Below are positions 1 to 64,000 of a stretch of 64,000 nucleotides of DNA, one piece after another. The notes beneath the pieces were generated by a model that saw only the letters and a list, made by a program, of their open reading frames with translations, did not search any database and was not told where the DNA came from. The stretch covers positions 372,001 through 436,000 of the forward strand of contig NZ_CADDWI010000009.1 in assembly GCF_902809845.1 (NCBI RefSeq). Direction: 5' to 3'. Each line of letters starts with the position of its first letter. Within the stretch, counting starts at the first letter, position 1. The position numbers were made by a program, and so were the translations under genes. Source of the stretch: Chelativorans sp. Marseille-P2723 (GTDB lineage Bacteria > Pseudomonadota > Alphaproteobacteria > Rhizobiales > Rhizobiaceae).

Positions 1-518
1 AAAGCTCCAGGCGGATACTTCAGCAGCAGTCGCTCCCGGCAGGCCGGCGGCAGCATGCCTATAAGGTATGCCTTGAGCATCGTTGCATATTCCTCCAGTG
101 CATCGGCCGATACAGCGGTCAGAACGTGGAGATTCTCGAATGAGGGGAAGCGGCTATCGCCAAGCCCTCTGATCAATGCCTGATCTTCGCACCATGATGC
201 AATACCGCTTAGCAAAGTACCGCTCGTGGCCATCCGAATTGCTTTGTGATTGATCATAACCGCCATTATCCGGCATAATCGGTTAAGCGATTCCAGTTCT
301 TCATCCATCAAATACGCAAACAGACGCAACGTCTCCGCTCGCGACTCCGTAAACGGCGGCAGCTTTCTGAGAATCTGCTTGTTGAGCATCGGCCCCAGGA
401 GGCGGATGTTGGTTAGCCGGGCTGCAATCTGAGCATCACGCAGTCCAAGCACGGCCGGGAGGTTGTCGGGCATGATGTGATCGAGAGGTGTCTCGTCAAA
501 GCTGCAATGCGGATGCAT
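1..518 (-). CDS. sctK: Type III secretion SctK-like protein, partial (runs off left edge)
   Basis: Read by translating the minus strand from the ATG at 518, which overlaps the sctJ stop (TGATG). The frame stays open for 172 codons to the window edge, so the C-terminus is missing. The product is Leu-rich and soluble, without a signal peptide or membrane segment, and ends here with RERLLLKYPPG, the kind of Leu/Arg-rich 'RLxLxxP' segment seen in SctK/YscK-family proteins. SctK is a cytosolic sorting-platform component that links the SctQ pods to the inner-membrane ring. Position supports the call: sctI-sctJ-sctK is the usual order and the overlap implies translational coupling. Sequence similarity in this family is low, so the name rests mostly on synteny. 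Confidence 0.7.
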   Translation of the reverse strand, partial: MHPHCSFDETPLDHIMPDNLPAVLGLRDAQIAARLTNIRLLGPMLNKQILRKLPPFTESRAETLRLFAYLMDEELESLNRLCRIMAVMINHKAIRMATSGTLLSGIASWCEDQALIRGLGDSRFPSFENLHVLTAVSADALEEYATMLKAYLIGMLPPACRERLLLKYPPGA

Positions 519-1327
519 CAAGCGGCCTCCTTCCGCCGGCCCTTCAGCAGATTCTCTATCGCAAACATGCCTCCGGCTCCTACTATTGCTCCCAACAGGC
601 CCATGCCTCCAAGCACCACAAGGGCTTGCATCTTGCTGCTGCGCTGCATGATGACGCCTCCCAGGGCAACAAGATCCATTTTCGGGGCCGAAGGCGTATC
701 CACTGGGGAAATAACAACCCCCACCCGTTCGTAATCAATCTTCTCGACACTGTAAGAAACAAGCTGCTTGATCTGCGGAACGAGCTCGGCAGTGATGGCG
801 TCCCGCGCTACCAGTACCAGAACGGAGGCGCTGGGCGGTGGCGCCTCCTCGAAAGGTGTCTGCTTGCGAGGGTTGGCGATATGCACTTGCGCGGAGATGA
901 CGCCTGGGATGGACGACACCATGCTCGACAGTTCCTGCGATAGAGCGAAGTTGAACCTCGCCCATTCCTGCACAGGGCTGGTTACAAGACCATCGCCTGT
1001 AAACACGTCGCCCATCGTCTCATATTTACGGCGAGGCAATCCAAGGCTTTGAAGAAGCTCGACCGCCTGGGCAAACTGGCTTTCTTCCACCATCAGCGTG
1101 ATCCGATTGTCCTTGTCGGACTTTTTCGACGCGTCGATGCTGTACTCCAGCAGCTTGCTCAGCATTTCATTAGCTTCTGCTTCGTTCAGCCCGGTATGCA
1201 GCGGCACCTTGCAAGCAGCAAGGAATGCACACAGCGCCGCGCAGACCATAAACCGCCCAAGAGGCCATCGTGAACGACGCCTCATGCTGGTACTCGCAGT
1301 AAGATAGTGACAAGGCGCGTATATCAT
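518..1327 (-). CDS. sctJ: Type III secretion inner-membrane ring lipoprotein SctJ
   Basis: YscJ/HrcJ/FliF-family lipoprotein forming the inner-membrane ring of the injectisome. A lipobox (LAAC, about residues 36-39 counting from the first ATG) follows a basic, hydrophobic signal segment. The two ring-building domains carry typical motifs: 'GLNEAEANEM' after the lipobox, 'LPRRKYETMGDVF', then 'GVISAQVHIANP' and 'VLVLVARD'. A C-terminal membrane helix (about 235-257) and a basic tail follow. Two starts are possible: ATG 1327, overlapping the sctI stop as ATGA, or ATG 1285, which gives a conventional 25-residue lipoprotein signal (MRRRSRWPLG...). It sits between sctI and sctK in one operon. Confidence 0.93.
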   Translation of the reverse strand: MIYAPCHYLTASTSMRRRSRWPLGRFMVCAALCAFLAACKVPLHTGLNEAEANEMLSKLLEYSIDASKKSDKDNRITLMVEESQFAQAVELLQSLGLPRRKYETMGDVFTGDGLVTSPVQEWARFNFALSQELSSMVSSIPGVISAQVHIANPRKQTPFEEAPPPSASVLVLVARDAITAELVPQIKQLVSYSVEKIDYERVGVVISPVDTPSAPKMDLVALGGVIMQRSSKMQALVVLGGMGLLGAIVGAGGMFAIENLLKGRRKEAA

Positions 1328-1722
1328 TGGCTCGACAGAAGCTGCTGCACCCCGTTCACAATTTTACTAACCGCTTTGACAGCCGCTTCAAGTTGTATTT
1401 TATCGGCGTTTTGTGCAACTTTATTGCGAATATAGTCGCGATTGTCGTTATGCAGCTGGATGATCTTGTTCTTTGTTACATCCATGAGCCGCGCCTGCTC
1501 TGGCGTTAAATATTTCGGATGGTCGGCCCAGCGGCGGAACAACTCCTGAACCGGCCTTGGCAGGCTCATCAGCGGGCTCGACGGATCAAGGGCGTCATTA
1601 ATGTCACCGACGATACTCTCCTCCTGCTGACGAAGCGTTTCGATCAGACGGGTTTGTAAACCGTCCACGCCCGGAGCAGCGGGTTTTTCCTGCGGTGCAC
1701 TTAGCGTGAAAGATATGCTCAT
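1324..1722 (-). CDS. sctI: Probable type III secretion inner rod protein SctI
   Basis: 132-residue, mostly helical protein immediately before sctJ, the standard position of the inner rod/needle adaptor SctI. The C-terminal stretch (KAVSKIVNGVQQLLSSQ) resembles the amphipathic polymerisation helix of SctI proteins, and the N-terminus is Ser/Pro-rich as expected for a secreted early substrate. No signal peptide or membrane segment is seen. AAGGA lies about nine bases before the ATG. The stop overlaps the possible first sctJ start as ATGA. The middle of the protein (EQARLMDVTKNKIIQLHNDN) is not a signature I can assign, so the name is based on size, C-terminus and synteny. Confidence 0.7.
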   Translation of the reverse strand: MSISFTLSAPQEKPAAPGVDGLQTRLIETLRQQEESIVGDINDALDPSSPLMSLPRPVQELFRRWADHPKYLTPEQARLMDVTKNKIIQLHNDNRDYIRNKVAQNADKIQLEAAVKAVSKIVNGVQQLLSSQ

Positions 1723-1755
1723 CCGACGATTATCCTTTTGCAGTGCATACAGGAA

Positions 1756-2178
1756 TCAATCTTCCTTGATGCCCAAGGCATCGGCACATTCGGTTACGAT
1801 GGTCTGCACGGCTTCCAGGGCAGCTTCTGACTGGAGAAGATCCTCATCGAGGTAGATCGAGCCCAACTTGTGAGCGCGTTCGAGCTGCCCGTCCTGCTGG
1901 AGCAGGTAGAGATGAAATGCCAGTGCCTCGTCACGATTGACATCGGCGGCAAGCGCGCCGTTACTCTCCAGGAGGTCTATCCCGGCGCCAGCCTCCCCTC
2001 TGGAAAACAGGTACATTGCCTCAATCAGGAAACCGCCCGCATTTTCAGGGCGCACTTCCTGCACAAGCTTCCATAAGGATTGTGCACCTTCGCCAAGACC
2101 GACGCGCACCGCAAGCGATGCGGTATTGCCAAGTACGAATATGTCATCACTGGAATATTGGACTTCAGGCATTCTCAT
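1756..2178 (-). CDS. Small TPR-like type III secretion protein (SctG/HrpB1-like)
   Basis: 140-residue all-helical protein. The start is taken as the ATG at 2178, which overlaps the sctD stop as ATGA; a longer frame to 2328 would lie inside sctD. The pattern of paired helices (VGLGEGAQSLWKLVQ..., FLIEAMYLFSRGEAGAGIDLL..., ALAFHLYLLQQDGQLERAHKLG) is that of a short tetratricopeptide protein. YscG/HrpB1-type proteins of this size occur between sctD and sctI in other systems and act as needle chaperones or accessory factors. That comparison is by fold and position; I see no diagnostic motif. Confidence 0.6.
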   Translation of the reverse strand: MRMPEVQYSSDDIFVLGNTASLAVRVGLGEGAQSLWKLVQEVRPENAGGFLIEAMYLFSRGEAGAGIDLLESNGALAADVNRDEALAFHLYLLQQDGQLERAHKLGSIYLDEDLLQSEAALEAVQTIVTECADALGIKED

Positions 2179-3251
2179 TTCACATTCACCTTCTTCTGCT
2201 CGCCCCTCACATCCAAAAGGAGATAACTCTCTGCAACGGCTAACAGTTTGACGTCTTTGCTCAGTGTCTCGCCGGGTCGGACAATTGCCCCGTTCTCCAC
2301 CACCACATACGGATTTGGCCCGTGCCAAACCCCGATCACTTGCCTGGTCAACACGCCCACATCCGGCCCCTCGGCGCGCTCGAAACGCACACCGGCCAGC
2401 CCCCGCACATCAGCCTTCAGGTGCCGGACGAGCTTTTCACGCAGTTCCGCATCATCAATCGCCACCAGCGTCACGACTCCGTGAGTAGATCCTACTACAC
2501 GTGAGGCGGGCGCGAGGTTTTGCGCGATCAGCGCTGCTGCTTCCGCTATTTCCGTATCGACGTATATGTCGGCCGAAACAGGGGTGTCAGATCTTGCAAC
2601 TCCGGCTAGTAACCGCGCGCGAGCCTGAGCATCGGCCACTCTTACGGTCGCACGCCACTTGCCCTCGTAACACAATAGGCTTTCAACCCTGCCGCCCAGC
2701 ACTGCCAGTTCACCGTGAATATCCTCGCTGCATTCAAGCTGCTGAAGCGGCGTCTCGATCTTTGCAGGTGCAAGCTCCGCCTCGGCCTCGATGGTCGATC
2801 GGCTTTCGGACCTGATGGGCAGGAATACGTTTACGACAACAGCAAGAATAAAAAGAAAGGCGGCTGCCACCAGCATGCGCGAGACCGGAATCTCAGACCA
2901 GGATTCCGCAAGCAGGTCGAAAGCCCGTTGGCGCTCGGGCTCAACTCCAGCAAACTCGATCACGGTATCGGCGATGACAAGACGATCGCCCAAATAACAG
3001 GGCGTCCATTCGCCAGGCTTCAACACTGCAGGTTGCCCGCTCATCTGGCGGTGCAGCATGGCGGCCGCACCGGAGCTCAGCATGATGGACGCGTCCGTCT
3101 CGCCCACCTTTAGCGTCAAATGCTCCGAAGTTACCGCTGGATGGAGAAGGACGATCTCGCAGGCGAAGTCCGAGCCGATGCGGTGCAGCCCCGGTTCAAG
3201 AGGAAGAGACCGGTCATCGATCCCCTCCCTGGACAACTTAGCGACAACCAT
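2175..3251 (-). CDS. sctD: Type III secretion inner-membrane ring protein SctD (FHA domain)
   Basis: 358 residues. The N-terminal cytoplasmic FHA-like beta sandwich (about 1-105, with GLHRIGSDFACEIVL and TSEHLTL matching the FHA 'GR..S' and 'SxxH' areas) is followed by a single membrane helix (about 124-146) and a periplasmic part of small ring-building/BON-like repeats (about 165-345). This is the layout of SctD/YscD/PrgH, the outer of the two inner-membrane rings. It heads the sctD-TPR-sctI-sctJ-sctK series, with ATGA overlap to the next gene. About 140 bases with no obvious gene separate it from the small gene upstream. Confidence 0.88.
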   Translation of the reverse strand: MVVAKLSREGIDDRSLPLEPGLHRIGSDFACEIVLLHPAVTSEHLTLKVGETDASIMLSSGAAAMLHRQMSGQPAVLKPGEWTPCYLGDRLVIADTVIEFAGVEPERQRAFDLLAESWSEIPVSRMLVAAAFLFILAVVVNVFLPIRSESRSTIEAEAELAPAKIETPLQQLECSEDIHGELAVLGGRVESLLCYEGKWRATVRVADAQARARLLAGVARSDTPVSADIYVDTEIAEAAALIAQNLAPASRVVGSTHGVVTLVAIDDAELREKLVRHLKADVRGLAGVRFERAEGPDVGVLTRQVIGVWHGPNPYVVVENGAIVRPGETLSKDVKLLAVAESYLLLDVRGEQKKVNVK

Positions 3252-3388
3252 TTCGCCCTCTTAAGGTCAGCCGGTTTCCCTGCATCGATCACTTTCGATC
3301 CTTGCCCGCTGCCCCTTGATGATTGCCGGCATGGAGTGCAAGTGCGCAGGCACCCGCTCTCTTATCCCGCTGTCCCTTCTGGCGATCC

Positions 3389-3688
3389 CTACGAAGCCTC
3401 GCCAGGCGTCCTGGCCGCCTCCTCCAGCGCCGCGCGCAGGTTTAACAGTTTTAGTTGTTCAATCAGCTTCAGAGCATCGTCGATAACCTCGACCGCACGT
3501 ATGAAATGGGCTGGGTCCTCGCCTTGCAACGTAAACTGCGAACCATCGCGCAAGAGCATCTGCCGGCGCGTTTGCAAATATCGAACCAGAGAGTCCGGAC
3601 CGCCCGCAGAGCCCTCCACGAAAATCTCGTCAAAGCTCACGCCCAATTGCGAAAAGCTGCTGAAAGCATCAGTCATGTGAACCATCAT
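3389..3688 (-). CDS. Small unknown protein at the head of the T3SS operon
   Basis: 99 residues from ATG 3688 (or the adjacent ATG 3685); AAGGAG lies 3 and 6 bases before them, which favours these over the longer frame to 3721. Mostly helical, acidic, with no signal peptide or membrane helix. The segment DPAHFIRAVEVIDDALKLIEQLKLLNLRAALEEAA is a strong amphipathic helix. Its place before sctD and its size are compatible with a SctE-type co-chaperone or a secreted regulator, but I cannot recognise a family. No needle (SctF) gene is visible in the window, and this protein lacks needle features. Confidence 0.6.
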   Translation of the reverse strand: MMVHMTDAFSSFSQLGVSFDEIFVEGSAGGPDSLVRYLQTRRQMLLRDGSQFTLQGEDPAHFIRAVEVIDDALKLIEQLKLLNLRAALEEAARTPGEAS

Positions 3689-3943
3689 CCGCTCCTTTGT
3701 CGGACAGACGAATCGCGCCAATCCCGCTTATGGGGAACTTGGTTTTTCTGATAAACCATAGCACTGCCTTGCGCCAGTTCAGTGTTGCGAATATGGTTTA
3801 CGAGTTTGGATGCATATGCGCAGCGCTATACTGCGCTATAACCAAATGCTAAAAGAGTTATAATGAGATGCAACTTTGGTATGCATTTTTTGAAAGATAG
3901 ATTTGCGCGAAGCCATATTGTTCATGCTCGGCGGGAGGCCGGA

Positions 3944-6685
3944 ATGTTTCCGAAAGCCATAACATCACCAGTCGCAAGCTCCCCTTCTCAGCCCGACGGA
4001 ACGTCGGCACCAGGGCAACTATCCGATCCAAGAAACACACGCTCAAAGACAGGCGCCGCGCAAGTTTCGCGGGGTGCTGCATCGAGGCCCTTTTCGCGGA
4101 CATCGGAACGGCCGGCCTTGCGAAATGGAGGTGGTGAAACCTCAACTTACCCCAATCAGGCCGGATCGAGATTCCGGCTTCCAGGGCTCGGCACGATCAG
4201 GGAGTTCTTCACGGGGAGCAGCGCGCCTGTGAGAGCCGGAATTCCTGCGGCGCCTATGGCGGCCAGCGCATTCTCGCCTATTGCACTGCATGGCTGTTCT
4301 CCAGAAGGAGCAGCCATAGAACTGGGTTTGTTCGGCCTCGGTTTGAACCATGATCAAGCATTGGAACCGTCCGAGCCGGAGGGCGGATTGGCGGTCATAA
4401 GCCGCTTTCTTTCCAGGGCGCCTTCACTTGCAAACATTTCCGAGGGCGTACAGCAGGAGGCTGTTGACCTGGAAGCAGGTCTTAGTGCCGCTGAACAGCA
4501 ATCCGCGCAGGAAGCAGCCGAAGCACTTCGTCAGGTTGTCTTTAAGGGATCCGGTGGAGGGACTGCTCATGTTGAGCTTGCGGAGCTGCTTGAGGAGCTT
4601 TGCAGCGATCTTAGCAAGGTGGATGCACTACGGAAGAGCAAGGGACTGGCGCCGCTGGACGAAACCGAACGCCAGGCGCGGGCCATCTTCACAATATCGC
4701 GCTATCTCTTCCGGAATGAGAAGCCTGGCGCGACCGCTCGCTGGTTGGGCAATCTGACCAGTTCGGGTGTCCGCACGGGCCTGGCCACCTTTATGGCGAC
4801 TATGGCGCGCAATCTCGGCGCCTTTGCTATGCAGCAGTGTCTGAACTACGCCGATGCTCTTGCGCAAGAGGGGCAGATAGCCGCAGCAAACCCCGCAACC
4901 CAGCCCGTTTCCGAAGGGTCTAATCCTCCTTACAGCGCCCTCTGCGCCAGTACGGAGGGAGCAACAACGCTAGCAAACATATTCGGCGGCCTCATGCTAG
5001 GCACGATGGCATCCTTGCATCTTGTCGGGGCTCTGCGTGACTTGCGGAGCGGTGCAGCGAACTTTGAATCGCTATTGTCGCGGTATGGGCAAGTTAGCCT
5101 TGATGCGTTGTTGATCGCCATCGCTATCAACAATTCTTCGTGGGAGTCTTTGCCTTCCTGGCTCACAGCAGCAGGCATATATTCCGCCGGCCGGGGCGTC
5201 AGCTCTGCTTTGCTGGAAAGGAAGACCAATGTTGGCGAATATTCGCCTCCTGCGCTTGCGCTAGCCGCTGCATCCTATTCGGTAGCCCAGTTCGGGGGAA
5301 CGATGGCTCAGAATGCCCTCGGATTGTGGGGGGGAGCGACTGCCGACTCGATCCGGACCGCAGACCGCTACACGGAGGCACGGCGCAGTGCCTTGGAAAT
5401 TACGGAAGGACGTCACCCCTGGGGCGCCAATGCTGGGCATGCAGCATTAAACGCCTCTCTCGAGGTCTTCGACGAGCTTCAATACCTTGCGGTTAACCGC
5501 GCCTTCCAGTCGGCCAAAGCAAAAAGGCAACTGCGCACGATCCTCAGCACAAAAGACACCACGCCGCAGACCCGCATTGCGCGGCTGGAGGAAATCTCGC
5601 AGATGCATGCTGCCGCATTGCGCGGGATGATCGACTATGCCCGCATAAATCCGGACGCATCCAATGAAGCACTGGAAGCCGCCGGTGCCAATGCAGTTCG
5701 AGAATACCGCAATGCCAAGCTGGAGGGAGTACGCATGTCGCTGGCACGTACGCCCGCCAGCGAACGCATGCTGGAGGAGAGGGCGAACAGGGCGTTGATC
5801 GAACTTGCATCCCTCGGCTACCGGTTTACTCCGGAGGCGCCGGCTGATGGGCCCGGGAAAGCCTCAAAGCATAACCGCCTGATAGCAGCCTACGTTGCGC
5901 AGAGTCTTGAGAAGCTGAAACAGGACCAGCCGCTGGAAATATCCACCCTCTCCACTTGCGCTGGCTGGCAGCGGCTGGGCGGCCGCCTTGTGAACCAGTT
6001 TCTCAATGTGGAGCCGTACCGTCAGAGCTTGCTGCATGCGCTTTACTCCGCTCTTTCCCTACTGTCTCTTCGTGTCAGGAAGGAACAGGTACCGAACGAC
6101 AAACAGCGCGTTCTGGGCGTGAACAATGCGGTGGAGGCGAGTTGGACCGCCGGTTTGACCCTGCTACTTTATCCCCAGCTGAAGCGCGGGGTTCAAAGCC
6201 GCCAGGAGCCTGAAGCGCAGCGAGAGACCGCGGCCAGGCGGAAGGCCCGGATGGACGAGTTAGCTCTGGATATTGCACAGATCGCAGACCTTGCCGACGC
6301 CGTGCGGCAGCCGGGCTCATGGGAGAGGATTACGGAGGATCTTGCATCCAAGGCAGTCGCTAATGCTGTGGGCAGACCGATCCGCATCCGGCATAACATG
6401 CAGAGGAATGAACGCACGATGCTTGCCCGAGAACGCGGCGCGCAATCCCCCGTCGAAATCGTCAATGATGGAGCTGGCTACAGGGGAATTGTGGAAAACC
6501 AGATTCGCGAAACGCAACCAGATGGCGACAGCTTTTTCCGAGCAGTGCTGATGAACATGCACCAGAATGCCGATGTGCCCGACCATGCAATCGCCGATCT
6601 GCGTCAGCGTACCTCTCAGGAACTCCTCAACAATGCCCGGGACTATGTCCAGTTCCTCACGCCGCCAAGCGCGCGGACGCCTTGA
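3944..6685 (+). CDS. Candidate type III effector/translocator with OTU-like C-terminal motif
   Basis: 913 residues from ATG 3944, chosen because GGGAGG lies five bases upstream; the frame is open from 3863. The first ~100 residues are rich in Ser, Thr, Pro and Arg, typical of a type III secretion signal and chaperone-binding zone. The middle is helical, with Ala/Gly-rich hydrophobic stretches (around 300-480) that could insert in membranes. Near the C-terminus, PDGDSFFRAV (Ser863) followed by DLRQRTSQELLNNARDYVQFL closely follows the start of OTU proteases (DGNCxFRAV ... LR ... Y..F). Here Cys is replaced by Ser (codon AGC at 6530-6532) and the protein stops before a catalytic His. Divergent from the T3SS operon. 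Role inferred. Confidence 0.65.
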   Translation: MFPKAITSPVASSPSQPDGTSAPGQLSDPRNTRSKTGAAQVSRGAASRPFSRTSERPALRNGGGETSTYPNQAGSRFRLPGLGTIREFFTGSSAPVRAGIPAAPMAASAFSPIALHGCSPEGAAIELGLFGLGLNHDQALEPSEPEGGLAVISRFLSRAPSLANISEGVQQEAVDLEAGLSAAEQQSAQEAAEALRQVVFKGSGGGTAHVELAELLEELCSDLSKVDALRKSKGLAPLDETERQARAIFTISRYLFRNEKPGATARWLGNLTSSGVRTGLATFMATMARNLGAFAMQQCLNYADALAQEGQIAAANPATQPVSEGSNPPYSALCASTEGATTLANIFGGLMLGTMASLHLVGALRDLRSGAANFESLLSRYGQVSLDALLIAIAINNSSWESLPSWLTAAGIYSAGRGVSSALLERKTNVGEYSPPALALAAASYSVAQFGGTMAQNALGLWGGATADSIRTADRYTEARRSALEITEGRHPWGANAGHAALNASLEVFDELQYLAVNRAFQSAKAKRQLRTILSTKDTTPQTRIARLEEISQMHAAALRGMIDYARINPDASNEALEAAGANAVREYRNAKLEGVRMSLARTPASERMLEERANRALIELASLGYRFTPEAPADGPGKASKHNRLIAAYVAQSLEKLKQDQPLEISTLSTCAGWQRLGGRLVNQFLNVEPYRQSLLHALYSALSLLSLRVRKEQVPNDKQRVLGVNNAVEASWTAGLTLLLYPQLKRGVQSRQEPEAQRETAARRKARMDELALDIAQIADLADAVRQPGSWERITEDLASKAVANAVGRPIRIRHNMQRNERTMLARERGAQSPVEIVNDGAGYRGIVENQIRETQPDGDSFFRAVLMNMHQNADVPDHAIADLRQRTSQELLNNARDYVQFLTPPSARTP

Positions 6686-6729
6686 GGAACGCTTGCAATA
6701 CGCGTTTGGAGCAGGGCATCCGCAACCAA

Positions 6730-6758
6730 TTGACAATTTATGACCGATAGCTACTAGA
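6730..6758 (+). promoter_or_regulatory. Candidate sigma70-type promoter for the nrd transcript
   Basis: A perfect TTGACA (6730-6735) is followed 16-17 bases later by TACTAG/ACTAGA (6752-6758), just before the riboswitch P1 helix at 6766. The position is right for a transcript beginning with the aptamer. The -10 is weak, so this is a sequence-based guess. Confidence 0.45.
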
Positions 6759-6763
6759 TGTCG

Positions 6764-6942
6764 TCGTCACGGTGCTTCTGAGTCGATTCCGGCCGAAAGC
6801 TAAGAGGGAAGCCGGTGCAATGCCGGCGCTGCCCCCGCAACTGTATGCAGCGAGCTGCTGCCGCATAATGCCACTGGCGCTGTTGGCGCTGGGAAGGCTG
6901 GCAAGAGCGATGACCTGCGAGCCAGGAAACCTGCCGTGACAG
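6764..6942 (+). promoter_or_regulatory. Cobalamin (B12) riboswitch upstream of nrdAB
   Basis: The P1 helix is exact: GTCACGG at 6766-6772 pairs with CCGTGAC at 6934-6940. Between them lie the class hallmarks: AGAGGGAAGCCGGTGCAA, the B12-box region GCTGCCCCCGCAACTGT, ATGCCACTGG, GGGAAGG and GCGAGCCAGGAAACCTGCC. The following ~120 bases before the nrdA ATG contain GC-rich complementary runs (GGGGTGCCCC...) that could act as the expression platform by hiding the GGGGG ribosome site. Known logic for such switches is that adenosylcobalamin binding shuts the gene off. Here it would silence the B12-independent reductase when B12 (and so a class II enzyme) is available. Confidence 0.95.
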
Positions 6943-7060
6943 TGAATTCAACGACCACGGGCGGGGTGCCCCGGGGTGCGGCCTGGCTTGCGGCATCTGC
7001 TTCTACTGCCGTCCTCCTGCCTGCATTTCGTCATCCTGCCCCCAAAGACACGGGGGTTAC

Positions 7061-9916
7061 ATGTCTTCAACTGCCACATATTCCGACAGTGCCGCTGATG
7101 GAGCTGTCTATACGCTTGCAAGCGCCGAACACGAGGAAGGACCGACCCGGCGCGTCGCGCGCCGTAATGGCTCTGTAACGCCCTTCGATCCATCGAAGAT
7201 CTCCATTGCGCTGACCAAGGCGTTTCTCGCCGTCGAGGGGTCCACGGCAGCCGGATCAAGCCGTGTGCATAATGTAGTCGAGGAACTGACGGATCGCGTG
7301 GTTCGCGCGCTCACCAGGCATGGCGAGGCAGGCCGGCTGCTACATATCGAAGAAATACAGGACCAGGTGGAACTCGCGCTCATGCGCGGCGGCCACCACA
7401 AGGTTGCACGCGCCTATGTGCTTTATCGCGAAGAACGAGCGCGCCGCCGGCAAACGGAACAGGACGCTACAGAAGAAAAGCCTGCAAACCTCAACGTCCA
7501 GCTTGTAAACGGCCGGCTTGCTCCGCTCGATGCGGCGCGGCTTTCCGCCATCATCACAGAAGCATGCGAAGGTCTGGATGGGGTTTCTGCCGAAACCATT
7601 CTCTCCGAAACCAGGCGCAATCTCTACGATGGCATCACTCTCGACGAGGTTTCCCTCGCGACAATATTGGCTTCCCGTTCGCTGGTCGAAACCGAGCCGA
7701 ACTACTCTCGGGCAAGCGCGCGGCTGCTACTGGACAAGCTGCGACGCGAGGCTTTGACCTTCGTCGCAAAGCGGCCTGAGCAAGCGACACAGGCGGAGAT
7801 GGCCAAGCGCTACCCGGCCTATTTCCGAGACTTCATTGCCGCCGGGATTGAAGCGGAGATGATCGACCCGGAACTCGGCCGCTTCGATCTTCAGAAGCTG
7901 GGCGCCGCCTTGAAGCCCGAACGTGACCTGCAGTTCCAGTATCTGGGCCTTCAGACACTCTACGACCGATATTTCCTGCATAAGGACGGTGCGCGGTACG
8001 AGTTGCCGCAGGCCTTCTTCATGCGGGTGGCCATGGGGCTCGCGCTGCGAGAGATTAACCGCGAGGGGCGCGCCATCGAGTTCTACGAGTTGCTGTCGAG
8101 CTTCGATTTCATGTGCTCCACGCCGACATTGTTCAATGCCGGTACATTGCGGCCGCAGCTTTCCTCCTGCTTCCTCACGACGATTTCGGATGATCTCGAA
8201 GGCATCTTCAAGGCGGTCAAGGACAATGCCCTGCTGGCGAAATATTCCGGCGGGCTTGGCAATGACTGGACGCCCGTGCGCGGTCTCGGCGCAACCATCA
8301 AAGGAACGAACGGGAAGAGCCAGGGCATCGTGCCTTTCCTGAAAGTGGCAAACGACACGGCAATCGCAGTCAACCAGGGCGGCAAGCGTAAGGGCGCCGT
8401 CTGCGCTTATCTTGAAACATGGCATATCGACATCGAGGAATTCCTCGACCTTAGAAAGAATACCGGCGACGAGCGGCGACGCACTCACGACATGAACACG
8501 GCCAACTGGGTGCCGGACCTATTCATGGAGCGGGTGGAGGCGGATGGAGACTGGACGCTGTTTTCACCAGACGAGACGCCGGATCTGCACGACCTTTACG
8601 GGCCAGAATTCAAGGAGGCCTATGAGGCATACGAAGGCAAAGCTGCGCGTGGAGAGATTCGCGTTTTCAAGACGGTTCGGGCAGTCGAATTGTGGCGGCG
8701 GATGCTTACCATGCTGTTCGAGACCGGTCATCCCTGGATCACATTCAAGGACCCTTGCAACCTGCGCTCACCCCAGGGGCATGTTGGCGTCGTGCATTCT
8801 TCCAACCTGTGCACGGAGATCACGCTCAACACGTCGAAGGATGAGGTCGCAGTCTGTAATCTGGGCTCGATCAACCTTGCCGCCCATGTGAATGAGAAAG
8901 GCATCGATTTAGCGAAGCTTGCGCGGACGGTTTCAACCGCCATGCGCATGCTCGACAATGTCATCGACATCAACTTTTATACGATCCCCGAGGCGCGGCG
9001 CTCTAACCTCCGCCACCGTCCGGTGGGGCTTGGCCTGATGGGATTTCAGGACGCGCTGCACACGCTCCGCATTCCCTATGCTTCTGAAGCGGCCGTAGAG
9101 TTTGCCGACCGGAGCATGGAAGCTATTTCGTTCCATGCCATCTCCGCTTCCGTGGAACTGGCGAAGGAACGTGGCTCTTATCAGAGCTTTGCAGGCTCAC
9201 TCTGGTCAAAAGGCGTGCTCCCTATCCACTCTATCGACGCGGTGGCAAAAGCACGCGGCTTTGACGGGATGGACCCTACGGCTACGCTCGACTGGGAGGA
9301 ACTGCGTCAACGCGTGGCCGCGTACGGAATGCGCAACTCCAATTGCATGGCGATCGCTCCAACAGCCACAATCTCCAACATCTGCGGGGTTAGCCAGTCA
9401 ATCGAACCAGCCTATCAGAACCTCTTCGTCAAATCGAACATGTCCGGCGATTTTACCGTGGTGAACGCTGCGCTCGTACGTGACCTGAAGGAGCGCGGCC
9501 TCTGGGATGCGGTAATGGTCTCCGACCTGAAATATTACGATGGCTCCCTCGGCCAGATCGACCGCGTGCCGGGTGACCTGAAGGCGCTTTATGCGACAGC
9601 TTTCGAGATCGATGCGTCCTGGCTGGTCGAGGCAGCCTCACGCCGCCAGAAATGGATCGATCAGGCACAATCGCTGAACCTTTACATCGCCAATCCCTCG
9701 GGAAGGAAGCTCGACGAGTTATACCGGCTCGCGTGGCGCAAGGGGCTGAAGACAACCTATTACCTTCGCTCGCAATCGGCCACACATGTCGAGAAATCAA
9801 CCCTCAACCGGTCAGACGGGAAGCTGAATGCCGTGGCCGTGCCGCAGCCGGCCTTCGAACCCCAGGCAGGCAAGGTATGCGCCATCGAGGATCCCGATTG
9901 CGAGGCTTGCCAGTAG
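7061..9916 (+). CDS. nrdA: Ribonucleoside-diphosphate reductase alpha subunit (class I, NrdA)
   Basis: 951 residues; reduces ribonucleoside diphosphates to deoxyribonucleotides. Two ATP-cone domains stand in tandem at the N-terminus (about 27-125 and 145-230), giving allosteric activity control. The catalytic barrel follows: SSCFLTT and VAVCNLGSINL carry the reducible Cys pair, and NLCTEI holds the thiyl-radical Cys with the Asn and Glu partners. The C-terminal tail ends CAIEDPDCEACQ, the thioredoxin/glutaredoxin-reactive Cys pair. GGGGG lies close before ATG 7061. It is preceded by a B12 riboswitch and followed by nrdB. Two N-terminal cones and the chlamydial-type partner are consistent with class Ic. 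Confidence 0.96.
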   Translation: MSSTATYSDSAADGAVYTLASAEHEEGPTRRVARRNGSVTPFDPSKISIALTKAFLAVEGSTAAGSSRVHNVVEELTDRVVRALTRHGEAGRLLHIEEIQDQVELALMRGGHHKVARAYVLYREERARRRQTEQDATEEKPANLNVQLVNGRLAPLDAARLSAIITEACEGLDGVSAETILSETRRNLYDGITLDEVSLATILASRSLVETEPNYSRASARLLLDKLRREALTFVAKRPEQATQAEMAKRYPAYFRDFIAAGIEAEMIDPELGRFDLQKLGAALKPERDLQFQYLGLQTLYDRYFLHKDGARYELPQAFFMRVAMGLALREINREGRAIEFYELLSSFDFMCSTPTLFNAGTLRPQLSSCFLTTISDDLEGIFKAVKDNALLAKYSGGLGNDWTPVRGLGATIKGTNGKSQGIVPFLKVANDTAIAVNQGGKRKGAVCAYLETWHIDIEEFLDLRKNTGDERRRTHDMNTANWVPDLFMERVEADGDWTLFSPDETPDLHDLYGPEFKEAYEAYEGKAARGEIRVFKTVRAVELWRRMLTMLFETGHPWITFKDPCNLRSPQGHVGVVHSSNLCTEITLNTSKDEVAVCNLGSINLAAHVNEKGIDLAKLARTVSTAMRMLDNVIDINFYTIPEARRSNLRHRPVGLGLMGFQDALHTLRIPYASEAAVEFADRSMEAISFHAISASVELAKERGSYQSFAGSLWSKGVLPIHSIDAVAKARGFDGMDPTATLDWEELRQRVAAYGMRNSNCMAIAPTATISNICGVSQSIEPAYQNLFVKSNMSGDFTVVNAALVRDLKERGLWDAVMVSDLKYYDGSLGQIDRVPGDLKALYATAFEIDASWLVEAASRRQKWIDQAQSLNLYIANPSGRKLDELYRLAWRKGLKTTYYLRSQSATHVEKSTLNRSDGKLNAVAVPQPAFEPQAGKVCAIEDPDCEACQ

Positions 9917-10022
9917 CTTCAACGACTCGCCGCCTTAGCTGCCTGCACAATCCTTCCGGTTTGATGGGGTTGGAAGCAGAAGCATGAGCGCGCCCGGACA
10001 TCCAGAAATATTAAGGAAAGAC

Positions 10023-11135
10023 ATGACTATTGCGAACGAACTCAACATCGAAGCCCTGCAAGAAAACCTCACCGCACGCGGCGATACCACCGGCCTTGGT
10101 ACAATCGAAAGGGGAGCGGCGCGCGTAAGGGTCGATGACAAGCGCATGATCAATGCGCGGGCCGATGTGAACCAGCTTCTGCCGCTCAAATATCGCTGGG
10201 CGTGGGAAAAGTATTTGGCCGGCTGTAACAATCACTGGATGCCTACAGAAGTTTCCATGCAGGCGGATATCGCTCTCTGGAAATCCGCGGACGGGCTGTC
10301 AGAGGACGAGCGCCATATGGTGAAGCGCAATCTGGGATTCTTCGCCGCTTCCGAGTCGCTCGTCGCCAACAATATTGTGCTGGCCATCTATCGCCACCTG
10401 ACGAACCCCGAGTGCCGGCAATATCTATTGCGCCAGGCATTCGAGGAGGCGGTGCACACGCACACCTTCCAATACATTGTGGAAAGCCTCGGGCTGGATG
10501 AAGGCGAACTTTTCAACATGTACCGGGAAGTGCCTTCCATCACCGACAAGGCCGCCTGGGCCCTGGAATACACCCGGCATCTTGACGATCCGGAGTTCCG
10601 CACCGGCACCCCTGAGACCGACCGGGCATTCCTTCGCGACCTCGTCGCCTTCTACGTGGTCTTCGAGGGAATGTGGTTCTACACCGGCTTTGCGCAGATT
10701 CTCTCGCTTGGAAGACGCAACAAGATGGTGGGCATCGCCGAGCAGTATCAATACATTCTGCGCGACGAATCCGTGCATCTGAATTTCGGGATCGATGTCA
10801 TTAATCAGATCAAGCAGGAGAATCCCCATCTTTGGACGTCCTCCTTACAGGAGAAGGTTCGCCAGATGCTGTGCGAGGCAGCGGAACTGGAAGCGGCTTA
10901 CGGGCGCGATACCATGCCGCGCGGTTTCCTCGGGCTGAACGCAGAACTTTGCGAAAGGTACATGCGCTTCATCGCCAACCGCCGCTGCACACAGCTTGGC
11001 CTTGCCCCGGTCTTCGCCGAAGAGCCAAACCCGTTTCCCTGGATGTCGGAAGCTATGGATCTGAAGAAGGAGAAAAACTTCTTCGAGACGCGCGTGATCG
11101 AATACCAGAACGGAGGGGCTTTATGCTGGGATTAA
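10023..11135 (+). CDS. nrdB: Class Ic ribonucleotide reductase beta subunit (Mn/Fe type, Phe at radical site)
   Basis: 370 residues from ATG 10023, chosen because AAGGAAAG lies five bases before it; an in-frame ATG at 9984 adds 13 residues. Metal ligands are visible: Glu in SESLVANN, Glu and His in FEEAVHTH, Glu in EGMWFYTGF, Glu and His in [10 protein letters not shown]. In the motif [11 protein letters not shown] the residue where class Ia enzymes carry the radical Tyr is Phe (codon 10467-10469), as in the Chlamydia trachomatis R2 subunit that uses a Mn(IV)/Fe(III) cofactor. The sequence as a whole reads much like the chlamydial protein ([19 protein letters not shown]). Cotranscribed with nrdA. 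Confidence 0.95.
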
Positions 11136-11435
11136 GTGCTTGGCTGAGCTGCCACGACAGGCAGGGGCAGGACAGATCATCGGACGCAAATATCCCATGC
11201 GGGCGCAGTCGCAAATAACATCTTGCCGCATCAAGCGACGTGGCCTCTCTTGATCATCGCACGTCCTGGTGACTGACGATCTGGTTCGTTGGATCGGATC
11301 TGGCGTGTTCATGTAAGTATCTGAGTGCCTTCATTCGCAGTATAGCGATCGCGGCACGTGCGGGCGCTCTCGCGTGCTGCTGGGATTGAGCACAGAAGCC
11401 ATTCACTCCATCATTTCCTTGATGGACAAACCACC
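11136..11435. other. Non-coding stretch after nrdB
   Basis: No credible gene. The short open frames here lack ribosome sites and codon bias. No terminator with a T-run was found directly after nrdB. Confidence 0.5.
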
Positions 11436-11523
11436 GCCGCGGGCGGCGTTAAGCCGCCCGCGGCGCCGAAGCATGCGGCGTATGCTTCGGGATGCCCGAC
11501 CCCATAGTTCCCCCCAACTATGG
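11436..11523. repeat. Three consecutive perfect hairpins
   Basis: Three inverted repeats lie head to tail: a 12-bp stem at 11436-11447/11453-11464 (loop GTTAA), a 9-bp stem CCGAAGCAT/ATGCTTCGG at 11466-11474/11482-11490, and an 8-bp stem CCATAGTT/AACTATGG at 11502-11509/11516-11523 with an all-C loop. All are perfect. None is followed by a T-run, so a simple terminator is unlikely. They could be a structured RNA, a REP/BIME-like element, or the end of a mobile element. Confidence 0.7.
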
Positions 11524-12086
11524 TGGGTTCGGACCAGATCTCCGCAACCATGTTTCTGCCGTCGGCGCGAAAGCTATCTCCGGTGCGGATGAGGCCTCTG
11601 CAGGAAAATGCTTTCGAAAATTGCCGCAGCCTCCACGGCGGTGGTCACCTTCCGCGACATATCCGGGCGGGAGAGCGCGGCTGGATCGCACACCGCATTT
11701 TTTAAGGGCTGCCTTCATTTACCGCTTGCCGGGATAGCTATTGAAATCGAGCACGTCCAAACTCGTCCGTGCGTTGCGGCGCAGGCGCACCGGCGTCTGT
11801 CGTGCAATGGTCAGATACAACGCGAGCAAGCCTCCCAGCTCGAAAAGACCTTGGCGCAGCAAGAAGCTTCTTGGCAGATTTCCTGCTCAAAGCTCTATGC
11901 GCCCGTTATCCAGACCAGAGCAAATTCCGTTCCACCCGCGCTTCTGCCCCAGTAAGCTCAAGAAACCTGGCATTTTCGCGCAACACCGCTCTTCACCGGG
12001 CAATCATATTGAGACGAAAAAGAAGCTGCTGCCCAAAAGAGGACAGACCTGTCCCAAAACAGATCAGCTCCCTGCCGCCGGCTCAC
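11524..12086. other. Non-coding, apparently decayed stretch
   Basis: No gene with a ribosome site or recognisable product. The overlapping short frames on the plus strand have biased composition but no conserved motif. Confidence 0.45.
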
Positions 12087-12118
12087 GTTTCGATCCACGC
12101 CCCCGCTTGAGGGACAGC
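12087..12118 (-). repeat. Orphan degenerate CRISPR repeat
   Basis: A 32-base unit matches the array repeat at 28 of 32 positions, identical over its first 20 bases (GTTTCGATCCACGCCCCCGC). It lies 712 bases outside the trailer end of the array, with no second copy next to it. The decayed 3' part suggests an old repeat cut off from the array. Confidence 0.8.
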
Positions 12119-12169
12119 TTTAGCTAACCATGCACGGAGAGAAGTGTAGATTCCCTCTAACTGGCTCCC

Positions 12170-12822
12170 GGGCATAGGGGACGCGCTAGCGGTTGACGAC
12201 ACGGCACAAGCCGTTAATGCAGGAAACAGGGGCCAGGCTACGGTTCCGGGCTCCCTAGCTGCTATGGGAATGACACCGGGTGCGGGCGGTGCTGCTAAGA
12301 AGCTTGCTATGGACCAGGCTTCACGGCTGTCCGGCGCACGGGATATGGGATTTTACACATCCCCCTTTATTATGGGACTAGCTCCGCTTTTGAGGCGTTC
12401 GACCCTGCGCTAGGAGGGGCCACGACCGGGGCAGCACCTGTACAACTAGGAGTTTGGTCTTCGACTGACCCGGAGACAGCGTCTGAGTTTGCTGCCCTAT
12501 CGGCCAAAGCTCGCGGGGGCAACCCGCAAGTATATCCCCTCTTGCATCGCGCAGAATGGACCGCTGTTGTGGATCTTGATGGATAAGAGTTAAATACGAG
12601 ATCGCTGCGACATTATCCGATGCCTTTGAGGATGGTTATGACGCCGTAATGTTACGGATTTATACCACACCGAAGGGTGAAAGTGAGAAAGAATATTTGT
12701 TGTAGTACGTGATCCTGCGCAGATTCAATCCGGTTCGCTCGCTTCGATCCGTCCAGAATAAATTCGCGCGATCTTCTAGCTTTAATCGCAGTAGCTCTCG
12801 CAGGGGCGGGAATATTTTGAGC
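12170..12822 (+). pseudogene. Broken phage-type gene remnant
   Basis: Conceptual translation in several frames gives fragments typical of large phage structural or toxin proteins: DPETASEFAALSAKARGGNP, EWTAVVDLDG, then DAFEDGYDAVMLR.YTTPKGE and V.DPAQI.S..ARFDPS. The last pattern is the common C-terminal end of phage-encoded proteins with an ADP-ribosyltransferase-like or related tail. Stops (for example the TAA at about 12584 and the TAG in TTGTAGTACG at 12702) and frame changes break it. It abuts the trailer end of the CRISPR array and separates it from the orphan repeat. The family assignment is from memory of the motif pattern. Confidence 0.5.
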
Positions 12823-12830
12823 CAGCAAGA

Positions 12831-14642
<1,812 letters not shown>

Positions 14643-14836
14643 TGCCTTGCTTTAACATATTGAGGAATATGACGAAACCGGTCCTTCTGCGCGAACAGGA
14701 TGATTGCAGTTCACGGGGGTTTCTCCACCGTAAACCACAGTACAAATTTCTTCACGTTTTCAAAGTACTGGCTCAGGTGCGAACCGACCTGGGGTCATCA
14801 GCACGCTTCTGGTTCGCGCCTGGCTCCGGGAGCGTC
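14643..14836 (-). promoter_or_regulatory. CRISPR leader region
   Basis: 194 bases between the cas2 stop and the first perfect repeat. It contains several A/T-rich patches (CTTTAACATATTGAGGAATA near 14650-14670 and ACAAATTTCTTCACGTTTTC near 14741-14761) and no gene. Its position defines it as the leader that should carry the array promoter and the Cas1-Cas2 integration signal. Confidence 0.75.
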
Positions 14837-15127
14837 TCACACGATGAGGATACCCCCCAAATCTGTTGCCGGTTTGGCTCCAACATGCTCGACACGCCGC
14901 CGCCAATTGGAGCCGAGATAATAATAACGCAGGCTGTCGCGCTCCGGGTCAATGATGGCTTCAAGGCGGCTCTTGAGCAAGGTCCACTGGCCAGGATCGA
15001 CCTCTATCTCAAAGACGGAAAACTGGACTCGCTGGCCAAAGTCGCGGCAGCTCTTCGCCACGCGGCGCAGCCGTCTCGCGCCGCCGGAATCGGTTGTATT
15101 CACGTCATAGGTTACGAGCACCATCAT
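14837..15127 (-). CDS. cas2: CRISPR-associated endoribonuclease/integration factor Cas2
   Basis: 96 residues from ATG 15127 (a second ATG follows directly at 15124). A longer frame exists but would overlap cas1 heavily. The ferredoxin-like fold is evident: MVLVTYDVNT with the metal-binding Asp, then RRVAKSCRDFGQRVQFSVFEIEV and a C-terminal strand. Cas2 dimers bridge two Cas1 dimers in the spacer-integration complex. It is last in the cas operon, ten bases after cas1, next to the leader. Matches the usual I-C Cas2 length. Confidence 0.96.
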   Translation of the reverse strand: MMVLVTYDVNTTDSGGARRLRRVAKSCRDFGQRVQFSVFEIEVDPGQWTLLKSRLEAIIDPERDSLRYYYLGSNWRRRVEHVGAKPATDLGGILIV

Positions 15128-15137
15128 CCGGCAAACC

Positions 15138-16172
15138 CTACTTCCAGAACCAGGGCGGATAAGCATCAAGATCGCCACGCAGATGGCGTGCGAGAAGCTG
15201 GGCCTGAAGATATGGAACGAGTCCGAGGGGCGCAGTCTCTTCGATGAAGGGGTGACGGCGCTCCTCCCTCTTGCGCTCCTGCCACGCCTCCAAAACGGTC
15301 CGGCGGCCTTCCTCATTCAGAAAGACTGCGCCGCCGTCGCGAAATTCGAAATCCTTTTCGCGCAGCTGGCGCCGGTTGATAAGCGAGAGCGCAAGGCGGT
15401 CTGCAAGGACGGGGCGCAGCTCCTCCATGAGGTCGAGCGCCAATGAAGGACGTCCCGGCCGGTCCCGATGCAGAAAACCAACGGCCGGATCAAGGCCAAC
15501 ACTCTCCGAAGCGCTTCGGCAATCATGCGTTAGCAGCGTGTAGAGGAAGGAAAGAAGAGCGTTCACCGGGTCAAGCGGCGGGCGGCGCGAGCGGCCGCCG
15601 AAGCGAAGGCTGGCATCCGGCGAGCGGAGCAGATGTCCGAACACGCTGAAGTAAAGATTGGCGGCTTCTCCTTCCGTCCCGCGCAGGAATTCAGCCGGAT
15701 CGTTTCCTAGGCCGACCCGTCGCACTATCCGTGCCATCCTCTCGACCACAGCCTCTATGGCGCAGCGAGCATCGGAGGGAAATTCCGGACCATAGTCACG
15801 GAGCGCGCGCATCAGAACCGCGCGTTGATTAGAGATCTTTCCGGTCACGAGACTGCGAACGATCTCGTCGGGAGCGTCCGATGCGCGGTACTGTGCCCGG
15901 CGCAGGAGAACGTTGCCCGCAACGGGTCCCTCGACACGCGCCTGAAAGCGCCCGACGCGGTCGAGAAGCACGATCGTGATGCCAGCCGCCGCACAGGCCC
16001 GAAGGAGAGGCGGCGATATATGGATCGCGCCGAAGGTGACGACCGAAGCCAGCATGTGGAAAGGGACGCGCGCCTTCTCCACACCATCTACCTCCGCGAC
16101 GAAATTTTCGCCGTCCTTGCGCAAGGCCGCTCCTTCGGTGGTGATGTAAATGGTGTTGAGAAGCTTCTTCAA
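15138..16172 (-). CDS. cas1: CRISPR integrase Cas1 (type I-C)
   Basis: 344 residues. The start is taken as TTG 16172: it overlaps the cas4 stop as TTGA, has GGGGAGGG seven bases upstream, and gives the normal I-C beginning '[14 protein letters not shown]'. An upstream ATG (16259) lies within cas4. The catalytic metal site is visible as Glu in GTEGEAANLYF, His in AVGFLHRDRPG and Asp/Glu in LALDLMEELRP. Cas1 cuts and joins new spacers at the leader-proximal repeat. It is translationally coupled to cas4, which fits the known Cas4-Cas1 partnership in I-C systems for selecting PAM-bearing prespacers. Confidence 0.97.
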   Translation of the reverse strand: MKKLLNTIYITTEGAALRKDGENFVAEVDGVEKARVPFHMLASVVTFGAIHISPPLLRACAAAGITIVLLDRVGRFQARVEGPVAGNVLLRRAQYRASDAPDEIVRSLVTGKISNQRAVLMRALRDYGPEFPSDARCAIEAVVERMARIVRRVGLGNDPAEFLRGTEGEAANLYFSVFGHLLRSPDASLRFGGRSRRPPLDPVNALLSFLYTLLTHDCRSASESVGLDPAVGFLHRDRPGRPSLALDLMEELRPVLADRLALSLINRRQLREKDFEFRDGGAVFLNEEGRRTVLEAWQERKREERRHPFIEETAPLGLVPYLQAQLLARHLRGDLDAYPPWFWK

Positions 16173-16861
16173 ACGGAACCCTCCCCTTCCGTCAGGCTCG
16201 CCTCGACCATCCTGTCGCGCCATGCGCGCGCGGGCCTTGCGGAGGCCTTCGGCCGGCACAGATCAATCAGCGAGCAGGAGCGGCAGCGCTTGGCGAGAAG
16301 GATTGGCGGGGGCGTTACGAGCGTTCGGAAAATTTCGCGCAGGTCCGCTGCGGTCTCTTCCGTCAGCCGTCGCAAATCCTCGTCAAAGGGAACAGAAACG
16401 CGGCGCTTGGTCTCGGCATAATAAAGAGCGCCTTCGGGCACGGCGCGCCCGGTCATTTCCTCCAGGCAAAGTCCCTGCGCGCAAAGCTGCACCTCGTCAG
16501 CGCGGTGCAGCTTGGGTCTTCCCCGCTTGATCTCGATGGGATAGGGGGTTTCATCCTCACCATGGAATTCGACAAGATCGGCAACACCGGCGATCCAAAG
16601 CCGCTTCGAAGCGATCGGCAAGGCGGCCACGCGCCTAATACCGCGCACTTTGCGCCGGCCTGGTCTGTCGGCGGCCTGATGCAGCACGCGCCCCTCCGCA
16701 GTGAAGCGGTTTTCCGCCCATAGCCTTTCGAGATGGATGAGTGCGGCCTGGCGGAGGCAATAGACAGCGTGCTGGAGCGCCGAGATGGGGATGGGCTCGG
16801 CATCCAGTTGATCATCCAGAGGATTCGGGACCACCCCCTTCAAAGCTTTACAGCTTCTCAA
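16169..16861 (-). CDS. cas4: CRISPR-associated exonuclease Cas4
   Basis: RecB-family nuclease with an iron-sulfur cluster. The cluster ligands are seen as Cys in HAVYCLRQ near the N-terminus and [10 protein letters not shown] near the C-terminus. Nuclease residues are in GVADLVEF (Asp) and [11 protein letters not shown] (Glu and Lys). Cas4 trims prespacers and fixes orientation with Cas1-Cas2. The start is uncertain: the frame opens with TTG 16861, overlapping cas7 by 14 bases. A TTG at 16843, or a GTG right after AAGGGGG, is possible and would change only the first few residues. Confidence 0.95.
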
Positions 16862-17723
16862 TGACTACAACGCCCTTTGGAAGGTTCTCCTGGTTGATCG
16901 TTATAATGTAATCTGAGAAACTGCGCGGCAGCGATGCGTTCTCTTTTCGCTGCACGGCAACCCGTTTGAATAGATCCTGGGCCGACGCATTGCCCATCCG
17001 ATTGTCGTGTTTGAAGACAATCAACCTTTGAGCATTCATCTCCATTCTGGCAGCAGATCGATCATGCTCAAACATGTTGGTGAGCGCCTCGAACAACAGG
17101 TTAAGGTCCTCTTCCGAGAATCCGGTACCCTTCGTTTCATCACCGGCAAGACTAGCCGAGACAAACCCGTGACAGCGGTAAAGCCCATAAGGAATGATGT
17201 ATTTGCGCCCCATGGTGCGTTCTTTCTCGACGTCCTTTTCGTTAGTTACTGATGAACGCGTGATGGTGATTTCCTGCGGGATCACCGGGTCGATCGATTG
17301 CGCAAATCCGAGTTGCACCGGCCCTCGCACCTGACCGGCGTTGACCTCCGTGGTCATCACTGCACCGAATGTACGCACATCGTAGAAGTTTGTGCACATC
17401 CACCGGGTGATCTCGCGCGCCTCGGCCTCGTCTTTGGGAAGCTTTTTCGTTTCAGGCTTGATGCCAAGTGCATCGTAGGCCCTCTGGTGCTGAAGATTCA
17501 GTATTGCCTTTTCCTGCATGTAGATGGCGTAGGGCGGTCCGCCTCCCTTGGCCAACTGTACATAATTGCGGATCTTACGCTTGAGGCTGACGTCGGTGAC
17601 CAGACCCTTCTGAGTATCCAGGTCCTGGCGCGGCATGTTTCCGCTATCCGGGTCGCCGTTAGGATTGCCATTTATGATGTCAAAGAGGTAGACAAAGTCA
17701 TAGCGGTTTTGGATGGCGGCCAT
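16848..17723 (-). CDS. cas7: Type I-C Cascade backbone protein Cas7 (Csd2)
   Basis: 291 residues from ATG 17723, chosen because GAGGAG lies eight bases before it; a GTG at 17732 overlapping the cas8c stop is the alternative. The N-terminus [19 protein letters not shown] and [16 protein letters not shown] are the classic Csd2/Cas7 signatures (RAMP fold with crRNA-binding residues). Multiple copies form the filament that coats the spacer part of crRNA. A middle segment with [18 protein letters not shown] is also typical. Lies between cas8c and cas4. Confidence 0.97.
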
Positions 17724-17728
17724 ATCAA

Positions 17729-19600
17729 TCACTCCTCGCCCGTAAGATCCATGTCTTCGTTGTTCTCGGCGTTGTCTGCTGCTGTGTCCTTGGAACCGTA
17801 GCGTTCCTGGTAGTAGCCAATCAGGAAAAGGCCCTGCTCCTCAGCGGAAAGTTGTTGAGGAAATCCATCTGCAAAGCTGGCCGTTAGCAGTCCGATGTCC
17901 CGCTCCAGCGACGAAGCAAGCCTTCTGGCATGCTCAGTATCCTTGACCCAATCTGCAGCCGAATGCCCGTTGCGCAGCCGCTTAATATGATGATTTCGGG
18001 CATTGCGGATCAGGTGATGCAAAACCCGCCCTGGAGTTGCGGATGCCGCACCGAGGAATTTATCGGCCACTGTCACATTGAGTTCACCACCGAGCGCAGC
18101 GCTCTGCGCTCGCTCTATAAGCGCGAAGAGCCGGCCGAGACGTCTGGCGGGGCTTGGATCGTCGGGATCGAAGCGCATCAGATATTCCTCCATGGGGCTT
18201 CCATCAGCGGAAAGGGGAAGGCGTTTGTCGAAACGCAGAATGCGCGTTATGACAGCCTTGATAAGTGCCGCTCGCATATGGTCGAGGACGCCGTCACTGC
18301 GCACGCGCATAAGAAGAAGCGACAGCAATGATGATGGGAATTTGCTGCCGGTAAGAATTGCGCGCAGCAGTTCACCTGCAAGAAGCGGGGAGATTCTGTC
18401 TGGATCGAACTGAAGCTTTCCGGATTTGCTATCGCGCGATGCCGGCGCCGTACGCAGTTCACATCGTCGGATAGACGGCAATGAGGTGTTCGACGGAGAC
18501 GGCTCTAACAAAATATCCTGGTAATAGTCCTGCATATTCTCCGCCAGCCGGCCGAAATCGTCCTCGAACCAGAAGCGAATGGACAGGCGCGCCGCGTTGG
18601 GAGCAAGGCCCAGCACATAGAAGCGTACGCTTGTGGCCAGGCGTGGTGCGATCTCCCTGAGCGGGACGCCCCTTCGCATGCGTTTCAGGATCGTGCCGAC
18701 CTTCTGCGCTTCGCTTTCCTCGTCCACCTCGCTGAACATGGCAAGGACAAGGCTTTCCGCTTCCTTCGCCGTATCGTCATCCGGTGCTACAGCCCAGAAA
18801 ACCGTCGAGGTGTCACCGATCTGCAGCCGATGATTGCTGCTTGCGAGAAGTGCGTTGAGAGCTGCTGTGTATTTGAACGCGGCGAACTCGGAGACCGGTG
18901 AATTGTCGCCCTGGCTGTGGCCATAGGAGGTAAAGGCGTCGAGGTTGAACGATACGATGGAGGCGCCAGAGGATTGCGCTCCCCATACGCCCTTAATCGC
19001 GGGATGCAGCCGTGCGACCGGACCGCGCACGCCGGAAACGAGACAGACCTGCGGCCGTCCCTCATTTGACGAGGCGATCTGCGCCCACAGCTCCTTCGCT
19101 GCCGGCCGGTCATGCAAATAGCAATTCTGCCGCCGCTCGCTTTCAAGAGCGAAGACGACGTTCTGGTCCTTCATATCGTCGGGCCAAAGCGGTTCTGTAA
19201 ACTTGTCGGGGGTCCAGCTCTCGAGGAACAGGCGAAGGGCTTTAAGGCCGGTGTCAGCGGTTGTTTCGAGAGTTTCAAGATGACGCTGCTTGAAGGCGGC
19301 GTGTTCGTCAGCCACGCGCTTTCCTTCTCCGGCGGTGACACCCAATACATAGGATGTCTTGTCCCATAGAAAATTCGGAGTGATTGCTACAGTCCGCTTT
19401 ACCGGTTGCGGAACCTCCATCATGCGAGATGTTTTCCTCTTTCCCTCGCCGCTGCGAAGGTCGGTGACGCTTGCCACGCTGCCATCCTCGTTGAGAGAGA
19501 TGACGAAGCCGATCCTTTCCGAAGAAAAGCCGAAAGGCGGAACCATCCCCAGCCGGTCGAGCCGGTCATAGGCCTGGACGAGGGCGGCAAGAATGCTCAT
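17729..19600 (-). CDS. cas8c: Type I-C large subunit Cas8c (Csd1)
   Basis: 623 residues from ATG 19600, which overlaps the cas5 stop as ATGA; the longer open frame to 19708 lies inside cas5. Recognisable Csd1 features include the N-terminal [13 protein letters not shown], the repeated pattern [32 protein letters not shown], and a helical C-terminal domain with [21 protein letters not shown]. Cas8c recognises the PAM. In I-C systems an internal start in this gene also makes the small subunit Cas11, which would fall in the C-terminal helical part here. Acidic C-terminus (DMDLTGEE). Confidence 0.97.
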
Positions 19601-20292
19601 CTGAGAATCTCCGCTGATCCTGGCGCAGGCACCCGCATGACGCCATCCACAAGCCGCGCGCGGAAGAAGAGAGAGGGACGGTCCTCCGCCTGATGGTCGA
19701 TATCCCACAGCATGAAGCCCAGATCTCTGGGATGGCCAAAGCCGAGCTCAGCGCTTTCCTCTTCAGCCTGCGGCAGAGGTGCATCGGGCGGCAGAAGCGA
19801 AAAGCTGGCATCAAACTCGCGCGTGCCCAGACAGGGCTGGTGAAAGCATTGCCCGCGCCCGGCACGGCGGTTAAAAATATCCAGATGCTTGCCTTCGTTA
19901 TCGTCTGAGCCAGCTCTTTCTCGGACAATTTCGAAATGCGCCTCAATGACATAGGAGACATCAACGAGTACCGTTGCCGCGCGCTGCTGGCGGTTTTCCT
20001 CGACGAGCAGGTGCAGCCCCTCCAGACTGCCGCGCCTCATCGCCGTTTTCGCCTTCGTCGCGGGTACTTTCCCGCCCACCTCGTTGCGCCGGATTGATTG
20101 GAAGCGGATCGGTTTCAGGACATGGATGGCGTCAATGACCCAGCGGATGGCCGGCTTCCAGTGGATTGCCTCGAGAATCCCGCGCGCCGCGGAAGGTGTC
20201 ATCACATCATAGGAGACGCGCTCGACCTTCATCTCCGGACGTGTGAAACACGCGTATTTGCCTGAAACCTGCAGGCGAATTCCGTATGCCAA
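19597..20292 (-). CDS. cas5c: Type I-C pre-crRNA endonuclease Cas5 (Cas5d/Cas5c)
   Basis: 231 residues. Starts MAYGIRLQVSGKYACFTRPEMKVERVSY, the Cas5c N-terminus, with SAARGILEAIHWKPAIRW following, a hallmark of the family. In I-C systems there is no Cas6, and Cas5 cuts the repeat hairpin and stays bound to the 5' handle, so this gene is essential for crRNA. Gly/Phe-rich loops and basic residues for repeat binding are present. It is coupled to cas8c by ATGA and follows the broken GIY-YIG gene by 28 bases. Confidence 0.96.
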   Translation of the reverse strand: MAYGIRLQVSGKYACFTRPEMKVERVSYDVMTPSAARGILEAIHWKPAIRWVIDAIHVLKPIRFQSIRRNEVGGKVPATKAKTAMRRGSLEGLHLLVEENRQQRAATVLVDVSYVIEAHFEIVRERAGSDDNEGKHLDIFNRRAGRGQCFHQPCLGTREFDASFSLLPPDAPLPQAEEESAELGFGHPRDLGFMLWDIDHQAEDRPSLFFRARLVDGVMRVPAPGSAEILR

Positions 20293-20320
20293 TGTTGCCC
20301 CCGATCCTTGAGCGATTTGA

Positions 20321-22930
<2,610 letters not shown>

Positions 22931-23279
22931 TGCAACCTTCGAATCTCACGCATGGTCCTGTCAAGAGGTGCCAGCGTGCGGCAGGACTTCTTCTTCAGGC
23001 GATGTTTATCTTTGTCATATGGCGCAGAGTGCGTGGCTTAGCGTTGAATGAATCGTAAGCGCAGCCTCGGGCAGAAAGTGTGGGTGAAAGCCAGGAGAGT
23101 GACGGACAACGCCTTCATCGTGATTTTCCGCCGCCGGTTTTCGCCCGAAAGACGCCGTGGGTCACCCACATTGGTCTTTTGCTTTCCAAAGCCTGTCATT
23201 CCGTGTTGAAAGTCTTTTCATGCTGCTATAAGACCTCGCAGCCTGTTGCAGGTTACATCTGCTGGTTGGGGAGGACGCC
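22931..23279. other. Intergenic region between divergent cas3 and polyamine genes
   Basis: No gene supported. It should hold the cas3 promoter (minus) and the promoter of the 23280 gene (plus). A possible plus-strand pair is TTGAAA (23206-23211) and TATAAG (23227-23232), but the 15-base spacing is short. Confidence 0.4.
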
Positions 23280-23474
23280 ATGTCTAACGACGCCCTCTTC
23301 CAATTGGGGATGGGCCCAGTCAATCTGGATGCCACCCAAACGGAAGAAACTGTTGCATTGCGCGCTTTGGAGCGCTGCATGAATGTGCGTCTTGCCGTTT
23401 GTCAGGACGAACGAGACGGTTCGGCTGTCTCCGTGGCCATTATGTTCTGTACAGGAACACCGCTAGCAGCGTGA
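23280..23474 (+). CDS. Small 64-residue protein before the polyamine genes
   Basis: A clear GGGGAGG precedes ATG 23280. The product begins MSNDALFQLGMGPVNLDATQTEE. The 'ALFQLGM ... QTE' pattern resembles, from memory, the N-terminal extension of some rhizobial S-adenosylmethionine decarboxylases, but no catalytic domain follows, so it would be a truncated or regulatory relative. Its position just upstream of nspC and the dehydrogenase supports a polyamine link. A small GCCGG-TTT-CCGGC hairpin follows the stop (23479-23491), so a leader-peptide role is also possible. Function not established. Confidence 0.55.
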   Translation: MSNDALFQLGMGPVNLDATQTEETVALRALERCMNVRLAVCQDERDGSAVSVAIMFCTGTPLAA

Positions 23475-23639
23475 AAGGCCGGTTTCCGGCATGGGGCAGG
23501 TAGCACGTTCCCTACGTGATAGCAGGTACTCCTGAGAAATCGCCGCCGCGCCGGCTTGGAATGCCGCAACAGTTCATTCTTCAATTCTGGTTCCCGGAGA
23601 CGGGCGCGACTTCAACCTTATAGGCAGGCAGGAAAGAAC

Positions 23640-24740
23640 TTGGACATCCAGACGCCATATTATCTGATCGACAAGAGCACCCTGCTGCGAAACATGCAGG
23701 TGATGGACCAGGTGCGCGAGCGCTCGGGAGCAAAGGTCCTTCTTGCGCTCAAATGCTTCGCGACATGGTCCGTCTTCGACCTTATGCGAGAGCATATGGA
23801 CGGCACGACCTCATCCTCCCTTTATGAGGTCAGGCTCGGCCGCGAGAAGTTCGGAGGCGAGACCCACGCTTACAGCGTCGCCTATGCCGATCACGAGATC
23901 GATGAGGTTGTATCGAATGCCGACAAGATCATCTTCAATTCGATCCAGCAGCTTGAACGGTTCGCTGGCCGCTGCGGCGGACTTGGCAGGGGGCTGCGGC
24001 TCAATCCGGGAATAAGCTCTTCAAGTTTCGACCTTGCCGACCCGGCGCGCCCTTTCAGCCGGCTCGGTGAGTGGGACGCCGGGAAGGCAGCATCCATCAT
24101 CGACAAGGTCGACGGCTTCATGATCCATTACAACTGCGAGAACGCTGATTTTGAATTGTTCAACCAACTGCTAGGACGGATCGAGGAAGAGTTCGGTGCG
24201 CTGTTCGAGAAGGTCGAATGGATCAGTCTTGGCGGCGGGATCCATTTCACTGCGGAAAATTATCCGCTGGCCGCCTTCTGTGACCGCCTTAAGGCCTTTG
24301 CGGCCAAATATGGGGTTCAAATCTATCTGGAGCCGGGCGAGGCAGCCATCACCCAAAGCACAACGCTTGAAGTGACGGTGCTCGACACGCTCTTCAACGG
24401 CAAGCACATTGCCATTGTGGACAGTTCTGTCGAGGCGCACATGCTCGACCTCCTGATCTATCGGGAGAGCGCCACGGTCATGCCTGATGAAGGCGACCGG
24501 CGCTACATGATCTGCGGAAAGTCGTGCCTTGCAGGTGATATCTTCGGCGAGTTCGCCTTCGACCATGAATTAAGGCCGGGAGACCGCATCTCCATTCAGG
24601 ATGCGGCCGGGTACACCATGGTCAAGAAAAACTGGTTCAATGGCGTTCACATGCCGTCGATCGTCATACGCGAACTCGATGGAAGCCTGCGCCTGATCCG
24701 CAAGTTCACCTTCGAGGACTACATGTCGAGCCTCTCCTGA
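23640..24740 (+). CDS. nspC: Carboxynorspermidine/carboxyspermidine decarboxylase
   Basis: 366 residues from TTG 23640 (AGGAAAG upstream); the frame extends back to 23556 but without support. An alanine-racemase-fold PLP decarboxylase: LALKCFATWSVFDLM carries the PLP lysine, RLNPGISSS and ISLGGGIHFTAENYP the phosphate-binding glycines, EPGEA the downstream barrel motif, and CGKSCLAGDIFGEF the active-site Cys/Asp loop. It decarboxylates carboxy(nor)spermidine to (nor)spermidine, the second step of the alternative polyamine route. The partner dehydrogenase is the next gene, 41 bases on. Confidence 0.93.
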   Translation: MDIQTPYYLIDKSTLLRNMQVMDQVRERSGAKVLLALKCFATWSVFDLMREHMDGTTSSSLYEVRLGREKFGGETHAYSVAYADHEIDEVVSNADKIIFNSIQQLERFAGRCGGLGRGLRLNPGISSSSFDLADPARPFSRLGEWDAGKAASIIDKVDGFMIHYNCENADFELFNQLLGRIEEEFGALFEKVEWISLGGGIHFTAENYPLAAFCDRLKAFAAKYGVQIYLEPGEAAITQSTTLEVTVLDTLFNGKHIAIVDSSVEAHMLDLLIYRESATVMPDEGDRRYMICGKSCLAGDIFGEFAFDHELRPGDRISIQDAAGYTMVKKNWFNGVHMPSIVIRELDGSLRLIRKFTFEDYMSSLS

Positions 24741-24781
24741 GGCTTGCCCCATAGTTGCGCATACAAAGGAGCTCCTGCCCA

Positions 24782-26056
24782 GTGAAAAAGAATGTCCTGA
24801 TCATCGGTGCCGGTGGCGTGGGCCACGTAGTGGCCCACAAATGTGCCCAGAACAATGACGTGCTGGGCGACATACACATTGCTTCACGGACGCTGGAGAA
24901 ATGCCAGGAAATCGTCAACTCCGTCATGGAGAAGAAGAACCTGAAGAAGGCGGCCAAGCTGGAGGCACATGCCCTCGACGCGCTGGATGTGGAAGCAACG
25001 AAAGCGCTGATCGAAAGAACAGGGGCGCAGATCGTCATCAATGTCGGATCCGCATTCCTCAACATGTCGGTCATGTCTGCCTGCATCGAAACCGGCACCG
25101 CCTATATCGACACGGCGATTCACGAGGACCCGCTGAAAATCTGCGAGACGCCCCCATGGTACGGGAACTATGAGTGGAAGCGCCGGGAAGAGTGCGAGAA
25201 GGCAGGCGTAACCGTCATTCTCGGCGCCGGTTTCGATCCCGGCGTGGTCAACGCCTATGCCAGGCTTGCAAAGGACGAATATTTCGACCGCATCGATTCC
25301 ATCGACATCGTTGACGTAAATGCCGGTGATCATGGCCGCTATTTTGCCACCAATTTCGACCCGGAGATCAACTTCCGCGAATTCACCGGGCAGGTTTGGT
25401 CATGGCAGAACAAGCAATGGACCTCGAACAAGATGTTCGAAATCCGTAAGGAATGGGACCTGCCTGTAGTCGGCACGCGTACCACCTACATGACGGGTCA
25501 CGACGAGATCCACTCCCTGTCGCGGAACCTGGACGTGCCGGACATTCGTTTCTGGATGGGCTTTGGTGATCATTACATCAACGTCTTCAACGTCCTGAAG
25601 AATCTCGGCCTGCTGTCGGAGCAGCCGATCAAAACCGCCGAGGGACAGGAGGTTGTGCCGCTCAAGGTGGTGAAGGCGGTGCTGCCCGATCCTTCCTCAC
25701 TCGCCCCAGGCTACAAGGGAAAGACCTGCATCGGTGACGTGGTGAAGGGTGTAAAGGACGGCAGGGAGCGCGAGGTCTTCATCTACAACATCGCCGACCA
25801 TGAAGAGGCGTTCAGGGAGGTCGGCAGCCAAGCCATTTCCTATACGGCCGGCGTGCCGGCGGCCGCCGCTGCGATGCTCATCGCCAGAGGCGACTGGGAT
25901 GTCAAGAAGATGGCCAATGTCGAGGAACTGGCTCCGCGTCCCTTCCTTGCGCTGCTCAACGGGATGGGGCTGCCTACCCGGATCAAGGATGAAGATGGAG
26001 ACCGGGCTATGACCTTCGCCGAATTCGAGGCGATGGAGCCATTCGCTTCGTCTTGA
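24782..26056 (+). CDS. Carboxynorspermidine/carboxyspermidine dehydrogenase (saccharopine dehydrogenase family)
   Basis: 424 residues from GTG 24782, preceded by AAAGGAG; the frame back to 24755 starts with TTG and is less likely. The N-terminal Rossmann fold is plain (KKNVLIIGAGGVGHVVAHKC). The family core follows with VINVGSAFLNMSVMSACIETG, YIDTA and LGAGFDPGVVNAYARLA. It joins aspartate semialdehyde reductively to putrescine or diaminopropane to make the carboxylated triamine that NspC decarboxylates. Together the two genes give a spermidine route that does not need S-adenosylmethionine. A strong terminator follows at 26084. Confidence 0.92.
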   Translation: MKKNVLIIGAGGVGHVVAHKCAQNNDVLGDIHIASRTLEKCQEIVNSVMEKKNLKKAAKLEAHALDALDVEATKALIERTGAQIVINVGSAFLNMSVMSACIETGTAYIDTAIHEDPLKICETPPWYGNYEWKRREECEKAGVTVILGAGFDPGVVNAYARLAKDEYFDRIDSIDIVDVNAGDHGRYFATNFDPEINFREFTGQVWSWQNKQWTSNKMFEIRKEWDLPVVGTRTTYMTGHDEIHSLSRNLDVPDIRFWMGFGDHYINVFNVLKNLGLLSEQPIKTAEGQEVVPLKVVKAVLPDPSSLAPGYKGKTCIGDVVKGVKDGREREVFIYNIADHEEAFREVGSQAISYTAGVPAAAAAMLIARGDWDVKKMANVEELAPRPFLALLNGMGLPTRIKDEDGDRAMTFAEFEAMEPFASS

Positions 26057-26083
26057 AGCTGAACGGAGCTTGAGCATTCTGAC

Positions 26084-26115
26084 GCCGTGCGTCTTGCTGG
26101 ACGCACGGCTTTTTT
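26084..26115 (+). terminator. Rho-independent terminator after the polyamine operon
   Basis: A 10-bp perfect stem GCCGTGCGTC/GACGCACGGC with a six-base loop is followed at once by TTTTTT, 28 bases after the dehydrogenase stop. Confidence 0.93.
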
Positions 26116-26679
26116 AATCTACCAATTTACTTCTTGTAAGTAGGCTAGAGCAGGATGAATTTGGGTTTGAGCGTATCAAGCTTTGCAAAGTGGTTTTGCA
26201 TTTCTCAGGCGGATATCCGAGTTGAGTGACAATCAGCCAGGCTCATCGGCTCCTTGACAAGACCGCACAGCGTGAAGGATACGCAATGCGGCGCAGCCAG
26301 TTGAGTAAGCTGGCGAAAATTCCATCTCCGCCATTATGCGAAACCTCTCCGCAAACGCTCTCGTCAGGCAAAGCGCAGATGGTCGCCATCTCTGCCTGAC
26401 CAAGACGAATACTTTAGCCGTTTCTCCGGGCTATTCACAGGTCTACGTAAAGCTCCGGGGTGGTCATTGAATGGCCAAATGCCGTCGCCTATATAGTAGT
26501 TATGTGCATGGAAACCTTTGTCAGGATATCGAGGCTCGCCGGTAACGGCCGCTGCTCCACCCGGAGCGGCGGGTTGTCGAACCCTGAACACCGCGCCTAA
26601 TCCCGCGCTCCGGGTCTGCACAAAAAAATGCGGTTCATTAATCGCGGCGCCGGAAGCGTCGCGTCAATGGAGCGTATAG
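26116..26679. other. Intergenic region, possible rhizobial mosaic repeat
   Basis: No supported gene in 560 bases. The stretch from about 26145 (TAGAGCAGGATGAATTTGGG, continuing to a TGGTTTTGCATTTCTC run) looks like the degenerate intergenic mosaic elements common in Rhizobiales, which usually begin 'AGAGCA.GATG'. The promoter for the zinc-ribbon/Nudix pair should lie near the right end. Confidence 0.4.
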
Positions 26680-26868
26680 ATGCGACATGTCCACCCCCCA
26701 AAAGTTTGCACCTCGTGCCGCCGCCTCCTTCCGCGCGCTGCAAGCCGCTGTCCTTGGTGCAAGGCCCCGGGCATTCCTGAACGTGAGGGCCCGGCATTAC
26801 ATAGCCGGCGAAGACCTTCTGGAACACAACGTCATGCAGCAATATTTTGGGAAGGAGGTGAACTTTGA
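26680..26868 (+). CDS. Zinc-ribbon miniprotein (62 aa)
   Basis: ATG 26680 has GGAG eight bases upstream. The product carries C-x2-C-x10-C-x2-C (VCTSC ... RCPWC) followed by KAPGIPE, a treble-clef/zinc-ribbon pattern, then a basic tail. The stop overlaps the TTG start of the Nudix gene as TTGA, so the two are probably translated together. A second frame (26687-26884) also lacks stops, but it has no Cys pattern and runs into the Nudix start. The same Cys spacing followed by GVPE occurs in the 61-residue protein at 34501, 7.6 kb away. Role unknown; DNA, RNA or protein contact is possible for such ribbons. Confidence 0.6.
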   Translation: MRHVHPPKVCTSCRRLLPRAASRCPWCKAPGIPEREGPALHSRRRPSGTQRHAAIFWEGGEL

Positions 26869-27395
26869 GCGAAAATCTTCTTGAGAACTCTGTATCGGAG
26901 CATTCATCCGATATTGTATATGAGCAATATGGTACCCTGCCGTGGCGGGTAAACCGCCATGGAGATATCGAAATCCTTCTCATCACGTCGCGTCAGCACA
27001 AGCGGTGGATCGTCCCCAAAGGTTGGCTGGTCAGCGGGAGGTCGCAATTCCTGTCCGCCGCGCTTGAGGCATTCCAGGAAGCAGGCGTGATCGGGGAGGT
27101 CTATCCTCATCCCATTGGCGATTACAAATATACAAAGGCATGGGACGACGGCACATTCCAGAACCGTCGTGTCACCCTGTTCAGCCTGCATGTCCGCGGA
27201 ACGTTGATAAACTGGCCCGAGCGAGCCGACCGCAAGAGACGCTGGGTCACGTTCGAGGAGGCTCTACAGTTGATTGCAGAACCAGACCTCGTCCGTCTCT
27301 TGCAAAAGATTCGATCCAATACCGGAATTCTGACCGAGCTTGACCGGAATCATCCGGCAATGCTCGTCTCGAACAATATGCATGATCCGAGCTAA
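26865..27395 (+). CDS. Nudix hydrolase with degenerate Nudix box
   Basis: 176 residues from TTG 26865 with GGAGG six bases upstream. The Nudix fold is visible: LPWRVNRHGDIEILLITSR, RWIVPKGWLVSGRSQFLSAA, LEAFQEAGVIGEVYPHPIG, and RWVTFEEALQLI near the end. It resembles the diadenosine/diphosphoinositol-type branch. The Nudix box is altered: the G-x5-E glutamate is Arg, the REU arginine is Leu, and the first of the paired glutamates is Gln, with the second Glu kept. Activity may therefore be low or different. Coupled to the zinc-ribbon gene before it and followed 12 bases later by a small gene. Confidence 0.88.
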   Translation: MSENLLENSVSEHSSDIVYEQYGTLPWRVNRHGDIEILLITSRQHKRWIVPKGWLVSGRSQFLSAALEAFQEAGVIGEVYPHPIGDYKYTKAWDDGTFQNRRVTLFSLHVRGTLINWPERADRKRRWVTFEEALQLIAEPDLVRLLQKIRSNTGILTELDRNHPAMLVSNNMHDPS

Positions 27396-27407
27396 AGGAA
27401 GGTTGCG

Positions 27408-27611
27408 GTGCTCTCCTCGACATTTCTCGCCTTACGTACGCAAGGGATCTGCGCCGAGCGGCTCCGCCATGCATGCATCGCTCATTTCCAGTCAAAATGC
27501 TTCGATGAGGAGGCAAGGCAGCAGTTTTGGGAGGAGCTTGTCCTTGCACGCCGCGCGTATCGCAAAGTCACCGAGGAAAATCTTGAGCGGATCCTGGCGG
27601 GAGCCGCATGA
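27408..27611 (+). CDS. Small hypothetical helical protein (67 aa)
   Basis: GTG 27408 is preceded by AAAGGAAGG and lies 12 bases after the Nudix stop, so it is probably the third gene of that operon. The product is helical and charged (FDEEARQQFWEELVLARRAY RKVTEENLERIL) with two Cys residues and no membrane segment. No family recognised. A terminator-like palindrome follows its stop by 10 bases. Confidence 0.6.
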   Translation: MLSSTFLALRTQGICAERLRHACIAHFQSKCFDEEARQQFWEELVLARRAYRKVTEENLERILAGAA

Positions 27612-27621
27612 AAATACGGTG

Positions 27622-27661
27622 TTCCGGCTTCGAAAACCATCATCGGCTTTCGAAGCCGGAA
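27622..27661. terminator. Bidirectional terminator-like palindrome between convergent genes
   Basis: A 14-bp perfect inverted repeat, TTCCGGCTTCGAAA (27622-27635) and its complement (27648-27661), loop of 12. The stem ends in A and T runs on both sides, and it separates the plus-strand Nudix operon from the minus-strand gdhA stop at 27666. Confidence 0.8.
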
Positions 27662-27665
27662 AGGC

Positions 27666-28931
27666 TCAGCTTGTAAAAAAGTTCTGGGTGCCGTGCGCCT
27701 CGATTGCCTCGGCGAGACGGCCGAGCGCATGTACGTAGGCAGCAGTGCGCATGGTGATCTCCCGCTCACGTGAGATGTTCCATACCGCCCGTCCCTCGCG
27801 TTCCATGATTGTCTTCAGGCGCTCGTGGATCTCTTCAACATCCCAGTAGTAGCCCTGCTTGTTCTGGACCCATTCGAAGTAGGAGACAGTCACCCCGCCG
27901 GCATTCGCAAGAATGTCGGGCAGGACCACAATGCCATTGCGCGCCAGAATCGCGTCTGCTTCGGGCGTCACCGGACCATTAGCAAGTTCCAGCACGAGCT
28001 TTGCCTTGACGGACGATGCGTTTTGGCAGTCTATCATGTTCTCCAGCGCCGCCGGCACGAGCAGGTCGCAATCAACGCCTACAAGATCTTTCGGGTCCAA
28101 AAGCTCATGCCCTCCCTGCCCTGCTGTCGAGGCAACCGACTGGCCCTTCGCCTTGGCTTCAAGCAGCAGATCGATATGAAGCCCCGCCTTCGAACCGACG
28201 GCACCTTCCGAATCGGAGACAGCCACGATCTTGTGGCCGTCTGCGCCAAGTAGGCTGGCAATATTCTGGCCGGCATTTCCGAAGCCCTGGACGGCTATGC
28301 GCATCGTCTGGCCCAGCCCAAGATCCTCCGCCAGGTGGCGCACCAGGTAGTAGCCGCCTCGCGCCGTTGCATCGCCGCGTCCTAGCGAGCCCCCGAGCGC
28401 GATCGGCTTGCCGGTGATGACGGCGGGCTCTGCTTGTCCCTTGATCTGCGCGTACTCGTCCGCCATCCAGCCCATGATCATGGAATTGGTGTATAGGTCC
28501 GGAGCGGGAATATCGCGGTCAGGGCCGATGATGCGCGCGAAAGCCTGAATGTAGGCTCTAGAGAGGCGCTCCAACTCGGCTTTAGACAGCTTGCGCGGGT
28601 CCACCTGCACGGCACCCTTACCACCGCCATAAGGCAAGTTCATCACCGCGCACTTGAAGGTCATCCAGAAGGCCAGCGTCTCAACCTCGTCAGCGGTCGA
28701 ATCTGGATGAAAGCGAATGCCGCCCTTTGTCGGCCCTCGAGTGTCATCATAGCGGCAACGCCACGCAAGGAATGACTTGCGCGACCCGTCGTCCATGCGG
28801 ATCATCAGGCGCACCTTGGTAGTCTCACGCGGGAATTTCAGTTTCTCAATCACGTCCTGGTCGATGTTCAGATGGGATGCCGCCTCATCGAGACGAACGA
28901 GAGCGTGATCGAGCAAACCGTCTACAGTCAT
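27666..28931 (-). CDS. gdhA: Glutamate dehydrogenase (Glu/Leu/Phe/Val family)
   Basis: 421 residues, the usual length of the hexameric NAD(P)-dependent enzyme converting glutamate to 2-oxoglutarate and ammonium. The substrate pocket is clear: GPTKGGIRFHP, MNLPYGGGKGAV with the catalytic Lys, and APDLYTNSMIMGWM. The dinucleotide fold is VQGFGNAGQNIASLL, then DSEGAV. Later, VPAALENMI and ILANAGGVTVSYFEW are family motifs. It stands alone on the minus strand, with the alr-dadA genes upstream in the same direction after a 288-base gap that holds no gene. The catabolic or anabolic role is not decided by sequence. Confidence 0.95.
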   Translation of the reverse strand: MTVDGLLDHALVRLDEAASHLNIDQDVIEKLKFPRETTKVRLMIRMDDGSRKSFLAWRCRYDDTRGPTKGGIRFHPDSTADEVETLAFWMTFKCAVMNLPYGGGKGAVQVDPRKLSKAELERLSRAYIQAFARIIGPDRDIPAPDLYTNSMIMGWMADEYAQIKGQAEPAVITGKPIALGGSLGRGDATARGGYYLVRHLAEDLGLGQTMRIAVQGFGNAGQNIASLLGADGHKIVAVSDSEGAVGSKAGLHIDLLLEAKAKGQSVASTAGQGGHELLDPKDLVGVDCDLLVPAALENMIDCQNASSVKAKLVLELANGPVTPEADAILARNGIVVLPDILANAGGVTVSYFEWVQNKQGYYWDVEEIHERLKTIMEREGRAVWNISREREITMRTAAYVHALGRLAEAIEAHGTQNFFTS

Positions 28932-29219
28932 CGTGGCTCCTGAGTATTGAGATCCATTCGCGCCACCTCATAAAAGGCGAGAACGCATGCTGCAACAGGA
29001 AGTCAATAATACTGACCTATTTTTTCGGAGGACAGCTAGAGGCCGAATTCCTCCGCACAGCCTCCGGAGCTCATGCGATATCTGCCTGCAATTGGAGGGC
29101 GCCCGGGTTCTTCAAGGATCGTTATGCCGGTGTCAAGAACTTGATGAGCAGCCATTATCCTGCGCCAATCGGTCGCGGAACCATTGATCTATTTTTAAGG
29201 ACGGTGTGATGACCGGCTG

Positions 29220-30353
29220 TCACTCCTTAAAATCATCCACACTGACGGGCCCTGCATTCGTGTCGATGTAGCGTCGGTGGAAGCGCCGGCCTAGACGCGT
29301 CAGTATCTCATAGCCGATCGTGCCTGCAGCCCTGGCAACATCGTCCACCTTCTGCTCTTCACAGATCAGGTCGACCATGTCTCCCTCCCGCGGTTGACGC
29401 GCTCCATCGGTAATGTCGAGGATGATGCTGTCCATAGAAACACGACCGGCAAAGGGCAGTCGCACGCCTTGGTAAAAAGCCGCAGCCGCGGCGTTGCGTG
29501 GCCACCCGTCCGCGTATCCAAGCGAGATGGTTGCCAGGCGCGAAGCCCGTTGGGTCATTGCCGCCTGGCCGTATCCGATTGCCGTGTCTTCTGGTATGTC
29601 GCGGATCTGAATCACGCGGGCGCTGAGACGTATGACCGGCCTCATCGGGTTTTCGCATGACGAAGTGGGGTTGATTCCATAGAGCGCCGCCCCGGGACGG
29701 GCAACTTCATAATGGTATGGTGCGCCCAGGAAAATCCCCGAAGAGTTGGCAAGCGAAGCCGGAGCGGCAGGTAACACCGCACGCAGGCGCTCGAAGTTTT
29801 TCCGCTGAGCTTCATTTGCCGGATGGCCCGGCTCGTCCGCACAAGCAAGATGGCTCATCACGAGTTCGATGGAAAGGCCATCAAGCAAAGACGGATCGTT
29901 CCAAATCTTCTCAGCATCGGATGGCGCTAATCCCAATCGCGACATTCCGCTGTCAACCTGAAGAGCGACAGGCAGGAAGCACCCGGCCGCGCGGGCCCTT
30001 TCCTGCCAGGCTGCAAGTTCTCCCAAGGTGTTCACCACCGGGATTAACCTGGCGGCGATAAAGTCTCCTTCCATGCCTTGCGGCGTCCCATTTAAGACAA
30101 ATATTCGGGAGCCGGCGGAAAGCGCTTTGCGCAGCGCAACACCTTCATCCAGAAGAGCAACGAAAAAGCTTCTGCAGCCGGCCGCCTCCAGCGCCGCTGC
30201 TACCCTGCAGGCGCCGAGTCCGTAAGCATCTGCCTTGACGACTGCCCCGCACGCAGCTTCCCCGAGTCTTGCTGACAGGAGCCGCCAATTCTCCACGATC
30301 GCCTCAAGATCGATGGTAAGGATTGCCCCAGCTCTTTCCTGCGGCACCATCAT
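29220..30353 (-). CDS. alr: Alanine racemase (catabolic DadX type)
   Basis: 377 residues from ATG 30353, which overlaps the dadA stop as ATGA; the frame upstream lies within dadA. PLP-barrel racemase with [11 protein letters not shown] (the PLP Lys) near the N-terminus, RLGLAPSD and SGIFLG in the barrel, and the C-terminal [12 protein letters not shown] and [14 protein letters not shown] motifs, the first of these containing the second catalytic Tyr. It interconverts L- and D-alanine. Coupling with dadA points to alanine use as carbon and nitrogen source, although it can also supply D-Ala to the cell wall. Confidence 0.94.
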
Positions 30354-31603
30354 CCTTGATACCGGCTGGGCCCCAGTTCGCAGATGTCGATCTCTGGCTG
30401 CTGGCCCGAAATCACGTCGGCAAGAACCCGGCCCGAACCGCATGCCATGGTCCATCCAAGGGTACCATGCCCCGTATTAAGATACAGTCCTTCGGGATTG
30501 GCCCGGCCAACAACGGGAGGACCATCCGGAGTCATCGGCCTCAGACCGCACCAGAACTCCGCCTTGTCCATCTGTCCGCCGCCATTGAAAAGGTCGGTTA
30601 CAGAGTATTCCAGCGGAGCACGGCGCTCTGGCCGCAGTGAAAGATCATATCCGGCAATCTCAGCCGTGCCGCCGACGCGGATCCGCGATCCAAGCCTCGT
30701 AATGGCGATCTTGTAGGTCTCGTCCATGACCGTGGAAACCGGGGCGGCCGCATGATCGGCAATCGGCAACGTCAGGGAGTATCCTTTCACTGGATAAACC
30801 GGGATGCGAATGCCCAAAGGACGCAGCAATCTTGGCGAGTAGCTACCAAGCGCCACTACGACAGCATCGGCGTTAACAACACCTTCGCTCGTTGCCACAC
30901 CCGTTACCTTCCGCCCGTCATGCAGAATGTGCGACACCTTTATGCCATAACGGAAATTGGCCATTGTGGAAGCGATCTTGGCCAGCCCTTCAGTAAACAA
31001 GCGGCAATCGCCAGTCTCGTCACCGGGAAGGCGCAGCCCGCCGACGAACTTTCCCGGAACGCGCGCAAGCGCCGGCTCTGCCGTTGCGCAACCCTTCCGG
31101 TCGAGAATCTGGTGGGGAACGCCGAACTGCTTGAGCACCTCCACATCGCTCCCAATGCCATCAAGCTGTTTCTGCGTGCGGAAGAGTTGTAATGTTCCCC
31201 GGCTTCGTTCGTCGTAAACTAGGCCGGTTTCGGCACGCAAACTGCGCAGGCAGTCGCGGCTGTATTCGGCGATCGGCACCATGCGTGCCTTGTTGACTGC
31301 GTAGCGGGCCGACGTGCAGTTGCGCAACATCTGCAACAGCCAGAGCCACATTTCAGGATCTAGACGCGGTCGGATGGCGAGAGGCCCGTGCTTCATCAGC
31401 AGCCATTTTACCGCCTTGAACGGGACTCCTGGTCCTGCCCAGGGTGATGAATAGCCGGGCGAAATCTGCCCGGCGTTTGCGTAGCTCGTCTCGAGTGCAG
31501 GTCCGGGCTGGCGCTCCAGAACGGTGACCTCATGACCAGCTTTGGCGAGATAGTATGCGGAGGTTACGCCGATGACGCCTCCGCCAAGGATCAGTACTCT
31601 CAT
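30350..31603 (-). CDS. dadA: D-amino acid dehydrogenase small subunit
   Basis: 417 residues from ATG 31603 (a GTG at 31615 would add four). FAD-binding GxGxxG fold at the very N-terminus ([20 protein letters not shown]), [20 protein letters not shown] as in DadA, and a C-terminal [23 protein letters not shown] motif. It oxidises D-alanine to pyruvate, passing electrons to the respiratory chain at the inner membrane. With the coupled racemase it makes up the Dad pathway. No Lrp/DadR regulator gene is found in the upstream 950 bases. Confidence 0.95.
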
Positions 31604-32421
31604 CGCAGCACCCACCTCAAAACGTCGACGGCGAGGTGGCAGGATATCGGCCGTACCGGCCAGGCATACCGCGGCGATACTGGCAGCGCCGGCATTCTCC
31701 TGACGCAGAAGCAGGAGCTAGCACTCTGCTGTCATCCTCCCCCCAGCGCATCGTATTAAAAAGCTGCAAATCTCCGGCTGCCGCTTGGCAGCGTGCAAAT
31801 TTTCTCTTCATCGTATATCTCCACCGGGTCAACGGTGGCGGACCCGGAAATCAGAACCGATACTAGTGTGGTTTTGGATTTCCGGCCCCCGGTCGACGGC
31901 CTTGCAGCCGCGCCAGGGCTAGATGAATGCGAGGAGACTTCCCGCGTGATTAAGAAATCTCACGCGGCTCCTTGATATGCATCGATGGAAACGCTCTTTG
32001 AACACCAAATTCAAACCATCGAAGGGAAATCAGCGCTGTAGACAATATCATCTTTGCCGTGGGTTGCAAGATTATGGCTGCACAAGCACCAGTGGTTCGC
32101 GCAATCAGTTCGCTGCCTAACGCCGCTATGCACACCTTGAACCGCATTGCAGCATGGAGACTGCGACGAAGTGCAGCGTCGTCGTTTGACGCGCTTCCAC
32201 TTACATCATTGTCGCGTTAGTGCCGGCAAAGCGATAGATGTGGGCGGGCGCCTTGAATTTCAGGGTTTGACCGCAGATGACAATCAATGGGAAAAGCCCG
32301 CTTTCCCGGGCAGCAATGGAGCCTCCCAAATCGGTCCAGTTTCTGCTATGGTCGAGGGAGAATGATCGGGATCGGATAATGCGGGACTTTATCATCCGTA
32401 ACAAGCTGGTTTTTCGCGCAG
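31604..32421. other. Long intergenic region without a supported gene
   Basis: About 800 bases. Several 60-75 codon frames on both strands have no ribosome site, coding bias or motif. It should contain the dadA promoter at its left end and the promoter of the structured leader at its right end, where GGATAAT (about 32374) is a possible -10. Confidence 0.45.
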
Positions 32422-32496
32422 GCCGCCTGATGGCAGGCGGCTAACCCCTGGCACGGCGTCAAGGAGACGCACGCCAGAGCCAGGGGGCAACTCCTT
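32422..32496 (+). ncRNA. Structured leader or small RNA with hairpins and a potential pseudoknot
   Basis: Three nested or adjacent stems can be drawn. GCCGCCTG/CAGGCGGC spans 32422-32441 with loop ATGG. CCCCTGGC/GCCAGGGG pairs 32445-32452 with 32479-32486. Inside it GCGTC/GACGC pairs 32456-32460 with 32466-32470. The inner loop AAGGA (32461-32465) is exactly complementary to TCCTT (32492-32496) just 3' of the outer stem, so an H-type pseudoknot is possible. The loop also resembles a ribosome-binding sequence and TCCTT an anti-SD. It ends 64 bases before the ATG of the Rnk-like gene. No match to a known family is claimed. Confidence 0.55.
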
Positions 32497-32560
32497 TAAA
32501 TGTAAAGCGGATCTAACCCATTACATTCTATGCGGCGTCACGGTGTGGCGGAGAAGTGTC

Positions 32561-33091
32561 ATGTCCAGCACCCCTCGTTGTCATCTGACGGCGAAGGATT
32601 TCAGTATCCTCGAAGATATCCAGCAGCGTGGCCTCAACAACGATGAAGCGTTTCTTCGTCTGTTGCGCCAGAAATTGGAGAGCGCGGCCATACAGGACGA
32701 CATTGGGGCGGATGTCGCGACCATCAATAGTGTTGTCGACTTCTCGGTCGACGCTCGGACGAATGAGCGTCGCACCCTTACCTATGAAGGTGGGGATGCT
32801 GGAACCGGCGTGACGTTGCCGATTACGACACTCTGGGGGCTCGCCTTGTTCGGCCTGACTGCAGGTAAGGAAATCGCCATAGAGCGGCATGACGGCACGC
32901 GTGAGAAAATCCGGCTCAACGCGGTCTTTTTTCAGCCAGAAGGGGGACAGGGGCAGATGTCTCCGGCCAATCTCACCGGCCATTATACGAATGTCATCAG
33001 CTTTACGCCCCGCGAAAAAAGCCACACGCGACTACCCCTCAACGCACCATTCGAGCCAGATGACGATGACCCTGGCCCGCACGCTGCATAG
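32561..33091 (+). CDS. Rnk/GreA-family RNA polymerase-binding factor
   Basis: 176 residues from ATG 32561 (GGAGAAG upstream). A short N-terminal helical hairpin (LTAKDFSILEDIQQRG ... FLRLLRQKLESA) is followed by a GreA/GreB C-terminal FKBP-like domain: VVDFSVDARTNERRTLTYEG, TLPITTLWGLALFGLTAGKE. The tail is acidic (DDDDPGPHAA). Rnk-type proteins bind the RNA polymerase secondary channel or its vicinity, with a coiled coil too short to cleave RNA. The next gene encodes an RNA polymerase alpha subunit, which makes a functional link to transcription likely. The 5' leader is highly structured. Confidence 0.8.
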   Translation: MSSTPRCHLTAKDFSILEDIQQRGLNNDEAFLRLLRQKLESAAIQDDIGADVATINSVVDFSVDARTNERRTLTYEGGDAGTGVTLPITTLWGLALFGLTAGKEIAIERHDGTREKIRLNAVFFQPEGGQGQMSPANLTGHYTNVISFTPREKSHTRLPLNAPFEPDDDDPGPHAA

Positions 33092-33236
33092 GCCCGAGGA
33101 AATTTGCGCTTTCGATGACCGAGATCGCAGCGACCCCTATATTGGTCGCAGAGCTCACTGGATGAGGCGGGTGCAAGCTGGCGATTGCTAAACACAGCGA
33201 CACCGCCTTGACCACTTGTGTTGTATACGGAGATGG

Positions 33237-34259
33237 ATGAAGAACGTGTTTCAGAAGCACTGGCAGGAGTTGATCAAACCAAACAAGCCCGAAATTCGAA
33301 GCGACAACAACAGCACGACGCTGATTGTCGAGCCGCTCGAGCGTGGCTTCGGTTTCACTCTTGGGCATGCCTTGCGCCGCATACTCCTGTCCTCACTTGA
33401 CGGGGCTGCAGTGACGTCCTTGCGGCTTCAAGGCGGTCCTCTGAGCCTTGCGTCCCCGAAGGATCGGAATGAGGCGGTGACCGACCTGATCCTCAACATC
33501 AAGGATATCGCGCTTCGTATGGAAGCAGACATGCCTCCCACCCAGGTCACTTTGCGTAAGGAGGGACCGGGGACGGTTCTGGCCGGCGATCTTCAAACGG
33601 CTGCAGGAATTGAAGTCGTGAACCCCGAGCATCAGCTGTGCACGCTGGATGCCGGAAATGACATTGAGCTCGATCTGACGGTCGCCCACGGGACGGGTTA
33701 TCGGGCCGCGGGATCCATTGTACTGGAGGAATGGAACGGCTCCGAGCCTGTATCTATCGACGCGATCTTTTCTCCGATAAGGCAGGTCAAAATTAATGTG
33801 GAAAATACCCGGCAGGGACAGGTCCTCGACTACGACCGGCTGATCATGACGGTGGTGACCGACGGCACCATCTCGGGAGAGGATGCAGTCAACCGCGCCG
33901 CGCATATTTTCCACGATCAGCTTTCCGTGTTCATCAACTTCGAGGAAGTTCAGCCGGAGATTCCTGAGCCGGAGGAGGAACTGCCGTTCAATCCCATTCT
34001 TCTGAAGAAGATGGAAGATTTCGAACTATCGGTCCGAGCCAGCAACTGCATGAAGAATGACAACATCATCTATGTCGGCGATCTTGTTACCATGACAGAG
34101 GCGCAATTGCTCCGCGTTCCGAACTTCGGTCGGAAGTCGCTCAACGAGATCAAGACACTGCTGGCCGAAATGGGGCTTCAACTTGGGATGGAACTGCCCG
34201 ATTGGCCGCCTGCGGACCTGGAGGAGATGGCCGAAAAATATGCTAAGGAAGCAGATTAG
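33237..34259 (+). CDS. rpoA: Second, stand-alone RNA polymerase alpha subunit (RpoA paralogue)
   Basis: 340 residues, full length. ATG 33237 gives MKNVFQKHWQELIKPNKPEI, the alphaproteobacterial RpoA start. The N-terminal domain has GFGFTLGHALRRILLSSL with the Arg used for beta-subunit contact, but His where most have Asn. The usual HEFSSIPGVREDVTD loop is replaced by LSLASPKDRNEAVTD. The C-terminal domain keeps the DNA-contact elements VRASNCMKNDNIIYVGDL and LLRVPNFGRKSLNEIK. No ribosomal genes flank it, whereas housekeeping rpoA is in the rpsM-rpsK-rpoA-rplQ cluster. It follows an Rnk-like gene by 145 bases. It may form alternative polymerase with altered promoter or activator response. Confidence 0.93.
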   Translation: MKNVFQKHWQELIKPNKPEIRSDNNSTTLIVEPLERGFGFTLGHALRRILLSSLDGAAVTSLRLQGGPLSLASPKDRNEAVTDLILNIKDIALRMEADMPPTQVTLRKEGPGTVLAGDLQTAAGIEVVNPEHQLCTLDAGNDIELDLTVAHGTGYRAAGSIVLEEWNGSEPVSIDAIFSPIRQVKINVENTRQGQVLDYDRLIMTVVTDGTISGEDAVNRAAHIFHDQLSVFINFEEVQPEIPEPEEELPFNPILLKKMEDFELSVRASNCMKNDNIIYVGDLVTMTEAQLLRVPNFGRKSLNEIKTLLAEMGLQLGMELPDWPPADLEEMAEKYAKEAD

Positions 34260-34500
34260 TAATGCATCTGCTGGAAACTCCACTTGCCTGCGGGCAACAG
34301 GGCCATACCGATTAAGACGGTGCCTTTACGGCGCCTTGATGAGCACCTGGCGTTGTAGGCGGTGGGATATGGCAGCGGGCACATGGCAGTATGTGTGAAG
34401 ACTGAAGAATGAACATTTGGCCACAATCTGGAGGCATCTCTTGCCTCGCCGGTCAGTACTGGAACGCCGGCAGGAAATGCTTGTTTCAAGGAGGAGTGCA

Positions 34501-34686
34501 GTGTCTGTAGCGCAGTTCTGTCCATCCTGTTCTGGTCCCAGGGACCCGTCCTTTCATATTTGCACCTGGTGCAGACGCCCCTACACTACGCCAGCCGGAG
34601 TCCCGGAGCATCTTTTTGCACCTCCCTTGAGAAGCAGATCGCACGTTTTGGAGAAGCATCAATCGAAGGCCAAGGAGCTTTACTAG
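34501..34686 (+). CDS. Zinc-ribbon miniprotein (61 aa)
   Basis: GTG 34501 follows AAGGAGGA by seven bases, better supported than the longer frame from 34417. C7-x2-C10-x10-C21-x2-C24 (FCPSC ... ICTWC) forms a zinc ribbon, followed by AGVPE and a basic/polar tail. Cys spacing, the following GVPE/GIPE and overall length match the miniprotein at 26680. It lies 240 bases after rpoA2 and 50 bases before the channel-like gene on the same strand. Function unknown; a transcription-associated role is only suggested by the neighbours. Confidence 0.65.
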   Translation: MSVAQFCPSCSGPRDPSFHICTWCRRPYTTPAGVPEHLFAPPLRSRSHVLEKHQSKAKELY

Positions 34687-34735
34687 GTGCCTCAGCCACG
34701 TTGCCAAGCAGTCCAGATCGCGGCACCCGTCAGCC

Positions 34736-35089
34736 ATGTATGAGAGGACCTCGGAGAAAATCATTCCTCGCAACAGATTTGCCAGGCGGATGGCACAGCA
34801 CACTTTTCTGGTTGCAGCGATAATGTTCTTCTCGATACTGATTGGTGCCGCGGGCTTCATGTTGTTTGAAGGCCGCGCGCTGGAAGATGCGGTCATCCAC
34901 TCGGCCTACATCCTAAGCGGCTTCGGCCTGGTCGAGATGCCGGACAGCTTCGCAGGCAAACTGTTTGCTGGGCTTTATGGACTTTATGCAAGCCTGTTCT
35001 TCCTTGCGGCGTTCAGCATTATTTTCGCCCCCATCGTCCATCGCATCCTGCACAGGCTGCACCTCGACGTAGACGAAACCGCTGATTAG
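34736..35089 (+). CDS. Two-TM potassium-channel-like membrane protein with altered filter
   Basis: 117 residues. TM1 is about residues 24-44, a pore-helix-like segment with a loop (AVIHSAYILSGFGLVEMPDS) about 52-71, and TM2 about 75-101, ending in a basic, then acidic tail. This is the 2TM-plus-pore layout of small K+ channels. The filter position has SGFGLVE in place of TVGYGD, so ion selectivity is doubtful. The start at ATG 34736 has no clear ribosome site; ATG 34790 would cut into the first helix region. Part of the same-strand series after rpoA2. Confidence 0.65.
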   Translation: MYERTSEKIIPRNRFARRMAQHTFLVAAIMFFSILIGAAGFMLFEGRALEDAVIHSAYILSGFGLVEMPDSFAGKLFAGLYGLYASLFFLAAFSIIFAPIVHRILHRLHLDVDETAD

Positions 35090-35229
35090 GAAAACGGTCC
35101 GCTTTCGGAGCCGAGGTTGTTAGGCCTGAGGTTCCTATAATGGTGGGCCGCTGCGCCCGGCACTGCGTCACTAATGTCGCGGCCACCAGCTTTCAGAATA
35201 TGGGTCGGGCATTGACACGCGGATGGCGT

Positions 35230-35940
35230 CACCAAGCGCGCGCAAGGCGCTTACAGGAAGCTCAACGCTATGCCGGAGGAGGCGGTTGACACCACTTTGG
35301 AGGTTATAGACCGTATCGGACAACTCACTGCCCATATGCAAGCAACGGTCATGTCGGCCCTGTTCGCGGACGAGGCGAAGGAACTCACGCGGACAATTGC
35401 GTTGATATTCCGCGAAAAGCACTCTGCCATCCTACTAACGAAACAGAACGCGGCTTCGGTCACGGACGAGTTCGCCCGCCGCGCACAGACCACGGAATAT
35501 GCGTGACAGCAGTTCAAAACCAGATTGGCGAAATCGGCCTGCCACCGGGGACGTCCTTCTGCCGCCGCTGAAAGAGGCAATGAACGTACCTGGACCGGGT
35601 ACTACGAGAATAGGAGAACTTGCGGGCCGTTTCCGTATCTGACGCACGCGGTAATCTCTCGTTCAGCGGCCTGATCGGCTTGTGCGGGTAGTGTGCGGAA
35701 GGTTCTGCAATCCCGCCGCGAGGGCATCATGGCAGGCTGGTGATGTTGAAGACACCGAATCCCTTTCGAAGAACGCGGGGCGGCGCTACCGCCCTTTCCC
35801 GAATGTACGGGCGAAGATGACGGGCTAGAGAAGTTGCTACCGCCTTCGGCGGCATCGCCCACGCCGTTCCGCTCATCGCATCCTGAACGGCGTGCTGACC
35901 GCGATTTACGATGTCATTACCGGCATTGTCGATGTCAACT
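35230..35940 (+). pseudogene. Phage tail tape-measure gene remnant (left copy)
   Basis: The best part (35270-35506) reads VDTTLEVIDRIGQL...SALFADEAKELTRTI...NAASVTDEFARRAQTTEYA, the tape-measure pattern 'ALFGDEAKEL ... SVTDEF..R..TT'. It then hits a TGA at 35504-35506, and homologous sequence goes on with frame changes (PLKEAMNVP, GELAGRF) to about 35690, then GVLTAIYDVITGIVDVN up to 35940. The segment from about 35440 is clearly similar to 63719-64000 at the other end of the window, in the same orientation. Confidence 0.75.
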
Positions 35941-36489
35941 GAGGTCTGCTAGTAGTTCTGGCAAAATCTTCTCATGAGCTGCGGTGGCATTCATCCCTAT
36001 GATCGCACTCAGCGGTTTGATCTCGCTTGCGCCCGTTCCGAACATCACTGCCAAGGTCGTCACAATCGGCTCAAATTCGTATGCCCCTTGCCTGCGATTG
36101 CTGTATGCCTCCGCCTCTAATTCATCATAGCTCGGACTTCCGATCCCCGCGCCGTCAATTTCATCGGCACACATTCGGACGACCGCTGCGTGAACAATCG
36201 TGTTCCATACGACGTTGTGAATTCGCATTGCCTTCTTTCGAGCAGCGTAACGCATTGAGGCGTAGGAAGATGCGCAGCAGTTCCAATTCAGTGAGCGCCC
36301 ATTCCCCTCAAGGTAATGAAAGATGTTCCTCTTCTCCGCGAACGATTTGTGCTTTTCGATGGCGATATCGAACTCGGAAATATGTCTTCCGTAAGCATAT
36401 TTTCCGCTATCTTCGGGCGGTGCAGCGTTGGGCGTGGCCCGCTTGCTTGCGTGACGCAAATTGGCGCTCGTTAGTGGCTTCTTATCCAT
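35935..36489 (-). CDS. Hypothetical protein, possibly phage-derived
   Basis: 184 residues if ATG 36489 is used (frame open to 36513). Soluble, with a helical centre (ARKKAMRIHNVVWNTIVHAAVVRMC) and an acidic C-terminal half. No family recognised. It overlaps the preceding gene by a few bases and ends next to the tape-measure remnant, so it may be part of a decayed mobile segment. Whether it is intact is unclear. Confidence 0.4.
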   Translation of the reverse strand: MDKKPLTSANLRHASKRATPNAAPPEDSGKYAYGRHISEFDIAIEKHKSFAEKRNIFHYLEGNGRSLNWNCCASSYASMRYAARKKAMRIHNVVWNTIVHAAVVRMCADEIDGAGIGSPSYDELEAEAYSNRRQGAYEFEPIVTTLAVMFGTGASEIKPLSAIIGMNATAAHEKILPELLADLS

Positions 36490-36838
36490 GCCATCGCGGC
36501 CAATCGGGATCATTGTGCGAGCCGAGCAGTCTGACCGTTCTTTCGCTGAAGACGTGAAAATTGAGCTTGCGGTCGATGATCTCTTTAATGATCAGGTTGA
36601 GGTAAATCAGGACGCCAAGGGTCTTTAGGCCGCTTCGCAAGAGGATACGCGCGCCAAGCCCATCTCCCATCTGTTGCGGCGAATAGGACTGAGCCATCAG
36701 ATCGTGCATCCGCCAAAGCGCCGCCTTGCGCACCACCCATACACGAAACAGCCCCTTCCATTTGTATGCGTCCGGATTGCGCGCCACCAGTCCGCAGACC
36801 GGGATGCTTGATACGAGCGAAGCCTTCCATCTTGCCAA
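36482..36838 (-). CDS. Hypothetical protein, probably the truncated N-terminal half of a DUF5677-like protein
   Basis: 118 residues: ARNPDAYKWKGLFRVWVVRK AALWRMHDLMAQSY and GARILLRSGLKTLGVLIYLN resemble the N-terminal part of a bacterial family (DUF5677-like, from memory) normally over 200 residues. After FSERTVRLLGS the expected downstream sequence is absent and the frame ends. The following 35935-36489 frame is unlike the family's C-terminus. Probably a gene cut by rearrangement. Confidence 0.45.
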   Translation of the reverse strand: MARWKASLVSSIPVCGLVARNPDAYKWKGLFRVWVVRKAALWRMHDLMAQSYSPQQMGDGLGARILLRSGLKTLGVLIYLNLIIKEIIDRKLNFHVFSERTVRLLGSHNDPDWPRWHG

Positions 36839-37597
36839 GTTCTACTCAATCGCGTTCATCCGCCGCCTCCCCTTGCCCCGGGATGAAGACATGCGGAGCA
36901 TTGGCAGCCGGACAAGCGACGCTCACTGATGTTCGGCATCGCGGCTGTGGATAACCGGAAGCGGACGCGGCCGGAGAGCCGCGCCGCGATGATAGCCGGC
37001 GCAAGGTTATCAACAATAGGGGCGATTGCCCGCGTTGGTGGCTATTCGGTGGCTATTGACGCCTGAATGCAGCAAAGCCCGGCTCGGGCCAGGCTTCTTA
37101 AGTTCATGAATTATCGAGGGATTTTTGGTTGCGGGGGCAGGATTTCATCATTACTTGCATCCAGAGCAAGCAATGATGGTTGCAGGCATGAAGAAAGAAA
37201 TTTCCTCTTATTTATCAACGGTCCTCGAGACATCTCGGCGACTATCGGCCAACCCCGATAACGGGCTCTTTGCAGCGCAAGCATGATAGGTCTCTGACGT
37301 CAGGCAATTCTCATGACCTCGCGGAGGTCGCGCTCAACCGGACATGCCAGCAGGGCCATCGAAGGGGCGAGACGCGTCCAGACCAGAGAGTGGCCCTTTG
37401 ATCTCGATTCGGAGAGTTTCGCGTCGAAACAGTCACCACGAAATGCCTGCTGGAATAGGCGTTGCCGCCGATAGTCTCCCTTGCGACGAACTTATTCGTC
37501 GACGCACCCATCGCTGCGTCAACCACGCGGTACCCGGCGTTTTTTTGCTTGCATATCTTCCTGCAGAACCAATCTCGACTCCGCGCTCGGCAGGAAC
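36839..37597. other. Intergenic region at the left border of the FixLJ island
   Basis: About 760 bases with no supported gene. A short direct repeat GGTGGCTATT occurs at about 37035 and 37046 (spacing 11). This is the junction between phage remnants and the low-oxygen gene block. Confidence 0.4.
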
Positions 37598-38272
37598 TCA
37601 GACACAAAGAGCACGCAGCGCCTCTGGCTTAATAAGTTCCACAGTACGCACGCCTTGGAGCCGGATATAGCCCTTTTCACGGAACTTCGAGAAAACGCGC
37701 GAGACCGTCTCAATCGTCAAGCCCAGATAGTCGCCGATATCGGTGCGCGACATGGCGAGTTCGACCTGCGGAAGGCCGCCCTGACGTTCAAGTTGATCAA
37801 GCAGGAAGGCTGCGACGCGCTCGGCGGCATTCTGACGCCCGATGACGAGCAGGTGCTCCTGCGCGCGGATCAATGCCTTCAGCGCGATCGGAAGGATGCC
37901 GCGCGCGATGTCGGCACCGAGCGGTTGGCGAAAAATGCGGATCGCGGAATTGCAGATCGCCTCGGCAAAGAAATGATGGTGGCCGTCTGCCTCGAAGCCG
38001 AAGACCTCGCCTGCCACATGGAAGGCACTGATCTGCCGGCGACCATCGGAAAGTAGGCGGTAGACGCGAACCGCCCCGAACTCCACCTGGTAGAGAGCGG
38101 TGGCTCGCTCGCCCTGACCATAGATTTCCGCGTTGGACGCGTAGAGGATCACCTGATGCGGCTGCGAGGGCGCAAAGGCAGGTGGTACCAGTTGTGTCGC
38201 GGTGTGGCGAGTGACGGGAACGTCTGGATGAATTCTAGTTGAGGGAGCTTGTATGGCGTTGTGAGAGAGCAT
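37598..38272 (-). CDS. fixK: FixK-type CRP/FNR transcriptional regulator
   Basis: 224 residues. A cNMP-binding-like beta barrel (about 45-140, ATALYQVEFGAVRVYRLLSD GRRQI, HVAGEVFGFEA) is followed by a dimer helix and a C-terminal helix-turn-helix: ELAMSRTDIGDYLGLTIETV SRVFSKF, with the E-SR recognition motif of FNR/FixK that reads TTGAT half-sites. It lacks the N-terminal Cys cluster of FNR, so it is not itself an O2 sensor, which fits FixK under FixLJ control. A likely FixJ site lies 66-86 bases upstream. Six matching palindromes occur downstream in the island. Confidence 0.92.
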   Translation of the reverse strand: MLSHNAIQAPSTRIHPDVPVTRHTATQLVPPAFAPSQPHQVILYASNAEIYGQGERATALYQVEFGAVRVYRLLSDGRRQISAFHVAGEVFGFEADGHHHFFAEAICNSAIRIFRQPLGADIARGILPIALKALIRAQEHLLVIGRQNAAERVAAFLLDQLERQGGLPQVELAMSRTDIGDYLGLTIETVSRVFSKFREKGYIRLQGVRTVELIKPEALRALCV

Positions 38273-38337
38273 CTCGATATCTCCGATCTTGTCGGACCAT
38301 CAGTGCCCCGGAACACCGATCGAAGAAATTCGGTTAT

Positions 38338-38358
38338 ATCCTAAGGGAAACTACGTAG
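38338..38358 (-). promoter_or_regulatory. Probable FixJ-binding site in the fixK promoter
   Basis: On the minus strand the sequence CTACGTAGTTTCCCTTAGGA resembles FixJ targets of fixK promoters in Rhizobiales and Caulobacter (GTA-x-GTAG/TTTCCCTTAG elements, from memory). It lies 66 bases before the fixK ATG. Its 5' part, TACGTAG, coincides with the last codons and TAG stop of the receiver gene. Confidence 0.6.
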
Positions 38359-38713
38359 GCATGGCGGGCCGCGGCTCCCGCCTCAGGGCATCGCGCACAG
38401 CTTCGACCAGCTTGTGGCCGAGGAGCGGTTTCAATACCACCCGCTCGAAGCCTCTGGCGACAAAGTCCTGCGCGTGGCTGGCTAGAACCACAACGGGTGT
38501 GCGCACGCCCTCCAAGAGTTTCCCACTGCGCACTCCTGCCGGTATCGACCGGTGGTCAATCACCAGACAGTCATAGCGGTCCGACAATGTATCGAGGTCG
38601 GGTAACCGCTCCACGATTTCCACACCACAGCCCTCCGCCTCCAGGACGAAAGCCAGCGAACGCCGGAAGGCTGGGTCCGGCGCGACAACGAGGATTTTCG
38701 CATTGGTGGGCAA
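38351..38713 (-). CDS. Stand-alone response-regulator receiver protein
   Basis: 120 residues covering one CheY-like receiver: KILVVAPDPAFRRSLAFVLE with one acidic pocket residue, DCLVIDHRSIP with the phospho-Asp, TPVVVLASH and VLKPLLGHKLVEAV with the conserved Lys-Pro. No output domain. It lies between fixJ and fixK on the same strand, so it could be a phosphate sink or antagonist of FixL, or an adaptor. FixL-antagonist roles are known for FixT-type receiver proteins, but the identity here is inferred from position only. Confidence 0.85.
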   Translation of the reverse strand: MPTNAKILVVAPDPAFRRSLAFVLEAEGCGVEIVERLPDLDTLSDRYDCLVIDHRSIPAGVRSGKLLEGVRTPVVVLASHAQDFVARGFERVVLKPLLGHKLVEAVRDALRREPRPAMPT

Positions 38714-38815
38714 TTTTGATCTGCTTTTTCAGAAATCGGCCTCTCAGGCCATCGGCTACACTGCACTGACAGGAGACCAGACCGCCTTGCGCTGGATCAA
38801 GCCACCAAGCGCGTC

Positions 38816-39433
38816 TCAGCAGCTCTCGTCGCCCGCCGCCAAGACCATCCGGACGAGCTCGGGCAGGTTCTTGGCGGTCATCTTTGCCATGACATTCGAG
38901 CGGTGGACCTCCACCGTTCGCGGGCTGATATTGAGGTCGTAGGCGATGGTTTTGTTGGGTAGCCCCGCGACGATTCCGGCCATGACCTGTCTCTCCCGTT
39001 CGCTGAGCTGGCCGAGCCGCTGGCGTATGGCCGAAATGTCGTCCTGCTCCCGCGGCTTCCTTTTGAGCTCGGCGATGGCGCGTGCCACTGCTTCGAGCAG
39101 GACCTCGTCCTCGAATGGCTTCTCGATGAAATCGAGCGCGCCCGCCTTCATCGCCTCTACTGCCATCGGAACGTCCCCATGCCCCGTGATCACGATGGCG
39201 GGCAGCATCGCATCCTCATCGTGCAGCCGCCTGAGCAGGTCGACGCCGCTCATATCCGGCATGCGCAGATCGGTGACAAGGCAGGCGTTCTCCAGTTCCC
39301 CGGCAACGGAGAGGAAGGAGCTTGCCGAGTCGTGCACGCGCACCGCGTGCCCCGATATGGTGAGGAGGAATGCCAGCGATTTCCTGACAGGCTCCTCGTC
39401 GTCAACGATATGGATTACGACATCACCGCTCAT
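38816..39433 (-). CDS. fixJ: Two-component response regulator FixJ
   Basis: 205 residues from ATG 39433 (the upstream frame overlaps fixL). Receiver domain with [18 protein letters not shown], phospho-Asp in [31 protein letters not shown] and DFIEKPF. The C-terminal LuxR-type helix-turn-helix has [40 protein letters not shown]. When phosphorylated by FixL under low oxygen it turns on fixK. Overlaps the 3' end of fixL by 11 bases, so the pair is coupled. Confidence 0.95.
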
Positions 39434-40796
39434 TTTCCGGCTCCTGCTCTTTTCCGGCCGGCAGGGTGAAGCGGAAGGTCGCGCCACCCTTCTCGTTCCG
39501 CTGCATGATCAGTTCGCCCCCGTGGGCCTCGATGATCCGCTTCGATATGGAGAGCCCTATTCCCATCCCGCCGGGCTTAGTGGTGACGAAGGGCTGGAAT
39601 AGCTGTGCCACCACGTCGTCCGGCACGCCTGAGCCCGTGTCGGAAACTTCCACCACCGCTTCATCGCCTTCGCCCTGCATGATTCGTACCACCAACTCGC
39701 GGGCTTCGCTCTCCTTCATGGCTTCCATGGCGTTGCGCATAAGGTTGATCAGCACTTGCTGTATCTGGACACGGTCAACCAGAACCACCTTCGGGCCGGC
39801 CTTGAAGTCGAACACCGTCCGCACACCCAACTCGCGCGAGCCGACGAGGGCGAGAGCGCCGGCCTCCTCGACGAGCTTATGGAGGTCTTCCGGCTGCTTT
39901 TCGGTCTCGCCCCTGGTGACGAACTCGCGTAGGTGGCGAATGATCTGCCCGGCGCGCAGCGTCTGGCGAGCGGTCTCATCCAGCGCCTCGCGCATACGTG
40001 AGGCCAGCGCATCATCCATGTTCTTTAGAAGCCGGCTACACCCCTGCACATAGTTTGCGATGGCCGAAAGCGGCTGGTTGAGCTCGTGTGCGAGGGTCGA
40101 GGCTCTTTCTCCCAGTTCGTTCAGACGCGCCAGGCGCGCGAGTTCGGCCTGGATCTCCTCCAGTCTCGCCTCCGACTCGGCCCTTTCCGTCAGGTCGCGG
40201 ATGAAGCCAGTGAAGAACACCTGGCCACCGCTCTTCATCTCACCCACCGCAAGCTTCATGGGGAAGGTCGAGCCGTCCTTCCGCCGCCCGACGACGACAC
40301 GGTCGATCCCGATGATCCGCCGCTCGCCGGTTGTCAGATAGCGGTGGATGTAGCCGTCATGTTCGCCCTGGTAAGGCTCCGGCATCAGGATCTTGACGTT
40401 CTGCCCTACCGCTTCGGCTTCCGAATAGCCGAACTGGCGAACGGCAGCGCGGTTGAAAGAGATCATCGTGCCCTGCACATCAATGACCACCGTCGCGTCC
40501 GGCACCGTATCCAGAATGGAGCGAAGATGGGCTTCACGCGCATCGAGCTGTTCCTGCGCGCCACGAGCGATTTTCCTGGCGTCACGGTAGCCGGAGCCGA
40601 CGAAGACCAACGCGGCGGAGAACAAAAACGACAAAAGCGCCGGCACGGCGCCGAAATCCGCCATCACCCCAGCTGCGCCTGCCGCGAGAAAGGCGGCGCC
40701 GACGGCCAAGACCAGGAAGCCCGCGCGCCTCCCTCCCCAGATGGCTGCGCCCAGAACGGCCATCGGCACCAGCAGCGACAACCACGTCTGATCCAT
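39423..40796 (-). CDS. fixL: Oxygen-sensing heme histidine kinase FixL
   Basis: 457 residues from ATG 40796. Two to three membrane helices (about 1-70) are followed by a PAS domain with the FixL heme pocket: [21 protein letters not shown], in which the first His (146) aligns with the heme ligand and the last Arg (166) with the distal Arg that senses O2. Then come [15 protein letters not shown] (phospho-His), and N, G1 and G2 boxes ([29 protein letters not shown]). Deoxy heme releases the kinase. Followed by fixJ with overlap. An FNR-type box lies 145 bases upstream, shared with the divergent SDR gene. Confidence 0.95.
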
Positions 40797-40940
40797 TCCC
40801 CGGAAGAGCACTTGCCGCCCCAATGAAAGCGTTTCGACAACCGAACACTACCATAGGGCGGCGTCGGGAAAATCGCCACCATTCCGCAATGCGGCAAGAT
40901 ATGTCCTGCAAACTCGACGATCGCAAATAGCCCGCTCACT

Positions 40941-40954
40941 TTGATGAAGGTCAA
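40941..40954. promoter_or_regulatory. FNR/FixK box upstream of the SDR gene
   Basis: TTGATGAAGGTCAA matches TTGAY-N4-RTCAA. It lies 52 bases before the SDR start and 145 before divergent fixL. Confidence 0.72.
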
Positions 40955-41005
40955 AGACCCGTAAGCCTGTTCAACCAAATTGGATCGCTAACACAGGAGC
41001 TCGGG

Positions 41006-41761
41006 ATGACTGGTGAATTCAAGGACAAGGTCGCGCTCGTCACAGGAGCCGGCTCGGGGATAGGGGCCGCAATCGCTCGCGAGTTGGCCACAGGAGGCGC
41101 CGAGCTGGTCGTCGCCGACCTGGAGCAGGAGTCTGCGAACAGGATCGTGGAAGGAATCCGAACGAGTGGAGGCCGAGCGCACGCCTTTGCCGTGGATGTA
41201 GCCGACGCCGAGGCGGTCGAGCGCATGGTGGATTTTGCCGTTCGCACGTGCGGTGACCTTCATCTGGCGGTCAATAATGCCGGGATCGGCGGCCCAAGCG
41301 AACCGACCGCCGACTATCCACTCGACGGCTGGCGCAAGGTGATCGATGTCAATCTGAATGGCGTCTTCTATGGCATGAAATATGAGATCGCAGCGATGCT
41401 GAAATCCGGCGGCGGCGCCATCGTGAACATGGCATCCATCCTCGGTTCAGTGGGATTTGCGAATGCCTGCGCCTATGTCTCGGCGAAACACGCGCTGCTG
41501 GGACTGACAAAAACGGCGGCGATGGAGTATGCGGCACAAGGCGTGCGGATCAATGCGGTCGGGCCAGCTTTCATCGACACGCCGCTTCTGTCGAAAAACC
41601 TCGACGACCAAGTCCTCGGCCAGCTCGCGGGACTTCATCCCATCGGCCGGCTCGGCACGCCTGAGGAGGTCTCGGCGCTCACCTGTTTCTTGCTTTCCGG
41701 ACGCGCGAGCTTCATCACCGGCAGTTATCATCTCGTCGATGGCGGCTATACCACCCGGTAA
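41006..41761 (+). CDS. Short-chain dehydrogenase/reductase
   Basis: 251 residues, classical SDR. NAD(P)-binding TGAGSGIGAAIA, VNNAGIGG, catalytic Ser in NMASILGSVG, and Y-x3-K in CAYVSAKHALL. It ends with the usual VDGGYTTR. Asp in VVADLEQE after the second strand suggests NAD(H) preference. A putative FixK box 52 bases upstream places it in the low-oxygen regulon, so a role in redox balancing is plausible. Substrate not deducible. Confidence 0.93.
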   Translation: MTGEFKDKVALVTGAGSGIGAAIARELATGGAELVVADLEQESANRIVEGIRTSGGRAHAFAVDVADAEAVERMVDFAVRTCGDLHLAVNNAGIGGPSEPTADYPLDGWRKVIDVNLNGVFYGMKYEIAAMLKSGGGAIVNMASILGSVGFANACAYVSAKHALLGLTKTAAMEYAAQGVRINAVGPAFIDTPLLSKNLDDQVLGQLAGLHPIGRLGTPEEVSALTCFLLSGRASFITGSYHLVDGGYTTR

Positions 41762-41766
41762 CCGGC

Positions 41767-43890
41767 TCACATCAGATCGCGCATGAGCTCAGGCACGATC
41801 TGAAGGTCCCGCAGTGCTGTCCGCAGTGCCCCCCTGCGATCGCGCGGAAGGGTGGCGACCTCGACACGATTGGAAAGCGGCACCCCCTGGTGCCGGTCGC
41901 GGCCCTGCTGCGCAAGCATCAGCGAGAGCACAAGATCGTGTGCGGCGAGCACACGACGGATCGCCGACTCGCTGCCGATCTGCCGCTCCAGGAGACCTTC
42001 GAGGCGCTCCCGCGTGGAGCGCGCGCGGATATTGTGGCGGATCGACAACGCTCGCGCGGCAGACACAAGAGGGAAAAGGGCGTAGCGCTTGAGATCGATC
42101 CGGCTTTCCTCGGTCCGCAATCCGCCGAACAGTGTGAAGGCTGTGTGCAGGCTGGCAAGCCGTTCGCCGAGTACCAGCGGAAACGTGGCATCAGCATGTC
42201 CATATGCGTAGGCGTCCTCGAATAGGGTCTCGCCAAGCGCTCTTTCGCCGTGCACGGGGGCAAGATCGAAGAAGATGTCGATGTTGAGCAGATCCTGAGG
42301 GCGCGAGCGGCGCACCCACTGGCTGATGCGCTCCCTCCAGAGATCCAGCGAACCGCGCCATTCCGCGTTTTTCGCCATCACGCCGCCCTTGCAATAGGCG
42401 ATCCCGGCCGTATCGAGAATGGCAGCGATCCGCCCACCAAGAGCGCCGAACCACCGATCCTCCGGCCCGCCCGGCGCGCCCCGCTCGAAAACGATGGCAT
42501 TGTCCTGGTCGGCGGCAAGCAGGCTCTCGCCACGCCCGGCGGAACCAAGAACAAGTACGGCATAGCGTGAGGGTGGGTCGCCCAGACCGACAATCTTCAT
42601 TTCCTCTTCCGCAAGGATCGCCGCCCGACGCGTCATGGCGCGCAGTTCCTCGCTGACGATCTCGGCAACGGTCCGCGCTTCGATCTTCTCTGCCACCAGT
42701 GCCGACGCAACGGAGGGAAGAGAGGCCCAGGCGGCGGCCATGTCGGCATCGGACCTTGCGGCGTCGATCGCGTCGTCGAGCTGGATCGCCGCGCTTGCCC
42801 GCAGGCGCAGGAGATCGCGCGCGGATATCACGCCGACGAGACCACCATCATCGTCATGCACGCCGAGATGGCGAATCCCGAGCCTGTTCATCCGGCCGAT
42901 CGCGCGATAGGCGAAGGCCTGGGCGCGGATGCTGATGAGCGGCCTGCTTGCAAGCTCGCCGGTGAGTCGCTCGAAAACGTTCCCGCCGTCGGCCGCCAGC
43001 AAGCCAAGCACGTCGCGCTCCGTGAGGATGCCGTATTCGCCTGTGGGATGTCCCACCACCCCCGCGTCAGAGACCAAGACGGAGCCCACCCGCCTCTCTG
43101 CCATCAGCCCGATCGCCGAGCGGAGCGATGTTTCATGGCGGACGACGATAGGAGGCGTAGCCATGAGATCGCCGACGCGATGCTGGTAGGCGAAGGGGTC
43201 GACCGCGGCAAAGGGTTGCGGGACCGGCCGCAGGAAGGGATCCGCCCATCCGGCCTTTGCCTGCTCGTCCTGCTCCCGTGCAAGCTGGAGGGAGGCCCGC
43301 TCCGCCTCGGCAAAGGTGCGAATGCCCATGGCCTGCAGCCTCGGCAGGAGTCCCGTGAACACTTTCGCTGCGGCCACGGCGTCGCCGAGCGCCTGATGGC
43401 GGCCTGTGACTTCGAACCCGAGCCAGGCGGCAAGCGCCTCGAGCGAGTGGTCGCGCAGATCGCGATTGACGATGCGGCTCAGCGTTCGTACGCACAACGT
43501 CCGCGGCCGCTTCCACTGGATTCCAGCACGCGCCGCTTCCCTATCTATGATTGCGAGATCGAAGCCGAGGGCATAGCCGATCAACGGGCGTCCGCCGCAA
43601 AACGTCTCGAAGCTGCGCCAGGCGGAAGCGAAGGCCGGCGCCTTTCGCACCATCGCGTTGGTAATGCCGTGGATGTGTGTCGATTCAGGCGGGACCGGCA
43701 CCCCCGGATTGACAAGGCTTTCGAAGGATTGGTCCGGCCACACCGCCCCGCGCGCGATCGCCACGCCCCCGACCTGGACGATGCGCGCCGTGCGCGTGTC
43801 GAGGCCGGTGGTCTCGGTGTCGAAAGCCACCGCATTGAGCGCAATCAGCGGAATCGCTCCGACGTCAGGCTGCACGAACGCCCCTCCCAT
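41767..43890 (-). CDS. DEDDh exonuclease - CBS pair - DUF294 nucleotidyltransferase fusion
   Basis: 707 residues from ATG 43890 (the frame continues to 43929). Domains in order: a DnaQ-like 3'-5' exonuclease (about 15-185, with FDTETTGL, GYALGFDLAIIDRE and HQALGDAVAAAK); two CBS domains (about 240-365, VGSVLVSDAG.., GILTERDVLGLL, LVGVISARDLL); then a DUF294/GlnD-like nucleotidyltransferase (LVLGSAGRGESLLAADQDNA) and its helical DUF294 C-terminal domain. CBS-DUF294 proteins are known as putative signal-linked nucleotidyltransferases. The exonuclease module makes a three-part enzyme. Convergent with the SDR gene, 5 bases apart. Substrate unknown. Confidence 0.9.
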   Translation of the reverse strand: MGGAFVQPDVGAIPLIALNAVAFDTETTGLDTRTARIVQVGGVAIARGAVWPDQSFESLVNPGVPVPPESTHIHGITNAMVRKAPAFASAWRSFETFCGGRPLIGYALGFDLAIIDREAARAGIQWKRPRTLCVRTLSRIVNRDLRDHSLEALAAWLGFEVTGRHQALGDAVAAAKVFTGLLPRLQAMGIRTFAEAERASLQLAREQDEQAKAGWADPFLRPVPQPFAAVDPFAYQHRVGDLMATPPIVVRHETSLRSAIGLMAERRVGSVLVSDAGVVGHPTGEYGILTERDVLGLLAADGGNVFERLTGELASRPLISIRAQAFAYRAIGRMNRLGIRHLGVHDDDGGLVGVISARDLLRLRASAAIQLDDAIDAARSDADMAAAWASLPSVASALVAEKIEARTVAEIVSEELRAMTRRAAILAEEEMKIVGLGDPPSRYAVLVLGSAGRGESLLAADQDNAIVFERGAPGGPEDRWFGALGGRIAAILDTAGIAYCKGGVMAKNAEWRGSLDLWRERISQWVRRSRPQDLLNIDIFFDLAPVHGERALGETLFEDAYAYGHADATFPLVLGERLASLHTAFTLFGGLRTEESRIDLKRYALFPLVSAARALSIRHNIRARSTRERLEGLLERQIGSESAIRRVLAAHDLVLSLMLAQQGRDRHQGVPLSNRVEVATLPRDRRGALRTALRDLQIVPELMRDLM

Positions 43891-43952
43891 CTCAGATAGC
43901 TTATACCGTGCACCGGTGCTTCGAGCCACGAAGAACGCTACCGCTATGGGGT

Positions 43953-44537
43953 TCAGGCTGCCCGTTCACCGAGCCGGCGCATCTGATCGAGCCATTTGCG
44001 CCGCTTTTGATCGCCGGCGGCCTCGATCATGCCGAACAGGGTTTCCTTCACCGGGCCGAGCCCCACGAATTTGAGGATGTTGCGCCGCATCCCGCGCAGC
44101 CCGTGGCCCAAAAACCACCAGCGATAGAAGAAGGCCGGCATGCCCATGGTGACGATGATGCGGGCCGAGCGGCCCTTGAGGAGGGTTTCCGGAAAGCCTC
44201 TCTTCCCGTAGGCGAAGGCGACACCCGGCCGCATTATCTGTTCGAGGAAGCCCTTGAGCAAGGCCGGCATCGTTCCCAGCCACAGCGGAAAGACGAAGAC
44301 CAGGTGCTCGGCCCTGAGGATCGCTTCCTTGGCGAGCTCGAGCTCCTGCGGGACCGACCCGTGCAGGAAGTCCTCCTGCGTGCGAAGCAGCGGAAAATCG
44401 ATCTTTGCAAGGTCGATCCTGGTCACCTGGTGGCCTGCAGCTTCCGCACCCTCGGCATAGGCATCCGCCAAGGCGCGGCAGTAGCGGCCCGGATCCGGAT
44501 CGGGGTGGCCCTGAATGATGACGATACGGTTGGTCAT
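43953..44537 (-). CDS. NAD(P)H:quinone oxidoreductase / flavodoxin-fold reductase
   Basis: 194 residues from ATG 44537. Flavodoxin-like FMN/FAD enzyme of the MdaB/KefF/NQO group: RIVIIQGHPDPDPGRYCRALADAYAEGA at the N-terminus, HLVFVFPLWLGTMPALLKGF LEQ, then GKRGFPETLLKGRSARIIVT MGMP. Two-electron reduction of quinones protects against redox stress. The gene diverges from the acyl-CoA synthetase gene with an FNR-type box at 44592-44605 between them, 55 bases before this start. Confidence 0.9.
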   Translation of the reverse strand: MTNRIVIIQGHPDPDPGRYCRALADAYAEGAEAAGHQVTRIDLAKIDFPLLRTQEDFLHGSVPQELELAKEAILRAEHLVFVFPLWLGTMPALLKGFLEQIMRPGVAFAYGKRGFPETLLKGRSARIIVTMGMPAFFYRWWFLGHGLRGMRRNILKFVGLGPVKETLFGMIEAAGDQKRRKWLDQMRRLGERAA

Positions 44538-44591
44538 GATGCTTCCTGGTTTTGAATATCGAAACGATACGCTCCTTGCCCGGCCACCCCT

Positions 44592-44605
44592 TTGACTGGC
44601 ATCAA
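44592..44605. promoter_or_regulatory. FNR/FixK box between quinone reductase and acyl-CoA synthetase genes
   Basis: TTGACTGGCATCAA matches TTGAY-N4-RTCAA. It is 55 bases from the minus-strand start and 106 from the plus-strand start. Confidence 0.72.
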
Positions 44606-44710
44606 AGACTGGGAACAAATCGGCTGGAGCTCCTCTTTCCTTGATCGTGCGCAAGATCACCGTGCCGCAGTGCCGCTAGAACTGGGCGGTTAACAAGAGG
44701 CGGACTTCCC

Positions 44711-47392
44711 ATGACCATCCGCAATCTCGAACATGCGGTCGATCCGAAGTCGGTGGCCGTCTTCGGCGCGTCTGTCCGGCAGGGCTCCGTTGGCCGGATC
44801 GTCCTTGAAAATATCCTCGCGGGTGGCTTTAAGGGCGATGTCTGGCCGGTCAATCCGAAATACCGGGAGATCGACGGCCGGCGCTGCTATGCAACTGCAA
44901 GTGAACTGCCGGCAGCACCCCTCTTGGCAGTGATCGCCACCCCGGCCAGGACGGTCCCGGGCATCATTGGCGCACTGGGAAAGAAGGGGACGCGCACGGC
45001 AGTGGTGATCAGCGCCGGACTTACGCGCGAGAACGGGCTGCGCCAGGCCATGCTCGACGCGGCGAAGCCATACCTCTTCCGCGTCATCGGTCCCAATACG
45101 GTGGGCCTGATCGTCCCGCCCGCGAAGCTCAATGCAAGCTTTGCCCATATGAACCCGCAACCAGGCGGCCTGGCCCTCCTGTCGCAATCCGGAGCGATCG
45201 CCACTTCGCTGATCGACTGGGCGGCGGACGAAGGGATCGGCTTCTCGCATGTCGTCTCGCTGGGTGATATGGCCGATGTTGACGTCGGCGACTATCTCGA
45301 CCTGCTGGCGGGCGACGCGCGGACGCGCGCCATCCTGCTCTACCTCGAAAGCATTCCGAACCCGCGAAAGTTCATGTCGGCGGCCCGTGCCGCCGCGCGC
45401 CTCAAGCCGGTCATCGCCGTCAAGACGGGCAGGCATGCCGCCGCAGCAAAGGCTGCAACCACCCACACCGGCGCCCTTTCCGGCTCCGACAAGGTTGTCG
45501 AAGCAGCGCTCGGTCGCGCCGGCATCCTACGGGTGCGCGGCCTGCAGGAGCTCTTCGATGCAGCGGAGACGGTCGCCCGCTTCCCCAAGCTCGAAGGGTC
45601 GCGGGTGGGCATCGTCACCAATGGCGGCGGCGCCGGCGTTCTCGCCGTCGACAGGTTGGCGGACCTGGGTGCCGAGCTCGCCGCGCTTTCGCAGGAGACC
45701 ATCGGCAAGCTGGACAGGGTCCTGCCTACGAACTGGTCGCGCGCCAATCCCGTCGACATCATCGGCGACGCACCCGCCGAGCGGTACGGCGCCAGTGTGG
45801 CGGCGGTCGCGGAGGATTCGGGAACCGACGCGCTGCTGGTGATGAACTGTCCCACGGGGCTCGCCTCCCCCGCCGAGGCGGCGCAGGCAGTCGCACGCCT
45901 TGCGAAAGAAGGAATGATCAACGGCAAGCCGGTGCTCACCTGCTGGCTGGGCGAGAAGACCGCGCGGGAAGGCCGCCGCGTTCTGCAGGAAGCGGGGATC
46001 GCAAGCTTCGAGACCCCCGCGGCGGCGGCCGCCGCAGTCTCATACCTCAGCGACTGGTCGTGGGCGCAGAAAGCCTTGATGCGTGTTCCCTCGGGCCGCG
46101 GCGAAGACGTGCGCGGCGACCGCCAAGCCGTCCTCGACATCTTTCGGAAGGCGGCCTCCGAGGGCCGGCGCATGCTCACCGAGCCAGAAGCCAAGGCAGC
46201 GATCGAGGCCTACGGGATCTCGGTCCCGGAAACGATCGTGGTTCGCACGGGCAACGATGCGGGAAAAGCGGCGAAGCGCCTGCTCAAGCAATCTGAGAAG
46301 ATCGTCGTCAAGCTGCTCTCCAAGGAGATCAGCCACAAATCGGATGTTGGCGGCGTGGTGCTCGGCATCGCCACGCCCGAAGCCGCGGTCGAGGCGGTCC
46401 ATGGCATTGAAGAGCGCTTGCGGAAAACTGGTGAGGCCGGAAAGATCGATGGCTTCGTCGTGCAACCGATGGTCACCAGGAAGGGAGCGCAAGAGGTTAT
46501 CCTCGGTGTCGGCCGCGACCCCATTTTCGGCCCGACTGTGCTGTTCGGCGCGGGCGGCACGGCCGTGGAGATCCTCGACGATACCGCGATAGCCCTCCCC
46601 CCGCTCGACAATGTGCTTTCCGGCGACCTGATCGACCGCACGCGCATCGGCCGGCTGCTCGCCGGCTATCGCGACCGACCCCCTGCCGATCGCCAGGCCA
46701 TCGTCCGGGCGCTGAATGCCTTGTCGCAACTGATCGTCGATTTCCCCTGCATCGTCTCGATGGACATCAACCCGCTGCTTGCCGACGGCGAAGGCGTCAT
46801 CGCGCTCGATGCGCGCATCGAAATTGAACCGAGCGATGTGGAACACGCCGGCCCCAACCCGGCGCTCGCCATCCGGCCCTACCCCGCTGCCTGGGAAAAG
46901 GACGTCGTCCTGAAGGGGGAGGAATATTGCCTGCGCCCAATCAAGCCGGCGGACGTCTCGCTTTATCCCGCCTTCCTCGCGAAGGTGTCACCGGAGGACA
47001 TCAGGTTCCGCTTCCTCGCGCCGCGCCGGCATTTTCCCGACGAGATGCTTCTGCGGCTCACCCAGCTCGACTACGAGCGGGAAATCGCCTTCGTCGCTCT
47101 GCGAAAGGACACCGGCGAACTTGCCGGCATCGTGCGCCTGTCTTCCGATCCGAACAAGGAAACAGCCGAGTACGGCCTTCTCGTCCGCACTGACCTGCAG
47201 GGCCGAGGCCTGGGTTGGGCCCTCCTCAAGCACCTCATCGACTATGCGCGGGCAGACGGCCTGAGCGTCATCGAAGGCTTAATCCTCAGTGAGAACACGA
47301 AAATGCTCGCGATGGGTAGGGAGTTCGGCTTCAAGCTGGCGCCCCACCCTTCAGAGCCCGGCGTCACGATCGCCAAGCTCAAGCTGCGGTAG
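44711..47392 (+). CDS. ADP-forming acyl-CoA synthetase fused to a GNAT acetyltransferase
   Basis: 893 residues. N-terminal CoA-binding domain (AVFGASVRQGSVGRIVLENI), succinyl-CoA-ligase-like part with ATTHTGALSGSD (the phospho-His loop), an ATP-grasp domain (about 480-690, KLLSKEISHKSDVGGVVLGI, DINPLLA) and a C-terminal GNAT domain (about 730-890, RGLGWALLKHLIDYA). This is the layout of the bacterial Pat/Pka protein acetyltransferases, in which the synthetase-like part is often inactive. Here the His loop is present, so ATP-yielding acetyl-CoA to acetate conversion is possible. Next to acetate metabolism genes and a FixK box. Its 3' end overlaps the convergent permease gene by 42 bases. Confidence 0.92.
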   Translation: MTIRNLEHAVDPKSVAVFGASVRQGSVGRIVLENILAGGFKGDVWPVNPKYREIDGRRCYATASELPAAPLLAVIATPARTVPGIIGALGKKGTRTAVVISAGLTRENGLRQAMLDAAKPYLFRVIGPNTVGLIVPPAKLNASFAHMNPQPGGLALLSQSGAIATSLIDWAADEGIGFSHVVSLGDMADVDVGDYLDLLAGDARTRAILLYLESIPNPRKFMSAARAAARLKPVIAVKTGRHAAAAKAATTHTGALSGSDKVVEAALGRAGILRVRGLQELFDAAETVARFPKLEGSRVGIVTNGGGAGVLAVDRLADLGAELAALSQETIGKLDRVLPTNWSRANPVDIIGDAPAERYGASVAAVAEDSGTDALLVMNCPTGLASPAEAAQAVARLAKEGMINGKPVLTCWLGEKTAREGRRVLQEAGIASFETPAAAAAAVSYLSDWSWAQKALMRVPSGRGEDVRGDRQAVLDIFRKAASEGRRMLTEPEAKAAIEAYGISVPETIVVRTGNDAGKAAKRLLKQSEKIVVKLLSKEISHKSDVGGVVLGIATPEAAVEAVHGIEERLRKTGEAGKIDGFVVQPMVTRKGAQEVILGVGRDPIFGPTVLFGAGGTAVEILDDTAIALPPLDNVLSGDLIDRTRIGRLLAGYRDRPPADRQAIVRALNALSQLIVDFPCIVSMDINPLLADGEGVIALDARIEIEPSDVEHAGPNPALAIRPYPAAWEKDVVLKGEEYCLRPIKPADVSLYPAFLAKVSPEDIRFRFLAPRRHFPDEMLLRLTQLDYEREIAFVALRKDTGELAGIVRLSSDPNKETAEYGLLVRTDLQGRGLGWALLKHLIDYARADGLSVIEGLILSENTKMLAMGREFGFKLAPHPSEPGVTIAKLKLR

Positions 47393-48529
47393 CCGCGTTG
47401 CGGCGCTTGGATCAGGCACCTCCGACCCGACTGTCGTCGACAAAGGCTCACGCTGGAAGCGGCCCTTCAGGACCGCGATCAGAGCCAACGTAATGGAGAT
47501 CGTCGCCGGCCCGAGAACAAGCCCGGAAGCGCCGAACAGGATGATGCCGCCCACAGCGCCAATGAAAGCCAGAACAGTGTGCAGCTTCAGCCGATTGCCG
47601 ACAAATATCGGGTAGAGCAGATTATCGATCGTGGCGATTATCACGCCGCCCCATATAACCAGAACTAGAGCACGAACCCACTCGCCTTCCACGGCAAGAA
47701 AGATGGCTGCGGGGACCCAGATCACGAACGCACCCAGCACGGGCACGATCGCGAGGAGACCCATGACCAGCCCCCAGAACGCGGGAGCCGGCAGGCCAAG
47801 CAACCAGAACATCAGACCGCCCAGAGTGCCCTGAACGGCGGCGACCATAAGGGTCCCGAACATCGTGGCGTGCACGGTATCCACAAAACGGGCAACAATA
47901 TGTGCCGTCTCATCACCGTTCAGCGGCGAGAATTCCCCCAGGGCGCGTACGGCAAGCTTCCGATCGCGCAGGAAATAGAAGAGCATGTAGAAGACGAGCA
48001 GAAGCGTGATCGCCTGATTGATGGATCCGCGCAGCAGCGTTGCACTCTGTGCGGTGAGCCACTGGGCAATCCGCCCCATCATTCCGGCGAGGTCGAGGCG
48101 CTCGCCGAGCCACGCGGCGAGCGTAGAGAATATCGGAACACCATTGATGATGCTCTGCCAGTCGGACGACCGCAGCGCGCTTTCGATGTTCATGGCGCCA
48201 TCGGCAGCCTCCCTGACAAGCTGCTGCACGATGAAGAGCAGAAGCAGTATCACAATCAAGGCAGCCACCGACGCCGAGACGAATGCGGCGACGTTTGCGC
48301 CAAGGTGCATTTCGAGTTTCGGCTGGACCGGCGCGATGAGGACGCCGAGCACGACAGCCCAGACAAGTGCCGGGAGGAATGGTAGCGCCAGCCAATAGGA
48401 GAGGTAGACGCCCAGGACGGCGGCGGCCACTAGGACCAGCATCCTGGCCGCGCTCGAATCCATACGCTCGATTACGGTCACAGCCGTCGGCGTTCCGTTC
48501 TTTTTCGCTTTGGTATTTTGCTGACGCAT
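47351..48529 (-). CDS. AI-2E/PerM-family membrane permease
   Basis: 392 residues from ATG 48529; a longer frame to 48604 is unsupported. About eight membrane helices in the family pattern: paired helices at 28-70, a long soluble loop (ALRSSDWQSIINGVPIFSTLAAWL), then VFYMLFYFLRDRK, MVAAVQGTLGGLMFWLLGLP APAFWG and LLAIVPVLGAFVIWVPAAI. The family includes the TqsA/PerM transporters and Na+/H+ antiporter-like members, so substrate is open. The last 14 codons overlap the 3' end of the acyl-CoA synthetase gene on the other strand. Confidence 0.9.
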   Translation of the reverse strand: MRQQNTKAKKNGTPTAVTVIERMDSSAARMLVLVAAAVLGVYLSYWLALPFLPALVWAVVLGVLIAPVQPKLEMHLGANVAAFVSASVAALIVILLLLFIVQQLVREAADGAMNIESALRSSDWQSIINGVPIFSTLAAWLGERLDLAGMMGRIAQWLTAQSATLLRGSINQAITLLLVFYMLFYFLRDRKLAVRALGEFSPLNGDETAHIVARFVDTVHATMFGTLMVAAVQGTLGGLMFWLLGLPAPAFWGLVMGLLAIVPVLGAFVIWVPAAIFLAVEGEWVRALVLVIWGGVIIATIDNLLYPIFVGNRLKLHTVLAFIGAVGGIILFGASGLVLGPATISITLALIAVLKGRFQREPLSTTVGSEVPDPSAATRLPQLELGDRDAGL

Positions 48530-48628
48530 ATCGCTCTCACCCCCGAAATCCGACGGAATTGCCAGTGCTGGCCGTCTCCGGAGAGGACTATCGCCGTCGT
48601 GCATTGCCGCAGGTTTAGAATTCGAGCC

Positions 48629-49018
48629 TCAGAGTTTTTCCACCAGCTTCACCTGGTAAGTGTGCATCACGCCGTCGCTGAGGATCGAGACATATTCGCC
48701 TGTCACGAACCGTTCGTCGCTGAAGCGAAAACCGAGTTCGTCGTCATCCTCGCCCTCGCCGTAGTCGAGGTACCACTGGCCGCCCGGCTTGCGGCGCAGG
48801 CGCCCCACCAGATCCTTCTCGCCGGGACGGAAGCGGCGCACACGGCAGTTCGCCTGGTGCTTCACGCACTCTTCTGCATCAAGGTTGCCGTCGACATCGA
48901 GTGGAACGACAAGATCGTAGCCATAAGCACGATCACCCTGCGGGTGGCCTTTTTCGCGCGCAAGCTCGAGCCTCACATGGCGGAATTTTTCACTCAGGTG
49001 AGCGGTCGTGACAGTCAT
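48629..49018 (-). CDS. Hypothetical protein of the low-oxygen island
   Basis: 129 residues from ATG 49018. Soluble, rich in charged residues, with alternating beta pattern: FRHVRLELAREKGHPQGDRAYGYDLVVPLD, CRVRRFRPGEKDLVGRLRRK and the acidic YGEGEDDDELGF. No signal peptide. No family I can name. It diverges from a universal stress protein gene, and an FNR-type box (49078-49091) lies 60 bases upstream, so it is probably part of the FixK regulon. Confidence 0.75.
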   Translation of the reverse strand: MTVTTAHLSEKFRHVRLELAREKGHPQGDRAYGYDLVVPLDVDGNLDAEECVKHQANCRVRRFRPGEKDLVGRLRRKPGGQWYLDYGEGEDDDELGFRFSDERFVTGEYVSILSDGVMHTYQVKLVEKL

Positions 49019-49077
49019 AGCGTCTCTCCAATCGGTAAGGCGTAGCCGCATCCTTCCGCGTTCCGAGACCCTTCTCC

Positions 49078-49091
49078 TTGATCAGGGTCAA
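49078..49091. promoter_or_regulatory. FNR/FixK box between hypothetical and universal stress protein genes
   Basis: TTGATCAGGGTCAA matches TTGAY-N4-RTCAA. It is 60 bases before the minus-strand gene and 112 before the uspA start. Confidence 0.72.
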
Positions 49092-49202
49092 TCGTCTCCG
49101 CAGCACCGGCGCGTGCGCTGCTTGATCCAGCGCAAAGGGCGCGCCGCTCATTCGCAGTAAGGAAAGCGACAAGGTGGAAATTCAGCATCCAAGGAGCGTG
49201 TG

Positions 49203-50039
49203 ATGACCTTCAAAACCGTACTGAGCGTGATCAGTGTCGAGCATTCCGATGGCGACTTGCGGTTGGCGATTGATCTGTCCCGACAGATCGACGCCCACCT
49301 TGCAGTCCTGGTGCTTTCGATTGCCGTCCCGCCACCAACCAGCGAATACGCCGCGGTGATGACGGAAGCTTGGCTGCAAGACCGTCAGGCTGAGATCGAC
49401 CGGCTCCATGCACGAGTGAAGGAGGTGACGGCGATTCTCGCCCAGAGCAAGCTTTCGGCCGATGTTGACGGCGAATATGTCGAGCGGGGCTGGACCGACG
49501 ATATGGTCGGCCGACGGAGCCGATATGCCGATGTCACCCTGATCGGCCCGGAACTCAACAGCGACGAGGATCTGAAAACCATGGTCCTGAAAGGTTCCCT
49601 GTACGAGTCCCAGATCCCCGTTCTGCTCATCCCGAATGCCGCCGGCGCGACCTTGCTGCCGAAAAAGGTCCTGCTCGCATGGGATGGCGGACCCGAGGCC
49701 ACCCGTGCCGCACGTGAAGCCCTTCCACTGCTGATTGGTGCGGACGATGTCCATCTCACGATGATCGATCCGCGGGCAACCGAAGACGGCCTGAACATTG
49801 AGCCCGGAACGGACCTCGCGGCCTATCTCGCCCACCATGGCGCAAAAGTCACCATCGACCAGCTCCCGAGCGGCGGTCAGCCCATCGTGGAGACGCTACG
49901 CAGACATGCGATAGATATGGCAGCAGACATGGTCGTGATGGGCGCCTACGGTCACTCGCGCCTGCGCCAGAGGATTTTCGGCGGTGTCACGCGCTCCATG
50001 ATCGAGGAAGCGGATCTGCCCGTCTTCATGGCACGCTAG
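49203..50039 (+). CDS. Universal stress protein (tandem UspA domains)
   Basis: 278 residues. ATG 49203 gives MTFKTVLSVISVEHSDG; a GTG directly before it is the alternative. Two UspA-like domains: the first (1-140) lacks the full ATP motif, the second (150-278) has LLAWDGGPEATRAA and ends MGAYGHSRLRQRIFGGVTRS, the G-x2-G-x9-G(S/T) nucleotide-binding motif. UspA proteins bind ATP and support survival under energy limitation. Sixteen bases separate it from the P-type ATPase gene, so they are probably one operon behind the FixK box. Confidence 0.93.
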   Translation: MTFKTVLSVISVEHSDGDLRLAIDLSRQIDAHLAVLVLSIAVPPPTSEYAAVMTEAWLQDRQAEIDRLHARVKEVTAILAQSKLSADVDGEYVERGWTDDMVGRRSRYADVTLIGPELNSDEDLKTMVLKGSLYESQIPVLLIPNAAGATLLPKKVLLAWDGGPEATRAAREALPLLIGADDVHLTMIDPRATEDGLNIEPGTDLAAYLAHHGAKVTIDQLPSGGQPIVETLRRHAIDMAADMVVMGAYGHSRLRQRIFGGVTRSMIEEADLPVFMAR

Positions 50040-50055
50040 AATTGCGGGCATAGAA

Positions 50056-52698
50056 ATGTCTGTGGTTACGCCGCCTTGGCAGCCAACGGCGGGATTGAGC
50101 GACGCGCAAGCGGCCGAACGCATGGCGCGCTTCGGGCCCAACGCCCTGCCTCAACCGAGGGCCGCATCTCTCCTGCGCGTTTTCCTGCGCCAGTTCCTGA
50201 GCCCGCTCATTTATATTCTGCTTGCGGCGGCTGTCGTCTCGCTGGTTATGAGCGACTTGAAAGACGCGATCTTCATCGGCGCCGTGCTTTTGCTCAACGG
50301 CATCATCGGCGCGGTGCAGGAACATTCGGCAGGCCGGGCGGCGGCGGCTCTGCGCAACCTGGAGGAGCCGCACGCCACGGTCCTGCGCGATGGGACGGCG
50401 CGCCAGATCGATGCGCGCCAGCTCGTTCCCGGGGACCTCGTACTGCTCGAGGCGGGCGCGCGCGTGCCCGCCGATATGGAGCTTCTTCAGACGGAGGATC
50501 TGCAGTGCGATGAGTCGCTGCTCACCGGTGAGTCCGCACCGGTGAAAAAGGTCGCCTCGAGGGGCCGCGCAACAGCCTTTGCTGGAAGCATGGTCACGCG
50601 CGGACGCGGACGCGGGCTGGTGACAGCCACCGGAACAGCGACTGAACTCGGCAAGATTGCAGAGCAGATCGGCAAGCCATCGGTCTCGCAGCCTCCGCTG
50701 ATGATCCGGCTTGAAAAATTCTCCCGGATTATCGCCGTCGCCGTGGTGGTGGCGATTGCAGCCCTGGTCGGTGTCGGCCTGATCAGGGCAATGCCGTACT
50801 CGGACCTCTTTCTGATGGCCATCGGTCTTGCCGTATCGGCCATACCGGAAGGTCTGCCGGTGGCGATCTCCGTTGCCCTTGCGATCGGCATGCGGCGGAT
50901 GGCGTCCGCGAACGTCATCGTGCGCAGGATGCCGGCGATCGAATCGCTCGGCTCCTGCACGATGATCGCCACGGACAAGACCGGCACGCTGACGATGAAC
51001 CAGCTGACGGTCACCGATATCTGCCTGCCCGACGGAACACGCGTTGCCTTCAGGCAAGGAGACGGCCGAGGGCAGTCCGATGACGCGCTCCACGCCTTTA
51101 CGGAACAAGGAAGGGAGCGGATCGCGCCTCTTCTGAAAGCGGCTGCCCTACCCAATGAAGCGCGTCTTGTGCAGGACGGCGACGGCTGGAAGGGTTATGG
51201 CGATACGGTCGATATCGCTCTGCTTGCCGCCGCGCATGAGGCCGGAGTGGCGCTTGAAGAGGCGACGCAGACCTATCCTCTTCTCACCCGCATCCCCTAT
51301 GAGCCCGATCTGAAATTCGCGGCCTCCTTCCATGAAGGCAAGACATGCACCCGCGTGTTCGTGAAAGGCGCTCCTGAAACGCTGATCGCCATGTGCGACC
51401 GCATGAACGCGGGCGGCTCCGCTTTTGCGATCGACCGCGAAGCCCTCGTCCGGCAGAAGGAGGAGATGGCCGCGCGCGGACTGCGCGTGCTCGCCTTCGC
51501 CGAAGGCGAGATCGCATCCGAGCCGGAAAGCCAATATGGCCACCACCACCTCGTCGACCTTGTCTTCCTTGGCTTCGCCGGCATGCAGGACCCGGTGCGG
51601 CCGGAAGTGCCGGACGCGATACGCGACTGCTACGCAGCCGGCATCGAGGTGGTCATGGTCACGGGCGACGATCCGGGAACCGCAGGCGCAATTGCCCGGG
51701 ATGCGGGCCTGCAGTTCTCTCCCGACCAGGTGATGACCGGCCAGGACATTCGCCGGGCGGAAGCGGAAGGGCCGGATGCACTCGACCGCCTGACCGGCAA
51801 AGCCCGCATCTATGCGCGCGTCGACCCGGCGCAGAAGCTGTCGATCGTTCTTTCGCTGGCGCGAAATGGACATTTCGTGGCGGTGACGGGAGATGGCGTC
51901 AATGATGCGCCAGCGCTGAAGCACGCCCATGTCGGCGTCGCGATGGGGCGCAAGGGCACGGATGTCGCAAAGGAGAGCGCCGATATCATCCTGACTGACG
52001 ACAATTTCGCCTCTATCGTAGCCGGCGTGCGGGAGGGGCGGGTCGCCTACGCGAATATCCGTAAGGTGGTCTTCATGCTCGTCTCGACGGGCGCGGCCGA
52101 GGTCGTCCTGTTCCTGCTCGCCTTTCCCCTGGGCCTGCCGATGCCGCTCCTGCCGGTGCAACTCCTTTGGCTGAACCTCGTGACCAACGGTATCCAGGAC
52201 GTCGCCCTGGCAGCGGAGAAAGCCGAAGGCGACGAGCTTTCCTATCCGCCACGCAGTCCGAACGAGTCCATTTTCGATCGCGTCATGATCCGCCGCATCT
52301 GGCATTCGACCCTCGTCATGGGACTGGGCGGTTTCGCTGTGTTTTACTGGCTGCTCCAGCAGGGCTACGGAGAGGCCGAGGCACGCAATCTGCTCCTTCT
52401 TCTGTTCGTTCTCTTCGAGAATTTCCAGACCTTCAACAGCCGGTCAGAGCATCATTCAGTGTTCCGCCAGCGGCTCCTCTCCAACCCGCTCCTGGTGCTT
52501 GGAGTGCTCGCGGCGCAGGCACTCCATATCGGAGCCATGTACATTCCCTGGCTGAGCGGCGTGTTGCAGGTTGCACCCGTCTCCCTTTTCGAATGGGCCG
52601 CCCTCCTGCTGGCCGCATCCGCGCTCCTGGCCGTCATGGAATTCGAGAAGATGTGGGACGGCAGGCACCATCTACGTCTCGCCACAAAGGCGTCTTGA
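50056..52698 (+). CDS. P-type cation-transporting ATPase (Ca2+/PMA type)
   Basis: 880 residues. The cation ATPase N-domain (about 10-70) is followed by the actuator loop with LTGESAPVKK, helix 4 with AIPEGLPVAI (the PEGL site of type II pumps), phosphorylation DKTGTLT (Asp307), the nucleotide domain (VKGAPE), TGD and GDGVNDAPALK hinge motifs, and C-terminal helices 5-10. The PEGL motif and ten-helix layout fit Ca2+ or Na+/Mn2+ pumps of the type II group rather than heavy-metal CPx pumps. No Cys-metal motifs. Located behind a stress protein gene in the low-oxygen island. Confidence 0.95.
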   Translation: MSVVTPPWQPTAGLSDAQAAERMARFGPNALPQPRAASLLRVFLRQFLSPLIYILLAAAVVSLVMSDLKDAIFIGAVLLLNGIIGAVQEHSAGRAAAALRNLEEPHATVLRDGTARQIDARQLVPGDLVLLEAGARVPADMELLQTEDLQCDESLLTGESAPVKKVASRGRATAFAGSMVTRGRGRGLVTATGTATELGKIAEQIGKPSVSQPPLMIRLEKFSRIIAVAVVVAIAALVGVGLIRAMPYSDLFLMAIGLAVSAIPEGLPVAISVALAIGMRRMASANVIVRRMPAIESLGSCTMIATDKTGTLTMNQLTVTDICLPDGTRVAFRQGDGRGQSDDALHAFTEQGRERIAPLLKAAALPNEARLVQDGDGWKGYGDTVDIALLAAAHEAGVALEEATQTYPLLTRIPYEPDLKFAASFHEGKTCTRVFVKGAPETLIAMCDRMNAGGSAFAIDREALVRQKEEMAARGLRVLAFAEGEIASEPESQYGHHHLVDLVFLGFAGMQDPVRPEVPDAIRDCYAAGIEVVMVTGDDPGTAGAIARDAGLQFSPDQVMTGQDIRRAEAEGPDALDRLTGKARIYARVDPAQKLSIVLSLARNGHFVAVTGDGVNDAPALKHAHVGVAMGRKGTDVAKESADIILTDDNFASIVAGVREGRVAYANIRKVVFMLVSTGAAEVVLFLLAFPLGLPMPLLPVQLLWLNLVTNGIQDVALAAEKAEGDELSYPPRSPNESIFDRVMIRRIWHSTLVMGLGGFAVFYWLLQQGYGEAEARNLLLLLFVLFENFQTFNSRSEHHSVFRQRLLSNPLLVLGVLAAQALHIGAMYIPWLSGVLQVAPVSLFEWAALLLAASALLAVMEFEKMWDGRHHLRLATKAS

Positions 52699-52726
52699 GC
52701 ACAGCGATAGTGCCTTGTGGGTTGCC

Positions 52727-52740
52727 TTGACCGGGATCAA
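52727..52740. promoter_or_regulatory. FNR/FixK box upstream of the CBS-BON gene
   Basis: TTGACCGGGATCAA matches TTGAY-N4-RTCAA. It lies 79 bases before the CBS-BON start and just after the ATPase stop. Confidence 0.72.
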
Positions 52741-52819
52741 GGCACGGGTCGCACCTCTCTGCGAATGTGCACGGGATCACCGGGCATGCCCGGGCAAGGA
52801 GCCATACGCGGAGGCGAAA

Positions 52820-53518
52820 ATGCGAGCCAAGGACCTGATGTCCACCCGATGCGTCACGGTGTCCGCCGAGAACAGCATCAAGCATGCTGCACAGATCATG
52901 CTGGACCATGATCTGAGCGGCCTGCCGGTCCTTGCCGACGATGGCCGGCTCGTGGGAATCATCACGGAGGGGGACCTGCTTCGTCGTTGCGAAGTGGGCA
53001 ATGTGAAGGCTGGCGAGGAACTGCCCCCGGAGACAAGGGCACGAGGCTATCTTCATGGCCACGGCTGGAAGGTCGGCCATGTCATGTCGCCGGACGTGGT
53101 GGCTGTGACCGAGGATGCGTCCGCCGACCACATAGCCGAGGTCATGGCCAGGCACGGGATCAAGCGGGTTCCGGTGCTCCGCGGGGATCGCGTCGTAGGC
53201 ATCGTCTCCCGCCGCGACCTCCTCAAATTGATCTGTTCGGCGCCCAAGGATGCCACGGCGCCTGGCGACGCGGCGATCGAGCGGAGTGTTCGCGCGCGGT
53301 TGAATCAGGATCTCGGGCTTGGTGATGACCAGATCGAAGTCAAAGTCAAAGCGGGAACGGTTCGCCTGCGGGGCTCGGTAGGGTCCGAAGCCGAGCGCCA
53401 GGCGCTGGCCGCATTGGCAGAGGGTGTGCGCGGCGTCGCCGGGATAGTACTCGATGTGGCGATTGCGCCTGGCACCGAGATCATCGATCGTGACCGGCAG
53501 GGTCGTCAGCTCAGATAG
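52820..53518 (+). CDS. CBS-domain pair with C-terminal BON domain
   Basis: 232 residues from ATG 52820 (GGAGG upstream). The frame is open far into the ATPase gene, but the earlier part is a shadow. Two CBS motifs: MRAKDLMSTRCVTVSAENSI ..DLSGLPVLADDGRLVGIITEGDLL and VMSPDVVAVTEDAS..GIKRVPVLRGDRVVGIVSRRDLL. A BON domain follows (about 155-225, VRARLNQDLGLGDDQIEV KV.. VRLRGSVGSEAERQAL). CBS pairs bind adenine nucleotides, and BON binds lipid or protein, so an energy-state sensor at the membrane is possible. The 3' end overlaps the convergent phosphorylase gene by 13 bases. Confidence 0.9.
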   Translation: MRAKDLMSTRCVTVSAENSIKHAAQIMLDHDLSGLPVLADDGRLVGIITEGDLLRRCEVGNVKAGEELPPETRARGYLHGHGWKVGHVMSPDVVAVTEDASADHIAEVMARHGIKRVPVLRGDRVVGIVSRRDLLKLICSAPKDATAPGDAAIERSVRARLNQDLGLGDDQIEVKVKAGTVRLRGSVGSEAERQALAALAEGVRGVAGIVLDVAIAPGTEIIDRDRQGRQLR

Positions 53519-55230
53519 ACCTCGCTTCCATAGCGTCGCATCATGCGCTGGCTGTTGAAGTAGGAGCCGATCTTCGAGATGGACTGCTTCATCATCCAGA
53601 TCCAGCGCGGGCGGTTTTCGTAGAAGAGCGGCAGAACGGTCCGTTCGAGCTTGTCCAGGCAGGCGGATGCATGTTCCTTGGCAGGCTGGCCTCCCTCTCC
53701 GATGGCCCACCCAGTAACGCCTTCGACCCATCCTTCACTCCACCAACCGTCGAGAACGCTCAAGTTGAGCACGCCGTTGAGCGCTGCCTTCATTCCGCTG
53801 GTGCCGGACGCTTCCAGTGGCGGCATCGGCGTGTTCAGCCACACATCCGCGCCCGAAACAAAGAGCCGGGCCAGCTCCATGTCGTAATTCGGAACGAAGG
53901 CAGCCGGGAGCTCCGGCGCCAGTTCACGGATATGGCGATGGATCTCGGCGATCAGCGCCTTGCCTTCCTGATCCTGCGGGTGCGCCTTGCCGCCCATGAC
54001 GATCTGGAAGGGATAGCGCCGATTGATTTCGCGAAGCCGATCGAGGTCAGTGAAGATGAGATGAGGCCGCTTATACCCGGTCATTCGGCGAGCGAACGCG
54101 ATGATCGGCCGCTCCTCATCAAGCATTTGGCCGGTCGCCTTCGCCACCGCGGCGACGAGACCCCTCTTCGCCCTTTGATGCGCGTTCCAGATCGCCTCGT
54201 CGGGCAGTTGCTCGCAGCGTGTCAGCCGCTCCGGCTGATGGGCCCAGCTCGAAAGAATGCCCTGGAACAGTTCCGCGAACGATGGATGCGCCCATGTCGG
54301 GACATGAACCCCGTTGGTGACCGCGCCCACCTGGTAGCCTGGGAACATAAGGCGGGTCGTCTCGGCATGGACTTCCGCCACACCATTCACATGCCGGCTG
54401 AGGTTGAGCGCGAGGAGCGTCATGTTGAGCTCGTCCTTGCCGCCCAACTGCTTGAGCAAGTCGGGGTCTACCAACCCGCCATGCCCCAGGATTCGCTCTA
54501 CCTCGCCATAGGAGAACCTGTCATGGCCGGCTTCGACCGGCGTGTGGGTCGTGAACACGCAGGCTTCGCGGACCTTATCCAGTCGCCCCTGCAACGGCAC
54601 ATCGCTTCCGGTCTGCTTGGCGAGAAGGTGGAGGGTAAGTAGGGAAGCATGGCCTTCATTGAGGTGAAATTTCCTGATCTCGAAGCCGAGTCCTTCGAGA
54701 ATTCGAGCACCGCCGACCCCAAGCACGATTTCCTGCTTGAGACGGTAGGCGGCATCACCGCCATAGAGACGGTCCGTTATGCTTCGATCTTCCGGACGGT
54801 TCTGCTCGAGTCTCGTATCGAGGAGAAGGACAGGGATCCGCCCGCCGAGCGGGCAGGAGACGACGTAGAGCCATGGCCTCACCCAGACGGAACGCCCCTC
54901 GATATCGACGGCCGCCATAAAATCCAGCTGCGTGGCCCAGTCTTCCACGCGCCATGGATCCGCATGGTCGACCTGCTCCCCTGCGCTTCCTATCTTCTGC
55001 CGCAGATAGCCCTCGTGCGACACAAGCGTGACGAACACGAGCGGCAAGTCGAGATCGGCGGATGACCGGGCGCAGTCGCCGGCAAGTATGCCGAGGCCCC
55101 CGCTATACGTCCGCATCTCCGGCCGGAGGGCAATCTCCATGGAAAAGTAGGCAATGCTGGTGTGCCTCAGAAACTGTTGGAGAGTGTCCATGGCCTTCTG
55201 TTCCTTCATGGGACCGGTCGTCGCCGGCAT
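53506..55230 (-). CDS. glgP: Alpha-glucan phosphorylase (short GlgP family)
   Basis: 574 residues if ATG 55230 is used; ATG 55191 ([20 protein letters not shown]) is an alternative with a purine-rich sequence upstream. The short type lacks the long N-terminal regulatory part. Motifs include [42 protein letters not shown], and the C-terminal catalytic/PLP region [44 protein letters not shown]. It releases glucose-1-phosphate from glycogen. Fifteen bases after ackA in one operon with phosphoketolase, which suggests glycogen-driven fermentation in low oxygen. Confidence 0.93.
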
Positions 55231-55244
55231 GCGCCGCCGCGAGA

Positions 55245-56417
55245 CTAAACCTTCCCGACCGCTGACAGGACATGGCGTGCGATCACCACTTCCTCGTCGG
55301 TCGGGATCACGTATACGTCGACCGGGCTGTCAACAGCGCTGATCCGCTCCGCATGGGTTTCGTTGGCGCCGTGATCGATCCTTGCGCCGAGCCATGTCAG
55401 ACGTGAGCAGATGGCCGAGCGGATCGAGGCCGAGTGCTCGCCTATTCCTGCGGTGAACACCAGGCCGTCGAGACCGCCCATCGTACTGGCCAGTGCCGCC
55501 GCCTCCCGCGCCGCGCGGAAGGCGAAGAGCTCAAGCGCTTCGCGGGCGCGCGGATCGCGGCTTTCCGAAAGCGTCCGCACGTCGCTCGAGATACCGGAAA
55601 CCCCCAAAAGGCCGGACTCCTCGTAAAGCACATGCTGAAGCTCCGCGGGAGAAAATCCCTCCTCCTGAAGGAGGTAAAGGAGCACGCCCGGATCGATCGC
55701 ACCGCAGCGCGTGCCCATCACCAGGCCGTCGAGCGCGGAAAATCCCATGGTGGTGTCGACGCTGTTGCCGTCGTGCAGGGCGCATAGGCTCGCGCCGTTT
55801 CCAAGATGCGCGACAATGACCCGTCCTGCCGCGAGCTCCGGAGACGCCTGCCGCAGGCGAGATGCGATATATTCGTAGGAAAGGCCGTGAAATCCGTAAC
55901 TCTGGATTCCCATAGCCTCGTAGCGCCGAGGCAGGGCGTAGCGCCTGACCGTGGCCTCGATCGTTCCGTGAAAAGCCGTGTCAAAGCAGCCGACCTGCGG
56001 CAAAAGCGGTCGCAAGGCAGTAAGGGCACGGATAGGGGCGATGCTGCGCGGCTGATGGAGCGGCGCAAGGGGCGTCAGCTTCTCCACTTCGTCGATCACC
56101 TGCGGCGTCAGCGGTACCGGCTCGCTGAACCGGCTGCCGCCGTGGACGATGCGGTGGCCGGCCGCAACAAGTCCCTGACCGGTCCAACTGTCGGCCCAAC
56201 GGAGCAATTCGCCGATCGCATCTTCAAGGCCCCTGCCCGGCAACTCCTTCTCCAGAAGCGTTTTCCCATCCGGGCCCTTGGCGGTCAGGCTGCGCACGTT
56301 GCCAAGGCCGACTGCGCCACGGGCCATGGAGCGCGGTACTCCTGAAGAGCCAGCCTCGTAGAGACCAAACTTGAGGCTCGAGGAGCCGGCATTGAGAGCG
56401 AGGATGGCACTCGGCAT
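55245..56417 (-). CDS. ackA: Acetate kinase
   Basis: 390 residues from ATG 56417, overlapping the phosphoketolase stop (TGATG). ASKHA-fold motifs: LALNAGSSSLKFGLY, AAGHRIVHGGSRF, VGCFDTAFHGTI, AHLGNGASLCALHDGNSVDT TMG, GTRCGAIDPG, and FTAGIGEHSASIR near the end. It makes ATP from acetyl phosphate produced by phosphoketolase. The coupled pair is the second half of the bifid-type shunt. Confidence 0.96.
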   Translation of the reverse strand: MPSAILALNAGSSSLKFGLYEAGSSGVPRSMARGAVGLGNVRSLTAKGPDGKTLLEKELPGRGLEDAIGELLRWADSWTGQGLVAAGHRIVHGGSRFSEPVPLTPQVIDEVEKLTPLAPLHQPRSIAPIRALTALRPLLPQVGCFDTAFHGTIEATVRRYALPRRYEAMGIQSYGFHGLSYEYIASRLRQASPELAAGRVIVAHLGNGASLCALHDGNSVDTTMGFSALDGLVMGTRCGAIDPGVLLYLLQEEGFSPAELQHVLYEESGLLGVSGISSDVRTLSESRDPRAREALELFAFRAAREAAALASTMGGLDGLVFTAGIGEHSASIRSAICSRLTWLGARIDHGANETHAERISAVDSPVDVYVIPTDEEVVIARHVLSAVGKV

Positions 56418-58822
56418 CAATCACCGGCTTCGGCGGCCGTCTTATAGTGCCACCCCCAATCGCGGATCTCGGGCATGTCTTCGCCGTGCTCACGGATATA
56501 GGCGGCGTGCTCGGCGAGCTTGTCGTTGAGCCGTGCGACCAGTTCGCCCGCCTTGCCACCCAGCCGCGTCACGCGGGTGGCGGCGGCCATGGCGAGATGG
56601 AACCGATCGAGCGAATTCATCACCACCATGTCGAAGGGCGTGGTGGTCGTGCCTTCCTCGCGGAAGCCGTGCACATGGATGTTGTCGTGGTTGGCACGTT
56701 TGTAGGTCAAGCGGTGGATGAGATACGGATAGCCGTGATAGGCGAAGATCACCGGCTTATCCCTTGTGAACAGTGCATCGAACGCTTGGTCGTCGAGACC
56801 ATGCGGATGCTCGCTCGCCGACTGCAGCGTCATCAGGTCGACCACATTGACGACGCGGATTTTCAGGTCGGGGAAGGCGGAGCGCAGGATGTCCACGGCC
56901 GCCAGCGTTTCCAGCGTCGGCACGTCGCCGGCGCAGGCCATGACCACATCCGGTTCCTCGTCCCGAGCCACCGTCCCCGCCCATTCCCAGGTGCCCGCCC
57001 CTGCCCTGCAGTGGATCTCGGCCTCATCGGCGCTCAGCCATTGCGGCGCCGGCTGCTTGCCGGCGGTGATCACATTGATGCGGTTGTAGGTCTTGAGGCA
57101 ATGGTCGGTCACCCACAAAAGGGTGTTCGCGTCGGGCGGGAAGTAGAGGCGGATCGTATCCGCCTTCTTGTTGGCGACGAAATCGGCGAACCCGGGATCC
57201 TGATGGCTGAAGCCGTTGTGGTCCTGCCTCCAGACATGGGAGGTGAGCAGGTAATTGAGCGATGCGATCGGCTTGCGCCAGGGGAGCTCGCGCGAGACTT
57301 TCACCCATTTGGCGTGCTGGTTGACCATGGAATCCACGATGTGGATGAAGGCTTCATAGCAGGAGAAGAGCCCGTGGCGGCCTGTGAGCAGGTATCCCTC
57401 CAGCCAGCCCTGGCAGAGATGTTCACTCAGGATTTCCATGACGCGCCCGTCGCGCGCCAGATGCACGTCATAAGGCTCGATCCTCTCCATCCAGACACGA
57501 TCGGTGACATCGAAGACCGCATCGAGCCGGTTGGACGATGTCTCGTCAGGTCCCATCAATCTGAAATTGTCCGCATTCAGCTTCATCACGTCGCGCAGAT
57601 AGGTGCCCATCACGCGTGTCGCCTCGGCCTTCACCCCTCCCGGCTGCGGAGTGTCGATAGAGTACGTCTTCCAGTCCGGCAGGACGAGGTCGCGCTTCAG
57701 AAGCCCGCCATTGGCATGGGGATTGGCGCCCATGCGCTTGTTTCCCGAAGGCGCGAGAGCCGCAAGTTCCGGCCGAAGGCGCCCGCTCTCGTCGAACAGT
57801 TCCTCCGGCTTGTAGGCCCGCATCCAGTCTTCAAGCAGGCGCCGATGCGCTTCATTGCCTCGTGCGTTGGCAACCGGCACCTGGTGCGAACGCCAGAAGT
57901 CCTCGACCTTCTTGCCGTCAACTTCCTTCGGGCCTGTCCAGCCCTTTGGGCTGCGCAGCACGATCATCGGCCAGCGCGGGCGCTCTCCCAGCCATTCGGG
58001 GTCGCGCGCCTGCCGCTGAATGGCGGAGATGCGGTCGAGCGCCGTGTCAAGCGTGCGGGCCATCAGCTTGTGCATTTCGGCGGGCTCGCTGCCTTCCACG
58101 AAGAACGGCTCATATCCATCGCCGGTGAAGAGAGCGCGCAGTTCCTCATCGTCCATCCGGCCAAAGATCGTGGGATTGGCGATCTTGTAGCCGTTCAAGT
58201 GGAGAATAGGCAGAACGGCACCATCTCGCGCCGGGTTGAGGAACTTGTTGGAATGCCACGCCGCGGCGGTGGGTCCGGTTTCCGCCTCGCCGTCGCCGAC
58301 CACGCACGCAACCAGCAGGTCGGGATTGTCGAAAGCGGCGCCGTAGGCGTGCGCGAGCGCGTAGCCGAGTTCCCCGCCTTCGTGGATCGAACCCGGGGTT
58401 TCCGGGGCCGCGTGGCTGGGCACCCCGCCGGGAAACGAGAACTGGCGGAAGAGCTTTCTCAGCCCTTGTTCATCCTGAGGCACATCCGGATAGATTTCGC
58501 TGTATGTCCCTTCGAGATAGGTGTTGGCCACCATCGCGGGGCCGCCGTGCCCCGGACCGCAGACATAGATCACGTTCAGGTCGCGCGTACGGATGACCCG
58601 GTTCAGGTGGACGTAGACGAAGTTCAAACCCGGCGTCGTTCCCCAATGCCCCAGAAGCCGAGGCTTGACATGCTCGGCCCTGAACGGCTCGCGGAGCAGC
58701 GGGTTGGCCATGAGATAGATCTGGCCCACCGAGATATAGTTTGCCGCTCTCCAATAACGGTCGATCGCTTCAAACTCCGATAAGCCCGGCCCTGTTTCGC
58801 CGTCGGTCTTGGCAACATCCAT
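56417..58822 (-). CDS. xfp: Xylulose-5-phosphate/fructose-6-phosphate phosphoketolase
   Basis: 801 residues from ATG 58822 (AGGAGT upstream); the extension to 58927 runs through the FixK box and is unlikely. TPP-dependent enzyme with [15 protein letters not shown] at the N-terminus, [27 protein letters not shown], and [23 protein letters not shown] (TPP-Mg site). The transketolase-like middle has SCYEAF and [17 protein letters not shown]. It splits sugar phosphates to acetyl phosphate, which AckA turns into acetate and ATP. An FNR-type box lies 92 bases upstream. First gene of xfp-ackA-glgP. Confidence 0.96.
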
Positions 58823-58913
58823 TTGAATACTCCTCACGGCAGAAATCTGGGGCAGCGGCACGGAACGAAAAGGCTTTCGCGAAAAGACATGCCACGTCCG
58901 CCCGGAGGAGACG

Positions 58914-58927
58914 TTGATCGGTGTCAA
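58914..58927. promoter_or_regulatory. FNR/FixK box upstream of the phosphoketolase operon
   Basis: TTGATCGGTGTCAA matches TTGAY-N4-RTCAA. It lies 92 bases before the xfp ATG on the minus strand. Confidence 0.75.
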
Positions 58928-59013
58928 CGCGCACTTCAGATTCGAGACGCGCGAGGAGAGCGAACACTGAGGCGGCCGCCCGGAACACGCGGCGATCGCA
59001 AATTTGTTTCTGT

Positions 59014-59027
59014 TTGACGCGGGTCAA
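59014..59027. promoter_or_regulatory. FNR/FixK box upstream of the cytochrome c gene
   Basis: TTGACGCGGGTCAA matches TTGAY-N4-RTCAA. It lies 56 bases before the cytochrome c ATG; the two boxes of this divergent region are 100 bases apart. Confidence 0.75.
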
Positions 59028-59082
59028 GGCGCGGCTGCGCTCATCTGCGAATTTACGCGGGAACAAAGAGGCGTGCACCGCA

Positions 59083-59412
59083 ATGCAACGGAAGCTCCGA
59101 ACCACAACCGCCGCGGCTCTGCTTCTGGCGAGCATTGCAACGCCTGCAATGGCCGAGAACGCCGAGATCGTACGCGGCCGAGCCCTCGTTGAGGCGAACT
59201 GTTCGCGTTGCCATGCGGTAACTCGGACCGACGTCAGCAAGCACCCGGAAGCGCCGGCACTTCACACGCTCTGGGAGCGCTACCCGATCGATGCTCTCGA
59301 AGAAGCCTTTGCCGAAGGCATCTATGTCGGCCACCCAGACATGCCGGAATTCGTGGCTGACCCCGACCAGATCGCCGCCATCATCGCCTACATCGAGTCG
59401 ATTCAGGACTGA
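59083..59412 (+). CDS. Small periplasmic cytochrome c
   Basis: 109 residues from ATG 59083; the longer frame crosses the FixK box. A signal peptide (about 1-25, RTTTAAALLLASIATPAMA cleaved before ENAE) is followed by one heme site, CSRCH, and a likely Met ligand in HPDMPEF, then a C-terminal helix IAAIIAYIESIQD. Class I monoheme c type. Expected in electron transfer in the periplasm under low oxygen. A universal stress protein gene follows 26 bases later. Confidence 0.93.
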   Translation: MQRKLRTTTAAALLLASIATPAMAENAEIVRGRALVEANCSRCHAVTRTDVSKHPEAPALHTLWERYPIDALEEAFAEGIYVGHPDMPEFVADPDQIAAIIAYIESIQD

Positions 59413-59438
59413 CGGCGGGCAACCAAGGAACCAGAACC

Positions 59439-60281
59439 ATGACCGAACAAGTAAAATGCATTCTCGTGGGCGTAGCCGCGAAGGACGATTTCTCGGCCAC
59501 GCCGGCGCTTGAATTCGCCATTGCTCTCGCAAAAAAGCACGGTGCCTGTCTCACCGTCTGCGCCCTGCCCCCCGCCTTCTATGTGCCTGTCACACGCACC
59601 GGCGGATCCGCGTCCGCCATCCTCAAGAGCGAGATCGGACGTCTCGAGGAGATCACCCATCGATCCGCACGCAGTGCGTCGGAGCTCGTCAGCAAGGCCG
59701 GAGTCTCGTGCATCGCCGAGCACACGCTCTCGCCGCTTGAACCCAGAACCGGTCGTCTGGTGCGCCTGGCGCGCGTGAACGACGTCACCATCCTCGATTC
59801 CGCCGAGCCCGAGGACAACGCCCAACGCGCCGCGATCGAAGATGTCCTCTTCGACAGCGGCCGACCCGTGCTGGTCATACCGAGGGCCGGTGGGAATGCC
59901 GAGCCCAGGCGCATTGCCATCGCTTGGGACGGCAGCGCCCGCTCGGCACGGGCGGTGGCCGACGCCCTGCCGTTCCTCAAGCAGGCAGGAGCCGTTTTCG
60001 TCGTCACCGTCACGGGCGAAAAGGATCTCTCGCGTATGGCGCCGGGGGCTGACCTTGCCACTCACCTTCTTCAGCACGGCGTTTACGAGCCGCACCTGGA
60101 GACACTTTCGGCGATCGACGATGATGCCTCGGCAAGGTTGCGCAAATTCGTGAAGGACGAGTCCATTGACATGGTCGTCATGGGCGCATTCGTGCATTCA
60201 CGCTTCCGACAGGCGATCCTCGGCGGTGTGACGCGTTCGCTGCTGGACGACGTTCCCGTGCCGCTTTTCATGGCGCACTGA
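59439..60281 (+). CDS. Universal stress protein (tandem UspA domains), second copy
   Basis: 280 residues, same two-domain layout as the 49203 gene. The second domain has AIAWDGSARSARAVADALPF and ends MGAFVHSRFRQAILGGVTRS, the nucleotide-binding loop with Val where His/Gly is common. The first half is diverged. It follows cytochrome c by 26 bases, so it is expected to share the FixK box. A strong hairpin lies eight bases after the stop. Confidence 0.93.
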   Translation: MTEQVKCILVGVAAKDDFSATPALEFAIALAKKHGACLTVCALPPAFYVPVTRTGGSASAILKSEIGRLEEITHRSARSASELVSKAGVSCIAEHTLSPLEPRTGRLVRLARVNDVTILDSAEPEDNAQRAAIEDVLFDSGRPVLVIPRAGGNAEPRRIAIAWDGSARSARAVADALPFLKQAGAVFVVTVTGEKDLSRMAPGADLATHLLQHGVYEPHLETLSAIDDDASARLRKFVKDESIDMVVMGAFVHSRFRQAILGGVTRSLLDDVPVPLFMAH

Positions 60282-60289
60282 GGCAAACC

Positions 60290-60314
60290 GGCGGGCGCCT
60301 CCCAGGCGCCCGCC
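60290..60314. terminator. GC-rich hairpin between convergent uspA and arcC genes
   Basis: GGCGGGCGCCT (60290-60300) and its exact complement (60304-60314) flank a CCC loop. There is no T-run, but it lies in the 54-base gap of convergent genes, where it can stop or stabilise both transcripts. Confidence 0.55.
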
Positions 60315-60335
60315 ATGCTCCTCGAAACGATCCTC

Positions 60336-61244
60336 TCATCGGGTAACCACGGTCCCTGCATGGCATTCCAGAATGGCGAGCGCATCCTCGAGCGCGCCAA
60401 TGCCGGCGATGCCGCCGGTCGCCCCGACAAAGGCTTTCGCTGCCTCGACCTTCGGCCGCATCGAGCCGGCCGGGAAGTCTCCCGGATCGAGCTCGCTCGG
60501 TGCGGCTGTGCGGATTGCAGTTTGGTTCGGCCCGCTCCAGTCCCGATAGACCGCATCGACATCTGTCAGCATCAGCAGGGCGTCGGCGCCCAGGTCTTGC
60601 GCCAGGAGTTCTGCCGACCGGTCCTTGTCGATTACCGCTTCCACCCCCATCAGGCCACCGTCGGGACGGCGGACGACCGGAATGCCTCCGCCGCCGGCGC
60701 AAACGACGATCACATTCTGCTCAAGCAGCAACCTGATCACCGAAACGTCGGGGATGTGCATCGGGAGCGGTGAAGCCACGACCCGGCGATACTTGTCACC
60801 GTCCGGCGCGATCTCCCAGCCGCGTGCCTTTGCAAGATGTTCCGCTTCCTGCCGTTCATACACCGGCCCGACCGGCTTGGTCGGGCGTTTGAAGGCAGGA
60901 TCGGAAGGATCTACCTCGACCTGCGTCAGAAGGGTCGCGACGCGCGGACCGTCGGGAAGCGCGTTTTCAAGCTCCTGCTCGATGAGATAGCCGATCATGC
61001 CTTCCGTCTCGGCGCCCAGCACGTCTAGCGGATAGGCCTCGTCGGGCTTGTAGGCGGCCGATTGCAACGCGAGGAGACCCACCTGCGGCCCGTTGCCGTG
61101 GCAGACCACGACGCGATGGCCGGCCCGCACGACCTCCGCTATGGCCGCCGCCGCGCGCTTCACATTGGCGCGCTGGTTCCCGGCCGTCGGCGGCTCTCCG
61201 CGCTTAAGCAGCGCGTTGCCGCCAAGGGCGATGACGACAAGCAT
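60336..61244 (-). CDS. arcC: Carbamate kinase
   Basis: 302 residues. Amino-acid kinase fold: [76 protein letters not shown] and [11 protein letters not shown]. It transfers phosphate from carbamoyl phosphate to ADP, the ATP-yielding last step of the arginine deiminase pathway. Last gene of the arcD-arcA-arcB-arcC series, four bases after arcB. Confidence 0.95.
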
Positions 61245-61247
61245 CTT

Positions 61248-62249
61248 TCACCCCCCGATCGTCGCCACGAGGACGGCCTTGATCGTGTGCATGCGGTTTT
61301 CCGCCTGCTCGAAGACGACCGAGGCGGGGGATTCGAACACCTCCTCCGTCACCTCCATGCAGTCGATGCCGAATTCCTCGAAGATCTTCTCGCCCATCTT
61401 GGTCTCGCGGTTATGGAAGGCGGGCAGGCAGTGCATGAACTTCGCGTGCGGGTTGCCCGTCGCCTCCATGACTTCGGAGGTGACGCGGTATTTCGTCAGC
61501 CGTTCGATGCGCTCGGCCCAGACCGATTGCGGCTCGCCCATGGAGACCCAGACGTCCGTATATACATAGTCGCACCCCTTCGCGGCCTGCTCGATGTCCT
61601 CGGTGAGCGTAATCCTGGCGCCAGTGCGCGCCGCGATCTCGCGGCACTGGTCGATCAGCTGCGGATCGGGCCAATATTGTTCCGGTCCGCAAAGCCGCAT
61701 ATCCATGCCGATGAGCGCCGCACCGACCATGAGCGAGTTGCCCATATTGTTCCCGGCATCGCCCAGGAAGGCGAAGGACACGGCCGACAGGTGCTTGCGC
61801 GTGTATTCGCGCATGGTCAGGAAATCGGCCAGGATCTGTGTCGGATGGAACGCGTCGGTCAGGCCGTTGTAGACCGGCACGCTGGCATGGCGGGCAAGCT
61901 CTTCGGCAAGATCCTGCCCGAAGCCGCGATACTCGATCGCGTCGTAAAGACGGCCGAGCACACGCGCCGTATCCTTCATCGATTCCTTGTGGCCGATCTG
62001 GGTTCCCGTGGGCCCGAGATAGGTGACATTTGCGCCCTGATCGTACGCAGCGACCTCGAAGCCGGTTCGCGTGCGCGTGGAATCCTTTTCGAAGATGAGG
62101 GCGATGTTCTTGCCCTTCAGGCGCTGCTGTTCGTAGCCGCCATATTTGGCCTGCTTCATCGAGGCAGAGAGTTTCAGGAGGAACCGGAGCTCGTCCGGCG
62201 TGAAGTCGAGCAGCGTCAGGAAACTGCGTCCGTGGAGATTGACGGGCAT
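61248..62249 (-). CDS. arcB: Ornithine carbamoyltransferase (catabolic)
   Basis: 333 residues from ATG 62249. Carbamoyl-phosphate loop [13 protein letters not shown], substrate motifs [29 protein letters not shown] and the Cys loop MHCLPAF. In this setting it runs in the phosphorolysis direction, giving ornithine and carbamoyl phosphate from citrulline. It lies between arcA and arcC, which separates it from the biosynthetic argF. The frame upstream of the chosen start overlaps the arcA 3' end. Confidence 0.95.
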
Positions 62250-62272
62250 GGTCTTGGCCTCTGGATTGGGGA

Positions 62273-63499
62273 TCAGGTGGGATCGCGGATGAGCGGGCAG
62301 GTCATGCAATGTCCGCCACCGCGGCCGCGTCCGAGCTCGGCGCCGGGGACGGTGATGACCTCGACACCGGCTTTTCTCAAAAGCGTGTTGGTGTAAACGT
62401 TGCGGTCGTAGCCGACGACGACGCCTGGCTCGAGCGCGACGACGTTATTGCCGTCATCCCACTGCTCGCGCTCCTGGACGTAGGCATCGCCGCCCGTCTC
62501 CACGACGCGCAACTTCTGAAGACCGAGTGCGCCGGCCACCACCTCGGTCAGTGGCTGTTCCTCGACGCGGACGTCCACCGTGCCTGGCTTTTCGCCGGGG
62601 CGGAGGGAATAAGCCTCGATACCGTTCACCACTTCGGCAAAGACGGTGACGAGGTCGCGATCGCAGAAGGTGAAAACCGTGTCCAGATGCATGCTCGCCC
62701 GCTCCCTGGGCAGCTTGCAGGCGATGACACGCTCGGCGGCTCCGTGGGCGAAGAGGGAGCGCGCGATCTGGCCCACGGCATGGGCCGTCGTGCGCTCGCC
62801 CATGCCGATCAGAACCGCGCGGTTGCCGATGGGCATCACGTCGCCGCCTTCCGCCGTGGCGGCGCCGAAGCTGCGGTCGGGGTCGCCGAACCAGACGGGA
62901 AATCCGGCGTCGCGGAAATCCGGATGGAAGCGGTAGATCGCGGCGATGTTCACCGTCTCGAGCTGCCGCGCGTTCCACCGCATGGGATTGAGCGTCACGC
63001 CCTCATAGATCCAGCAAGTCGTGTCGCGGGTGAATATGTGATTGGGCAGCGGCGGCAGGATGAAATCCTCCGGCGTCAGAACTGAGGCAACGACACTGTT
63101 GGTCTTCACCGGCAGCTCGGCCTTGCTCAACCCGCCGACGAGGATGCTTGACAGCGCATCGGCATCGATCTCCATCAGGTGAGCATGCAGATCGTCGGCA
63201 AGGCCGATGCCGACCGTATTGTCATTGACGCGCCGGTCGAGCAGCCAGCGCCGTGCCTCCGGGATGCGCATGGTCTCCGTCAGCATTTCGCGCAGGAACA
63301 CCACCTCCACGCCGCGATAGCGCATGGCGTCGACGAAGGTCATGTGCTCGACGCGGGCCTGCTTTACCCAGATCACGTCGTCGAACAGGAGTTCGTGGCA
63401 GTTGGTCGGCGTCAGGCGCGCCAGCGCCGTCCCGGGCCTATGCACCATGACGCGGCGCAGCTTGCCCACTTCCGAGTGCACTCCGTAGACAAGGGACAT
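62273..63499 (-). CDS. arcA: Arginine deiminase
   Basis: 408 residues. Hydrolyses arginine to citrulline and ammonia. The guanidine-modifying fold shows [19 protein letters not shown], the [19 protein letters not shown] pocket, [23 protein letters not shown] with the catalytic His-x-Asp, and the C-terminal catalytic Cys in [10 protein letters not shown]. Ammonia raises pH, and the pathway yields ATP without oxygen. First intact gene of the arc operon; the antiporter gene in front of it is broken, and the promoter is not in the window. Confidence 0.96.
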
Positions 63500-63509
63500 G
63501 TCGGTTTCC

Positions 63510-63722
63510 TCAGGCGAGAACGGTTGCGACGCTGAGGCAGATCATGATGATCGCCGACAGGATGAGGAGCAGAGGCCACATGAAGGCGAGCCAGCGCTCA
63601 TAGGGCACCCGGCCGATGGCCAGCGCGCCCATCACCACGGCGAAGGTCGGGTTGATCAGGTTCACGAGACCGTTGGCCGATTGATAGGCGGTGACGACGA
63701 GATCGCGCCCCGTGCCGACGAA
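63510..63722 (-). pseudogene. Truncated arginine/ornithine antiporter-type gene (C-terminal end of YfcC/ArcD family)
   Basis: The last ~70 codons read GTGRDLVVTAYQSANGLVNL INPTFAVVMGALAIG then [20 protein letters not shown], two membrane helices typical of the C-terminus of YfcC-type (arginine/ornithine antiporter-like) carriers that are normally above 450 residues. Upstream of about 63722 the sequence becomes a phage tape-measure gene on the other strand, so over 80 percent of the gene is missing. The frame formally continues to 63992 through phage DNA, which is meaningless. Ten bases separate it from arcA. Confidence 0.85.
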
Positions 63723-64000
63723 ACAGAATACGCCGGTTCGGTCACGGACGAGTTCGCCCGCCGTGCGCAGACCACAAAATATGCATGGCAGCGGTTCAAG
63801 AACCAGATTGGCGAAATCGGGCTTGCCATTGGCGATGCCCTTCTGCCGCCGCTGAAAGAGGCAATGAACGTACTTGGGCCGGTTGCTACGAGAACAGGTG
63901 AACTTGCCGACCGCTTCCCGCATCTGACCCGCGCTGTCACCCTCTCGGTCGGTGGACTGATAGGCTTGCGCGTTGCCCTTGTCGGCGTCCAATGGGCGGC
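63719..64000 (+). pseudogene. Phage tail tape-measure gene fragment (right copy), open to the window edge
   Basis: From about 63731 the plus strand reads SVTDEFARRAQTTKYAWQRF KNQIGEIGLAIGDALLPPLK, then EAMNVLGPVATRTGELADRF and a hydrophobic segment, with no stop to 64000. It is the same protein segment as the left copy at 35440-35700 but better preserved. It starts abruptly inside the antiporter gene, so it is a 5'-truncated piece or the edge of a prophage lying to the right. Confidence 0.8.

Follow-up and report, generated by a model that had tools for sequence, protein, structure and literature searches.

A second full-length gene for the alpha subunit of RNA polymerase lies outside the ribosomal operon in a Chelativorans-type genome, that of a soil bacterium related to rhizobia, and raises the question of whether the cell keeps it as an accessory part of its transcription machinery, as an inhibitor, or as a remnant, and where it came from. 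We analyzed this gene and its neighbors in a stretch of 64,000 nucleotides (the window), whose positions are used throughout; all features described lie on the forward strand.

The second rpoA gene encodes a complete alpha subunit

Two rpoA genes were found in the window genome, in agreement with a preliminary description of this DNA that had placed a full-length second alpha outside the ribosomal operon. The ordinary copy sits in the order rpsM-rpsK-rpoA-rplQ, alongside the genes for S13, S11, and L17. The divergent second copy, rpoA2 (33237..34259), encodes a protein of 340 amino acids that is 56% identical to the canonical RpoA of the same genome. Its start is ATG 33237, which has GGAG upstream and replaces TTG 33216, a start that was considered and rejected. 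RpoA2 scores 295.3 bits against TIGR02027 (cut-off, 227.8) and lies above the Pfam cut-offs for PF01193, PF01000, and PF03118, so that dimerization, insert, and C-terminal domains are present in one protein. Profiles and residues together show RpoA2 to be, at the level of sequence, still a complete alpha. Both the window genome and that of Chelativorans sp. J32 carry two rpoA genes and one rpoB gene, and a search of these two genomes found no second beta subunit.

A second rpoA is present in 2 of 16 genomes of the genus, the window species included, and J32 is the only one of the 15 other genomes examined to have the pair of an Rnk-like gene followed by rpoA2. A full-length second alpha had been called rare, which holds for the genus but not more widely, since such alphas are known from Francisella, Chloroflexus, and Streptomyces avermitilis, as described in PMC3294249. 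The absence of RpoA2 outside the genus is provisional because of the limits of the samples: at most five candidates were scored per genome in the family sample; the order sample was taken at a cut-off of 1e-126, with 177 of 397 genomes lacking any match, so weaker second alphas could escape; and the scan of genome contigs used two short peptide patterns, with the best 80 of 106 relatives kept. Second matches in two genomes were rejected as RpoA2, one (G136) because its assembly, which is 4% contaminated, contains two copies of canonical type at 55-56%, and the other (G282) because a single gene is split across two contigs.

rpoA2 follows an Rnk-like gene with a leader of its own

An Rnk-like gene (32561..33091; 176 amino acids; ATG with GGAG upstream) precedes rpoA2 at a spacing of 145 bp. 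Its product belongs to a rhizobial family with a DDPGPxAA tail. A 22-row profile of this family matched 3bmb, the E. coli Rnk structure, at E 2.2e-15 and 2pn0 at E 1.7e-16, whereas the protein reached 46 bits against the NCBIfam equivalog NF004396, below the cut-off of 109; the earlier assignment is thus upheld by the profile match. That match is what the window protein shares with E. coli Rnk as presented in PMC4598747 (3bmb), from which it differs in its greater length, its tail, its leader ORF and hairpin, and its sub-threshold NCBIfam score. In J32 the same order of Rnk-like gene and rpoA2 is found, with an extra rpsK in between. The Rnk-like proteins of the two species are 55% identical over 173 amino acids, and the RpoA2 proteins are 62% identical.

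Upstream of the Rnk-like gene lies a putative coding leader ORF of 21 codons (32379..32444; MRDFIIRNKLVFRAGRLMAGG, stop TAA), with an ORF of equal length at the same place in J32. Directly 3' of its stop is a hairpin with an inner stem (32445..32486; CCCCTGGC...GCCAGGGG). The leader folds with a z score of -2.8 (3 of 200 shuffles were equally good) and that of J32 with -2.1, and an 18-base core is identical between the two. An ORF of the leader type, ending 0-3 bases ahead of a CCCCTG hairpin arm, was present at 31 of the 35 Rnk-like loci examined, a count made with a pattern chosen after viewing the loci. The hairpin also precedes Rnk-like genes that have no rpoA2 behind them (for example, at locus L192). 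No credible Rfam match was obtained for the leader, and a search for it as a plasmid element gave no match. The structured leader noted earlier is real, but, judged by where it occurs, it goes with the Rnk-like gene throughout Rhizobiaceae, whether or not rpoA2 follows.

Two further genes had been counted as members of the cluster. The zinc-ribbon ORF (34501..34686; 61 amino acids) is probably a gene, most likely starting at GTG 34501, which is preceded by AGGAGG; its CxxC-x10-CxxC pattern was recognized by eye, and Pfam matches were sub-threshold only. The two-TM channel-like protein (34736..35089; 117 amino acids) matches a Kef-type K+ transporter weakly in PHROG (E 0.003). Neither gene had a match at E 1e-12 in 19.9 kb around rpoA2 of J32. 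The two-TM protein occurs in 5 of the 16 genus genomes, 4 of which have no second rpoA, and is absent from J32, which has one. Gene order is thus shared for the Rnk-like gene and rpoA2, and no co-occurrence was seen for the other two. From this distribution, the two-TM gene is placed outside the Rnk-like/RpoA2 module; for the zinc ribbon, the surroundings of J32 rpoA2 gave no sign of membership.

RpoA2 is under purifying selection and has lost a beta-contact patch

RpoA2 evolves fast. Between the window species and J32, its dN is 0.267 and its dS 1.5, and the frame is open in both; dN is tenfold that of the normal RpoA pair (0.027), which is 96% identical and shows no acceleration. With dN/dS at ~0.17, the codon comparison shows RpoA2 to be held by purifying selection. 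A redundant or slowly decaying duplicate, equal to the canonical alpha or in the course of being lost, would fit the fast evolution, the presence in only two genomes of the genus, and the missing extra rpsK of the window genome. It is nevertheless unlikely given such a dN/dS across a long divergence with both frames open, identical new residues at otherwise conserved sites, and retention behind the same Rnk-like gene in both species.

Two changes in the N-terminal domain, a His for Asn in the ALRR motif (N41 to H) and a replaced loop, had been seen in the window, and both are confirmed and recur in J32. By alignment and identity counts, the loop is a patch at RpoA2 residues 64-81 (33426..33479; about 61-78 in E. 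coli), where canonical alphas have a IDGVLHEFSSIAGVREDV-type sequence. Across it, RpoA2 is 22% identical to canonical alphas and the two RpoA2 sequences, the only two available for these statistics, are 33% identical to each other, whereas none of 1192 canonical pairs at 55-70% identity, which are not independent of one another, is as low (minimum, 50%). The beta-protected segment 65-75 is not conserved, with 9% and 18% identity to the respective canonical copies, again lower than in any of the 1192 pairs. Among 147 canonical rows, 106 columns are conserved to 95% or more; both RpoA2 proteins deviate at 17 of them, namely 5 of the 7 at 65-77 and 12 of the 99 elsewhere.

The C-terminal domain is the best-kept domain, with 80% identity between the two RpoA2 proteins. 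Alignments bear out the earlier statement that its residues which we take to contact promoter DNA are kept, and in block 282-307 the same new residue occurs in both proteins at 5 of 7 deviating columns. Domain 2 has diverged more than domain 1 to an extent that is unusual for the RpoA2 pair and the window copy (23 and 18 of the 1192 canonical pairs as large, respectively) and ordinary for J32 (351). Of the other contact regions, the larger footprint of beta, 30-55, is retained to the degree seen among canonical pairs (85%). At the beta' footprint 175-185, identity to canonical alphas is 27% in the window protein, a value as low as which is found in 14 of the 1192 pairs; in J32 it is 55%. The beta' footprint 195-210 is ordinary in both (63% and 56%). 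Dimer residues F35, T38, L39, I46 (V in J32), S50, and Q227 are kept, as are R45 (R48 in window RpoA2 numbering and also R in J32), L48, and K86; at V173 and V180 the residue is I or V, and at K200 it is R. The roles of the dimer residues, R45/L48, and K86 are taken from PMC3294249, according to which, in E. coli, beta binding is blocked or weakened when R45 or L48 is replaced. Retention of R45, L48, and footprint 30-55, along with beta' footprints that are not specially kept, runs against an oriented arrangement of the two alphas.

An inhibitor, too, would require intact dimer residues and a missing beta-contact patch; such an RpoA2 would pair with canonical alpha, bind beta poorly, and lower core assembly whenever the locus is on. 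A pure assembly poison would, however, have no need of a DNA-binding C-terminal domain, let alone one so well kept, and the retained R45 and 30-55 footprint argue against it as well; we consider such a titrator quite unlikely.

RpoA2 probably arose by duplication within the lineage

Duplication of an rpsK-rpoA block within Chelativorans/Rhizobiaceae is supported as the simplest history. The block would have been placed behind an Rnk-like gene having its own leader, and the copied rpsK would afterwards have disappeared from the window species. In J32, the additional S11 has its highest identities within its own genus and family, with 84% to the canonical S11 of the genus. The window genome has no second S11, and no rpsK remnant was seen between the Rnk-like gene and rpoA2 in three frames from 33060 to about 33249.

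Horizontal acquisition, whether from a mobile element or from a different group of bacteria, could draw on a free quick tree, in which the RpoA2 pair fell outside the canonical rows with a branch as long as 1.68, and on the occurrence of other rpoA genes on plasmids. It is highly improbable: constraining RpoA2 with 38 Rhizobiaceae-type rows gave a log-likelihood 16.8 higher (p-AU 0.79), identity to canonical rows is up to 53-57% in the same family and 50-56% in other families of the order, the extra S11 points to its own genus and family, and three pattern-limited viral contig scans found no relative. A phage or plasmid source was rejected on those scans and on plasmid and phage matches that were all <60% identical (19 of 50,697 phage records). 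The viral scans and phage matches likewise gave no support to the earlier proposal of a decoy aimed at a phage or host signal.

A specialized polymerase form as the preferred reading

The other early proposal, a specialized form of RNA polymerase, is the best-supported reading and is supported in part, by the conserved pair in two species, purifying selection, and the lost beta patch alongside retained dimer, DNA-binding, and most single assembly residues. We favor, at a little short of even confidence, an accessory alpha that arose as an in-lineage duplicate and pairs with the normal alpha, probably as an oriented heterodimer. RpoA2 would dimerize with the ordinary alpha; because the conserved beta-contact patch is gone, it would be disfavored at the beta-binding position and therefore be found mainly on the beta' side of the alpha1-alpha2 heterodimer. 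This orientation is weakly supported, as the loss concerns one patch and not the entire beta side. The C-terminal domain, with its DNA residues kept and several changes common to both species, may alter the response to certain promoters or activators, and the neighboring Rnk-like factor, which may bind the secondary channel, would be at work under the same condition as RpoA2.

The closest known case is Francisella, whose RpoA1 and RpoA2 form an oriented alpha heterodimer (PMC3294249). As described there, Francisella likewise has two non-identical full-length alphas, one of them outside the ribosomal operon, and a lineage-specific duplication with fast evolution and altered beta-contact sites. 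It differs in that both copies are accelerated, whereas only the second is in Chelativorans; in that alpha2 has lost R45 (Gln), whereas Chelativorans RpoA2 keeps R45 and has changes at the 61-78 patch and N41; and in its presence in all sequenced members of the genus rather than in 2 of 16 genomes behind an Rnk-like gene. The second rpoA genes of Chloroflexus and S. avermitilis are also full-length, but the same source reports that the dimer and beta/beta' regions of the former are free of drastic substitutions and that the latter arose by a fairly recent duplication, whereas in Chelativorans the beta patch is replaced.

In a bolder version of the accessory-alpha reading, which is possible but doubtful, the cell would have two core enzymes. 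One would contain the ordinary alpha homodimer. The other would be facultative and contain an oriented alpha1-alpha2 pair, with the beta patch missing from the alpha on the beta' side, and it would be induced along with a secondary-channel factor dedicated to it, under a leader that is translated. Such an enzyme would have moved, recently and independently, in the direction of the Rpb3/Rpb11 asymmetry seen in archaea and eukaryotes.

To our knowledge, an RNA polymerase containing two different alphas has been demonstrated in no bacterium besides Francisella. Francisella was likewise the sole such bacterium as of 2011, according to PMC3294249. If the preferred reading is true, the cell, like Francisella, would have its transcription machinery in two forms. 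In such a free-living relative of rhizobia, having one ordinary and one accessory alpha would also allow the roles of the two alpha positions to be separated genetically, since deletion of the accessory gene would probably leave the essential one untouched. The case would also show, at a young stage, how asymmetric alpha pairs like those of archaea and eukaryotes can originate.

A second alpha gene in Chelativorans

The genome of Chelativorans sp. Marseille-P2723 (3.77 Mb in 13 contigs, with the window at G000:C9:372001-436000) encodes two rpoA genes and, like that of Chelativorans sp. J32, the closest named relative in which this locus recurs, a single rpoB. The canonical rpoA lies in the usual order S13-S11-rpoA-L17. 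The second gene, rpoA2 (33237..34259 (+); ATG at 33237, 340 codons), encodes all three alpha domains above cut-off and a product 56% identical to the canonical RpoA, consistent with the preliminary description of a full-length second alpha outside the ribosomal operon.

In the window, rpoA2 follows an Rnk-like gene (32561..33091 (+)) and precedes genes for a zinc ribbon (34501..34686 (+)) and a two-TM protein (34736..35089 (+)). The J32 order is Rnk-like gene, a second rpsK (encoding S11), rpoA2, and a methionine-synthase-like gene, the last named by eye; S11 is encoded once in the window genome and twice in J32. Conservation of this gene order, suggested as a check, held for the Rnk-like gene preceding rpoA2 but not for the genes following it. 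Rnk-like proteins of the two strains are 55% identical and RpoA2 proteins 62%. Both strains carry genes for a NUDIX protein and a glutamate-dehydrogenase-type protein upstream of the module. In three other genus members with this dehydrogenase gene (G013, G014, and G015), the stretches examined around it contained neither an Rnk-like gene nor rpoA2; the Rnk-like gene of G013 and that of G015 lie at another place in the genome. Elsewhere in the window, an ordinary CRISPR array (12824-14657; ~28 repeats at 65-67 base spacing) adjoins apparent type I cas genes, judged by eye (about 15138-22930).

The rarity initially attributed to a second alpha was confirmed within the genus, where two of 16 genomes (Marseille-P2723 and J32) carry one. 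Among 394 sampled family genomes, a set that does not include J32, two rpoA matches (E 1e-40) were tallied by eye from the table in three: the window genome and two Rhizobiaceae, G136 and G282, whose second matches are not RpoA2. An order sample gave an rpoA match at E 1e-126 in 220 of 397 genomes, with two matches in the window genome only. Scanning of genome contigs with two peptide patterns found 106 RpoA relatives, of which 80 were kept; 79 adjoin S13 and/or L17, the normal operon setting, and the sole one with neither was the J32 locus. Some rpoA was present in 87 of 72,556 plasmid records and 19 of 50,697 phage records, every one below 60% identity. The two genes of G136 (on G136:C87 and G136:C10) are canonical-like, in an assembly with 4% contamination, and reflect contamination or duplication.

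Second rpoA genes are described for Francisella, three Chloroflexus species, and Streptomyces avermitilis, and as identical copies for Psychromonas ingrahamii and Leptospira borgpetersenii (PMC3294249). We found no published account of a Chelativorans second rpoA in the open-licence PubMed Central literature on rpoA paralogues or duplications.

Origin and selection

The extra J32 S11 shares 84% identity with the window genome's canonical S11. Ranked by identity, its top twelve matches are without exception canonical S11 proteins from this genus or family; by path in a poorly resolved tree, its two nearest rows come from the family in one case and from the genus in the other. Both RpoA2 proteins clustered together with full SH-aLRT support, and their branch had a length of 1.68. 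Constraining them with 38 Rhizobiaceae-type rows (Aurantimonadaceae among them) changed the log-likelihood by +16.8 relative to the free quick tree (p-AU 0.79), and for a second constraint, which grouped them with one neighboring row and 15 of the 16 rows from the genus, the change was +8.3 (p-AU 0.70); neither constraint was rejected, and neither demonstrates a clade. The simplest history is that rpsK-rpoA was duplicated within the lineage, that the alpha diverged fast, and that rpsK was lost in the window species.

Between the window species and J32, a simple counting method, with dS close to saturation, gave dN 0.267 and dS 1.54 for RpoA2, 0.027 and 0.89 for canonical RpoA, and 0.089 and 1.25 for the dehydrogenase gene. 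RpoA2 is clearly under constraint, with a dN ~10 times that of canonical RpoA.

A leader associated with the Rnk-like gene

The Rnk-like family (E 1e-14) occurred in 65 of 247 family genomes, and an RpoA2-type second gene in the window genome only among the 394 sampled. We surveyed 35 Rnk-like loci (30 from the family search and five others, the window's own counted once) with a leader peptide pattern set after viewing the sequences. At 31 of them, all Rhizobiaceae (window 32379-32486, L193-L197, L199-L220, L072, L074, and L077), a short ORF upstream of the Rnk-like gene ends 0, 1, or 3 bases before the CCCCTG arm of a CCCCTG...CAGGGG hairpin. In the window the ORF spans 32379..32444 and the hairpin 32445..32486. 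The ORF usually ends in CRLSLFGGCLIAGS, then stop; the window ending is NKLVFRAGRLMAGG. L192, L198, L075, and L076 lacked a pattern match, with the hairpin still present in L192 and L075.

The stem was nearly invariant across 28 of these loci (double change in two of 10 pairs, covariation term 0), a comparison that left out the window and J32 because their inner stem differs. Leader differences at codon positions 1, 2, and 3 numbered 1788, 1593, and 2573, a mild third-position excess. An Rfam search of the window leader gave no match, and one of five other leader loci gave a single chance-level hit, placed elsewhere (E 1). The short ORF and hairpin are a candidate translated leader. A structured leader had been assigned to the whole cluster; the hairpin is present, but the leader belongs to the Rnk-like gene, behind which RpoA2 came in Chelativorans. 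The function of E. coli Rnk is stated as unknown in PMC4598747.

Residues changed in RpoA2

According to PMC3294249, beta protects residues 30-55 and 65-75 of E. coli alpha, and beta' residues 175-185 and 195-210. At 106 columns at least 95% conserved across 147 canonical rows, RpoA2 deviates 22 times in the window and 23 times in J32, with 17 deviations in common; canonical rows had a median of 0 and maxima of 23 (L180) and 12. Shared deviations include those at H66, E67, G73, V74, and D77 and the His for Asn noted earlier in the ALRR motif (N41 to H; position 41 is N in 145 of 151 rows, T in three, H in two, and a gap in one). Deviating columns were concentrated in segment 65-77, picked after alignment inspection and including the published 65-75 footprint (5/7 versus 12/99 elsewhere; Fisher p 0.001). 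The replaced N-terminal loop was likewise evident: in patch 61-78 (E. coli positions), each RpoA2 shares 22% identity with the canonical alpha of its own genome, and the two RpoA2 share 33% with one another, against a median of 78% and a minimum of 50% in 1192 non-independent canonical pairs of 55-70% identity.

Footprint 30-55 (85% identity) is ordinary among canonical pairs, as is 195-210 (63% and 56%), and 175-185 is low in the window copy (27%; 14/1192 pairs as low) and 55% in J32, a combination that fits poorly with a simple loss of the beta side. Domain 1 identity exceeded domain 2 identity by 0.25 for the RpoA2 pair (23/1192 as large) and, versus canonical, 0.26 for the window (18/1192) and 0.16 for J32 (351/1192). 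Dimer-formation residues, R45, L48, and K86 are retained; V173 and V180 occur as I or V, and K200 as R. The C-terminal domain keeps its DNA-contacting residues, as first described. The same new residue occurs in both species at 11 of its 26 deviating columns, and at five of seven in block 282-307. Shared changes include K286M and E290Q, which presumably adjoin the activator-contact face of this domain.

Two plasmid-borne rpoA genes were also observed. Yoonia sp. BS5-3 plasmid pBS5-3-2 (16.5 kb; relaxase and mobC genes present, yet typed non-mobilizable) has a full-length frame of 389 aa (14681-16428) that retains the 61-78 patch, is absent from the PLSDB gene table, and overlaps the stop codon of a 193-aa gene that has no Pfam or PHROG match. 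Hits occurred in 21 Streptomyces plasmid records; in the one examined (Streptomyces sp. NBC_01240, 6013-7020), no ribosomal genes adjoin rpoA, and its 30 deviations at the 106 columns, counted against a proteobacterial reference set, are uninformative on function.

Possible role of RpoA2 in RNA polymerase

In Francisella, RNA polymerase carries a heterodimer of alpha subunits that is probably oriented (PMC3294249). RpoA2 has lost 65-75 and retained 30-55, R45, the dimer contacts, and the DNA-binding domain. The lost patch might, as a guess, favor placement on the beta' side; a strict orientation is disfavored because R45 is kept and the beta' footprints are ordinary or poor. From these sequence features, the most economical reading is that RpoA2 would serve alongside canonical alpha in assembled polymerase, and we infer that it may form heterodimers and affect promoters.
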